Shown piece by piece: positions 1 to 44,706 of a stretch of 44,706 nucleotides of DNA. Source of the DNA: Candidatus Nitrosocosmicus sp. Lineage in GTDB: Archaea; Thermoproteota; Nitrososphaeria; Nitrososphaerales; Nitrososphaeraceae. Positions within the stretch are counted from its first letter, which is position 1, and every line of letters starts with the position of its first letter. Both the position numbers and the translations under genes were made by a program. The notes beneath the pieces were generated by a model, which worked only from the letters and a program-made list of their open reading frames with translations, did no database searches and was not told the origin of the DNA. The stretch is from the NCBI GenBank assembly GCA_025934495.1, contig JAICXY010000017.1, positions 1-44,706 on the forward strand. Reading direction: 5' to 3'.

Positions 1-1
1 T

Positions 2-466
2 GATGAACGCAGTTTATGGCCCCCTAAGGGTAAATTTGTTACCGCAAATATTATAGTAAGGACAGATTATTTGAAAGAAAATCCAGATGTTATAAAAAAG
101 CTTCTTGAAGCAAATGTAGATGAAACCTTATGGATAAATAAAAATAAAGAAAAAGCCTTGAATGAATTTAATGTTGAACTTAAAAAATTAACCGGAAAAA
201 CAATTTCAAATGAGATATTATCAAATGCATTGACAAAATTGGAATTTACATTCGATCCAGTAAAGTTATCATTATTTAAAGATGCCAATGATGCATATGA
301 TCTCGGAATGTTAGGTAAAGTAAAAGAACGACCGGATTTATCAAACATTTATGATCTGACAATATTAGACAAGATTCTTGATGAAAAAGGATTATCTCCT
401 ATTGAAGGCGGACTTGTAAACAAAAACAGTACATCAGGTGATGCTTTGGCAGATATAGTTACATAA
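2..466 (+). CDS. ABC transporter substrate-binding protein, NitT/TauT (SsuA-like) type, C-terminal part
   Basis: The frame is open from the left edge of the window, so the N-terminus lies outside. The visible 154 residues hold the C-terminal lobe of a periplasmic-binding-protein-like subunit for aliphatic sulfonate, taurine, nitrate or a similar anion. Typical family features are the segment WPPKGKFVTANIIVRTDYL, then NPDVIKKLLEA, then a helix WINKNKEKAL, and a closing region with LSLFKDANDAYDLGMLGK. In archaea such proteins are lipid- or membrane-anchored outside the cell and deliver substrate to a permease and ATPase; neither partner is visible here, so they must lie to the left or elsewhere. 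The substrate cannot be told from this part. A TTG at 71 is only an internal codon, because the conserved segment continues upstream of it. Confidence 0.85.
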   Translation, partial: DERSLWPPKGKFVTANIIVRTDYLKENPDVIKKLLEANVDETLWINKNKEKALNEFNVELKKLTGKTISNEILSNALTKLEFTFDPVKLSLFKDANDAYDLGMLGKVKERPDLSNIYDLTILDKILDEKGLSPIEGGLVNKNSTSGDALADIVT

Positions 467-596
467 GGAGTATTAAAAAGCAATTTTTACTGCCTTTTTC
501 ATCAAATTGATTGCTATACCCAACAACTCATAATAATTAAATAGATTTAAGGAATAGGATCTAAAAGTTATTAAATTATTTGATTTCTTTAAAAAT

Positions 597-1049
597 ATGA
601 GTAAAGTACAGCATTATAAAAATCTTAATTCAAATCTTGACAAAATTTATAACATTATAAAAGATACACTCAACCAAGAACATAATTTAAAAATAGTATC
701 AGAATATAAAGGATTTCTCAACGGCGTACCTTTAAGGAGTATAATTGCTATCAACAACTCGCCAAAGGTTATTGTAGGCGCATTAAGAGAAATTCATGTT
801 TCAATAACAGGCGAACCGAATGATTATGCAATAGAGGTAGCATCAGGGTCATGGTTTGGGAGCTTGTTAATTCCAGGTGTAGCAGGATTGGTTATAGGTG
901 GACCCGTAGGTCTTGCTGCAGGTGCTACAGTAGGTGTAATAATGGCATACGAATTTGAGAAAAAAATATGGAAAAAAGTAACTGAAGCTATTAAAAATGA
1001 AAGCGAGCACCACCCAACTTTAGATTCAATAGATCATTATCATCAATAA
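597..1049 (+). CDS. Unrecognised small protein with a glycine-zipper hydrophobic segment
   Basis: I do not recognise a family. The protein has 150 residues. The first half is a soluble alpha/beta-looking region, residues 1-85. It is followed by a glycine-rich hydrophobic stretch, about residues 86-117, with repeated small residues (VAGLVIGGPVGLAAG and ATVGVIMAYEF), which resembles a glycine zipper able to insert in or cross a membrane. A charged, His-rich tail (EKKIWKK, then ESEHHPTLDSIDHYHQ) ends the protein. The gene stands 130 bases downstream of the substrate-binding protein gene and is followed by a T-rich tract, so it may be a single transcription unit. Membrane association is an inference from the hydrophobic segment. 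Confidence 0.7.
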   Translation: MSKVQHYKNLNSNLDKIYNIIKDTLNQEHNLKIVSEYKGFLNGVPLRSIIAINNSPKVIVGALREIHVSITGEPNDYAIEVASGSWFGSLLIPGVAGLVIGGPVGLAAGATVGVIMAYEFEKKIWKKVTEAIKNESEHHPTLDSIDHYHQ

Positions 1050-1054
1050 AAATA

Positions 1055-1072
1055 ATTTTTTTTCTTTTTTTT
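1055..1072 (+). terminator. T-rich tract, probable transcription terminator
   Basis: Starting six bases after the preceding stop codon there is a run of 18 bases that are all T except one C. Archaeal RNA polymerase terminates at oligo-U tracts without needing a hairpin, so this fits termination of the gene ending at 1049. No stem-loop is visible. Confidence 0.45.
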
Positions 1073-1218
1073 ACTTAAATAAATAAACAATATTAATTTT
1101 CAATATTTTAATCCTTATTAACCTACAGGAATTTAAGAATATTTTTAAATGAATAGAGGACTTTTAAATTTGTAAAAAGGATTTTAAATGGCCATTACAT
1201 GATTTACAATATATAATC

Positions 1219-1893
1219 ATGATTAACAATGAGCAGTTAAATGCGCTTGTAAAGAGAGCTAGAGAAGCGACGCCTAAGAGAAAATTTACTCAGTCAGCAG
1301 AATTAACATTGGTATTAAAAGACATTGACGTGAAAAAAGGATTCAGTCTAAACGAAACAGTAGTATTACCAAATCCAACAAAAAAAGGAGCCACATTATG
1401 TGTGCTAGGCGCCGGCGATATGGGAATGAGAGCCAAAAGAGCAGGTGTTGAAACAGTAATGGAACCTGAAACACTTGATAGATTAGGATCTAATAAAAGA
1501 GATGCAAGAAAAATAGTTCGTTCTCATGATTTTTTCCTAGCAGATGCAAGTCTTATGTCATCAGTCGGACGTTCTTTGGGTCAATTCTTAGGACCAAAAG
1601 GCAAAATGCCTACACCTTTACCATATGGAGCTCCAATAGAAAACATTGCCTCTAGGTTGAGATCATCAACAAGAATTCGATCAAAAAATCAATTAAATAT
1701 GTCAACTAAAATAGGCGACGAAACTTTAACCGATGATCAACTAGTAGCAAATGCCAATGCTGTAATATCAGCGATAGAAAAAAAATTGCCACAAGGCGAT
1801 AAAAATCTTAGAAATACAGTAATTAAATTCACAATGGGAAAAGCTATCAAAATGAATAGCTTAAACAAACAATCAAAAAGTGAAAACACATGA
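1219..1893 (+). CDS. rpl1: 50S ribosomal protein L1 (uL1)
   Basis: The product is 224 residues, the normal archaeal L1 length. It binds 23S rRNA at the L1 stalk, which helps release deacylated tRNA; in several archaea L1 also represses its own mRNA. Recognisable landmarks are ARKIVRSHDFFLADASLM (about residues 93-110), the family signature LGPKGKMPTPLP (about 121-132) and the C-terminal NLRNTVIKFTMGKAIKM. The stop codon overlaps the start of the L10 gene by four bases (ATGA), so the two are translationally coupled. The usual partner L11 is not upstream: the preceding gene is unrelated, with a 169-base gap. Confidence 0.96.
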   Translation: MINNEQLNALVKRAREATPKRKFTQSAELTLVLKDIDVKKGFSLNETVVLPNPTKKGATLCVLGAGDMGMRAKRAGVETVMEPETLDRLGSNKRDARKIVRSHDFFLADASLMSSVGRSLGQFLGPKGKMPTPLPYGAPIENIASRLRSSTRIRSKNQLNMSTKIGDETLTDDQLVANANAVISAIEKKLPQGDKNLRNTVIKFTMGKAIKMNSLNKQSKSENT

Positions 1894-2798
1894 GTCAAAC
1901 AACTACTGCTACTGTAAAAAGAGTTAATAGAACTAGTTATCCTAAAAAAAAAATAAAATTATATGAAGATCTTCAAACATTAGCCAAATCATATAATGTA
2001 ATTGCCTTATCTAAAATGACCAAAGTAAGATCAGCACAATTAATGTCAATAAGGAAAAAGTTCAGGAATGAAATTAAGATAATTACAATAAAAAACAAAG
2101 TAGCTCAAAGATCATTTGAAAAAATTTTTAACGATGTAAAAGGATTAGAATTTCTTAACAAAGAGTTAGAAGGCCAATGTGCATTAATGTTTACCAATAT
2201 CAATCCTTTCAAATTAAACCTTACATTTGATAAAAATAAAATATTTTTGGCTGCCAAAGGTGGAGATATCGCACCCAATGACCTTGTCATTCCTGCAGGA
2301 AACACAGGAATTAATCCGGGTCCAGTACTATCTGAATTTAAAGAATCAAAAGTTCCAACAAAAATAGATCAAGGTACAATTTGGGTATCAAAAGATACTG
2401 TGGTTGCAAAAACGGGCGATTCAATATCACAAAAATTGGCTGCACTTTTAAGTAAATTAGACATCAAACCAATAGAAGCTGGAATTGCAGTTAATTATGC
2501 AATTGCAGAAGGATTAGAATTTAAAGAAAAAGATCTAAAGATTATCCTTCAAGACTATATCCAAGAGATAGTTAAATCATATCAAGAGGCATTGACATTA
2601 TCAGTAGAAGCAGTATACTTTAATAAAGAATCTCTACCATTAATATTACTAAAAGCAAAGCAGCAGGCTATATCATTATCAACAGAGTCTGGATATTTAT
2701 CACCTGATACTACTGAATTGGTGATAGCAAAAGCTAATTCGATAGCAGATAATTTATCTCGCCAACTTGAATCAAGAGGCTATAAAGCCAACAACTAA
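1890..2798 (+). CDS. rpl10: 50S ribosomal protein L10 / acidic protein P0 (uL10)
   Basis: The product is 302 residues. It forms the base of the ribosomal stalk, binds 23S rRNA next to L11 and carries dimers of L12 that recruit translation factors. The N-terminal rRNA-binding part contains TKVRSAQLMSIRKKFRNEIK; the insertion domain includes LVIPAGNTGINPGPVLSEFK and TIWVSKDTVVAKTGDSIS, both typical of archaeal P0. The helical C-terminal spine that binds L12 follows, but the protein ends in LSRQLESRGYKANN. It lacks the acidic tail closing with a GLF/ALF-like motif seen in euryarchaeal and eukaryotic P0. It overlaps rpl1 by four bases. The L12 gene lies immediately downstream but on the opposite strand, unlike the common L1-L10-L12 operon. 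Confidence 0.95.
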   Translation: MSQTTTATVKRVNRTSYPKKKIKLYEDLQTLAKSYNVIALSKMTKVRSAQLMSIRKKFRNEIKIITIKNKVAQRSFEKIFNDVKGLEFLNKELEGQCALMFTNINPFKLNLTFDKNKIFLAAKGGDIAPNDLVIPAGNTGINPGPVLSEFKESKVPTKIDQGTIWVSKDTVVAKTGDSISQKLAALLSKLDIKPIEAGIAVNYAIAEGLEFKEKDLKIILQDYIQEIVKSYQEALTLSVEAVYFNKESLPLILLKAKQQAISLSTESGYLSPDTTELVIAKANSIADNLSRQLESRGYKANN

Positions 2799-2946
2799 TT
2801 ATTTTTCTATACATTATAGATTTTAAAAGGATAATTTATATCGTTATTAAAGTATATCGTCTTAATTAATTTTTTACTTTTTTCAAATAATTATAAAACA
2901 ACGAGATGTATAATCTATCAGATAAACAATAAAAAATTGGAAAAAT

Positions 2947-3252
2947 TTAACCGAATAGTGAAGAGAGACCTTCCAAGGCTTCTTCTTCTTTTTTCTCTTC
3001 TTTTTTCTCTTCTTCTTTTTCAGTAGCAGATCCAGCACTTGTTGATGGTGCAGCAGAAGCTATGGGTGCAGAAGCTATGGGTGCAGCTTTTAATGCTTCA
3101 TCAATATTTACTTCGCTCATAGCAGCAACTAGTGATTTAACTCTAATATCATCAGGGGTAACTCCAGTGGCTTTAACCACATTCTTTATATTATCTTCAT
3201 TAATATCTTGCTTTAATTTATGCAATAGTAAAGCAGCATATACGTATTCCAT
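2947..3252 (-). CDS. rpl12: 50S ribosomal protein L12 (archaeal P1/aL12 type)
   Basis: The 101-residue product is the archaeal stalk protein. Residues 1-57 form the helical dimerisation and P0-binding domain ([20 protein letters not shown], then [20 protein letters not shown]). An Ala/Pro/Ser hinge follows, about residues 58-75, then a highly charged EK-rich tail ending in the factor-binding motif LEGLSSLFG. It has the usual length and layout. The gene converges on rpl10 with 148 bases between the stops and is probably co-transcribed with the unknown gene directly upstream, 37 bases away. That arrangement separates it from the L1-L10 transcript whose products it must match in amount. Confidence 0.95.
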
Positions 3253-3289
3253 GATAAATGAAAATTTGCTTTGACCTTAATATAAAACT

Positions 3290-3796
3290 TTATAAAATTC
3301 TAGAACTTCGCGCTACTGCATATACATGTTCTTTCAGTTCAGGGGATATAAGAGAATTCATTTTTTTAATTATAACATTCCTTGCTTCTATTTTTTCATC
3401 TTGGGATGATGAATTAAAAAAATTACTAAAAATATCGGAAAAACCTTCTTTTATCCATCCGTCTAAAACAAAATAACGATTCTCATTGATAGGAAAAATT
3501 TTATCATACTTTGCATCAATTAAATCATTATACACATTAGTATCAACTCTATCCAATATTAAAAATACACAATTGTTTGGGTCAGGATTATTAAGTGCTT
3601 CTACGGGTTTTCCTTGGGCTCGTCCTAATTTTGTTCGTTCAATCAATCCTACAGGTCTAAAAAAAGTTCCTTTAACAACATATTTTTTGTTATCGTTTTC
3701 AGCCATAATTCTCCCAATAATTATAAAATTTGAAATTTCGTCACGTTTTACTACAAAAACAAAAGTACCTGGACGAATTTTAGACATTCCAAACAT
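3290..3796 (-). CDS. Conserved-looking protein of unknown function, upstream of rpl12
   Basis: I do not recognise a named family. The product is 168 residues as drawn; a second Met at residue 4 (position 3787) is an equally good start because MSKIRPGTFVFVVKRDE reads like a natural N-terminus. The first 60 residues look like a small beta-barrel (FVFVVKRDEISNFIIIGRIM, then KKYVVKGTFFRPVGLIERTK). The middle contains NCVFLILDRVDTNVYNDLID, and the C-terminus is helical with a basic end (YAVARSSRIL). No membrane segment or cysteine cluster is seen except single Cys residues. It is transcribed in the same direction as rpl12 with a 37-base gap, suggesting one operon and perhaps a link to translation; that link is inference from position only. 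Confidence 0.75.
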   Translation of the reverse strand: MFGMSKIRPGTFVFVVKRDEISNFIIIGRIMAENDNKKYVVKGTFFRPVGLIERTKLGRAQGKPVEALNNPDPNNCVFLILDRVDTNVYNDLIDAKYDKIFPINENRYFVLDGWIKEGFSDIFSNFFNSSSQDEKIEARNVIIKKMNSLISPELKEHVYAVARSSRIL

Positions 3797-3917
3797 AATA
3801 AGAAAACAAAAGCCATAATAATATATTATTTACTAAAATTGAAAATGATATTTAATAGTTTTTTATAAAAGTTGTATTTTTTATAATTTTTTAATTACAT
3901 TTATTAATGCAGATAAT

Positions 3918-4412
3918 ATGTATAAAAATGAGTCAAACTTGCAAAGATTTGATGAACTTGATATGAAAATATTATCCGAATTAACTAAAGATGCAAGTAT
4001 TTCAATCCCTCAGTTAAGTAAGAAATTAAACATAAATTCATCTGTTTTATATAGTAGGATAAAAAGATTAACTAAAAGAGAGCTTATTAAAAAATTTACA
4101 GTCATTATAAATGAGTCACAACTGGGAATTAATATAAAAGCTACTGTGGGTATCAATAGAGATCCTAAATTAAAAGAACCCATTCATTTCGAATTGTTGA
4201 AAATTCCAGAGGTTAGATCCCTCATAGAAGTTACGGGTCGTTTTGACATCATATTAACTATATATGCAAGAACTTTAGAAGAATTACATAATGTAGTCAT
4301 AGAAAGAATAGGTAAAATCGAAGGTATTCAAACTACTGAAACTTTTGTGGAAATGCAAAGAACCGATAAAGAACCCAGTTATATTCTTCAAACTAATTTA
4401 AATTCCTATTAG
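3918..4412 (+). CDS. Lrp/AsnC-family transcriptional regulator
   Basis: The 164-residue product has the standard two-domain build. An N-terminal helix-turn-helix (about residues 12-60) begins LDMKILSELTKDASISIPQL and includes the recognition region NSSVLYSRIKRLTKRELI. It is followed by a RAM/AsnC ligand-binding and oligomerisation domain (about residues 75-150) with EVRSLIEVTGRFDIILTIYA and a glycine-containing turn. Such proteins bind DNA as dimers to octamers and respond to amino acids or act as global regulators. It is divergent from the gene at 3290-3796 with 121 bases between starts, so the shared region could hold its operator. The effector cannot be read from the sequence. Confidence 0.92.
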   Translation: MYKNESNLQRFDELDMKILSELTKDASISIPQLSKKLNINSSVLYSRIKRLTKRELIKKFTVIINESQLGINIKATVGINRDPKLKEPIHFELLKIPEVRSLIEVTGRFDIILTIYARTLEELHNVVIERIGKIEGIQTTETFVEMQRTDKEPSYILQTNLNSY

Positions 4413-4503
4413 TTTTTTGGTTATCTCTAACAATTCTCACTATTCACAAAAAAAATTAGAAATGTTAAAATAATAATAAAAACCTTAAAAAAACAGAAAT
4501 AAT

Positions 4504-4692
4504 TTGTTATCATCCATTCCAAATCTAGTTCAAAGAAGAATAATAGAAATATTTCAAACTTTAAAATTAGCAAAAAAAACAGATAAAGATGACTATTTTA
4601 CCCATCTTAGATTAGTATTATTAGCAATAGGAGCCATTGGTGGAATAGGTTTTGTTTTTAAATTGATAGGCGATATAGTTTTAAATAGATAA
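4504..4692 (+). CDS. secE: Protein translocase subunit SecE (Sec61 gamma)
   Basis: The 62-residue product has the small SecE layout: an amphipathic N-terminal helix lying on the membrane (RRIIEIFQTLKLAKKTDKDD, about residues 11-30) and a single transmembrane helix (LVLLAIGAIGGIGFVFKLIG, about residues 38-57). SecE clamps the SecY channel. The start is TTG at 4504; no in-frame ATG lies near it and the length fits the family. In many archaea secE precedes the Spt5/NusG and L11 genes; here neither follows, and an unknown 85-codon gene comes next after 86 bases. Confidence 0.87.
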   Translation: MLSSIPNLVQRRIIEIFQTLKLAKKTDKDDYFTHLRLVLLAIGAIGGIGFVFKLIGDIVLNR

Positions 4693-4778
4693 ACATCCGG
4701 GCATAAATTTAAAGTCATAAATCAGTTAGAGGTAAAAGGTTTTTTCGATTATTGATTTGATAAAAGATAACTATTGTA

Positions 4779-5036
4779 TTGTCCAAATATATAGAAATGG
4801 AAAATAATCCAATTGAAGTTGATAAAGAAAATAAAATCAAGATAAAACCCGAATTGATGATAGAAGAAAAATTATATCCATTTATCCATGAAAATTTAGT
4901 TTTTTTGTTTTTCAAAGATGAAAATGAACTAATACACTGTTATGAAATTTCAAATAAAGAGGTCAAGGATAACATTTTAAAACATCCGGATAAAATAATA
5001 GAAATATTAGAAAAGGAAAACAATAATTTAACGTAG
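4779..5036 (+). CDS. Unrecognised small acidic protein between secE and alba
   Basis: I do not recognise this gene. It encodes at most 85 residues starting at a TTG at 4779; an ATG at 4797 gives 79 residues beginning MENNPIEVDKENKIKIK and is the more natural start. The product is rich in Glu, Lys, Asn and Ile, with no cysteine pair, membrane helix or known motif. Its core (LYPFIHENLVFLFF) suggests a small folded domain, and the end (ILKHPDKIIEILEKENNN) is a charged helix. It is 86 bases after secE and 55 bases before alba, all in the same direction, so it may belong to a housekeeping operon. Confidence 0.6.
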   Translation: MSKYIEMENNPIEVDKENKIKIKPELMIEEKLYPFIHENLVFLFFKDENELIHCYEISNKEVKDNILKHPDKIIEILEKENNNLT

Positions 5037-5060
5037 TAAAAAAATACAAAAATTGAAATA

Positions 5061-5069
5061 TTATTATAT
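5061..5069 (+). promoter_or_regulatory. Possible TATA box of alba
   Basis: The AT-only stretch TTATTATAT is centred about 26 bases before the alba ATG at 5092. In archaea a TATA box at that distance from a start codon implies an almost leaderless transcript. The whole region is AT-rich, so chance matches are common and the call is weak. Confidence 0.3.
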
Positions 5070-5091
5070 CCTAAATTATGCATAATATTTA

Positions 5092-5400
5092 ATGTCGAAT
5101 GGTAAATACGAAACAGGGAATAGAAAAGGCAATGAGATTTTTATTGGCAAAAAACCTCTCATGACATATGTAACTGCTACACTGGTGCAATTAGCTAACG
5201 AACCAACAGTTATTATTAAAGCAAGAGGAAAAAGCATTACGCGGGCTGTAGATGTAGCACAAATTATAGTAAAAAGAATGGACTCTCTAGGATATCGAAT
5301 TGAAAGTGTAAGACTAGGATCCGACCTTTTAAGCAGTACAGAAGGAGACAAGCCTAGGAATGTATCGACAATTGACGTATCCATTTCCAGAGCAAAATGA
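5092..5400 (+). CDS. alba: DNA/RNA-binding protein Alba
   Basis: The 102-residue product is an Alba chromatin protein, which coats DNA and RNA as dimers. The hallmark FIGKKPLMTYVTATLVQL (about residues 20-37) contains the lysine pair used for nucleic-acid contact and, in Sulfolobus, controlled by acetylation. It is followed by VIIKARGKSITRAVDVAQII (about residues 44-63) and the C-terminal strand region RIESVRLGSDLL with a basic hairpin before VSTIDVSISRAK. Length and order match the family. The ATG at 5092 is preceded by an AT-rich box at promoter distance, so it may have its own promoter. Confidence 0.95.
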   Translation: MSNGKYETGNRKGNEIFIGKKPLMTYVTATLVQLANEPTVIIKARGKSITRAVDVAQIIVKRMDSLGYRIESVRLGSDLLSSTEGDKPRNVSTIDVSISRAK

Positions 5401-5476
5401 TAAAAAAATATTTTATTATGGATATCATATTAAAAACTAATATTTAATATATCAGTTACAGATTTTATTTACAAAC

Positions 5477-6085
5477 ATGTATTTTGATCCAGGTTTTTTA
5501 ATTTATAAATATATAAAACAAAATTTATTTTTAATAGCAATATCAATTTTACTAATTCAAATTATTTCCATAAGCAATAATCATGTGGTTTTAGGATTGT
5601 TCTTTTTTGATGATCAGAATAAACCAATAATGCTAACCTATGAAAATAATGATTTAAAATTTAAAATTAATTATCCTAATAGTTGGGAAAGATCATCTGG
5701 AATAAATAATGAGACTACATTTATTGCACCCAAAGAATCAGATTCTCCCAGCAGTCCTGCCGGTCTTGTAGTTAAAGTAATGTCCCTTAAATCAAAAAAT
5801 GTTTCAGTTGGATCAATTACTAATGCATTAATATCTCAATTAAAAAAGGAGCATAAAGATTTTAAATTGGAATCATCCTCACAATTCACAATTGACAATA
5901 AGCAGGGTAAACAGATTGTATTTACTGCTACGGATAATAATCTTCAAAATCGAAAAGCTTTACAATTAATAACTACGAATAACAACAATATTTTCATAAT
6001 TACCTATAAGGCTTCAATAGATAAGTATTCAAAATATGAAAATACGATAAAAGATATGATATCTTCTTTTAAATTTTTGCCCTAG
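5477..6085 (+). CDS. Exported or membrane-anchored PsbP-like protein
   Basis: The 202-residue product begins with a short cytoplasmic basic part and a hydrophobic helix (about residues 15-43, IKQNLFLIAISILLIQIISI) that acts as signal anchor or signal peptide. The outside domain has the PsbP/MOG1-type beginning MLTYENNDLKFKINYPNSWE followed by alternating strands and a C-terminal helix (YENTIKDMISSFKF). Proteins with this fold are frequent among secreted proteins of ammonia-oxidising archaea, where their role is not known; the plant PsbP function should not be transferred. It stands alone in the plus direction, 76 bases after alba, and is followed by a perfect inverted repeat that could end transcription. 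Confidence 0.7.
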   Translation: MYFDPGFLIYKYIKQNLFLIAISILLIQIISISNNHVVLGLFFFDDQNKPIMLTYENNDLKFKINYPNSWERSSGINNETTFIAPKESDSPSSPAGLVVKVMSLKSKNVSVGSITNALISQLKKEHKDFKLESSSQFTIDNKQGKQIVFTATDNNLQNRKALQLITTNNNNIFIITYKASIDKYSKYENTIKDMISSFKFLP

Positions 6086-6098
6086 TAATTATTTAAAT

Positions 6099-6134
6099 TG
6101 CTTGATAGGACAATTTTATTCATCCTATCAAGCA
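6099..6134. terminator. Perfect 12-bp inverted repeat after the PsbP-like gene
   Basis: The arms TGCTTGATAGGA (6099-6110) and TCCTATCAAGCA (6123-6134) are exact reverse complements around a 12-base loop. The repeat begins 13 bases after the stop codon at 6085. It could fold into a terminator or mRNA-stabilising hairpin, or be a palindromic protein site. There is no strong U-run after it, which weakens a simple terminator reading. Confidence 0.5.
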
Positions 6135-6766
6135 TGTTCCCCTTCGGTTTGGTCGATGTATCTTTATATAAATAATCATCATATTTAAACCTATAAGTTT
6201 CATAGTGGCTCTGTAATATCATAATCTTGACAGATAATTTTAACCGAAATTTTTTGGTTTTGAAGAGTATTATAAAAATAATTAGTTTTCTTACCTTGAA
6301 CCCAACATATGCTAATTGAATTATGGCCTATCTCCAGTTTTTACTACAGGCATGTACTTTTCTTTTAATGCATGGGAAATAATATCCAAACCTTTGATTT
6401 ACATCTTTTTCGTCACAGTTTCTCTAAATGGTATCCAGTCAAACAATATTGTTAATATGTTATCACATATAGTATAAAGTATAATTTCAAATTAAATCTT
6501 ATTATTATAATTAGATTAATTAAATGATAAATTTTATCTTTATATCCCTATTATTGTAAAAATTCGTTAGACAATTTTAAACAAAAATTTTAAGATTCAA
6601 TTCTTTTTCAATCATATTCCTTCAGATCATCATACGATAGAGTCGCGTTTATTTTGATTCAATAAACAATATATTGCTAAGGAAATAATGGTAGTCGTTA
6701 ATTTATCTGCCTCTTTACACGATATTTTTTCCTCGTATTCTTTATGGACCTTCCATAGAGAATAAA
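6135..6766. other. Gene-free AT-rich stretch
   Basis: I see no supported gene here. A short minus-strand segment around 6330-6470 reads as a plausible but broken protein fragment (for example ALKEKYMPVVKTGDRP), which I cannot assign. GGCTCTGTAAT at 6207 resembles the tip of the IS6-like terminal repeat used elsewhere in the window but has no partner nearby. Confidence 0.4.
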
Positions 6767-8398
6767 TTAAGTGGATGTAGATTTTGCAATATAGTGAGTA
6801 ACTACAGGTTGAGGACCACCTTTGATAAGCGTTCGTATTCTATTTTCCATATTCTGGATATTCTTGGTAACGCGTTCATGATGACGCATATGGTCAGTCC
6901 AAGAATCTGCAATTCGGATCTCAATATAATGTCCAAAATCGGATGGATCTTGGAATAATTCCCAATAGGCCATACCCTCACTTTTAAGATGCCTCCCTAA
7001 TTCACGTATGTTCTGTTCAAACTCAACAGATAATTTAGGGTCAATCCTATACTCAATTGTAATAAGGGTTTGATCATCACTTCGTGTTGGTTCAACCAAT
7101 AAATGAGGAGGGAGTGACCAATGGTCACTGCTTGCAGGTGTAAAGTTTAGATCATTCACGAAAGTAGTACTGTAATACTTTCTGGAAACGATGGTTGCAC
7201 CTAATGCTATCGAAGCTATATACAAGGTAGGTGGAATTCCAAACATGTTAGCCAATGCACCCCATATAATACTTCCAAATGCCAAGCCACCATTTAGTAC
7301 AAGTAGATAAACTGCTAATACTCTAGCTCCGATCCAATTCGGGGCAGATTTCATTCCAACAGTATAGAGTTTTGATAATATAGTGATGTATGCAATTCCA
7401 CCTAAACCCATAACAATACAAAGAATATCAAAATTTCGCATATATCCCATTATGAATATCACTGTTGCCAATATTCCAATTGATATCGTAAGAAAAGATT
7501 CTACTGAAAATCTAGATGACAATTTTGGCAATATTGCAATCCCTCCAATTATTGCCCCAGTACCAAAAGATCCTAATAGCAATCCAAAACCTGTGGAATC
7601 TATTCTTAATTCATGTTTAGCTAAAATGGGTAAAAGAGATAATAGTGCGCTACTACATAATGTGAACAAAATTGAGCGTACAATTAATACATGAGCTGCT
7701 TGAGAATAGCGTACATAACGTATCTGAGCACGAATCGCTCCAATGATAGTTTCAGGTGGCTGAAAGCTTTGAACATTAGACTTTCTCGGTAATCGAATAA
7801 TGACTATAATCATAACAATAAATGAAACGGAATTGAGAAAAAAAACAGTCCATGGAGCAATTGCGGTCACAATAAAGCCACCTATAGTCGGGCCAACCGC
7901 ACGACCAATATTACTTGCTACAGCGCTGAGAGTAAGAGCTGCAGGAATATCGGATCTTGACACTAACGAACTCATGGCAGGAATAATAGGGGTTCTAATC
8001 AAAGTTGTACCAGCTCCTAGTGCAAAAGTCAGTATTAATAATAAAGAAGGTGTAATAATACCAAAAAGGGTAAGAATTCCCAAGATTATAGATACTGAAA
8101 ACATGTATCCACATGTAATCAAAAGTATATTCTTTCGGTCAAAAATATCAGACAACGCTCCTGATGGTAAAGCAAAGAGAAAAATTGGTAGCGTGCTTGC
8201 AGTTGTAATAAGGGAAACAAATAAAGGATTTGGAGCAATATAAGTCATTAACCATGATGCCCCTACATCATGCATTGCTGAGCCAATATATGAAAAGAGG
8301 ACAGCAAACCACAATGCCCTATATAGACCAGCTCTAAAAGGTTTCAAACCTGATGGCGAGTTTTTTCCTTCTTTACCTGATGGTCCTATCCCTTCCAT
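6767..8398 (-). CDS. MFS efflux transporter with C-terminal ferredoxin-like (monooxygenase-type) domain
   Basis: The 543-residue product has a major facilitator superfamily core of about twelve membrane helices (residues ~25-415), of the MFS_3 (DUF894) exporter type. Seen features are ALPSGALSDIFDRKNIL (motif A between helices 2 and 3, about residues 76-92), GAGTTLIRTPIIPAMSSLV and NIGRAVGPTIGGFI. A soluble domain of about 105 residues follows (from LITIEYRIDPKLSVEFEQNI), ending VTHYIAKSTST. It resembles the dimeric alpha-beta-barrel antibiotic-biosynthesis monooxygenase fold and occurs fused to MFS_3 proteins in bacteria. Substrate is unknown. The gene is isolated between a gene-free stretch and a large transposon graveyard and reads like a laterally acquired bacterial-type gene; that is inference. 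Confidence 0.85.
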   Translation of the reverse strand: MEGIGPSGKEGKNSPSGLKPFRAGLYRALWFAVLFSYIGSAMHDVGASWLMTYIAPNPLFVSLITTASTLPIFLFALPSGALSDIFDRKNILLITCGYMFSVSIILGILTLFGIITPSLLLILTFALGAGTTLIRTPIIPAMSSLVSRSDIPAALTLSAVASNIGRAVGPTIGGFIVTAIAPWTVFFLNSVSFIVMIIVIIRLPRKSNVQSFQPPETIIGAIRAQIRYVRYSQAAHVLIVRSILFTLCSSALLSLLPILAKHELRIDSTGFGLLLGSFGTGAIIGGIAILPKLSSRFSVESFLTISIGILATVIFIMGYMRNFDILCIVMGLGGIAYITILSKLYTVGMKSAPNWIGARVLAVYLLVLNGGLAFGSIIWGALANMFGIPPTLYIASIALGATIVSRKYYSTTFVNDLNFTPASSDHWSLPPHLLVEPTRSDDQTLITIEYRIDPKLSVEFEQNIRELGRHLKSEGMAYWELFQDPSDFGHYIEIRIADSWTDHMRHHERVTKNIQNMENRIRTLIKGGPQPVVTHYIAKSTST

Positions 8399-8579
8399 AG
8401 GAAATAAATCATTTATCAGAAGTATACATTTTTCGGACTGAATATAAGATAGTGCCTATTTGCCTAACAGAAATCAATTAGATCATATTATGGTGTTTCA
8501 AATGCAGCTGGAAAAATTTATACCTCATAACCATGCGCTAAAACAAATGGCATAGTAAATGTCTCGAAAATCGTGTGAA

Positions 8580-9010
8580 GGTACATTTATAATTCGAAAC
8601 AGGCAGCTTTATCCCCAATGCCGTGTCGGCTAATTCCAAGCATATACTTTATCGATTTAATAGTACATGCCAAATCTATTCTCAATTTCTTACTATATCC
8701 ATACAGTCCTCTATCATCATAACCTGGATCAGCAACCATATACCGTAAGGAGGATAAATAGAAAATCAAAATGATAAACAGATTAAAGGAATATAAACAT
8801 CTTATTGTCTCACACGTTATCAGGTGTAATTCCATCGACTCCAGTTAGAGGTACTATAATATTACCTGATGCTATAAACGTTAGATTAATTTATCCAAAG
8901 GCATATAGTTGGTATAACTATATCCCAACCCCTTGCATCTGCATCGATTTTAGGAAAAAGAGGTAATATAACGCATTGTTGCATCATTCCGCGATTTTCT
9001 AAAACATTTA
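8580..9010 (-). mobile_element. DDE transposase remnant, family 'A' (C-terminal end lost)
   Basis: This decayed fragment aligns by eye with the longer copies at 40957-42143 and 23391-24414. On the minus strand it encodes YMVADPGYDDRGLYGYSKK, matching YMIADPGYDDKRLYEYSK in the 41-kb copy, and upstream of it a broken version of the DARWGYSHT region. The part between that block and the left end is internally deleted. The left edge keeps the sub-terminal sequence TATAATTCGAAACAGGCAG, a variant of the family end. No (ACC)n microsatellite is present, so this copy shows the ancestral state of the DARWGYSH site. Confidence 0.65.
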
Positions 9011-9119
9011 GCTAACCTAATCATACATCCATGTGAACTGGCCCATCTACAACCAATCTCTAGTTAGAAGAGATGAAATACTGATTGACTTTGACATTAT
9101 AAACAACCGGAATATTGAA

Positions 9120-9560
9120 TTAAAAGAGATGAACTAAGGCAAAATAGGTGAACCATTTCATTATCCTAATACTTTTCTCCTTCTTTTACTTGGTTATGCC
9201 AAAGCATATTTTCATTTGCCATACAGGCAAACCGAAGAGGGAATGACACAAGGTCATGCTAAAGGAAAAATACCATCTATCCCAGATTTTACAACAATAA
9301 ACATAGAAGAATAAACAAATTAAATGTTCCAATAAATAATGACAAAGATGGAATCTCTAAAGATGATTACATTATCATTGCAACATATAGCAACGGCATC
9401 AAGGTTACCAATAGATGTTTCGTTGGGAGAGATAAATAGCATATAAAAAATAATATTAAAAAATAAAGATATAGCAGTTAATGTCACGATAAAGAAAATT
9501 CTTTCAATGATGAAGGTAACTGATGTTGAGCATGTTCACGATAGTATACCCATTAACATA
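9120..9560 (+). mobile_element. IS5-like transposase remnant
   Basis: The plus strand encodes, in broken frames, the N-terminal and first catalytic region of an archaeal IS5-family-like transposase. Readable pieces are GKIGEPFHYPNTFLLLLLGY, AKAYFHLPYRQTEEGMTQGH and YIIIATYSNGIKVTNR; the last corresponds to the usual catalytic IAIDSTGIKVTNRG block, with the Asp replaced by Tyr here. Stops and frameshifts are frequent, so it cannot make an active protein. Ends are not recognisable because neighbouring elements abut or interrupt it. Confidence 0.6.
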
Positions 9561-9619
9561 AATATACAAACTATGAATTTCTAAAATAAACAGAAAAATT
9601 TTCGAAGGTTTGAATACAT

Positions 9620-9932
9620 AAGCTAAATGGTATGGTATTCTTTTATCAATCGATATTATGTCAGGTTATCTATAGCCGAAGAAGAATATCTATTGAACTG
9701 TTGATAGAGCAGATCAAATCCGTATTTAGAATAAACCCGTTTCCAACCAGAGGATTTCAAACGGTATCTGCAATTGTACTTTTGTATGTTTTACTTTATC
9801 AAATAATGATGGTATACTATAACTGTAAAACTAAGAAAATAAATCCAAAATCAATAAAATGCATGCTTGGGACTGACTGATGAAATGGAATTCTGAATAA
9901 AGATGAACAGTATCGAATTATGACTAAGCCTC
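9620..9932 (+). mobile_element. DDE transposase remnant, family 'A' (C-terminal end), opposite orientation
   Basis: An open frame of 82 codons (9632-9880) encodes YSRRRISIELLIEQIKSVFR and RGFQTVSAIVLLYVLLYQIM, the C-terminal third of the same transposase whose 41-kb copy has YSRRRISIEPLIEHIKSV. The glutamate in this block is probably the last catalytic residue. The right end, closing with TATGACTAAGCCTC at 9919-9932, is the reverse complement of the family terminal repeat GAGGCATGGTCATA seen at 40957. It points opposite to the fragment at 8580-9010, so the two pieces come from two insertions or from one rearranged copy. Confidence 0.7.
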
Positions 9933-9949
9933 ATGTTAACTCTAACTCG

Positions 9950-10210
9950 AAGAGGCTGTGTGGTATGAAGGTAGGATAGTAGCGGATGTAGTGATGGTAA
10001 TCTGCTTGCCTGAATACAAGTATAAAGTTATCATCACGATCTTAAAGCCGGGTAAAAGATCTACAATCAGCAGATCAGTTAGATAACTCCACATCCTTGT
10101 GGCGGGATAGAGATGAACATCACATCTCTAGTAGGTAAACGCACCATGAGTATGCGTCTACTAATGAAGGAAATGGAAATAAGATCTCTTGTATGATTAC
10201 TTGCAAACAG
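9950..10210 (+). mobile_element. Possible remnant of a TnpB (IS200/IS605-type) 3' end
   Basis: This stretch is less AT-rich than its surroundings. One frame reads CGGIEMNITSLVGKRTMSMR, which resembles, from memory, the ends of archaeal TnpB proteins. Short inverted repeats occur (AGAGATG and CATCTCT near 10106-10126; AGTAG and CTACT near 10129-10161). TnpB genes overlap a guide-RNA scaffold at their 3' end, so structured sequence here would fit. The evidence is a short similarity plus small hairpins, so this is a weak call. Confidence 0.22.
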
Positions 10211-10289
10211 ATATAAGTTCGATTCCATCAATTTTCTTATCATTTCTTTGTTTTCATACTATTGTTATCCAAAAAAATCACTACTACTG

Positions 10290-11190
10290 TTCAAATCATT
10301 CACTGCTGGCTTGACAGTACAAGAATCTGATGATATTTACGATAAATAGATAGTAAAAAGATATCATAAATGAAAATAAGCATCTATCAAAAAGAAAGAA
10401 TAGAGAACGAGATGTGGTTTCAGGAAGGCCTTTCAAACTAGGTGTTAAAAACATGTTTCCGATGCTGCTTGTTTATTGTCACCTTTATGTAACTTACACT
10501 CTAAATGGCTTTTTATTTGATTTGGATCAAAAGAGCAAAGTCTGCAGAGATATACAAAAGATGGAGCCACCTATCAGAAACTATTTACCGATACCTCAAA
10601 ATTATATAACATAACAAAAAGGTTAAAGATCCACAAGAGATTGAACAATATTTTCCTAGCTTTCTTGCTTTTATAATTGTACATAGAACAACAGATACAA
10701 TCAAGACCCGTATATAAGAGTGGCAGAAAGATGTTCTCTATTGAGAAAAGAAAAAAAGGTATATACGATAAAGACACATCTTGTGCCTAATAATCGTGGT
10801 ATTATCATCCATAAAGTAGGTGATAAGAATGGAAGAAAAGACATGACTATATACTGAATATATAAAGAAAATTATCCTCTGATCCCAAAACAAGTTGTTA
10901 ATGTAGTTGATTTAGGATATCTTGGTATAGAAAAGGATTTTCCAAAACAACTCTCATTCACATAACCTATAATAAAAAAGAAATCAAGGACTATCGCAAG
11001 AAGAAGAATAAGAAATAGAATATAACAAAAACCATTCTAAAAAAAAGAAGTGATTGATCATGCTCTAGGTGCAGATTGAAAAAATGCAGGATACTAGAAG
11101 ATGTATTTAAAAACAAAGTGATGAGAAAATATAACAAGGCTCAGACATAGTAGCAGGTTTAGTAAATTATAGAATATTAAATCATAACTA
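10290..11190 (+). mobile_element. IS5-like (DDE_Tnp_4 type) transposase remnant
   Basis: A broken reading frame runs through this stretch. Pieces include RPFKLGVKNMFPMLLVYCHL and FLFDLDQKSKVCRDIQKMEP, from an uninterrupted frame at 10414-10614. They continue with YFPSFLAF, then RKMFS-KKRYT-IKTHLVPNN, GDKNGRK-DYTIY, PKQVVNVVDLGYLGIEKDFP and LVNYRILNH. The order N-terminal helical region, catalytic core, then the DLGYLG block is that of IS5-related DDE_Tnp_4 transposases. At least five frameshifts or stops prevent translation. A second, more decayed copy lies on the minus strand at 37160-37620. Confidence 0.65.
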
Positions 11191-11438
11191 GGCCAGAACC
11201 AAATACAAAATCAATGATTGAATGGTGTTGAGGGTAGTTTCTGATTATACAAGAGATCTAGGTAATAATATAACAAATCTTAAAGATATGAATCCATTTT
11301 AAAATTAAATACAACTTATTTTAAAGTTTACAAATTAAATTGACTAGAAATAAAAATAAATCTAAATGTATTTTTATTTGTTAAATATGTGCAAAGAATA
11401 AATAAACATTTACATAGAATTTCATTTATTTTAATATT

Positions 11439-11603
11439 ATGGCACATTTTGCCTGCCAAAAGTGTGGAGAACCATATGATGCTTTCCCACCTAATGAAAC
11501 ATATAGGAAAGTATCTAAGTATTCGGATAGAAATACCATACCTACAACAAATAAATGTAATTTATGTGGAAACATCAATAGGATCTATTGGAGAACTCAA
11601 TAG
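11439..11603 (+). CDS. Small zinc-ribbon protein (54 residues)
   Basis: This short intact frame is embedded in decayed transposon sequence. The product starts MAHFACQKCGEPYDAFPPNE and ends NKCNLCGNINRIYWRTQ. The two CxxC pairs (Cys6/Cys9 and Cys40/Cys43) make a classic zinc ribbon, and the spacing of 30 residues between pairs is normal. Nothing upstream in frame extends it. Similar tiny zinc-ribbon proteins of unknown role are common in Thaumarchaeota, where they may bind RNA or partner proteins. The frame has no stop or frameshift although all its neighbours are broken, which argues that it is a functional gene; expression is not shown. Confidence 0.72.
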   Translation: MAHFACQKCGEPYDAFPPNETYRKVSKYSDRNTIPTTNKCNLCGNINRIYWRTQ

Positions 11604-11752
11604 TATAAATTAGTATTATATACCCGCCTATCTAAAAAAAATATTTTTGATACTGTTATTTTAATCATATTTAAATAAAATTTAATAGGAGATTTATATT
11701 ATTTTCAATTGGATGAATCAATTTTAACTTTTATAGCATATCAATAAAAATA

Positions 11753-12208
11753 GGACTCTGTTAACTTAAGAAAAAAACAATATCTTCAGGAAGACCCTAT
11801 ATTCTATGAAATCCAGAAAAAGAACACCTTCACAAATTATTGGATATGGATTACATTTGTACATTTTAGGTATATCCCGTTGACATATCAAAAGAACTAA
11901 ATATGTCTATTGTAATAGAGCGTTTTCTGTCTAACGTTGTAGATAAGTATGGATTACATTCTGTTTCATCAGACGGTGATGGTACTGGGTACCCGCAAGC
12001 TCGCAAGTTTTTTTAAACAAAACATCACCTTCAATCTACTTACGAGAAAAGTATTATACAAAGAATAATACATTACATAAAAGATAGAACTGAAAACTTT
12101 GACTACTTTCCATGCAGAAAAAAGAATGTAAATTAAAACATAAAAGAATTGGCTTAATCTATATGTAGTCTATTTCAACAAATAATGGTGTATTAAGTGA
12201 ATAGAGCC
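11753..12208 (+). mobile_element. IS6-like element remnant
   Basis: The left end reads GGACTCTGTTAACTTAAG, one inserted base away from the GGCTCTGTTAACTTAAG terminal repeat of the element at 43471-44162. The right end, TTAAGTGAATAGAGCC, is a decayed copy of the opposite terminal repeat. Inside, the plus strand reads RTPSQIIGYGLHLYI, then VERFLSNVVDKYGLHSVSSD, then IKDRTENFDYFPCRKK, each matching the intact-length copy. About 240 bases of the transposase centre are missing, so the element is a deletion derivative. No target duplication can be seen. Confidence 0.75.
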
Positions 12209-12835
12209 GTTTAAATATACCACAGTCCTTTTATATATATGTCAGAAATATACACCCGTCACAATTATGAATTGTGAAATATATTTTTATTTCCTAGAAT
12301 GTCATATCGAAACTATCAAAAGATTTGAAATGGCTTATTTTGATAACAATGTTTATGTTTGGAAAGAAGAACAAAAGTGCACTTCAATAAAATCTCCAGA
12401 AAAAGAAAATAGATGATTTTTTTATACACAAAAATTCTACAATAAGGTATCAAAGTGAAAAATTTGTTCGGGGGGCGTTTTCCTAACAAATATTGTAGAA
12501 GAATGCGGTCAACATTCAGGTTCATTAGATAAAGAAAGGTGGAGCATTCGGTATCATTAATATTATAGATTTTTAAAACAATAAAACATATTTAGTTGTA
12601 AACTTTAAAAAAACACCATTGAAATGACGGTTATATGTACCAAAAAGAAAGAATAAGAATTTAGATGACTTTTTCAATGTCAATAGAAGAAGTATAAACT
12701 AAAATATTTAAAGTATTAGCACAATACATTTATCGATTAGCATGCGATTAAATGTCTTGGTAACAAAGCAATCAAAAAATGAAAAAATTAAGAAATAAAC
12801 AAAATTGAAATTAATGTTCGTACAAAAAACAATAT
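12209..12835. other. Gene-free stretch before bluB
   Basis: I can assign nothing here. Several short frames exist, for example a 28-codon frame from an ATG near 12331, but none has a recognisable motif. A G-run followed by CGTTTTCC near 12470 is unusual in this AT-rich sequence and may belong to another decayed element. Confidence 0.4.
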
Positions 12836-13453
12836 ATGTCAGATCATTGTAATCAAGGATTTTCTGATTTTGAAAAAGATATCTTTTATAGAGTAATTTT
12901 TTCTAGAAGGGATGTAAGACAAAATTTTATAAAGAAAAACATAGAAGATAAAATCCTCATTAAAATTTTAAATGCAGCCCATCATGCTCCTTCAGTAGGT
13001 TTTTCACAGCCATGGAATTTTATTTTAATTAAGGATAAAACAATTCGTGGAAGAATCAAACAGTCTTTTTTAACTGAAAGGTTAAAGTCTATTGATCTTT
13101 TGAATGATGATAAAGAGAGACAACAAAAATATTTAGAATTAAAACTGGAAGGAATTCTAGAATCTGACATTAACATATGTGTAACATATGACCATAATAG
13201 GTTTGGGCCTTTTGTAATAGGAAGAATGACAATAGACGATGCCGGTATATATAGCGTCTGCTGTGCTATTCAAAATCTCTGGCTTGCATCAAGGGTTGAG
13301 GGAATTGGCGTAGGATGGGTTAGTATATTAAATAATTCCGATCTGGAAGATATTTTAAATTTACCTAAAAATATAAAACCTATTGCATATTTATGTTTGG
13401 GATATGTAGATGAATTTAATGATTCTCCAGATTTGGAAAAAAAAATTGGATAA
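12836..13453 (+). CDS. bluB: BluB-like 5,6-dimethylbenzimidazole synthase, apparently frameshifted at the C-terminus
   Basis: BluB cleaves reduced FMN with oxygen to make 5,6-dimethylbenzimidazole, the lower ligand of cobalamin. The 205-residue product follows the BluB pattern within the nitroreductase fold: FYRVIFSRRDVRQNFIKKNI (about residues 17-36), AAHHAPSVGFSQPWNFILIK (about 48-67) with the FMN-binding PSVGFSQPWNF block, LEGILESDINICVTYD, a Gly-Pro-Phe segment, then CAIQNLWLASRVEGIGVGWV. Normal BluB is about 225 residues with a basic C-terminal segment. Here the frame ends early at a run of nine A's (13437-13445). A one-base change there would continue through KRLNLKDVIFFEKW to a stop at 13540-13542, giving about 235 residues. 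No cobalamin genes adjoin it. Confidence 0.82.
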   Translation: MSDHCNQGFSDFEKDIFYRVIFSRRDVRQNFIKKNIEDKILIKILNAAHHAPSVGFSQPWNFILIKDKTIRGRIKQSFLTERLKSIDLLNDDKERQQKYLELKLEGILESDINICVTYDHNRFGPFVIGRMTIDDAGIYSVCCAIQNLWLASRVEGIGVGWVSILNNSDLEDILNLPKNIKPIAYLCLGYVDEFNDSPDLEKKIG

Positions 13454-13662
13454 AGAGATTGAATTTAAAAGATGTAATATTCTTTGAGAAATGGAATGAG
13501 GATAATAATATTAATTGGAAGAATTTTAAAAGTCTATATTAACAATAATGTATAAAACAAATAATCCATTATAGTTTCATTAAATGACATCTATTAAATA
13601 TCGAATTTATAATATGTTATATGACCTTCTTATCAAAATATTTTAAAAATAAAGTATGCTTT

Positions 13663-14846
13663 GTTAACAGCTCTGTAAACATAAAGGCAAATCCTCTTGT
13701 AAAATATTAGTGATCACTTTGGCATTATTTTTATTATAAATATTCTTCCACTTGCTAACTGTTGCTTTTCCTATTTCTTGCTAGTCTTTAAATGTAAAAT
13801 TGTTGATTGCCGTTTGCCTTTGTACCCATGGTAAATTACTTCAATTAAGTTGAGCTCTGGTGATCTTACGGTAGAAATACAAATTTTATTTGTGGACAAT
13901 ATCTTTGCCAACTTTGATTTGTGTGCTGATAGATTATCAACTATAAGAAAGATATTCTGGATGTTTTTATCATCATATCTTTTATCCACCCTTTAAGGAA
14001 ATCAACAAACTGGTTCCCTGTTTTATTTCTATAACAATGAACATGCATCTTATCATTTGTACTGTCATGGCTCCAAAAATGTTTAATAGTCCTCTTATCT
14101 TTTGAGCCTTCTCTATCTTTACTTGTGTTGATGACCAGGATGTGCCGCCATGGGTCTTTGCTGCTACATGCTCTTTCTCATCTGCATAAAGTAACGCAGA
14201 ATTCGAAGGTGTATTATACCTTAGCTGTTGTTCGATATACTTTTTTCAAAGTGTATTCTGGATTATTGCTTCTTTTATTTGATAAAAGGTTTTAGATTTC
14301 TTCCATTTTATTTATTTTTCAAAAGGATATCCATTATTTCTGCAGAAATGGCTTATTTTATCCACCAGTTTTAGATCATACATAAGAAAGCCTGATGCCA
14401 ATACGCGTAATGACCAAGTAGAAAAACACAAACCATAACATTTGGATTTGATGATGTTATATCAATAATCTTCTTTTCTATACTATCATCAAACTTGTAT
14501 TGTTTATGATCATATTTTTTTGATATGAGATCATCAATTCCTTTTTCATTGAATCTATGTATCCATTTTCTTATATTATTATCAATGATGACGATTGGTT
14601 ATCTTTCTTATCTGCGGTATTGTGTATCCTTCGTCTTTGAGCAGGATTACCTTGGCTCTATATCTGCATTTTACATCTTCAAGGGTCATGTGTAAAATAT
14701 TCTTTTCATCAGTGGTAAGTATTATGATGAGGAATGTACCCCTCATAGTATTACTAAAGAGGGTCAAGCTAAAGGTATTATGATATCTAAACAGTCACCA
14801 TTAATTTTACAGAAAAATATGCCATGCCTTTTATAGAACTGTTAAC
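13663..14846 (-). mobile_element. IS630-like insertion sequence, transposase degraded
   Basis: The ends are GTTAACAG (13663-13670) and CTGTTAAC (14839-14846), and the similarity continues inward for some 16 bases with two mismatches. The minus strand encodes first an N-terminal helix-turn-helix (IILTTDEKNILHMTLEDVKC, then KVILLKDEGYTIPQIRKITN, at 14582-14767) and last the catalytic end FLIVDNLSAHKSKLA and RSPELNLIEVIY (13771-13989). The latter is the IS630/Tc1 DDE signature with the glutamate of the SPELNLIE motif. Several frameshifts separate the pieces. The right end runs directly into a MITE (14835-15018), the two sharing the GTTAAC core. Confidence 0.75.
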
Positions 14847-15018
14847 TTAAGGTTTTTCTAGAATAGTTAGTCTATTCAAAATATCTATTACCACTCAATT
14901 TCAATAAAATCATGATATTTTGTGCACAATATAATCAATCTAATTTACAAAAATTTGAAGAAATTTATTTTATCATTGATAGCAGGTATGTGGAAAAATT
15001 CCTTAAGTTAACAGAGCC
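14835..15018 (+). mobile_element. MITE copy 1 with IS6-like terminal repeats
   Basis: A 184-bp non-coding element, about 90% identical by eye to the copy at 15358-15539 and in the same orientation. The right terminal repeat CTTAAGTTAACAGAGCC is perfect; the left one begins AGAACTGTTAACTTAAGG, the first bases having been replaced where it meets the end of the IS630-like element. The interior has no reading frame of note and includes the shared segments TTTTTCTAGAATAG and GATAGCAGGTATGTGG. Its terminal repeats match those of the IS6-like element at 43471-44162. Confidence 0.8.
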
Positions 15019-15123
15019 ATAAAGTATAGACAAAATATTAAATGCTAGATTTCAGTAATGTGGCTTTTATCAATTTTTTATTATATTTGATTTTTATAAA
15101 TTTATTTTATTAACTTAAAAAAA

Positions 15124-15198
15124 TGCCGGAGGCGGGACTTGAGCCCGCGACCTTTCGATTATGAGTCGAACGCTCTAACCAAGCTGAGCTACCCCGGC
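15124..15198 (-). tRNA. tRNA-Met (CAT), elongator type
   Basis: The minus strand folds as a complete cloverleaf: acceptor stem GCCGGGG paired with CTCCGGC (one G-U pair), D stem GCTC/GAGC, anticodon stem TTCGA/TCGAA around the loop CTCATAA with anticodon CAT, a short variable loop, and T stem GCGGG/CCCGC. The discriminator base is A and CCA is not encoded. The anticodon stem lacks the three G-C pairs of initiator tRNA, so it is an elongator Met; a CAT tRNA modified to read Ile (AUA) is the alternative, less likely by its acceptor stem. No intron is visible. Direct MITE copies stand on both sides. Confidence 0.93.
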
Positions 15199-15357
15199 AA
15201 GCTCAGCTCTGAATTAATTAGGCAATTGAACTAAAATACATACATTATATAATCTATTCATAAAGTCTGTGTTCACAAACTAAAATTGTTTTAGAATTAT
15301 AATGGATACTTTATTGTAATTATGTTTTTATTAAAATATATTTATCTTTATGTGAAG

Positions 15358-15539
15358 GGCTCTGTTAACTTAATGTTTTTCTAGAATAGTCAGTTTATTC
15401 AAAATATATTTCCACTCAATTTCAATAAATCATGATAATTTTGAGCACAATATAATCAATCTAATTTACAAAAATTTGAAGAAATTTATTTTATCATTGA
15501 TAGCAGGTATGTGGAAAAATTCCTTAAGTTAACAGAGCC
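15358..15539 (+). mobile_element. MITE copy 2 with IS6-like terminal repeats
   Basis: A 182-bp element bounded by GGCTCTGTTAACTTAA (15358-15373) and CCTTAAGTTAACAGAGCC (15522-15539), which are inverted repeats of each other. It contains no gene. It matches copy 1 over its whole length apart from a few substitutions and one- to three-base gaps. The flanking 8 bases (ATGTGAAG left, TTCGACAT right) are not the same, so no target duplication remains, probably because the right side abuts another decayed element. Confidence 0.85.
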
Positions 15540-15544
15540 TTCGA

Positions 15545-15918
15545 CATCATTAGTAAATTTATGTTGTTTATGACTATGCTTTGATATGATGCCATCAATT
15601 CCTTTTTCATCGAATTGATGATGTATCCATTTTCTTATGTTATGAGCATGATGATTATTTGTTATTTTCTTATTTCAGGGACTGTATATCCTTCATCTTT
15701 AAGTAGTATGATCTTGACTCTACCCTGATTCTTTATCTTCAAGCATCATCAGATGTAAAAGGTTCTTTTCAACGGTAGTTAGCATTCTGATGAGGTGTGT
15801 ATCCCTCCCTCATATTTATAAATTACAACAGTAAGCTAAAGATGTTATGATAGCAAATAAAACACAACTATTTTACAAGACGATATAATAGATCGTTTAC
15901 AATGCTGTTAACAGAGCC
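15545..15918 (-). mobile_element. IS630-like remnant, N-terminal end only
   Basis: This fragment resembles the 5' part of the IS630-like element at 13663-14846. The shared stretches are GATATGATGCCATCAATTCC against GATATGAGATCATCAATTCC, and TATCCATTTTCTTAT, and on the minus strand KIILLKDEGYTVPEI-like coding that is broken by frameshifts. Its right end reads GCTGTTAACAGAGCC (15904-15918), so the terminal repeat beginning GTTAACAGC is kept, followed by AGAGCC. The catalytic part is missing; the fragment starts directly after MITE copy 2. Confidence 0.65.
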
Positions 15919-16030
15919 AAAAACACTATTATGTATATTTAAATAAAACTAGATTGTATATATTAATTTATAATGAAGATATATTATCACCTATAGTCAA
16001 AGAGATCATAATGTAAAATTTCGATAAATA

Positions 16031-16870
16031 CTAAATTTGATTAAATTTTTGCAATCTTCCAGATTTATCCCTATAACTAAATCCGAATTCGGACATTTTT
16101 TGTAGTTGTTCGGTATCAAATATTGTACCATCATAACAAACTAACATATTATTAATACAACAACTTGAACATATTCCAATTCCGCATTTCATATACCTTT
16201 CAAGGCTAGCTTGGATTGGTATTTTTTTTAAAATTGCCATATCAAATATTTTTTTCATCATTAGTTCAGGTCCACATGTATAAATCATATCGATATTATC
16301 AGTTTCTTCAAAAAAAATATCTTTTAATATATCCATCGGAAATCCTTTTTTTCCAAAAGAACCATCTTCGGTTGAAATTAATATTTCAAACATATTGTTA
16401 TTTTTCAATATTTTTTTTATAAGATCAGTAAAAAAAATTTCGTTCTTTGACCTAGAACCAATTATTATAGTTATCTTTATTTTTTTGTATTTTATTGTAT
16501 CTAATAATCTAACGAGAGGAACTAACCCTGTACCACCTCCAATTAAAATAATATTTTTAAAAGTTTCTTTTAAAATAAAAGAATTTCCATACGGCCCCCT
16601 AATTCCTAATTTGTCCCCCTTTTTCATCTCAAATAAAGAAGTAGAGCCATAACCATGTTTTCTAATAGTAAGGGCTGCATAGTTTTTTCTATCAGAAATC
16701 ATAATACTTAAAGGAAGTTCCTCAATCCTTGGGATCCATACCATTAAAAACTGACCTGGTTTGGCCAAATTACTAATCTCATCCCGAAAGAAAAATGTTT
16801 TTACTGATGGTGTTTCTTGTACGATGTATTCAATAGTTACTATCCTAAGAGAATCAATATCTTTGTGCAA
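16031..16870 (-). CDS. pyrK: Dihydroorotate dehydrogenase electron-transfer subunit
   Basis: PyrK passes electrons from the PyrD flavin through FAD and a [2Fe-2S] cluster to NAD in pyrimidine synthesis. The 279-residue product shows a FAD-binding barrel (LGIRGPYGNSF, about residues 88-98) and a nucleotide-binding fold with the motif IGGGTGLVPLV (about 110-120). The C-terminal cluster domain is CGIGICSSC-C, with Cys229, Cys234, Cys237, Cys238 and Cys245; four of these fit the usual C-x4-C-x2-C-x(n)-C ligand pattern. The start overlaps the end of pyrD by 17 bases, so the two subunits are coupled. Length is slightly above the usual 250-260 residues. Confidence 0.93.
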   Translation of the reverse strand: MHKDIDSLRIVTIEYIVQETPSVKTFFFRDEISNLAKPGQFLMVWIPRIEELPLSIMISDRKNYAALTIRKHGYGSTSLFEMKKGDKLGIRGPYGNSFILKETFKNIILIGGGTGLVPLVRLLDTIKYKKIKITIIIGSRSKNEIFFTDLIKKILKNNNMFEILISTEDGSFGKKGFPMDILKDIFFEETDNIDMIYTCGPELMMKKIFDMAILKKIPIQASLERYMKCGIGICSSCCINNMLVCYDGTIFDTEQLQKMSEFGFSYRDKSGRLQKFNQI

Positions 16871-17762
16871 TACCTATTATCTCCGAAATATCTCTATAAT
16901 TTTTTAATTGAAGGTATTTATACAATCCAATCAAAATTTCATTAAATGAGTTTAATCCTTTAAATCCTAAAATACTTCCAATTTGTACAGCAGATGCACC
17001 CGCCATCAAATATTCTATAACATCTTTGTAGGATAGAATGCCACCACAGCCAATAATTGGAATATTTATATTTTTTTTTAATTCATAAACGCATCTTATA
17101 CCCACAGGTTTTATTGAAGAACCAGATAATCCACCAATTTTGTTTTCAAGTATGGGATAACCTGTTTCGGTATCAATTTTCATTGCCCTTATTGTATTTA
17201 TAGCGGTTATACCATCTGCTCCTGCCTCTTCCGCCACTTTGGCAGTTTTTATAATGTCGGAATTCCCTATTCCAACTTTTACAAATAAAGGTTTATTTGT
17301 ATTTTTTTTTATTGTTTTAATGATATCATAAACTGCTTTTGGATCATCACCTATCTCCATACCCATTTTCTTAACATGTGGACATGATAAATTTAATTCA
17401 AAACCCAGCATATTCAAATTCTTTAATTTATTTACTATTTCTGAAAAATCCTCTAAAGTTGATCCTACAATGCTAACAAATAATGGTACTTCATTTTTAG
17501 AAATCTCTTTTGAAAAAAATTCTAATCCCGGGTTTGCTAATCCTACTGCATTTAAATAACTATTTCCTTCTAATTGAATAATAGTAGGATTCCTATAGCC
17601 TTCTCGTGGCAATAGACTTATGGATTTGCTTACAATTGCACTAGCTCCTGATTCATAGAGTCTTTCAAAAATATATCGTGACAATCCTAAGAATCCTGAA
17701 GCAACAATGATGGGATTTTTTAAATTTATTCCAGCTATGTTTACGGATATACTCTCGTCCAA
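16854..17762 (-). CDS. pyrD: Dihydroorotate dehydrogenase, class 1B catalytic subunit
   Basis: The enzyme oxidises dihydroorotate to orotate with FMN. The 302-residue TIM-barrel protein has the class 1 substrate-loop motif NAVGLANPG (residues 71-79) and the active-site base Cys127 in ELNLSCPHV, typical of class 1A/1B rather than the membrane-bound class 2, which uses Ser. Further features are PLFVKVGIG, GADGITAINTI and the phosphate-binding end IIGCGGI and GASAVQIGS. The overlapping pyrK downstream shows it is the 1B type that uses NAD. It diverges from topoisomerase IB, with 143 bases between their starts. Confidence 0.95.
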   Translation of the reverse strand: MDESISVNIAGINLKNPIIVASGFLGLSRYIFERLYESGASAIVSKSISLLPREGYRNPTIIQLEGNSYLNAVGLANPGLEFFSKEISKNEVPLFVSIVGSTLEDFSEIVNKLKNLNMLGFELNLSCPHVKKMGMEIGDDPKAVYDIIKTIKKNTNKPLFVKVGIGNSDIIKTAKVAEEAGADGITAINTIRAMKIDTETGYPILENKIGGLSGSSIKPVGIRCVYELKKNINIPIIGCGGILSYKDVIEYLMAGASAVQIGSILGFKGLNSFNEILIGLYKYLQLKNYRDISEIIGIAQRY

Positions 17763-17870
17763 GACTTTTTAGTTATTTTATATTTTATTCCATAAAAAAG
17801 TTTATCATTTTAGTAATCTATAATAGATATTGATTTAGATTTCTATAAAGCATTATTTGGGCAAGAATAG

Positions 17871-17880
17871 TTTTATATGG
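17871..17880 (+). promoter_or_regulatory. Possible TATA box of topoisomerase IB
   Basis: TTTTATATGG is centred about 30 bases before the ATG at 17906, the distance expected for a leaderless archaeal transcript. It lies in the short divergent region shared with pyrD. The surrounding AT-richness makes chance matches likely. Confidence 0.35.
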
Positions 17881-17905
17881 AAATATTAATAAATTTTTAC
17901 AATAA

Positions 17906-19645
17906 ATGTATTCCTCCATTTCAGTTCCATCCGATGATAACTTATCATCATCAGATTATAACAATAACGAAGTAAAATGGAATACTTTAGTTCATAATGG
18001 AGTTTGTTTTCCTCCTGAATATGAGTTAAAAGCATTAAATTTTAAAATAAATGGGGAGATATTCCCATTAAATAGAGAACAAGAGGAACTTATTTATTCT
18101 TGGGCAAGAAAGAAAGATACTCATTATATCGAGGATCCGATTTTCCAAAAAAATTTTCTGTTTGATTTTAAGAAATTGCTTCCAACAAAATTCTCCTCCA
18201 ATTTGAACTCTATTGAACAAATTGATTTTAAGGAATTTTTTATTTTCATTGATAAAGAAAAAAAGGAAAAGGAAAAGGAAAAGGAAAAGTTAAAAAGTTT
18301 AACACTTGATGAAAGGAAAAAAATTTTTACAGAGAAGAAAAAGGAAAAGGAAAAGTTAAAAAGTTTTTATGGAAAAGCAATTGTTGATGGAATAGAAGTT
18401 GATGTAGCAAATTGGTTAGTGGAACCTCCAGGATTATTTATGGGGCGTGGACAACATCCTCTGAGAGGCAGATGGAAACCCCGAATCACAGCTAAAGATG
18501 TCATATTAAATTTAGGTGAAGATGCGCCTGTACCCGAAGGTCCTTGGCAGAATGTTGTTCATGATCATACTTCTACTTGGTTAGCTTCGTGGATAGAGTC
18601 GCTTACAGGAAAAAGAAAATATGTTTGGTTGCATGATTCATCAATAATAAGACAGAATTATGATAAAGCAAAATACGATAAGGCAAAAAATTTAGAAAAA
18701 TATATCAACAAAATTCAAAATGAAATAATAAAAAGAATGTCCTCAAAGGATCTAAATCATAAAAAAATAGCCACAGTTTGCTATCTTATATTTAAATTAG
18801 CCATGAGAGTGGGTGATGAAAAAGACCCTGATGAGGCGGATACAGTAGGAGCTTCAACATTAAGGGTGGAACATATAAAATTTGTTAAGGATGAAAATGA
18901 AAAAAATAATATTGAATTTAATTTTTTAGGAAAAGATAGTGTACCTTGGCAGAAAACATTGGAAATCAATTCAAAAGAGATAGAAACTTTATACAATAAT
19001 CTGAAATTATTTATGAAAAAGAAATCAAATTCAGATCCAATATTTGATAACATCAATTCTATGAAAGTTAATACTTTTTTGAGAAACATCGATTCAAAAA
19101 ACGTACCAGGCCTTACCGCAAAAGTATTTAGAACATTTATTGCAACAAAAGTGGTAAAACAGGTATTGAAAAACCCGCCATTACAAATAGATCCTACTTC
19201 ATCAGAAACAAAAAAAATTTATACAGCGAAATATGCAAATTTACAGGCAGCTATAACATGCAACCATAAAAAAGGAATCGATCCTAAAAATCCTGCAAGT
19301 AAGGTTGCATTGGAAAAATATGAACAATCAATAGTAAACAAAACTAATGCAATACAACTTATAAAAAATGACCTATCCATGAAAAAGTGGAAAACGGAAA
19401 AACAGAAAATCAAATTGGAAGAAAGATTGGAAAGATTGGAAATTCAGTTAAAACTATACAAAGAAACAAAAGATTATAGTCTGGGAACATCCTTAAGAAA
19501 TTACATTGATCCACGAGTATTTAAGGCATGGATGAAATACATGAATTTAGACTGGAAGAAAATGTATACTGCTACCCTCCAAAGAAAATTTTTATGGGTT
19601 GATAATATCTCCAAAAATGAGTTAAACTCGTTTTTTCCAAAGTGA
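17906..19645 (+). CDS. topIB: Eukaryote-type DNA topoisomerase IB
   Basis: The enzyme relaxes supercoils through a 3'-phosphotyrosyl intermediate. It is a hallmark of Thaumarchaeota among archaea. The 579-residue product has the core-domain landmarks EPPGLFMGRGQHPLRGRWKP (about residues 173-192), KYVWLHDSS, the catalytic-region helix AMRVGDEKDPDEADTVGAST with the first catalytic Arg, and LTAKVFRTFIATK with another. The C-terminal domain holds TSLRNYIDPRVFKAW, where Tyr533 is the nucleophile, and ends LQRKFLWVDN. The linker near residues 115-155 is a lysine/glutamate helix containing an in-frame 66-bp tandem duplication at the DNA level (the KEKEKLKS unit occurs twice). It stands alone and diverges from pyrD. 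Confidence 0.96.
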   Translation: MYSSISVPSDDNLSSSDYNNNEVKWNTLVHNGVCFPPEYELKALNFKINGEIFPLNREQEELIYSWARKKDTHYIEDPIFQKNFLFDFKKLLPTKFSSNLNSIEQIDFKEFFIFIDKEKKEKEKEKEKLKSLTLDERKKIFTEKKKEKEKLKSFYGKAIVDGIEVDVANWLVEPPGLFMGRGQHPLRGRWKPRITAKDVILNLGEDAPVPEGPWQNVVHDHTSTWLASWIESLTGKRKYVWLHDSSIIRQNYDKAKYDKAKNLEKYINKIQNEIIKRMSSKDLNHKKIATVCYLIFKLAMRVGDEKDPDEADTVGASTLRVEHIKFVKDENEKNNIEFNFLGKDSVPWQKTLEINSKEIETLYNNLKLFMKKKSNSDPIFDNINSMKVNTFLRNIDSKNVPGLTAKVFRTFIATKVVKQVLKNPPLQIDPTSSETKKIYTAKYANLQAAITCNHKKGIDPKNPASKVALEKYEQSIVNKTNAIQLIKNDLSMKKWKTEKQKIKLEERLERLEIQLKLYKETKDYSLGTSLRNYIDPRVFKAWMKYMNLDWKKMYTATLQRKFLWVDNISKNELNSFFPK

Positions 19646-19723
19646 TATATCTTATATATATTAATTATTGTATATTGCCCAACTCTTTTAGTAAATAGTT
19701 TCTCGTACCAAAAATATTTCTTT

Positions 19724-19761
19724 TCCTCCAAAGATAATTTTTATGGGTGTATAATATTATA
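19724..19761 (+). repeat. Partial repeat of the 3' end of the topoisomerase gene
   Basis: TCCTCCAAAGATAATTTTTA followed by TGGGTGTATAATATTAT repeats, with a few changes, the sequence at 19575-19611 inside the topoisomerase gene, about 150 bases earlier. The match covers roughly 35 bases and includes CCTCCAAAGA and ATTTTTATGGGT exactly. It suggests a short duplication at the gene's end; chance similarity cannot be excluded in AT-rich DNA. Confidence 0.45.
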
Positions 19762-21072
19762 TATCATAATCATACTATGCAAATTAAAACATAAATATTA
19801 CAACAGAATATCGAGAATCTACAAAATTTAATACATGCTTAATAGTGCAAGATATCTTTTAGATTAAATGATACCTAATATTTTAAGACAAACAGATATG
19901 GCTTGGCTATATTCGAAACTTCTTCCATTACAATAAATTCGATACAGTGAAAATGGATATACTAATATTAGAATATACTAGTTACCAAATTACTTTTACC
20001 TTCTTTTATTTATAGAAGCAGGTGACGCCTTATTCATAAAAAAATATGATGAGATTTATTGTGTAATTTTTTAAACTTAATAAATGTATCTCAGTTATAC
20101 GTTTTCATACTGTATGAAGAGTTGCAGTTGTTTGTCATTAATGATACTGCTTCAGATATCCATGACTGTGGATATGGGTCTAGTATCATAACTATATGTA
20201 TATGTATATTTTATTCTTATAAATCCAAACCACTTTCTTAAAAGAGTATCAAAAAACGATTTGTCCATGGATGTTATAGTAAAACTTTTTGTTGATATTG
20301 ACATTGTTGAGGTCGATGTTGTTGCAGCTATTTGTCTACAAATATCTGTGCCAACCTTTTTTAAGTTATTTCTCATACTGAGATGCTATAATAATATAAC
20401 ATTTCTTGCTATCTTCTTCTTTAACCGCCATTTATTAAGGATACGGCATATGAACAAAAGTATTTGATATTTTTATTCCGCTTTCTTTATGATTTATACA
20501 TCTATTGATTCGTTACATGAATCAAAAAAAGCTAAACTATACTCTATTTAGAATAAAGATAATCGATTTTCATAGTTTCCATTAATTTCATCATTAAAAA
20601 GTTAACAAATAATGATTAAAATAATTATACAACCAAGTATACTTTTACTCCTTTTTTTCCTACTCTGTTGCTGAGCTAGATGATCTTTTTTCTTTATGCT
20701 AAAAATAATCTCATTTAACAGTTCAGGTTGTTCGACATGCTTTTTGTTCTATCTTAGCCATTATATTATCCGCTCTTCTCTATCATATCTTTTTAACTAG
20801 TCTACAGCTGATGCTCTGCTTCAAGGAGGTTCTGGCTACTTTTGCTGGAATAATTTTATTATATTTCATTTAGAACAATTACCATTATTTCCTCTTATTT
20901 TGTATTATGTTCGTATCTGTAGATCCTTTCAAAGGATGTTTTGCTAATGATGATTTGGAAGATAACAAATCTATAAATGGCTTAAATGGTGCTATCTTTT
21001 ATAGTAAATAGAAGACTCAATTGTAATATTAAATTAGCTATATATATATGAATAATTTTTTTTATTCAAGTA
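19762..21072. other. 1.3-kb stretch without a recognisable gene
   Basis: No supported gene is seen. Two frames of 60-74 codons exist near 20060-20470; the minus-strand one reads as Ser/Thr-rich low complexity (TTSTSTMSISTKSFTITS) and I cannot assign it. Around 20700-20900 the minus strand has broken, charged, helix-like frames that may be a decayed protein. A 7-bp inverted repeat (TTGATTC, 7-base loop, GAATCAA) lies at 20515-20535. Base composition is like the transposon relics elsewhere. Confidence 0.4.
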
Positions 21073-21528
21073 TTGTCAGAAAAAAAATACAGAAATCCAA
21101 TTCCAACAATTGATGCAATAATTCACAATGATAAAAATCAAATCTTGTTAATAAAGAGGATGAAAGATCCTTTTATGAATTTTTTATCCTTACCAGGTGG
21201 ATTCATTAATTACGGAGAAAAAGCAGAAGATGCACTGAAGAGAGAAGTAAAAGAAGAAGTATTCTTAGATGTTGAACCACTGGAAATTTTAGGTGTTTAC
21301 TCTGATCCTAGTAGAGATCCAAGAGATCATGTAATGAGTATTGTTTTTATTTGTTTAACCATGGATTATTTGAAAGGAAAAGCAGGAGATGATGTATCAG
21401 AAATATATTGGAAAAATTTAAATGATTTGGATACTTTTAATTTGGCATTTGATCATAAAATAATTCTTGAAGATTATTTAAAGTGGAGAAATCATAATTC
21501 TACATATTGGTCTACAAAAATAAGATAA
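21073..21528 (+). CDS. Nudix hydrolase
   Basis: Nudix enzymes hydrolyse nucleoside diphosphates linked to another moiety. The 151-residue product has PTIDAIIHNDKNQILLIKRM, then the Nudix box GGFINYGEKAEDALKREVKE with EEV following. This fits G-x5-E-x7-RE-V-x-EE, though the usual Gly after x is Phe. The segment LGVYSDPSRDPRDHVMSIVF resembles ADP-ribose or NAD-type Nudix members. The start is a TTG at 21073; no suitable ATG precedes the conserved strand. It converges on the small gene downstream of purF, with 16 bases between the stops. The true substrate is unknown. Confidence 0.9.
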   Translation: MSEKKYRNPIPTIDAIIHNDKNQILLIKRMKDPFMNFLSLPGGFINYGEKAEDALKREVKEEVFLDVEPLEILGVYSDPSRDPRDHVMSIVFICLTMDYLKGKAGDDVSEIYWKNLNDLDTFNLAFDHKIILEDYLKWRNHNSTYWSTKIR

Positions 21529-21544
21529 TTTTCTTGTTGAAGAT

Positions 21545-21868
21545 TTAATCGATAGCATCAAATTCTCTAATTTTAGAAATAGTGTTTTCAGTTAGTTTTA
21601 TCGTAAATGCAGAAGCATTATCGGATTGGACTTTTGAAAGACTTTCTAAAAAAGCCGTCTTATCCTTTCCTCTCTCATACATGCCTCCTGATTCCTTGAT
21701 ACAAAGCGGAAACCTTTGGATTTTAATATTATTTGAAAATAAATAATCGATAAACCTTAAATAATTTTTAATATCGGAATATTCCCAATTTTTTTCTTCG
21801 CATAGCATTATCCAAACATCAATTGAATTTTGAAAAAATGCTTTCTCTCTTAGGTGTTCTAGGCTCAA
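21545..21868 (-). CDS. Unrecognised 107-residue protein downstream of purF
   Basis: I do not recognise a family. The start is TTG at 21868, 32 bases after the purF stop, so the gene is probably read from the purF transcript. The product looks all-helical in its first half (LREKAFFQNSIDVWIMLCEE, then DIKNYLRFIDYLF), followed by IKIQRFPLCIKESGGMYERG and a C-terminal AFTIKLTENTISKIREFD. It has two isolated Cys residues and no membrane segment. Its position suggests, but does not prove, a link to nucleotide metabolism. Confidence 0.65.
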   Translation of the reverse strand: MSLEHLREKAFFQNSIDVWIMLCEEKNWEYSDIKNYLRFIDYLFSNNIKIQRFPLCIKESGGMYERGKDKTAFLESLSKVQSDNASAFTIKLTENTISKIREFDAID

Positions 21869-21900
21869 TAAGTAATATTAAATATATGGCAATTTAAATT

Positions 21901-23349
21901 TTAACGGGTAAATAATTTATCTTTAATTTGAAATTTTGTTTTAAAATTAGGTTTTATCCCCAAGGTAGAATAATCTCCAGTTGAACATGAGAAACAAAGT
22001 TCATTTTCATTTAAACCTATACCTAAAGCTAAATTGGAGGTATCGTTATAAATGACCTTATCAGCTCCTATTATTTTAGCTACATTCTCACCGATTTTTT
22101 CATTAGATATTTCCTTTTCTCCATATTGAAAAGCTAAAAGTTCCTCCCTAGATGGAAAGTCGATTCCTGCATAACAAGGATATCTTATAGGGGGATAAGT
22201 TATTACCATTGTAATTTTCTTAGCACCAGCATGTTTGATTGATTTCACTATAGCTTCAGAACTGGTACCTCTAACTATGCTATCATCTACGATTATAACA
22301 TGTTTATTGTTTACCATTTCTTTAATTGGTAATATGCTTTGGTTTATCTCTTTTCTATCTTCTGCGTATGGCTCTATGAAACTTCTCATAGAACCCTTTT
22401 TACTGTACCTGTCTTTTAGTAATCCTTCTTCGAAAGGAATACCTAATTTTAAAGAAAATCCTAAAGCAGCAGGTCGAGAAGAATCTGGAACAGGTATTAC
22501 GACATCAGCATCATTTACAGGATATTTCATTGCCAAATATTCACCAATTTTTTTCCTAGCCATGTAAATATTAATTCCTTCCATAATAGAACTAGGGTGA
22601 GCAAAATATGTAAATTCAAAGGAACAATGAGCATGTGTAATATGATCTGAAAATCTTTCTGTAGTGACTCCATCTCTATTTATTTTTAAAAGTTCACCAG
22701 GTTCAACATCACGTTCCAAAATTGCCCCAATAGATGCCAAAGCACATGATTCTGATGCAACCACATGTGTTTGAGTCTCTCTATGATAACCAAGAACTAG
22801 AGGACGAAAGCCCCGAGGATCCCTTGCTGCAAATATGGTATTATCATTGGTTAAAAAAGTAAAGCAATATGAACCTAGCATTTCTGTTTTAAGGATAGTC
22901 ATCGCTTTTGACATGTCTTCGTTTTCCTTTAGATGAGTAACAAGCCTTTTGGCTGCAACTAAAGTATCTGTCATATTTTGAGGTGTAAATGTACATCCCC
23001 CAGCCATATTTGAGATCTGTTCTGCATTAGTTATGGTTCCATTATGCGCCACGCATAAATCGCTAACTTTTAAAGGTTGAGCATTTTCTAAAGAACTAAA
23101 ACCGGATGTAGAATAACGTACATGTCCTATTGCAATAGGTGAAGAAAATTTTTCTACTATTTTGTTAAATTCATTAGCAGATTTTGAAATCAATCCTAAT
23201 TTTTTAAATGGCAAATTATTTGGAATTGCTATGCCCCATGATTCCTGTCCTCTGTGCTGCAAAGCTCTTAGACAATCTATTAAGTATGGAATTACATTAT
23301 ATCCCCCTTGGGAAAAAATGCCAACTACTCCACAATTTTCATGGACCAT
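21901..23349 (-). CDS. purF: Amidophosphoribosyltransferase
   Basis: PurF makes 5-phosphoribosylamine from PRPP and glutamine, the first committed step of purine synthesis. The 482-residue product has the N-terminal nucleophile glutaminase domain beginning MVHENCGVVGIF; Cys6 is the nucleophile after removal of five residues. GHVRYSTSG and AHNGTITNA are also present. The phosphoribosyltransferase domain has the PRPP loop VIIVDDSIVRGTSSEA. Cysteines in AHCSFEF, YPCYAG and the C-terminal pair Cys452/Cys455 (LCFSCS) match the Bacillus-type [4Fe-4S] ligands, so a cluster is likely. The start lies only 41 bases from an IS remnant that separates it from purL. An AT-rich box about 26 bases upstream of the ATG survives in that short gap and may be its promoter. 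Confidence 0.96.
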   Translation of the reverse strand: MVHENCGVVGIFSQGGYNVIPYLIDCLRALQHRGQESWGIAIPNNLPFKKLGLISKSANEFNKIVEKFSSPIAIGHVRYSTSGFSSLENAQPLKVSDLCVAHNGTITNAEQISNMAGGCTFTPQNMTDTLVAAKRLVTHLKENEDMSKAMTILKTEMLGSYCFTFLTNDNTIFAARDPRGFRPLVLGYHRETQTHVVASESCALASIGAILERDVEPGELLKINRDGVTTERFSDHITHAHCSFEFTYFAHPSSIMEGINIYMARKKIGEYLAMKYPVNDADVVIPVPDSSRPAALGFSLKLGIPFEEGLLKDRYSKKGSMRSFIEPYAEDRKEINQSILPIKEMVNNKHVIIVDDSIVRGTSSEAIVKSIKHAGAKKITMVITYPPIRYPCYAGIDFPSREELLAFQYGEKEISNEKIGENVAKIIGADKVIYNDTSNLALGIGLNENELCFSCSTGDYSTLGIKPNFKTKFQIKDKLFTR

Positions 23350-23390
23350 TAGAAAAATATTCGTTTTACTGTCTATTTAGTTTTTAATTA

Positions 23391-24414
23391 GAGGCTTGGT
23401 CATAGTTCCATATCCATAATCTTTATCCTAGTGCCATGTCACCAAGTTAAGCATATATTTATTGATTTTTGATTAGATTAATCCTTCTTGCAGTTATAGT
23501 ATACCATAGCTGATAGATAAAACAGGGGTACAATTGCAAATACAGGCCGAAATCCACATACCGAAAATTGGTTCATTCTGAACACTGATTTTATCTGCTC
23601 TATCAACGATGGTTCTATTGCTATCCTTCTCATCTGTATGTAGATATACTATCCTAATGCCGATTGATAGAAGCATATAAGCTCAAGCCTTTTTTTGGAA
23701 TACTTTATATCTTTTAACAGATGCCAAACCAAATCTATTCTCAATACTTTTGATATAGTATTACAGTTCTTTTTCATCATATGCTGGATCAGCAACCCTA
23801 TGCCGTAAGGAGTATAAAGAGAATATCAAAGAAGATATCAATGCCCGAACAATGTACTGTTCTTCCTTTCTCCATATAGGATGATTTTAGCCATACGACA
23901 TTACCTTTTGCTTTTATCAGATTACTATCTATTGCCGATATAGACTGCTTAACCACCACCACCACCACCACCAATCGCTCTGTACAAACAGATGTCCCCT
24001 TGCGGATATCCTGTCTTTTATATCTGTAGTAGAAATGGTTTTCGGTCTCATGGCAAACTTACGTCATCTGCATGGAATGGATAGTAGACCACAAGCCAGT
24101 ACAATTCTGCGATTATCCGGTCAATCTATAATAAGAAAAGTATGTAATGCATTGTTTGAATCGATTCTGAACCTATCTTATAATAAAGCATCTTAGAATT
24201 ACAGTTAATGGGGAATATACGTATGGTATACCACGTTTTCGTGTGCATTAGACAAAGGTATACAATCTATAATATGCAAAACACAAAAGGATGGATTTCT
24301 TTAGTCTATCAATAGCTAATCTTTGGGACAGTGTTAATCAAAATCATTTCTCAGAGGTTAGCTTTAACCTATGTGACATGTGTTGAAAATAGATTTGAAT
24401 TATGACCAAGCCTC
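23391..24414 (-). mobile_element. Family 'A' insertion sequence, internally deleted, between purL and purF
   Basis: The ends GAGGCTTGGTCATA (23391-23404) and TATGACCAAGCCTC (24401-24414) are perfect inverted repeats, and AATTA stands directly outside both, a likely 5-bp target duplication. The minus strand carries broken pieces of the same transposase as the 41-kb copy, including the sequence around LCQRLAIDRLK at the N-terminal end. About 160 bases including the DARWGYSH region are missing relative to that copy. A (ACC)7 run lies at 23952-23972. The element fills nearly the whole space between the purL stop and the purF start. Confidence 0.78.
23952..23972. repeat. (ACC)7 trinucleotide microsatellite in an IS remnant
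   Basis: Seven perfect ACC units (GGT on the transposase strand). By alignment with the 41-kb copy they sit where that copy encodes EDMVDHTI, not at the DARWGYSH site that carries the other (ACC)7 run. Confidence 0.85.
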
Positions 24415-24458
24415 AATTAGAAAAAGGGAATTCGAATGCAGACAAGTGTAATGATAAT

Positions 24459-26660
24459 TTAAGTATCTCTGTTTCTTTTTTCCAAAATATTTGAAAGTGA
24501 GTCTTCATATATTTTTATCACATCATTTAAAAATATATTAGATATCACTACACTGTTTTTTTTAATTATGCAATTTTTTTCGATTGTAAAATTACCTATT
24601 TCAGCAAATGAAATTTTTTCTTTCATCAAATAATTTTTAATTTTAGTTGGATATTTTGTTGATATTATAAATCTGCTATAAGTTTCTGAAAATAAAACAT
24701 AATCCATTCTTTTGCAGATAGTAGGAATTCTTTCTACGTTTACCATAAAACCCAAATTACTTTGAACTGACAACTCCAATAATGCAATCATTATTCCACC
24801 TTTAGAGCAATCATGAATTGCAGAAACTCCATTTGAATCAATCAATAACCTGAGAGCATTACAGGTTTTGCTTTGATTAATCAAATTTACAATAGGAACT
24901 TTTCCTCCAATAATTTTATGAAAATGTTCATAATATTCAGAACCTCCCATTTCATCTAAGGTTATCCCTATTATAAAAATACTATCATTTATTTGAGGGA
25001 TAAATGGTTTAATTAATTTTTTATTATCTATTATTCCAAGTGTACCAATTATTGGTGATGGTTTGATAGGGCCACTTTTTGTTTCATTATAAAGACTTAC
25101 TTTTCCTCCGACTACGGGAACCTTAAAGTATTCACAAAAATCCTTAATAGCCCTTATGCTCTCTAAAAAAGTCCAAAATATTTCTTCATTTTCTGGATTG
25201 CCAAATTGCAAATGGTCAACAATACCAACCGGTTCTGCACCGGCGCAAATTGTATTGCTAAAGGATTCTGCAAGAATACCCAAAGTACCATGATAGGGAT
25301 CAAGATAACAATGTTTTGAATTGCCATCAAGGGTAAATGCAATATACTTTCCATTATCTAATTTTAACACAGAAGTATCAGAAACACCTGGTTTGGATAC
25401 TGTTCTTATCCCAACCTCGTGATCAAATTGTTGATATATCCATTTTTTGCAGCATATGTTTGGTGCAGATATCATAGAAAAGATTAGGTTTTGGAAATCT
25501 TCAGGAAGAGGTGGATCTTTAAAAGATTCATTGATCTTTTCAAGGTATATAGGTTTTCTCGAAGGTCTATTTAATAATGGTGCATTTGCAATTAATTTAG
25601 CAGGCATTTTTGCCAATACCTGTCCATTTCTTTTTATTAATAACTTTTTATTATTATTTACTATTCCAATAACCGAATATTTTATACCATGTTTGTCAAA
25701 TATTTTAAAAAGTTTTTTTTTCTTTTTTTTACTCGTAATATATAACATTCTTTCTTGGGATTCAGATATCATTATCTCTGTATTTGTAATATCACGATGT
25801 TTTAAGTGAATATTCGATAATTCTATTTCAAATCCTTTGTTTAAATTATCAGCAGTTTCAGATAAACAACAAGATAATCCTCCTCCACCTAAATCTTTCA
25901 TGGCCTTTATACAATTTTTATCAATTGCTTCAAGGGTAGCCTCCATCAAAATCTTTTCTAAAAATGGATCAGGTATTTGAACCGCCGAACGGTTCTCTTC
26001 ATCCAAATTAGATGAAGCAAAGGAGGCTCCGTGAATGCCATCCCTTCCAGTAGAATTACCCGCAAGTATAATAATATCATTTTTTTTTACCTTATTTTTT
26101 ACAATCTTATTTAATTTTCCATGACCAATTGAGGCAACATCCACTAAGCAATAATTATCAAAAGACTTATCAAATTCTACTTCACCCCCCACTGTGGGAA
26201 TTCCAATACAATTTCCATAATATGCTATCCCACTTACAACATTTTTTAATAGCCATTGATTTTTAAGGTTCGATGAAATATTTTTGTAATGTATTTCTCC
26301 AAACCGCAAAGCATCTAAAATAGCTATTGGGCGTGTTCCCATCGAAAGAATATCTCGAAGTACTCCACCAACCCCTGTAGCAGCACCTCCATGAGGTTCT
26401 ACTGCAGAGGGATGGTTATGGCTTTCAATATGAACAGTAATAACATACCCGCCCCCTACATCAATAACACCTGCATCAAATCCAGGTCCTTTGATTAATC
26501 TACCTCCGTAAGTTGGTAGCGATCTTAGATGTATTTTTGAAGATTTATAAGAACAATGTTCTGACCATTCTACATTTACAATATTTTGTTCAAGTTCATT
26601 AGGTAAACGATTTAAATGTTCTTTTAAATAATTATATTCTGATGTATTTAGTATTTCCAT
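24459..26660 (-). CDS. purL: Phosphoribosylformylglycinamidine synthase subunit PurL
   Basis: PurL uses ATP and ammonia delivered by PurQ to convert FGAR to FGAM. The 733-residue product is the small, free-standing type that needs PurS and PurQ. Family marks are EWSEHCSYKSSKIHLRSLPT (about residues 30-49), the nucleotide and metal site VITVHIESHNHPSAVEPHGG followed by AATGVGGVLRDI, AMKDLGGGGLSCCLSE, and the second-half repeat IAFTLDGNSKHCYLDPYHGT and GVSAIHDCSKGGI. It begins 14 bases after purQ. The next pathway gene, purF, is separated by an IS remnant of about 1 kb. PurS was not found in the window. Confidence 0.96.
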   Translation of the reverse strand: MEILNTSEYNYLKEHLNRLPNELEQNIVNVEWSEHCSYKSSKIHLRSLPTYGGRLIKGPGFDAGVIDVGGGYVITVHIESHNHPSAVEPHGGAATGVGGVLRDILSMGTRPIAILDALRFGEIHYKNISSNLKNQWLLKNVVSGIAYYGNCIGIPTVGGEVEFDKSFDNYCLVDVASIGHGKLNKIVKNKVKKNDIIILAGNSTGRDGIHGASFASSNLDEENRSAVQIPDPFLEKILMEATLEAIDKNCIKAMKDLGGGGLSCCLSETADNLNKGFEIELSNIHLKHRDITNTEIMISESQERMLYITSKKKKKKLFKIFDKHGIKYSVIGIVNNNKKLLIKRNGQVLAKMPAKLIANAPLLNRPSRKPIYLEKINESFKDPPLPEDFQNLIFSMISAPNICCKKWIYQQFDHEVGIRTVSKPGVSDTSVLKLDNGKYIAFTLDGNSKHCYLDPYHGTLGILAESFSNTICAGAEPVGIVDHLQFGNPENEEIFWTFLESIRAIKDFCEYFKVPVVGGKVSLYNETKSGPIKPSPIIGTLGIIDNKKLIKPFIPQINDSIFIIGITLDEMGGSEYYEHFHKIIGGKVPIVNLINQSKTCNALRLLIDSNGVSAIHDCSKGGIMIALLELSVQSNLGFMVNVERIPTICKRMDYVLFSETYSRFIISTKYPTKIKNYLMKEKISFAEIGNFTIEKNCIIKKNSVVISNIFLNDVIKIYEDSLSNILEKRNRDT

Positions 26661-26674
26661 TATAATTTCTAATA

Positions 26675-27355
26675 TTAAGTGTTAATATAATTAATTAGTG
26701 ATTTAAAAATAATTATTGCATTTGTTGAAAAACCATTTGGAATAAGTTCATTATTGCTGGCCCGTTCGGGATGAGGCATCATACCCATTATATTTCCTTT
26801 GGTATTACAAATAGATGCAATACTATCTGTTGATCCATTTGGATTTTCTCCTTCGTATTTCATGGTTATTTGATTATTGTTTTTAAGCTCTGCATATGTT
26901 TGTTTATCTACTACATATCGTCCTTCTCCATGAGCTATAGGAATTGAAACTTTTTGTTTTTCAGAAAACAAATTTGTAAAAGGAGTTTTATTATTGGTAA
27001 CTAAAATATCTATCCATTTGCAAACAAATTTTAATGAATTATTTGGTATTAGCGCTCCGGGTAACAATCCCGATTCAACCAAAATTTGAAATCCATTGCA
27101 TATACCTAAAATAGGAACACCTTCAGTAGCCTGTTCTTTAATTTTATCCATTAAAGAGCTATGAGCAGCGATTGCTCCAGCTCGCAATCTGTCGCCATAA
27201 GTAAAACCACCAGGGATGATTATTGCATCAAAATTTTTTATATTATCTTTATCATTAATATAACTAACGTTAGATTCTAATTTTGTTTTAAAAATACTAT
27301 AAACATCACGATCACAATTGCTTCCGGGAAAAACTGCAACCCCTACTTTTACCAA
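26675..27355 (-). CDS. purQ: Phosphoribosylformylglycinamidine synthase subunit PurQ (glutaminase)
   Basis: This class I glutamine amidotransferase supplies ammonia to PurL. The 226-residue product opens with VGVAVFPGSNCDRD. It has the oxyanion region IIIPGGFTYGDRLRAGAIA, the nucleophile Cys86 in ILGICNGFQILVE, and the catalytic His-Glu pair in GMMPHPERASN near the C-terminus. All three triad positions are intact. It is 14 bases upstream of purL in one operon and follows the S8e gene by 78 bases in the same direction. Confidence 0.96.
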   Translation of the reverse strand: MVKVGVAVFPGSNCDRDVYSIFKTKLESNVSYINDKDNIKNFDAIIIPGGFTYGDRLRAGAIAAHSSLMDKIKEQATEGVPILGICNGFQILVESGLLPGALIPNNSLKFVCKWIDILVTNNKTPFTNLFSEKQKVSIPIAHGEGRYVVDKQTYAELKNNNQITMKYEGENPNGSTDSIASICNTKGNIMGMMPHPERASNNELIPNGFSTNAIIIFKSLINYINT

Positions 27356-27433
27356 TAATATAATTTGATTTCTATTTAATAAATTCTTATTCTTATTCTT
27401 TTATAGTATTTTCAATAATTAGATAAGTATTAT

Positions 27434-27820
27434 TTATTGCTTAATTAAAACTGCATTAATAATACCATCTTGACCCGGTCTTGATAAAACCTTGGCTATA
27501 CCTATTTCAGTTTCTAAAATAGCTCCCTTTGTGATCACACCTCTTCTTTCATAATCTTTATTTGCCGGATTTTTTGTGACTCTTATAATTTTAGATTTTA
27601 CAGTCTTTTTATTATCTTGATCATTAATATTTGCGTAATCCGAAGTTTTAAATGCGATTTTAACCTTATTTCCTCTTACTTTTCTTACTATATTTTTTGT
27701 AGGTCCAGCAACTGCTTCATTTGGATATCTATCTATTTCAAATTTCCTTCTAGTTCTATTTGGGATTATCCTTCCACCAGTAAATTTTCTGCCACCCAAA
27801 TTCTCTATAGATTTACGCAT
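27434..27820 (-). CDS. rps8e: 30S ribosomal protein S8e
   Basis: S8e is an archaeal/eukaryotic protein of the small subunit that binds 16S rRNA. The 128-residue product shows the basic N-terminus SIENLGGRKFTGGRIIPNRT, then a central KVRGNKVKIAFKTSDYANI, and the C-terminal glycine-containing part RRGVITKGAILETEIGIAKV with SRPGQDGIINAVL. Length fits the archaeal short form (about 125-130). It lies between scpB and purQ, all on the minus strand, with 123 bases to scpB, so it may be part of one long transcript. Confidence 0.95.
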   Translation of the reverse strand: MRKSIENLGGRKFTGGRIIPNRTRRKFEIDRYPNEAVAGPTKNIVRKVRGNKVKIAFKTSDYANINDQDNKKTVKSKIIRVTKNPANKDYERRGVITKGAILETEIGIAKVLSRPGQDGIINAVLIKQ

Positions 27821-27943
27821 AGTAAAAATCCATTATAACGATAATTAAGTGTTTTTCTTTATCTTTCTTTATCCCATTCTTAAACTTTAAGATCGACCTT
27901 AAAATGGATATTTAATTTTGATTGTTAAATTTTTAGGTATACT

Positions 27944-28486
27944 TTATTTATCGATATCCAATTTAATGTTTTTTTGTTCATTCAATAATAGAGAAGTTTT
28001 CAATGATTTTAGATCAGTAATTCCAAAATAATTTTGAAATTTTTTGGTAGTATTATAAACTTTTAATCTTCCAGCATTCTTAAAAATGATGAAATCTGAT
28101 TGTTCTAATTCTTTTAGATGAGAATAGACTTTTGAGCCTCTTATCTCCACCAATCTTTTTGATGTAACGGGTTGTTCATAAGCAATATAAGATAAAGTTT
28201 TTAGAACCGAATTGGATATTTGAGGTTTTGAGGCAAATTTTTTTACTATCGGAGAATAATTAGGTTTTAATTGAAAAACATATCTACCATCATCCAGCTT
28301 TATAATTTCAATAGCTTTAAAAACAACTTTTGTTTTGTTTATTAATTCATTTAATATTTTTTTTGTTTTATCTTTTGAATCAGTCCCTGAAGCTTTTGTC
28401 AATTCTTCAATTGTCAAAGGACGACCTGCTGCGTATAATGCTGCTTCTATTCTAGCGATTACTTCATCTTGAGGCAGCTTTGTCAA
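27944..28486 (-). CDS. scpB: Segregation and condensation protein B
   Basis: ScpB binds ScpA as a dimer and with SMC forms the prokaryotic condensin. The 180-residue product has two winged-helix domains: the first has VIARIEAALYAAGRPLTIEE and LTKASGTDSKDKTKKILNEL, the second has LKTLSYIAYEQPVTSKRLVE and IRGSKVYSHLKELEQSDFII. The GR(P)xT and RGxxVxxHLxxL patterns are family features. The gene begins 11 bases after scpA ends, so the subunits are made together. Confidence 0.92.
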   Translation of the reverse strand: MTKLPQDEVIARIEAALYAAGRPLTIEELTKASGTDSKDKTKKILNELINKTKVVFKAIEIIKLDDGRYVFQLKPNYSPIVKKFASKPQISNSVLKTLSYIAYEQPVTSKRLVEIRGSKVYSHLKELEQSDFIIFKNAGRLKVYNTTKKFQNYFGITDLKSLKTSLLLNEQKNIKLDIDK

Positions 28487-28497
28487 TTATAGTAAAT

Positions 28498-29298
28498 TTA
28501 AAATTTAACAACAGATATTTTAATTAATTCCGAATTATTATGATCAGGTTTTAGGGATCCAATCCCATTTTCACTATCACTAACAACTGATTCATAATAT
28601 CCATTATTGTCAATTTCTTTTGATTTTTCATAGGAAATTTCTATTTTTCCTTTCATGGCCAGATACAGCATTGCTATAAAGTATCGCGCAATATCCAGAT
28701 CTTGCATATTTTGCACAAAATTATTAAATATTATCTCTTTCATAATAACGATTTTTTCAAGTAATCTAATCTCATATTCCTCAATAACCTTTTCAAATTT
28801 TATTAAATATTCTTCAAAATCAAATATTTCAACCGGTTTTAGATCAATAGTATTTCTACGAATTATGGGAGAAGATAGATCTGCTATCATATTTTCCAGT
28901 ATTAATAGCAATTCTTCCAAAGATGCAGGATAGTAAGTCTCCTTTCGAAATGGAAGAGATAGATTAGCCAATTCGGGAATGGGTAATTTTTTTTCAGGAT
29001 ATTTCTCGGGTTCTTTCTCAATATTTTTTTGATTGGCTATTTTATCAAGCCTAAAAATTGATTCTACTTTCAACCGATGAATTAGAGAAGAGGTAAGAAT
29101 AGCTACTCCACATACACGTAAATCTCTATTTCCTGTAGCTGTTAATAATTCCAATAATGTTTCTAAAAGTTTTACGATATCAATTTGCCATACATCTTGT
29201 CTATCAATAAGAGATGGATTAAACAATAAATTCAAAGGTGGTTGAGATATCCTTTTTTTTGTATTAGAATTAGATAATTCATCGTCGAATACAGCCAA
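28498..29298 (-). CDS. scpA: Segregation and condensation protein A (kleisin)
   Basis: ScpA is the kleisin that bridges the SMC heads. The 266-residue product has the N-terminal helical domain (VWQIDIVKLLETLLELLTAT, about residues 36-55, then RVCGVAILTSSLIHRLKVES). A charged linker follows with the ScpB-binding Pro-rich part (YPEKKLPIPELANLSLPFRK), and then a C-terminal winged helix (FVQNMQDLDIARYFIAMLYL and AMKGKIEISYEKS). The order and length fit archaeal ScpA. Nothing lies immediately upstream for 360 bases, so the scpA-scpB-rps8e-purQ-purL series may start from its promoter. Confidence 0.9.
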   Translation of the reverse strand: MAVFDDELSNSNTKKRISQPPLNLLFNPSLIDRQDVWQIDIVKLLETLLELLTATGNRDLRVCGVAILTSSLIHRLKVESIFRLDKIANQKNIEKEPEKYPEKKLPIPELANLSLPFRKETYYPASLEELLLILENMIADLSSPIIRRNTIDLKPVEIFDFEEYLIKFEKVIEEYEIRLLEKIVIMKEIIFNNFVQNMQDLDIARYFIAMLYLAMKGKIEISYEKSKEIDNNGYYESVVSDSENGIGSLKPDHNNSELIKISVVKF

Positions 29299-29664
29299 AT
29301 TAAGTACTTATGAAACAATTGATCTTTAATTTATTACTTTATTGTTTGACGGATTATTATTATTATCTGATAGATTTTCTCTTTGATAAGCCTAAACCAT
29401 TAAAGATAATACTATAAAGATAATAAAAATAAGGCAACTGGTTTTGAATTTTGAAAAATTTAATATGCGTCTACATTTACAATCTCTGGTATAATTGTTA
29501 TCCAACTAATACATTCGAATACTATATTGGATTTCGGCGATAATAATAATAATACATATTGAAGCGTACCTTTAAACTATATATTTTATTATTTATATAA
29601 TTTCATAGTCTCCAAGTAAATATTTAGGATAAATCTTAATCAAAAAAATTGCATATATTAAAAT
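29299..29664. other. Gene-free AT-rich stretch upstream of scpA
   Basis: No gene is seen. It separates scpA from an IS6-like relic and should contain the scpA promoter on the minus strand near 29310-29340. I cannot point to a convincing box among the many AT runs. Confidence 0.4.
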
Positions 29665-30362
29665 GTCTCTGTAAAGTTAAGATATTATTTCTTTGTTGTA
29701 ACAGTCTTAAAATAGATTTAACCATTGCTGAATTGTTTAATTTACATTTGCTCTTTTTTACATGGAAAATAATAATCAAAGTACTCGGTTCTATCTTTAA
29801 TGTATTATATAGGACTGTACTTTCTATCAGGCTTTTCTCATAATAGGATGCAAATGATGCTTAAGTTTCAAAAACCTGCATGCTTGATGAGGATACCAAG
29901 TACCACCATCGTCTGTTGAAATTGGGTGCTTACCATGTTTTTCTGAAAGACAAGATAGAAATCGTTCGGTTAGTTTTCTACTACTACAAACATATATTTC
30001 GCTCTTTGGATATGGTTATGGAAAGAATTTCTTTATTCTTTTGGTTCTATGACAACCCATCAAAGACCATTATTTTATAATATACTTTGAGTTGAGTTTA
30101 ATCTATTATAAATTCTACAACAATTTGCTTTCCTGCAGACTAACCTTTTGATTGGTTTGTATTTTTAAATCCAGTCCCTTATTGCGGTATGGCTTCTGTG
30201 AACAAATCTTTGTAATGCTTTTGCAGTATTCCTTAAAGAAAGACCATTGAAATACAGATGTAATGCATATGCTAAATACTTAAGATTTGTTCTATTAATT
30301 TTCTGAGATATCATAAGAGATAAGGAAGAAATCTATAGATTTTTGCTTAACTTTACAGGGCC
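29665..30362 (-). mobile_element. IS6-like element, full length but decayed
   Basis: The element is 698 bp, nearly the 692 bp of the copy at 43471-44162. The ends GTCTCTGTAAAGTTAAG (29665-29681) and CTTAACTTTACAGGGCC (30346-30362) are imperfect inverted repeats of a variant type, in which AAAG replaces the TAAC core. On the minus strand, broken coding includes YIKDRTEYFDYYFPCKK, the block around the last catalytic Glu, and STDDGGTWYP around the second Asp. Stops and frameshifts interrupt the gene throughout. No target duplication is left. It separates scpA from the glycosyltransferase gene. Confidence 0.75.
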
Positions 30363-30516
30363 AGATAAAGAAATGCTACCATTTTTATTTAGATAAGGTG
30401 TTGCCAAATACCGTTTAAAAGTTTTGGAAAAAGTTCATATTATGAAAATAAAATATTGAAGCATAATACATTTATATGCTATTTTCAAATTGAATTAAAG
30501 CAACCAAGTTTGCCTA

Positions 30517-31380
30517 ATGGGAGGAATTATCGGGATGGGTAAAAATACAATATGTGTAAAAACTCAAGAAAAAATTTTGAAGGATAAAAATAAATTTCCA
30601 TCTTTTTCAATAATTATTCCAACGTATAATGAATCCCTAAATATTATAGATTTAATTGATTCAATAAAAAATAATATTACCGATTCAGCTTATTATGAAG
30701 TCATAATTGTAGATGATAATTCACCTGATGGTACAACTAACAAAATATTGGATAAATACAACGAAAGTAATGGTTTTACAATTTATAATATCCAATATTT
30801 CAATGATGTTCATCCTTATAAAAATTTCTTAATTTATCCTAGTCATAATAGTTTTAATTTTTTTATTAAAATAATCATAAGAAAAGATAAGACAGGCCTA
30901 ATATCGGCAATACAAGATGGGATAAGTTCATCGATAAGTGATTTTATTATAATAATGGATGCCGATTTATCTCATTCCCCCTCTTACCTTAATTTATTAA
31001 TTAAAGAAATCAAAATTTCTAAAAGTGATATTGTGATTGCTTCAAGATATTTAAAAAATGGCAAAATTATGGGTTGGCCAAAGAAAAGAATTTTTTATAG
31101 TAAAGCTGCAACTTTTATTTCAAAATCTCTTTTTAAATTAAATAACATAACGGATCCCATGTCAGGATTTTTTATCATAAAACGCGATATTCTCAAGAAT
31201 ATAAAATTTAATACATCAGGTTATAAAATTTTACTTGAAATCTTAGTTAAATCAAAAAATATCAAAAGTAAAGAAATACCATATACATTCATTAATCGGA
31301 GAAATGGTTCTAGTAAGTTAAGCTCCAAAGTCGTGGTTGATTTTTTTAAAGCAATAATAACTCTATATAACTATAATTAA
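30517..31380 (+). CDS. Family 2 glycosyltransferase, dolichol-phosphate mannose synthase type
   Basis: Such enzymes move a sugar from GDP- or UDP-sugar to dolichyl phosphate on the inner membrane face, for N-glycosylation and surface polymers. The 287-residue product shows SFSIIIPTYNESLNI (about residues 29-43), VIIVDDNSPDGTT with the nucleotide-binding Asp pair, TGLISAIQDGISSSISDFII, the metal-binding IMDADLSHSP (Asp148-Asp150), IASRYLKNGKIMGWPKKR and DPMSGFFIIKRDI. Between DDNSPDG and TGLISA there is a loop about 25-30 residues longer than usual, rich in Asn, Phe and Tyr. There are no C-terminal membrane helices, so it is the soluble-catalytic type. An ATG at 30535 is an alternative start. 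The sugar is not known. Confidence 0.88.
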   Translation: MGGIIGMGKNTICVKTQEKILKDKNKFPSFSIIIPTYNESLNIIDLIDSIKNNITDSAYYEVIIVDDNSPDGTTNKILDKYNESNGFTIYNIQYFNDVHPYKNFLIYPSHNSFNFFIKIIIRKDKTGLISAIQDGISSSISDFIIIMDADLSHSPSYLNLLIKEIKISKSDIVIASRYLKNGKIMGWPKKRIFYSKAATFISKSLFKLNNITDPMSGFFIIKRDILKNIKFNTSGYKILLEILVKSKNIKSKEIPYTFINRRNGSSKLSSKVVVDFFKAIITLYNYN

Positions 31381-31454
31381 GTTAATCAATATTCATTAAT
31401 AAAAATAAAGGATAAACATAGATAATAAATATTAAAATAATAATAAAATAAACT

Positions 31455-32404
31455 TTGAATAGAGAATATCAGAAAATAATTTCATTTTTACCCAGTGCTA
31501 CAGAAATTTTATTCGAACTCGATCTTCAAGATAGATTAAAAGGTGTTACTCATACTTGTACTTTTCCACATGAAGCCTTAACTAAACCCAGGGTTATTAA
31601 TCCGTCATTTAATGCAAATATCTTAGATAGTCAAGAAATAGATAAAAAAATAAAAGAACTTCTTTAAATAATAAAAAAATATTTGTTTTGGATTCTGAAA
31701 AAATAAAAGAAATTCAACCGGATTTAATAATTAGTCAAAATATGTGTGAAGTGTGTGCTCCATTTTATGGAGAAATCCAACAAATATCAAAGATTTTAGG
31801 TTATACTCCAAAAAATTTGATCCTTAGTCCCAAAAATATAAGTGAAATTTTTAAAAGTATAATTTTGATAGGTCAAGAAATAGGTAATAGCGATTTAGCT
31901 CTTTACAAAGTTAAAGAGTTAAATAAAAGAATGGAAACAATCAAGAAATCATTAAAAGACTTTTTTAATACACACAAAATAACCAAACCAAAGATTATTT
32001 GCCTTGAATGGATATCTCCCTTTTACCTAGCAGGTCACTGGGTTCCGGAAATGGTTGAAATTGCTGGCGGAATTAATGGAATTGGAAAAATAGGATCTCC
32101 ATCTGAAATTATATCTATTGACAGGATCCGAGAATTTAATCCAGATAAAATTATTATTATGCCATGTGGCTTTGATATTAAAAGGACCTCTATAGAATCT
32201 ATGATTCTAAGAAATGATAAAAATTGGAATTTATTAAAAGCAGTAGAGATGGACGAAGTATATTTTGTGGATGCAAATTCATATTTTAGCAAACCTAGTA
32301 CCAGAATTATAACTGGTATAGAAATATTGGCGAAAATACTTTACCCAGATTTATTCAAGGAATTAGGCATTCCTTCAGAATGCTATGAAAAATTTGTAAA
32401 ATAA
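31455..32404 (+). pseudogene. BtuF-like cobalamin/metal-chelate binding protein, split by a frameshift
   Basis: Two adjacent frames, 31455-31667 and 31688-32404, are the two parts of one periplasmic-binding-type protein. The first begins (TTG start) QKIISFLPSATEILFELDLQ and DRLKGVTHTCTFPHEA, the standard start of cobalamin-binding BtuF relatives, and runs to EIDKKIKELL. The second continues NNKKIFVLDSEKIKEIQPDL with IISQNMCEVCA and ends PSTRIITGIEILAKILYP. A one-base insertion near 31663-31667 (a T run) would rejoin them into about 316 residues. No clear signal peptide or permease is nearby; cytoplasmic relatives exist, so transport is not certain. The gene is broken in this sequence unless the base is a sequencing error. 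Confidence 0.8.
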
Positions 32405-32411
32405 ATGGTTG

Positions 32412-33119
32412 TCATATGAATGAACAATTTAACCCATGAGAACAATATCCCGTTTGTACTTTATAACAAAAACAGCCATTTCTAATCCCAATGTAATTAA
32501 ATTCAATTGGATAATAAGATAAATTACTGCTATCATCATCCTTGTCTGAAATTAGCGAATTTATAGGAAAAAAAACAATAGAATTGGCATCATATGGATT
32601 ATCATTGAAACCGTACATTAACTCTGAGATTTCAATTTTATACTTTATTGGATATGGTTTGTTCTCGATCTTATTCCACCATTCAATGCCAGTGAAACAT
32701 GTTGAGAATTGAAATGAAAATAAAAGATCAGTTTGTAAAATAAACGTATAAATTTCTTCTGCTTGAGTATTCAAGTTTTTTAAATAATATTCTAAGGAAA
32801 AATTTAATTTGTTAAATTTAATTTGCCTTAAATATTTATGTCCTACAATGGGAATAACTTTAGTGAACCTATATCTGTTGATACCATTTAATATTGCTTC
32901 AAAGTAATTCTGTCCATCAAATTGGCAAATAAGATTTATCTCTACTGCGATTTGTTGTGAATTAAATACTTCCAATAGATAAAGCATCCATGATTTATCA
33001 GGAATATAATTTTCATATTCTTCAAGAATTTTTATATTATCCGAAATTATATTAAATTTATAATAATAGTTATTGTAATACATTTGAGGATTATTTTTTG
33101 AACCAATCCAATAATGCAC
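32412..33119 (-). CDS. Unrecognised 235-residue protein
   Basis: I do not recognise a family. The product is rich in Asn, Tyr, Ile and Phe, without membrane helices or signal peptide. The N-terminal region has KSWMLYLLEVFNSQQIAVEI, the centre has FKVIPI-like strands with YLRQIKFNKLNFSLEYYLKN, and WWNKIENKPYPIKYKIEISE follows. The C-terminus is cysteine-containing (GIRNGCFCYKVQTGYCSHGL then NCSFI), with four Cys and one His within 20 residues, which could bind a metal. The gene converges on the BtuF-like gene with only 7 bases between stops. No function is proposed. Confidence 0.6.
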   Translation of the reverse strand: MHYWIGSKNNPQMYYNNYYYKFNIISDNIKILEEYENYIPDKSWMLYLLEVFNSQQIAVEINLICQFDGQNYFEAILNGINRYRFTKVIPIVGHKYLRQIKFNKLNFSLEYYLKNLNTQAEEIYTFILQTDLLFSFQFSTCFTGIEWWNKIENKPYPIKYKIEISELMYGFNDNPYDANSIVFFPINSLISDKDDDSSNLSYYPIEFNYIGIRNGCFCYKVQTGYCSHGLNCSFI

Positions 33120-33217
33120 TAATCAAGATATCGATATCGGCTATTTAAAATTAAAATAATTTTCCTTCTTAATTGTTTAATATACAATAAATAAATGAAA
33201 ATAATAATAAACTATAT

Positions 33218-33956
33218 CTATCTTTCTTGCGAAATTGGCCTTAACATTATCTCATTTACATTCACATTATGTGGAGATTGTAAAACATATAGAATTGAAT
33301 TTGCTATATCTTCTGCCTGTAGAGGTTCCATTTTTTTTGTATTTTTAATAAAAGATTCCAATGAACTATCTGTTATAGTATTAGTTAATTCCATGGCAAC
33401 AACTCCAGGTTCGATACACGTAACACGTATGTTTGATCTTTGGCTAAATTTCTGTCTTAAACCTTCGCTAAATGCAGTAATCGCGTGCTTAGTTGCACAA
33501 TAGACATACAGCAGGAAACACAATTCTTCCAGCTGTAGATGAAATATTCACAATATGTCTATATTTGTTATTTAACATATAGGGTATTACTGCAGAAGTA
33601 CAATAAAAAACGCCTTTGATATTTACATCTACCATCCTGTCCCATTCATCTATCTTCTGATTTTTAAAAAAACTCAGAGGCATTATTCCGGCATTATTAA
33701 CAAGAATATCAACATTTCCATATCTTTTAACAGCTATCTTTGCAAAATTATTACAATCATCTAATTTTGTAACATCAAGTTTCTGTATAATGATTTCACC
33801 TCCTTGACTTTCAACAGATTTTTTTAATTCTTCCAATCTTTCAATTCTTCTAGCACTTGCTACGATTTTGGCACCTTCTTTAGACAAAGTCATAGCAGTC
33901 GAATAACCTATACCACTGCTTGCTCCAGTGATTAATACAATTTTATCCTATATCAT
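33218..33956 (-). pseudogene. Short-chain dehydrogenase/reductase with a stop at codon 3 and a frameshift
   Basis: The minus strand encodes a classical SDR: IVLITGASSGIG (cofactor motif TGxxxGIG), VDILVNNAGIMPL (NNAG), HIVNISSTAGR (catalytic Ser), YCATKHAITAFSEGLR (YxxxK) and VTCIEPGVVAMEL (PG motif). Two lesions are present. The only suitable ATG (33956-33954) is followed by ATA and then TAG before GATAAAATT. Near 33505 one extra base shifts the frame between GRIVFPAV and YCATKHAI. The second part ends at 33218. If both are real, the gene is dead; if both are sequence errors, it would be a normal oxidoreductase of about 246 residues. The substrate is unknown. Confidence 0.82.
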
Positions 33957-34312
33957 TAATGCTTCCAATATTAAATTTAATGTCTAAATTTATTCATTTT
34001 ATCTAATTATATCAGAATTTATTAAACATTCGATCTTTTATTATTAGCAATAGTGATCTATGATGCTTGTTATTTCACTTAAAACAAAATTCCAAGATAA
34101 TTAAAAGCCAAAGATTAAAAATAAAGTTTAGAATTTTAGATACTTTGAATGTATATCCAAATGTGATAAACCATCTTTTTAATGGATATAACAGATGCAA
34201 AAAATAATTAAAGCCATTTTGTTTTTTTCTTTAATACTTTAATACTTTAAAAAAATATAACATATAATTTAAATAAAAAAAGGTTAATAATTTCTTCTTA
34301 GCTATAATTATA
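33957..34312. other. Gene-free AT-rich stretch
   Basis: No gene, repeat or RNA is recognised. The region lies between two divergently read genes and should contain the promoter for the plus-strand gene starting at 34313; TTTAAATAAAA near 34267-34277 is a possible TATA box. Confidence 0.4.
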
Positions 34313-34885
34313 ATGACATCAGGTAAATATTTTAATAAAGGTGTAAAAACCTTGGATGAACCCAATATTGGTTTTGTAGTAAGGGAAACTCCTGATAAAA
34401 TTGTAATATTTGGAGAGAAGAATGAAAGATATGATGTGCCCAATACCGAAATTCAACAAGTTGGCGCAAATGTATTACTAGATCTCAAATTATCTGAACT
34501 ACAAAAATATGCAGTTCCAAGAAATTCTCCTTTGCCTACAAGCAGAAAAGATCCATGGGCGGATGATAAAGACTATGTAGATTTGGCAAGCTATGAAGGT
34601 AAGTATCCAAATTCACTGTTTAACAAAGGGGTTAGAGCAAAAAATGAAGATGACGTTGGGCATGTTTTTAAAGAAACTCCTGATAAAATAGTTGTATTTG
34701 GTCAATACAATAGAAGATATGATATCCCTAAAGAAGAAATATATCAAGTGGGTATGAATGTTATCTTAAACAAAGATTTCCCTGAATTACGAAAATATGA
34801 AGTTAATAAAGATAGCCCATTACCCACTGGCGAATCTTTGAATGTATTAAATAAAGAAGCATTCCCTGAACATTACAAAGAATAA
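34313..34885 (+). CDS. Two-repeat PRC-barrel-like protein
   Basis: The 190-residue product is built of two tandem copies of a roughly 72-residue domain. The first has FNKGVKTLDEPNIGFVVRET, PDKIVIFGE, YDVPNTEIQQVGANVLLD and YAVPRNSPLPT. The second has FNKGVRAKNEDDVGHVFKET, PDKIVVFGQ, YDIPKEEIYQVGMNVILN and YEVNKDSPLPT. The beta-rich pattern with GxV, DKIVIFG and DVPxxEI elements resembles PRC-barrel domains, which bind RNA or protein partners. It is cytoplasmic by sequence. Similar proteins are frequent in Nitrososphaerales, and their function is not established. Confidence 0.75.
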   Translation: MTSGKYFNKGVKTLDEPNIGFVVRETPDKIVIFGEKNERYDVPNTEIQQVGANVLLDLKLSELQKYAVPRNSPLPTSRKDPWADDKDYVDLASYEGKYPNSLFNKGVRAKNEDDVGHVFKETPDKIVVFGQYNRRYDIPKEEIYQVGMNVILNKDFPELRKYEVNKDSPLPTGESLNVLNKEAFPEHYKE

Positions 34886-35095
34886 TTGATAAAAATATAA
34901 AATAAAATAATCTTTATTTTATTTTTAAAATAATAATTTTTAAAGGCTCTTGTATCTTGAAAAACATCTTTTAAAAATCGGATCTGTAATGATTAGATGA
35001 ATTGTTTATCTGATTATCAGTTCAGATTGACATAATTATTGAAAATTATGTATAAAATGGTTGAATATCTAAGAAGTTAATAAATTTATCATCAA

Positions 35096-35960
35096 GTTAA
35101 CAGTTTTGTATTAAATGTGCTATGACTTTTTGTATGCTAACACTGATTGATATGATGGAATAACATATCTGGATTACTATTGTAAATTGTGGTTAGGGTG
35201 AATAGATCAAAATGCCTACCAAAGATATGAAGAACCCACTTCATCATTTGATGATGGTCAAGGGATGCCGAAGCAGGATAATGAGCCAAGATTGTACTGC
35301 TGAAAGAAGCTGGATACACAATTCCTAAAGTGAGATAGACACCTAATAATCGTGGCAACAATAATATCAGAAAGTGGTTGCATAATTTCAATGAAAAAGG
35401 ATTAATAAAATGATGTAAAAAATTTCATAAACACAAATCAATCAAGAAAACCATAGATGATATTGAAAAAAAGATTATCAAGATAATGGCCAAAGATCCA
35501 AGAATAGAATATTGTGGTGGACTACCATTTTCAATGTGGTCAATGCGTATACTGGTTTTAGGATTCTTTACCAAGAATATATATCTTGTGAATAGTACAG
35601 GTAATACCGAGATTGGAAACGTTCTCATAAAACATGACTTCAAATGAAAAAATCCTAAAACAACCTTACAAAATAACCTAGATCCAGAATAACATTTGAA
35701 AATAGAGAATAGAATAATTAAGGCATGGCAATCTGTTGTTCCCTCTCTGATCCCATTATGATCTATGAGGATTAGATAGGACCAAATGCTGCAAAAACAT
35801 ATGGCGAGACATCCTGGTCTTTTGTAGAATTTTAGACAATATATCAATACATCAATTCAAGAAGATAAAATACTTCATATTTCGGATACTAGCTAAAATT
35901 AAATTTGTATTTCTTCAAACTAGGACTCCAGATCTTAATCTGATAGAAATAGATGGATAA
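35096..35960 (+). mobile_element. IS630-like remnant
   Basis: The left end GTTAACAGTTTTGTA matches the GTTAACAG terminal repeat of the IS630-like elements near 13.7 and 15.9 kb. The plus strand carries broken coding: VILLKEAGYTIP followed by NNRGNNNIRKWLHNFNEKGL (helix-turn-helix part), IEKKIIKIMAKDPRIEYCGG, FSMWSMRIL, and at the end TPDLNLIEIDG, the catalytic motif with glutamate. Many frameshifts and stops are present. The right end beyond about 35960 cannot be recognised. Confidence 0.68.
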
Positions 35961-36100
35961 AGTGAACAAAAACTCTTTACATGCAGAAGTATTTGTTATT
36001 TACATAACCGTTTAGGGAATCTTTTAATATAGAATCAATTATAATAATTTGAATAGATAATAGTAATTATTAAATAATCCATAAAATTGCCTAACATAAG

Positions 36101-36110
36101 TTTTTTATCT
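36101..36110 (+). promoter_or_regulatory. Possible TATA box of the 77-residue gene
   Basis: TTTTTTATCT is centred about 25 bases before the ATG at 36131. It is a plausible leaderless-type promoter position, but AT-rich surroundings make the call weak. Confidence 0.28.
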
Positions 36111-36130
36111 TCATACTATAACATGTTTAT

Positions 36131-36364
36131 ATGTCTGAAGGGGAGAAAACTGAGAATACAACATTTAATACGCATTTTAGACAAGTACCAGGCCTTGGAT
36201 TGGTGGCAGTTGTCCCAAAAGATTGGTTAAATAAAAAGGTGAGGTTTGAATATGAAGAGAAAGAATTTGAAACCAATGTAATGTATAGGGGAAAAAGATC
36301 CATCATCCGGTTGGATTTCAGATCTGCGAGTGGAGGTCCTGTTACTGTAAAACTATTAAATTAG
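36131..36364 (+). CDS. Small conserved-looking archaeal protein, unknown function
   Basis: The 77-residue product reads MSEGEKTENTTFNTHFRQVP, then GLGLVAVVPKDWLNKKVRFE and KRSIIRLDFRSASGGPVTVK. The strands around VAVVPKDWLNKKVRFEYEEK and IIRLDFRSASG suggest a compact beta domain. I do not recognise a named family. It is flanked on both sides by transposon relics yet its frame is intact, it has a possible promoter box, and a T-rich tract follows at 36385-36394 that could end transcription. It is therefore likely a real gene that survived inside an insertion-prone zone. Confidence 0.72.
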   Translation: MSEGEKTENTTFNTHFRQVPGLGLVAVVPKDWLNKKVRFEYEEKEFETNVMYRGKRSIIRLDFRSASGGPVTVKLLN

Positions 36365-36689
36365 TGGATATTTTAAATCAAGCCTTTTTTTCTTTAATTA
36401 AGCAACTACATTCAAAGATGTGTTATATTATTACTAAATATAATTTTAATACCAATATTTAATTATTTTATAATTGATGTTACCTTACAAATTAGTTATT
36501 TTTGTTTTGTCATCATGATGCCTTTAGCTTATTCTTGTGATTTATGATTATGAGTAATTCAGTTCTTGAATGATCAATAGTTATGAAAAAGAACATTTTA
36601 CGTCTACTAATGATTGAATATGGTATAGATGAATTCAAATCATGGTAATCTTGCTAAAAAAAGATAGATATATGATATTCCAATTAAAA
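36365..36689. other. Gene-free stretch
   Basis: A T-rich tract at 36385-36394 lies 20 bases after the preceding stop codon and is a possible terminator. The rest has no recognised gene; its right part may be the decayed N-terminal end of the IS6-like relic that follows. Confidence 0.4.
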
Positions 36690-37158
36690 AGATATACAAT
36701 TATCATGACCATACCAAAAGAAAAAAGATTAAGCAATTTATCGTTGATGAAACTCAGATAAATGTTGGATCTCAATACATATGGCTATGGATCGCTATTG
36801 AACCTACGAATAAGCAAATTCTTCAGATTGAAATATCCTTTGAAAGAACAATGCTTGTAGCAGAGAGATTTATTGCATCACTGGTAAATACATATGGCAA
36901 GCATTTAGTTTCTACAGACGGTGGAACTTTATCCTCAAGCTTGCAGATTCTTGAAAGTAGATCATCATATCCATTCCTCTGTAGAAAAAAGTTTGATAGA
37001 AAGGACAATGCAGTATGTAAAAGATAGAATCGAAGGTTTTGATGATTACTTTCTTGCAAAAAGAAGAACAAATGTAAATTAAAGCATGTAAAACAATGGC
37101 TATATTTATTCATAGATCAACACAATATGGAAATATTATCTAAAGTTAAGAACCCCCA
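36690..37158 (+). mobile_element. IS6-like transposase remnant
   Basis: The plus strand encodes the IS6 catalytic core in nearly one frame: FIVDETQINVGSQYIWLWIA (first Asp), IEPTNKQILQIEISFERTML, then ASLVNTYGKHLVSTDGGT (second Asp in TDGG). After a frameshift come pieces matching the IKDRTE-FDxYF and CKK-HVKQWLYLFI segments of the 43-kb copy. The right end reads TAAAGTTAAGAACCCC, a variant of the terminal repeat closer to that at 29665-30362. The left terminal repeat was not found, so the 5' end is lost. Confidence 0.72.
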
Positions 37159-37159
37159 A

Positions 37160-37620
37160 TTTTAAGATCTATTTTATAAATGACAAACACTTATTAACCA
37201 TAGCCTGATCCTTGACCGCAGTATCTTATATTTTCTCAAGAGAATTTATTATATTTCTTTTTCAACTCATTTCGTGGTCTTGGAATTATGTTGTTCTATA
37301 ATACCAATGAAAGAACTTTTAGTGATGTTTTCCGTCTCGCCTATATTTTATATTCTTTGATAGATGGATATACATTGCCTTATAAAACTGTCTATCTAGT
37401 GTGTATATAGATGCAAACCGTTCTTTGATCTAAATCAAAGAGAAATTCTGTTTCCAGTTATCAACGTGTAATCGATGTAAAGACGATAATAAAAAGAAGT
37501 ATGAAACCCTTTTTTATCATCTAGATTATATGGTCGACTAGCGTGGCATACATTCGTTCCCTATTTTACCATTTTTCTCAGATAAAAACTTGATCTTATT
37601 TTATATATTTGGGAATCTCT
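37160..37620 (-). mobile_element. IS5-like (DDE_Tnp_4 type) remnant, heavily decayed
   Basis: Minus-strand pieces in three frames resemble the element at 10290-11190. RLYIDYTLITGNRISL is followed by FDLDQRTVC (compare FLFDLDQKSKVCRDI), and SFIGIIEQH is followed by IPRPRNELKKKY. Stops occur every few codons. The similarity is fragmentary, and boundaries are approximate. It abuts the IS6-like relic and lies about 250 bases from pth2. Confidence 0.42.
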
Positions 37621-37874
37621 ATTGTAAATGCCACCAAATAAAAGTAATGGTTTTTTGGATAATGCCTCATAAGAGAGCAGAGAGAACAGGAGGAAAAAAT
37701 ACTTATGGTCATTAATATGTTTATTTTATTTATGCAAGAGATGAGATGAAAGGACATAACTTTTAATTTTCAATAGAATATCCTTATAAAATGTTTTTAA
37801 AATATGCTAAATATTAAATTAATAATTTTATAATATTAAAAAAAACAATGTAATAGATCACATCAACTATTGTA

Positions 37875-38231
37875 TTATAATAATTTCAAATGTCCTGTCA
37901 ATCTATCTAATTTATTAGAAGTATCTGGTCCAAATCCACAACAAGTAAGAGTATTAGGATCAACTTGTGTTTTTCCAGCATCCCTTATTGCAGTAGTTAA
38001 AATTCTCAATTCTCTTGCTTTTCTAATCAACTCAATCAATTCTTTTTCAGATTTTACTTTTAATACTGCTTTTCTTTGATTACCATAATTAATCCAATTG
38101 TAAATCTCATTCATATTATTATATACTACGGAACTACATGCATGACCAACTTGAGCTGCAATTTTTCCGCACCCCATGTCCAGATCTTTTCGAACTACTA
38201 TTACAAATTTAATATCATCTTTTGAAGACAT
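37875..38231 (-). CDS. pth2: Peptidyl-tRNA hydrolase 2
   Basis: Pth2 releases tRNA from peptidyl-tRNA that drops off ribosomes; archaea and eukaryotes use this type. The 118-residue product has the family start KFVIVVRKDLDMGCGKIAAQ followed by VGHACSSVV, the middle QRKAVLKVKSEKELIELIRK, and the catalytic region TTAIRDAGKTQVDPNTLTCC with GFGPDTSNKLDRLTGHLKLL. The conserved Lys, His and Asp positions are present. Length is standard. It is alone on the minus strand, 145 bases downstream of a small membrane-protein gene. Confidence 0.95.
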   Translation of the reverse strand: MSSKDDIKFVIVVRKDLDMGCGKIAAQVGHACSSVVYNNMNEIYNWINYGNQRKAVLKVKSEKELIELIRKARELRILTTAIRDAGKTQVDPNTLTCCGFGPDTSNKLDRLTGHLKLL

Positions 38232-38376
38232 TTATATTATTTACATCGATATCAGGAGGTAAAATAGTGTTATGGCAATTATGATTGATTATTAAGTATG
38301 TTCATTGCATTTATGTTTTATTACTGCATTAAGTTGATGAAACTAACAAATTACAATATTATCTTAATGCAGTTAG

Positions 38377-38757
38377 TTAATGCTGATTTGATATTTTACT
38401 GAATTTTATTGCTACAATACTCGTATAGATTAAGAATCCCTGAAGAATATATCCTCCTAATATCAAAACTATAGTATTAAGAGGTCTTGATAAAGTCATA
38501 ATCCTATGAATATGTGCAGAAACAAAACTGTTTCCTACGATAATTAATATTGCAAGTGATATGCAAACATATAATGACATTTTATAGCCCTTTGCAACAA
38601 AAAATGCCAAAAAGATATACGATAATTCAAGGAGAATTGCATATATAATAAATCTGGGATCTCCAAATGGTATTCCAATTATACCAGTTATTATAATGGA
38701 CACCAATACAATAAAGACTTGAGCCATAGGTTTTGGAGTTAGAGATTGAAAATTCAA
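38377..38757 (-). CDS. Small integral membrane protein, four predicted helices
   Basis: The 126-residue product has four hydrophobic segments, about residues 12-30 (QVFIVLVSIIITGIIGIPF), 36-55 (FIIYAILLELSYIFLAFFVA), 60-80 (SLYVCISLAILIIVGNSF) and 95-118 (IVLILGGYILQGFLIYTSIV). The linkers are short and basic, with SAHIHRIMTLSRPLN between the third and fourth. I recognise no family and see no catalytic motif; the His pair in SAHIHR could bind metal or heme but this is speculation. The gene is read toward pth2. Confidence 0.68.
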   Translation of the reverse strand: MNFQSLTPKPMAQVFIVLVSIIITGIIGIPFGDPRFIIYAILLELSYIFLAFFVAKGYKMSLYVCISLAILIIVGNSFVSAHIHRIMTLSRPLNTIVLILGGYILQGFLIYTSIVAIKFSKISNQH

Positions 38758-39293
38758 TAATATTTATACAATATTTAATTTTTTTTTCACTAATATAATT
38801 TGTATTATTTATATCAAAGCAACGCTTAAAGATCTAAGCATTCTAAAAGTCTGCCACACTTTACCATGAGTGTCATATTTATAGTAGTAATTTTCAAATC
38901 GCTTTCAGTTTTTTGAATTCAAATGCTAAGATCTTATCGATATTGATATCATCTAGCAATTATGGGCGATTCATAGTATTTAAGAGGATTCAGAATTACC
39001 TTGCTATTCACATTGTTTAGGCATAAATAACACTAAAAAATCCGATAGATATCCAGAAAAAAAATAAAGTTTAGATGTTTTTTGATTTACAGTCAATACA
39101 AAATATTTGCATATATGAAGCATCATTGTTGCTTAAAAATAAATAATAATTAATTATCAAGGATTATTGGTTAAAATGTTAATATAATCAGGTAAGTTCC
39201 AATATAGAAGTCGTAGGGATCTATATTAATATATAATGTATAATTATAATTTTGCATCTATTGTTATAGATTTAGATCTTTACAAATTCAACC
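38758..39293. other. Gene-free stretch between the patatin-like gene and the membrane protein gene
   Basis: No gene, repeat or RNA is recognised in these 536 bases. The sequence is AT-rich with several short T and A runs. It should contain the promoter of the small membrane-protein gene near 38790. Confidence 0.4.
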
Positions 39294-40862
39294 TTATTTA
39301 AATTTGCATATAATACACGTATCGTCATAACCTTGTTTGATTAAATCTCTTATTGTATGTTTAGAAAAATCAAACGCTTTACCATATATATCATTGCTAT
39401 CGCAGATATTTTGACATGCACCATATTCGATCCTTCTTAGGCGATTTATTGCAATTCTCCCCTTTACTAGATCTTCAATTCGTCTTATCTCTCCTTTATG
39501 ATTTGTACTTTGTATTTTGCTTTTTAAACCAATATTTAATTTTTTATAAATATCAAATTCAGAAATACCATTTTCTTTGGCCATTTTCATCAAAGATCTA
39601 ATTATATAGACATAATCAGATACCATATTGGCAACTTTCTCATCATATTTTGATTTATCGTGATATAATATATTCTGAATTCTATTATTAATAGAATCTG
39701 GATCTTCCGGAGTTCCTATTTCTTTGGTAGGATATAGGTCGCCTATGAATACATCTAATGAAGGAACTGTCTCATCTAACCCTTTGACTTTATACCAATA
39801 ATCTCTATGTGCCTGTAATACTTCTCTCAAAGGAGTATTACTAAGATAAAACCCATCCATAATTGGACGGGCCTGTACTTTACCATCAGGTACATATCCA
39901 TCTTCTATTATAGTTGTTATTACATTTAGTTCAGGGAATTTATATCTTAAGTGTGAAGACATTGTTGTAAGTAGATGTTCCATTTTTATGCCATCATTAT
40001 AAAATATAACATGCTTCTCCTTGCTATCCTCATCACCATATATAGACATAAGTTGATTTTTTTTGTTACCATAACTATCAAATGTAACAGTTGTAGCATC
40101 TTGTACATCTACAGCAACAAGAATTAATCGTGGTTCTCCTTCATATGTTTTTATCGGATTAATTTTATCATCCCAATAATTGCGTATTGTTTTAATTAAT
40201 GGCGCATTATCGTATCTAATCATAAAGTTAAATGGATTTAAGAATCTATAATCTGGTTGAAATATTATAGGTGATAATACGTTAGGTATCCCAAATGGCA
40301 AACAGGCAAATAGATACCATGACCAATACCTTCTAAAAGATTCAGTTGTAGCTAGCTTCCCATATCTATCGGGCCATAAATAATAATATGATAAAAAATT
40401 AGGTGTTTCTCGTATATTTTCATAAATTATATCAAACTCTTTAAGAATGGGATTCCATAATTTGTTAATTTGTTCTCTAAAAAAAGATAAATATTCCTGC
40501 CATGTTGTTATAAATGGATTTTCTAAGTACCATGTATCTGTAGAAACATTATCCCAAAATTGATATAGCATCTCCGCAGAACCCTCCCAAGGATTAAATT
40601 TATCTTTGTTTAGTAAGACATGGTTTACTAACAAAGTTGCATTTATGGCTCCAGCAGAAGTACCTGCAACGATATCAAATAGATGTCTATTTTGGTCTAT
40701 TGATTTTTCAATTAGATTATCATATAACGCTTTAAAAACACCTGCTTCATAAGCGCCGAGAGCTCCTCCCCCTTGAAATATTAGTGCTCTATGCGTACAA
40801 ATCTCTTCTTTATAATTATTATCATTATTTTCTGGCGAATATAGCACAATATTATAGGACAA
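39294..40862 (-). CDS. Patatin-like phospholipase (DUF3734-type)
   Basis: Patatin-family enzymes hydrolyse acyl esters with a Ser-Asp dyad. The 522-residue product has the oxyanion motif ALIFQGGGALGAYEAGVF (about residues 26-43) and the nucleophile Ser69 in the GTSAG motif of FDIVAGTSAGAINATLL. The partner is likely Asp336 in RPIMDGFYLSNTPLREVLQA; the usual DGG/DGA is DGF here. The long region after it (LDVFIGDLYPTKE, then helices) resembles the C-terminal domain found in bacterial patatin-like proteins of about 350-550 residues. There is no signal peptide, so it acts inside the cell. Archaeal lipids are mainly ether-linked, so its target is not obvious. Lateral origin from bacteria is possible. 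Confidence 0.87.
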   Translation of the reverse strand: MSYNIVLYSPENNDNNYKEEICTHRALIFQGGGALGAYEAGVFKALYDNLIEKSIDQNRHLFDIVAGTSAGAINATLLVNHVLLNKDKFNPWEGSAEMLYQFWDNVSTDTWYLENPFITTWQEYLSFFREQINKLWNPILKEFDIIYENIRETPNFLSYYYLWPDRYGKLATTESFRRYWSWYLFACLPFGIPNVLSPIIFQPDYRFLNPFNFMIRYDNAPLIKTIRNYWDDKINPIKTYEGEPRLILVAVDVQDATTVTFDSYGNKKNQLMSIYGDEDSKEKHVIFYNDGIKMEHLLTTMSSHLRYKFPELNVITTIIEDGYVPDGKVQARPIMDGFYLSNTPLREVLQAHRDYWYKVKGLDETVPSLDVFIGDLYPTKEIGTPEDPDSINNRIQNILYHDKSKYDEKVANMVSDYVYIIRSLMKMAKENGISEFDIYKKLNIGLKSKIQSTNHKGEIRRIEDLVKGRIAINRLRRIEYGACQNICDSNDIYGKAFDFSKHTIRDLIKQGYDDTCIICKFK

Positions 40863-40956
40863 CTTCTCGGTTATTAATTCACATATTAATTAATTAAATT
40901 TGAAATATCAATATATACGTAATGACCCAAATTCAGAGATGGATTCCTAGATAGAT

Positions 40957-42143
40957 GAGGCATGGTCATAATTCGATACTGTTCATCGTTATCCAGAATT
41001 TCATTTCATCAGCCAGTCCCAAGGATATATTTTATTGATTTTGGATTTAGTTTCTCAGTTTTACAGTTATAGTATACCAATATTTGATAAAGCAAAACAG
41101 ACAAAAGTACAATTGCAGATATTTTATGAAATCCACATACTGACAATGGATCTATCCTAATACTGATTTGATATGTTCTATCAATGGCTCTATAGATATC
41201 CTTCTACGGCTGTAGATTGTCTGCCCTAATACCGATTGATAAAAGCATACCAGATCAAGCCTCTTTTTGGAGATACTTTCATATCTTTCAACAGGACAAA
41301 CTAGATCTATTCCCAATACTTTTGCTATATTCGTACAGTCTCTTATCATCGTATCCAGGATCAGCTATCATGTACAATACAGATAGTAAAGAGAATACCA
41401 AAGAAGAAGTTGTTAAAGGAATGTACATCCTATTATCTGGAACATTCGCAGTAGTAGTACCATCTGCAGTTCGAGGTACTATGATCTTGCCTGTTGTACA
41501 GGGTAGATGGAGTTTATATCCGAATATCCATCCCTTTGTATGACTATAACCACCACCACCACCACCACCATCTTGCATCGGTATCAATACCAGAATGCGG
41601 CACTACTCCTTTTTTTATGGATGATTTATGCCATACAGGACCTTTTGCTTTTATAAGAGTACTGTCTGTTGCAGTTATAGTATGATCTACCATATCTTCT
41701 ACAGCAAACAGATATCCCATTGTCGATATTCTTTCTTTAACGTCTGTAGTAGAAATAGTCTTCAACCGTCTATCAAATGTACATCTACTGCTAGGTATTG
41801 TTAAAAGACCGCATGCTAATGCTAGTTTATAATTATACTGACAGCAGTACATGATAAGAAAAGTATGCAATCCATTGTTTGAATTCCGTCTAAACCTATC
41901 TTATAATAAAGCATCTTAAAATTATTGTTGATAGAGAATATACATATGGTCTGCTACGTTTCTTTTGGGGTGCCATAACAGGCCATTGTATACAACCTAT
42001 CAGATACAGAATGTTAAAGAGATGGATTCCTTTAATCTATCAAGAGCTAATCTTTGGAATAGTTGTTCTAAAAATAATATTCCAGAGGTTAGCTTTAATC
42101 TTATAAAATCTATGAAGAGATAATTTGAATTATGACCATATCT
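40957..42143 (-). mobile_element. Family 'A' insertion sequence, longest copy, transposase frameshifted
   Basis: This is the longest copy, about 1187 bp. The left end GAGGCATGGTCATA and the decayed right end TATGACCATATCT are inverted repeats, with TAGATAGAT outside both ends (40948-40956 and 42144-42152), a target duplication of 5-9 bp. The minus strand reads in three frames a DDE transposase: ITATDSTLIKAKGPVWHKSS (first Asp), SGIDTDARW, then GYSHTKGWIFGYKLHLPCTT, YMIADPGYDDKRLYEYSK (second Asp) and YSRRRISIEPLIEHIKSV (likely Glu). The first frame breaks at a (ACC)7 run. It looks IS4/IS5-related; exact family is not certain. Confidence 0.78.
41549..41570. repeat. (ACC)7 microsatellite inside an IS transposase gene
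   Basis: Seven ACC units plus one A. On the transposase strand this is (TGG)7, read as seven Trp in the upstream frame and seven Gly in the next one. It stands exactly where other family members have DARWGYSH, and the reading frame changes across it. Confidence 0.88.
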
Positions 42144-42299
42144 TAGATAGATAATTGATTCTTTATAGTTTATTATTGCTGGTTGTAAACCACAGTAATT
42201 GGCAAAGCCTACTATAAGGATGAATAAGGTGTTCATAAGAGAAAGAAAATTCAAGATGTATAATATCAGATAAACACTATATAGAATCAGCAGCACAAG

Positions 42300-43240
42300 A
42301 TTTACAAATCAAGAAAGGACCTACAAATGGTACAAAAGATATGATGATAAAGAATGATTGGTCGTATTAAAGGATAAACAAAAAGTGGAAGACAGCTTTC
42401 ATTGATAGAGCATGATTTAATGATAAAATAAGAAAAGAATTAAAACATAACAACAATACTATTGGATAGGATTTCAAACAGAGGTTATGATGATGGATAT
42501 TATTCAAAAGAGAACTACTATTATCAAGTATAAGTGCATATATCTATCGATTGCTGTATAAATGGGGCTTTATCAAAGATATCTCTAAAAAGATTCGAAA
42601 GAACGACTGCATCCAAAGAAGATAATAGAAAGAAATTTAAAAAAAGGGTACAAAAGGCACAGATTGTTGCCCTTAAAAATGATTGGAATATCCTAGTACA
42701 AGGTGAATCGTGTTTGTACATGATTTGTACAAAAGAAGAAAATGATGGATAACAAGACAAAAAAAGACCTAGGTCACAGTCATATGGTCTTATGATAAAA
42801 CTATACTCTTTGGAGATATCAAATCGTGATGATATACAACTATTCAAACATCAGTATAACCGATTTGATGGCAGCCAGTATTTTATCAGATACCTTGAGC
42901 GAGTAAGAAAGAAATTTAAAATTAGTTATTTTGATAGGTAGAGCACAATATAACACAGCATCGATCCAAGATAGTATCAAATATCTGCAGAGGATTACGA
43001 TAACGTGATAGTAGAATATTTTCCTGTTAATATGGTTCATCTGAATTTTATGCTATTGAGGAATATTGGAGACAAGGAAAGCATATGTTGTTCTCTTATT
43101 ACTTTACTATCCAAACTTTCAATCGCTTTGATATATGATTACTCTATACCACAGAACATGGGGTGTTCAAATTGGATATTAAGAGTATCTGTTGAGATCC
43201 ACGAATTAATGTTGTTTAATATAGGTTCATGATATCTCTT
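42300..43240 (+). mobile_element. IS630-like (DDE_3 type) transposase remnant
   Basis: The plus strand holds broken coding for a second IS630 subgroup. Pieces are LLYKWGFIKDISKKIRKNDC, the frame at 42534-42752 with KKFKKRVQKAQIVALKNDWN followed by ILVQGES, then SYDKTILFGDI, QYNRFDGSQYFIRYLERVRK, VIVEYFPVN, and LNFM with EEYWRQGK in shifted frames. The last is the conserved catalytic glutamate block. At least five frame breaks exist. It is clearly different from the IS630-like elements near 13.7 and 35 kb. Ends were not found. Confidence 0.68.
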
Positions 43241-43470
43241 TGTTTATCATGTTCAAAAGAATAAGACAAATTTTTTTAGAACTCCTTTTGATAGGGTCTG
43301 ATTATATTTTATCAAATTTATCTTTAGGAAAGATATCGTAGTTTGTATTGTTTTATTAGAAGAAATCATGCTTACATTTGGAACTTTATTCAAGGAACAA
43401 TAAGCAAAGAAAATATCAAACAAGACAAAAAGAATGTAAAATAATACTTGAAAGAGTAGATTGTTTCTAT

Positions 43471-44162
43471 GGCTCTGTTAACTTAAGAAAATATTTCTTT
43501 ATTGTGTTGATCGATGAATAAATATAGCCACTGTTTCACATGGTTTAATTTACATTTGTTCTTTTTACAAGGAAAGTAATTATCAAAGGTTTCGGTTCTA
43601 TCCTTTATGTACTGCTGTATTGTTCTTTCAATAATGCTTTTTTTAAAAGAAGAATGCAAATGATGATCTAGTTTCAAGAAACTACAGGCTTGCGGATACC
43701 ATGTGCCACCGTCTGTAAAAACCGGATGCAGTCCATATTCACTTACTTACAATTTTTGACAAAAATCGTTCTGCTACTACAAACATATTCCGTTCTTTTG
43801 ATATCTCAACTGAAAGAATTTCTCTATCTTTTGGTTCGATAATGGCAACCCAACAAAACCAGATTAATTCGGAGCCTGCTTTTACAGCATTTTCATCTTT
43901 TTGTATATAAGAATATTCAAGAATTTTCTTTTTTCTATGTGTTTTCTTTGGTTTATACTTTTGAATCCAATTCCATATGGAAACATGACTTATCTTTACT
44001 AAAAGTAAAAATGATAATGCTTTCGCGGTATTTCTAAAGGATAAACTTAAAAAATACAAGTATAATCCATAACCAATAATTTTTGAAGGTGTTCTATTTC
44101 TTGAGCTCATAAAATGTATGGTTGTCTTAAAGCTATAGGTTTTTCCTTAAGTTAACAGAGCC
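43471..44162 (-). mobile_element. IS6-like insertion sequence with intact ends and 8-bp target duplication
   Basis: The ends GGCTCTGTTAACTTAAG (43471-43487) and CTTAAGTTAACAGAGCC (44146-44162) are perfect 17-bp inverted repeats. GTTTCTAT stands directly outside both (43463-43470 and 44163-44170), the 8-bp duplication typical of IS6. The 692-bp element encodes one transposase on the minus strand, in two frames: 44110-43739 (SSRNRTPSKIIGYGLYLYFL, helix-turn-helix ISHVSIWNWIQKY, first Asp in IQKDENAVKAG) and then TDGGTWYPQACSF (second Asp) and IKDRTETFDNYFPCKK (after the Glu). A duplicated 4-mer (ACTTACTT at 43741-43748) breaks the frame. Confidence 0.9.
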
Positions 44163-44213
44163 GTTTCTATATGCGCAATAGATCAATACAATAAAAAAGT
44201 AATTACTAATATC

Positions 44214-44312
44214 GGCTCTTTTAACTTAAGGTTTTTCTAGAATAATTAGTTTATTCAAAATATCTATTTTCACCCAATTTCAACAAAATCAAGATATTTC
44301 GAGCACATTATA
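44214..44312 (+). mobile_element. MITE copy 3, right half missing
   Basis: It starts GGCTCTTTTAACTTAAGG and follows the other MITE copies through TTTTTCTAGAATAATTAG and ATTCAAAATATCTATT to GAGCACATTATA, then similarity stops. The right terminal repeat is missing. It lies 50 bases from the IS6-like element and about 100 bases upstream of a sensor gene, in the same orientation as the other two copies. Confidence 0.78.
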
Positions 44313-44413
44313 AACGAAATAATATAAATTATTTAAAACAGAATAAAATTAGATCGCAATTAGAATAAAAAATAAATCAATATATAAAAATTAATTTATT
44401 TTATACTCTAATA

Positions 44414-44706
44414 ATGGCAGATATTGCTATTGAAGATGGTAGAACACGAATTCTATATGGTGCTGAAAATGCTTTATCATACGGGTCAAAATTTATGCAA
44501 AATGTAAAAAAGAAAATGGATATTACATTTGACCATAGAGCTCCTTCAATAGTAATCAAAATTCACCAGTATTACAATGGTTATAAAAATATTTTAAAAA
44601 GGGGTGGAAAAATTAGATGTATAACAGAGATTACTAAAGATAATATTCAATATTGCAAGGATCTATTAAATATAGTTAGTGAATTAAGACATCTAGACGG
44701 TCTCAA
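44414..44706 (+). CDS. Sensor/signal-transduction protein, N-terminal part (cut by the window edge)
   Basis: The frame starts at ATG 44414 and is still open at the right edge, giving 97 residues. They read MADIAIEDGRTRILYGAENA, then MDITFDHRAPSIVIKIHQYY, RGGKIRCITEITKDNIQYCK and LLNIVSELRHLDGL. From memory, this is the N-terminal domain that precedes histidine-kinase or other sensor modules in Nitrososphaerales proteins; the kinase part is outside the window. No membrane helix is seen so far. A truncated MITE stands about 100 bases upstream, within possible promoter distance. Confidence 0.7.
   Translation, partial: MADIAIEDGRTRILYGAENALSYGSKFMQNVKKKMDITFDHRAPSIVIKIHQYYNGYKNILKRGGKIRCITEITKDNIQYCKDLLNIVSELRHLDGL

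Follow-up and report, generated by a model that had tools for sequence, protein, structure and literature searches.

The window, meaning the whole stretch of 44,706 nt analyzed here, is contig C88 of a Candidatus Nitrosocosmicus genome of 3.56 Mb in 200 contigs. It carries copies of a short MITE, decayed IS630-like elements, and an IS6-like element with the same ends as the MITE. Within the window, 13 matches to the terminal motif GGCTCTGTTAACTTAA were counted (≤3 mismatches), against 0.45 expected from shuffling. The features are as follows, in window positions.

13649..13656, plus strand: left 8-bp target duplication of MITE copy 1, ATAAAGTA, an exact match to 15019-15026
13657..13667, plus strand: outermost 11 bp of copy 1's left terminal repeat, TGCTTTGTTAA, separated from the remainder by the IS630-like insert
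13668..14841, minus strand: decayed 1,174-bp IS630-like element at the TTAA in the left terminal repeat of copy 1
14842..15018, plus strand: remaining body of MITE copy 1 with its intact right terminal repeat (95% identity to copy 2 in alignment)
15019..15026, plus strand: right 8-bp target duplication of MITE copy 1, ATAAAGTA
15358..15539, plus strand: MITE copy 2, complete, target duplication gone
15562..15907, minus strand: second IS630-like remnant, truncated (repeat family D14, from sequence)
43463..43470, plus strand: left 8-bp target duplication of the IS6-like element, GTTTCTAT, exact
43471..44162, minus strand: IS6-like element whose 16-bp ends are those of the MITE (placed by its perfect ends, duplication, and ORFs)
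44163..44170, plus strand: right 8-bp target duplication of the IS6-like element, GTTTCTAT, exact
44214..44325, plus strand: truncated MITE copy, left ~111 bp (83% identity over query positions 1-111)

The MITE family described in an initial annotation of this DNA was confirmed as a whole and is well supported, with the positions as first given apart from a few refinements. Copy 1 is present where it had been placed (14835 to 15018), and its start moves to 14842, since 14835 lies in the final bases of an IS630-like insert. It had been taken as complete and is in fact damaged, with the 1,174-bp element occupying the TTAA of its left repeat. The resulting layout is ATAAAGTA-TGCTTTGTTAA-[13668-14841]-TTAACTTAAGG...CAGAGCC-ATAAAGTA, and the exact duplication is restored only by stepping over the insert. 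Copy 2 has both ends exactly at 15358 and 15539. It lacks a duplication and its right side abuts the second IS630-like remnant, an arrangement that hints at a deletion alongside it or at recombination. On its other side, this remnant adjoins TTAACAGAGCC (15908-15918), the outer half of a further IS6-type terminal repeat. The half copy, first given as 44214 to 44312, is likewise present and runs slightly further, to ~44325. All of the MITE copies are noncoding, as proposed, with no ORF of 60 amino acids within them. A tRNA-Met (CAT) gene lies at 15123-15199, between the two directly repeated copies, and recombination between copies 1 and 2 would delete it.

The IS6-like element shares its ends with the MITE, as had been noted, and these are perfect over 16 bp. 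It is a pseudogene, its transposase gene being broken into pieces at 43483-43677 and 43739-44110. A further stretch of 455 bp at 11754-12208 has IS6-type ends and pieces of a transposase and is probably an internally deleted IS6-like copy. The sequence immediately to the left of the IS6-like element (43427-43470) resembles 12119-12162 within this relic (75% identity), and the element thus seems to have been placed in an older IS6-like relic.

The MITE family and its relatives

The genome holds the further copies that the initial annotation had anticipated, 22 in number and mostly on separate contigs: 19 with 87 to 100% identity, 1 truncated (83%), and 2 older (73 to 74%). Two additional matches cover only the MITE ends. 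The element is short (182 to 185 bp, with a consensus of 185 bp), is noncoding, has perfect 16-bp ends in copy 2, and is present in multiple dispersed copies. Close copies deviate from the consensus at 2 to 9% of positions, and the family is therefore not entirely recent. Its inverted repeat of 16 to 20 bp, GGCTCTGTTAACTTAAGG, is identical to that of the IS6-like elements in the same genome, and only these terminal 16 to 20 bases match the IS6-like element. A second MITE family in this genome is 180 bp long.

The flanking 8-bp duplications that had been predicted are far above the control. Of the 19 copies that could be assessed, 10 are flanked by 8-bp repeats with no more than one mismatch, 6 of them exact, while the control pairing the left flank of one copy with the right flank of another gave 9 of 342, none exact. 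When lengths from 4 to 12 were scanned strictly, 4 copies matched at length 8, 2 at length 6, and none at other lengths. The duplication length is that of the IS6-like element, 8 bp. The absence of duplications in the remaining 9 of the 19 copies, window copy 2 among these, would be expected from decay, truncation, or recombination. The MITE copies of this genome occupy intergenic DNA that is poorly conserved. Two copies lie inside IS relics whose paralogues (71 to 75% identity) lack them. Together with a relative's MITE that sits in a reading frame (see below), these paralogues indirectly support empty sites of MITE insertions.

A DNA search of 69 other genomes of the family returned only short, chance-level matches to this MITE. 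An exact scan of GTDB contigs with its left 24 bases found none, in a scan that possibly left out the genome itself. The species is represented by one genome, and no two strains differing in the presence of an insertion were found. Relatives carry MITEs of their own. A genome of the same genus (G013) has a different 183-bp MITE with ends GGCTCTGTTCACTTAA at 20 places of match, many of them 99 to 100% identical and breaking contigs (loci including L194, L196, L199, L202, and L203), a pattern that indicates a recent burst. The duplications are exact in 5 of its 7 complete copies, and one copy interrupts an otherwise open patatin-like frame of 481 codons. Two genomes from different genera (G011 and G059) have in common a 185-bp MITE at 79% identity, and G003 has MITEs of 101 and 277 bp with exact duplications. 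Except for the G011/G059 pair, these families share only ~16 to 37 terminal bases, and their interiors are mutually unrelated. The same ends have been reused with unrelated interiors, species after species. A scan of 400 genomes of the class for paired ends delimiting elements of ~170 to 200 bp gave 4 positives, all in the Nitrososphaeraceae, a count that is too low because exact ends were demanded.

IS6-like elements and a candidate helper

An intact candidate helper is present on another contig of the same genome, 690 bp long with an exact duplication, CAATTGAG, and a 209-amino-acid open frame. An open copy of a relative matches PF13610 (DDE_Tnp_IS240) over the cutoff (E = 2.3e-9), as do copies in the genome itself, where the PF13610 matches comprise two groups, elements with long ORFs and the short elements with these ends. 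The broken window copy by itself gave no PF13610 match. The transposases found between these ends are IS6/IS240-like, and the elements show GG tips, a CTGTT motif, GGCTCTGTTAACTTAA ends, and 8-bp duplications, all features of the IS6 family as ISfinder defines it. The autonomous partner measures 640 to 760 bp. Several contigs stop ~140 bp inside IS6-like elements, as would be expected if near-identical, recent copies had collapsed in the assembly.

Further IS6-like copies besides the one in the window also have exact duplications. This genome has 17 elements that retain both ends; their duplications are exact in 6 and, with up to one mismatch allowed, present in 8. The closed genome G007 gave 16 of 29 exact and 18 of 29 with no more than one mismatch (control, 5 of 812). 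Fifty-three two-ended elements were fetched from named genomes by the transposase protein alone, and their duplications were exact in 23 and within one mismatch in 30 (control, 3 of 2,756). Since elements fetched by protein share both the ends and the 8-bp duplications, both belong to the IS6-like transposase. Nearly all relatives of this transposase belong to Nitrososphaeraceae, and many carry the label Candidatus Nitrosocosmicus, as fits an ammonia-oxidizing archaeal host in or close to this genus.

IS630-like insertions in IS6-type repeats

The IS630-like element in copy 1 (13668-14841) has the ends CAGCTCTGTAAACAT..ATAGAACTG with TTAA on both sides. A partial DDE_3 match at 13771-13989 falls below the Pfam cutoff (E = 1.3e-4), and all of the IS630-like copies seen are decayed. 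The ends, CAGTT...AACTG, lie at TTAA inside MITE and IS6-like repeats, which makes the IS630-like elements later insertions. Random decay, considered as the cause of irregular MITE ends, was rejected in part, as at least four copies (L002, L005, L008, and L009) carry an IS630-like insertion. Insertion at the TTAA of the repeat likewise accounts for irregular ends in several IS6-like copies.

A genome-wide search for the IS630-like end found 108 sites, and the counts given here come from the first 100 of the 108. Exact ends were followed by TTAA in 21 of 21 cases among the matches listed, which would fit a duplication of either TA or TTAA. IS6-type repeat half-sites hold 38 of the 72 ends at TTAA among the matches listed, a count that includes both ends of one insertion and in which some insertions may descend from a single event. 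The genome has 231 IS6-type repeats (≤2 mismatches) and some 44,000 TTAA sites, extrapolated from 12.5 per kb in the window, so that only ~0.6% would be expected in IS6-type repeats. The apparent preference of IS630-like elements for these repeats is the more surprising part of the result, and CTGTTAAC is a candidate for the TTAA site that their transposase putatively prefers.

Insertions at IS6-type repeats include short IS630-like versions of 167 to 201 bp. IS630-like loci were recorded at 13668-14841 and 15562-15907 in the window and at L005, L031-L033, L048, L053, L162, and L186 elsewhere in the genome, and other genomes of the family have this end in fewer copies. At L186 and L165, the IS630-like sequence is framed by two IS6-type outer half-repeats, GGCTCTGTTAA...TTAACAGAGCC or TTAACGAGCC, and IS6 interior sequence is lacking, a structure perhaps left by recombination between two IS630-like insertions.

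Proposed mobilization of the MITE and known systems

The proposal that the MITE is a nonautonomous derivative moved by the IS6-like transposase is supported by its 22 copies, by the 8-bp duplications, and by the IS6/IS240-like transposases found between the same ends. Further copies do exist, and the sole other transposase linked to them, the IS630-like one, represents a later insertion into the MITE repeat. We consider it very probable that this is a gene-less MITE with IS6-like (PF13610) ends, most likely moved by the transposase of an intact IS6-like copy.

An internal-deletion derivative of an IS6-like element, with an interior diverged beyond recognition, would also share ends and duplication length, and the sizes of the other MITEs of the family (101 to 277 bp) are compatible with such an origin. 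We regard it as quite improbable. As first described, the MITE interior does not resemble the transposase gene: it has no significant match inside any IS6-like copy compared, even at word size 7, whereas IS6-like relics of 70 to 76% identity are still readily found. Moreover, the interiors of the MITE families are mutually unrelated (G011/G059 excepted), and no intermediates linking interior to transposase sequence were seen. Slightly more improbable still is mobilization by an unrelated transposase that recognizes the same ends, for example, that of the linked IS630-like element. IS630-like sequences do adjoin several MITE copies, both of the larger window copies included, but their own ends lie within the MITE and IS6 repeats, the MITE duplications are 8 bp like those of the IS6-like element, and a search by the IS6-like transposase protein retrieves elements with these same ends. 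Least probable of all is a functional chromosomal repeat (an RNA gene or a regulatory or structural sequence) rather than a mobile element: the strand folds back strongly through its ends (z = −5.4) and two direct copies flank the tRNA-Met gene, but the hairpin is mainly the terminal repeats pairing, Rfam gave no family on the MITE copies (only the tRNA and a weak match to its reverse strand), 8-bp duplications are present, copies are nested in other IS relics, positions are not conserved across species, the element is absent from 69 relatives, and an analogous element has undergone a recent burst in G013.

Under mobilization by the IS6-like helper, the transposase from an intact copy would bind the shared repeat in trans and cut at the GG tips of the MITE, and an 8-bp staggered cut at the target would leave 8-bp direct repeats around it. 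Such mobilization in trans is what the common ends and duplications point to. As its interior shows no relationship to the transposase gene, the MITE may have arisen when unrelated DNA became enclosed by two ends, or else too long ago for its origin to be visible. Many copies would then decay after insertion, in part through IS630-like elements that enter at the TTAA of the shared repeat and so divide it.

IS6/IS26 elements classically form cointegrates, which are resolved by homologous recombination (PMC7986276), and solo MITEs with duplications therefore need a resolution step or another route. The solo, duplication-flanked copies, which are seen in the closed genome too, fit either efficient resolution or a simple-insertion route. 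Most MITE events were probably simple insertions.

ISfinder already lists two MITEs in the IS6 family, MITEBth2 and MITEHarch3, with lengths given as 227 and 336 bp (PMC7986276, PMC6807381). Both resemble the present MITE in being noncoding, with IS6-type ends and no transposase. They differ in being longer and in having other hosts, a comparison made by description and not by sequence. Their names suggest that these hosts are Bacillus thuringiensis and a haloarchaeon. The IS6-type MITE is thus already known as a type and is newly seen here, and several MITE families are added to a group with only two IS6-type examples in ISfinder. No report of MITEs in ammonia-oxidizing soil archaea was found in the literature searched.

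The archaeal elements assigned to the IS6 family form clades a to d, and their transposases have been placed outside IS6/IS26 in the strict sense, with removal from the family being argued (PMC6807381). Like the IS6-like partner described here, they have a short DDE transposase and 8-bp duplications, and many have GG-type ends in which position 7 is a G (PMC6807381). ISSte1 of the Sulfolobus plasmid pTC1, for instance, is 762 bp long with an 8-bp duplication, ATCACAAA (PMC4390865). MITEs of Haloquadratum are similar in that the interior is unrelated to the transposon, with only the ends and the duplication length in common, and some have no intact helper copy, but they belong to other transposon families and another archaeal class (PMC3119063). 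The IS630-like insertions have a parallel there as well, SMR-A attacking PATEs, where small repeats also prefer another mobile class as a target. The SMRs have no known transposase (PMC3119063), whereas in the present case the attacking element is IS630-like and its target is the TTAA in the IS6-type terminal repeat.

An earlier study found no experimental data on archaeal IS6-like transposition (PMC6807381), and the many simple insertions with 8-bp duplications bear on its mode. We see an even balance for and against the broader reading that IS630-like elements and their own short derivatives prefer the TTAA in IS6-like and MITE repeats and that the archaeal IS6-like transposase makes mainly simple insertions. 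If this is true, the MITE repeats would be dispersed landing pads for the IS630-like transposon. In the single-contig genome G007, most IS6-like elements are simple insertions with duplications. In one region of it (G007:C1, ~2475200-2520700), the IS6-like copies L283, L284, and L285 share flanking octamers in a ring (GATCAGAA, ATGTTGCT, and CCTTGGAG/CCTTAGAG), a pattern that either recombination between the copies or intramolecular replicative transposition would leave.
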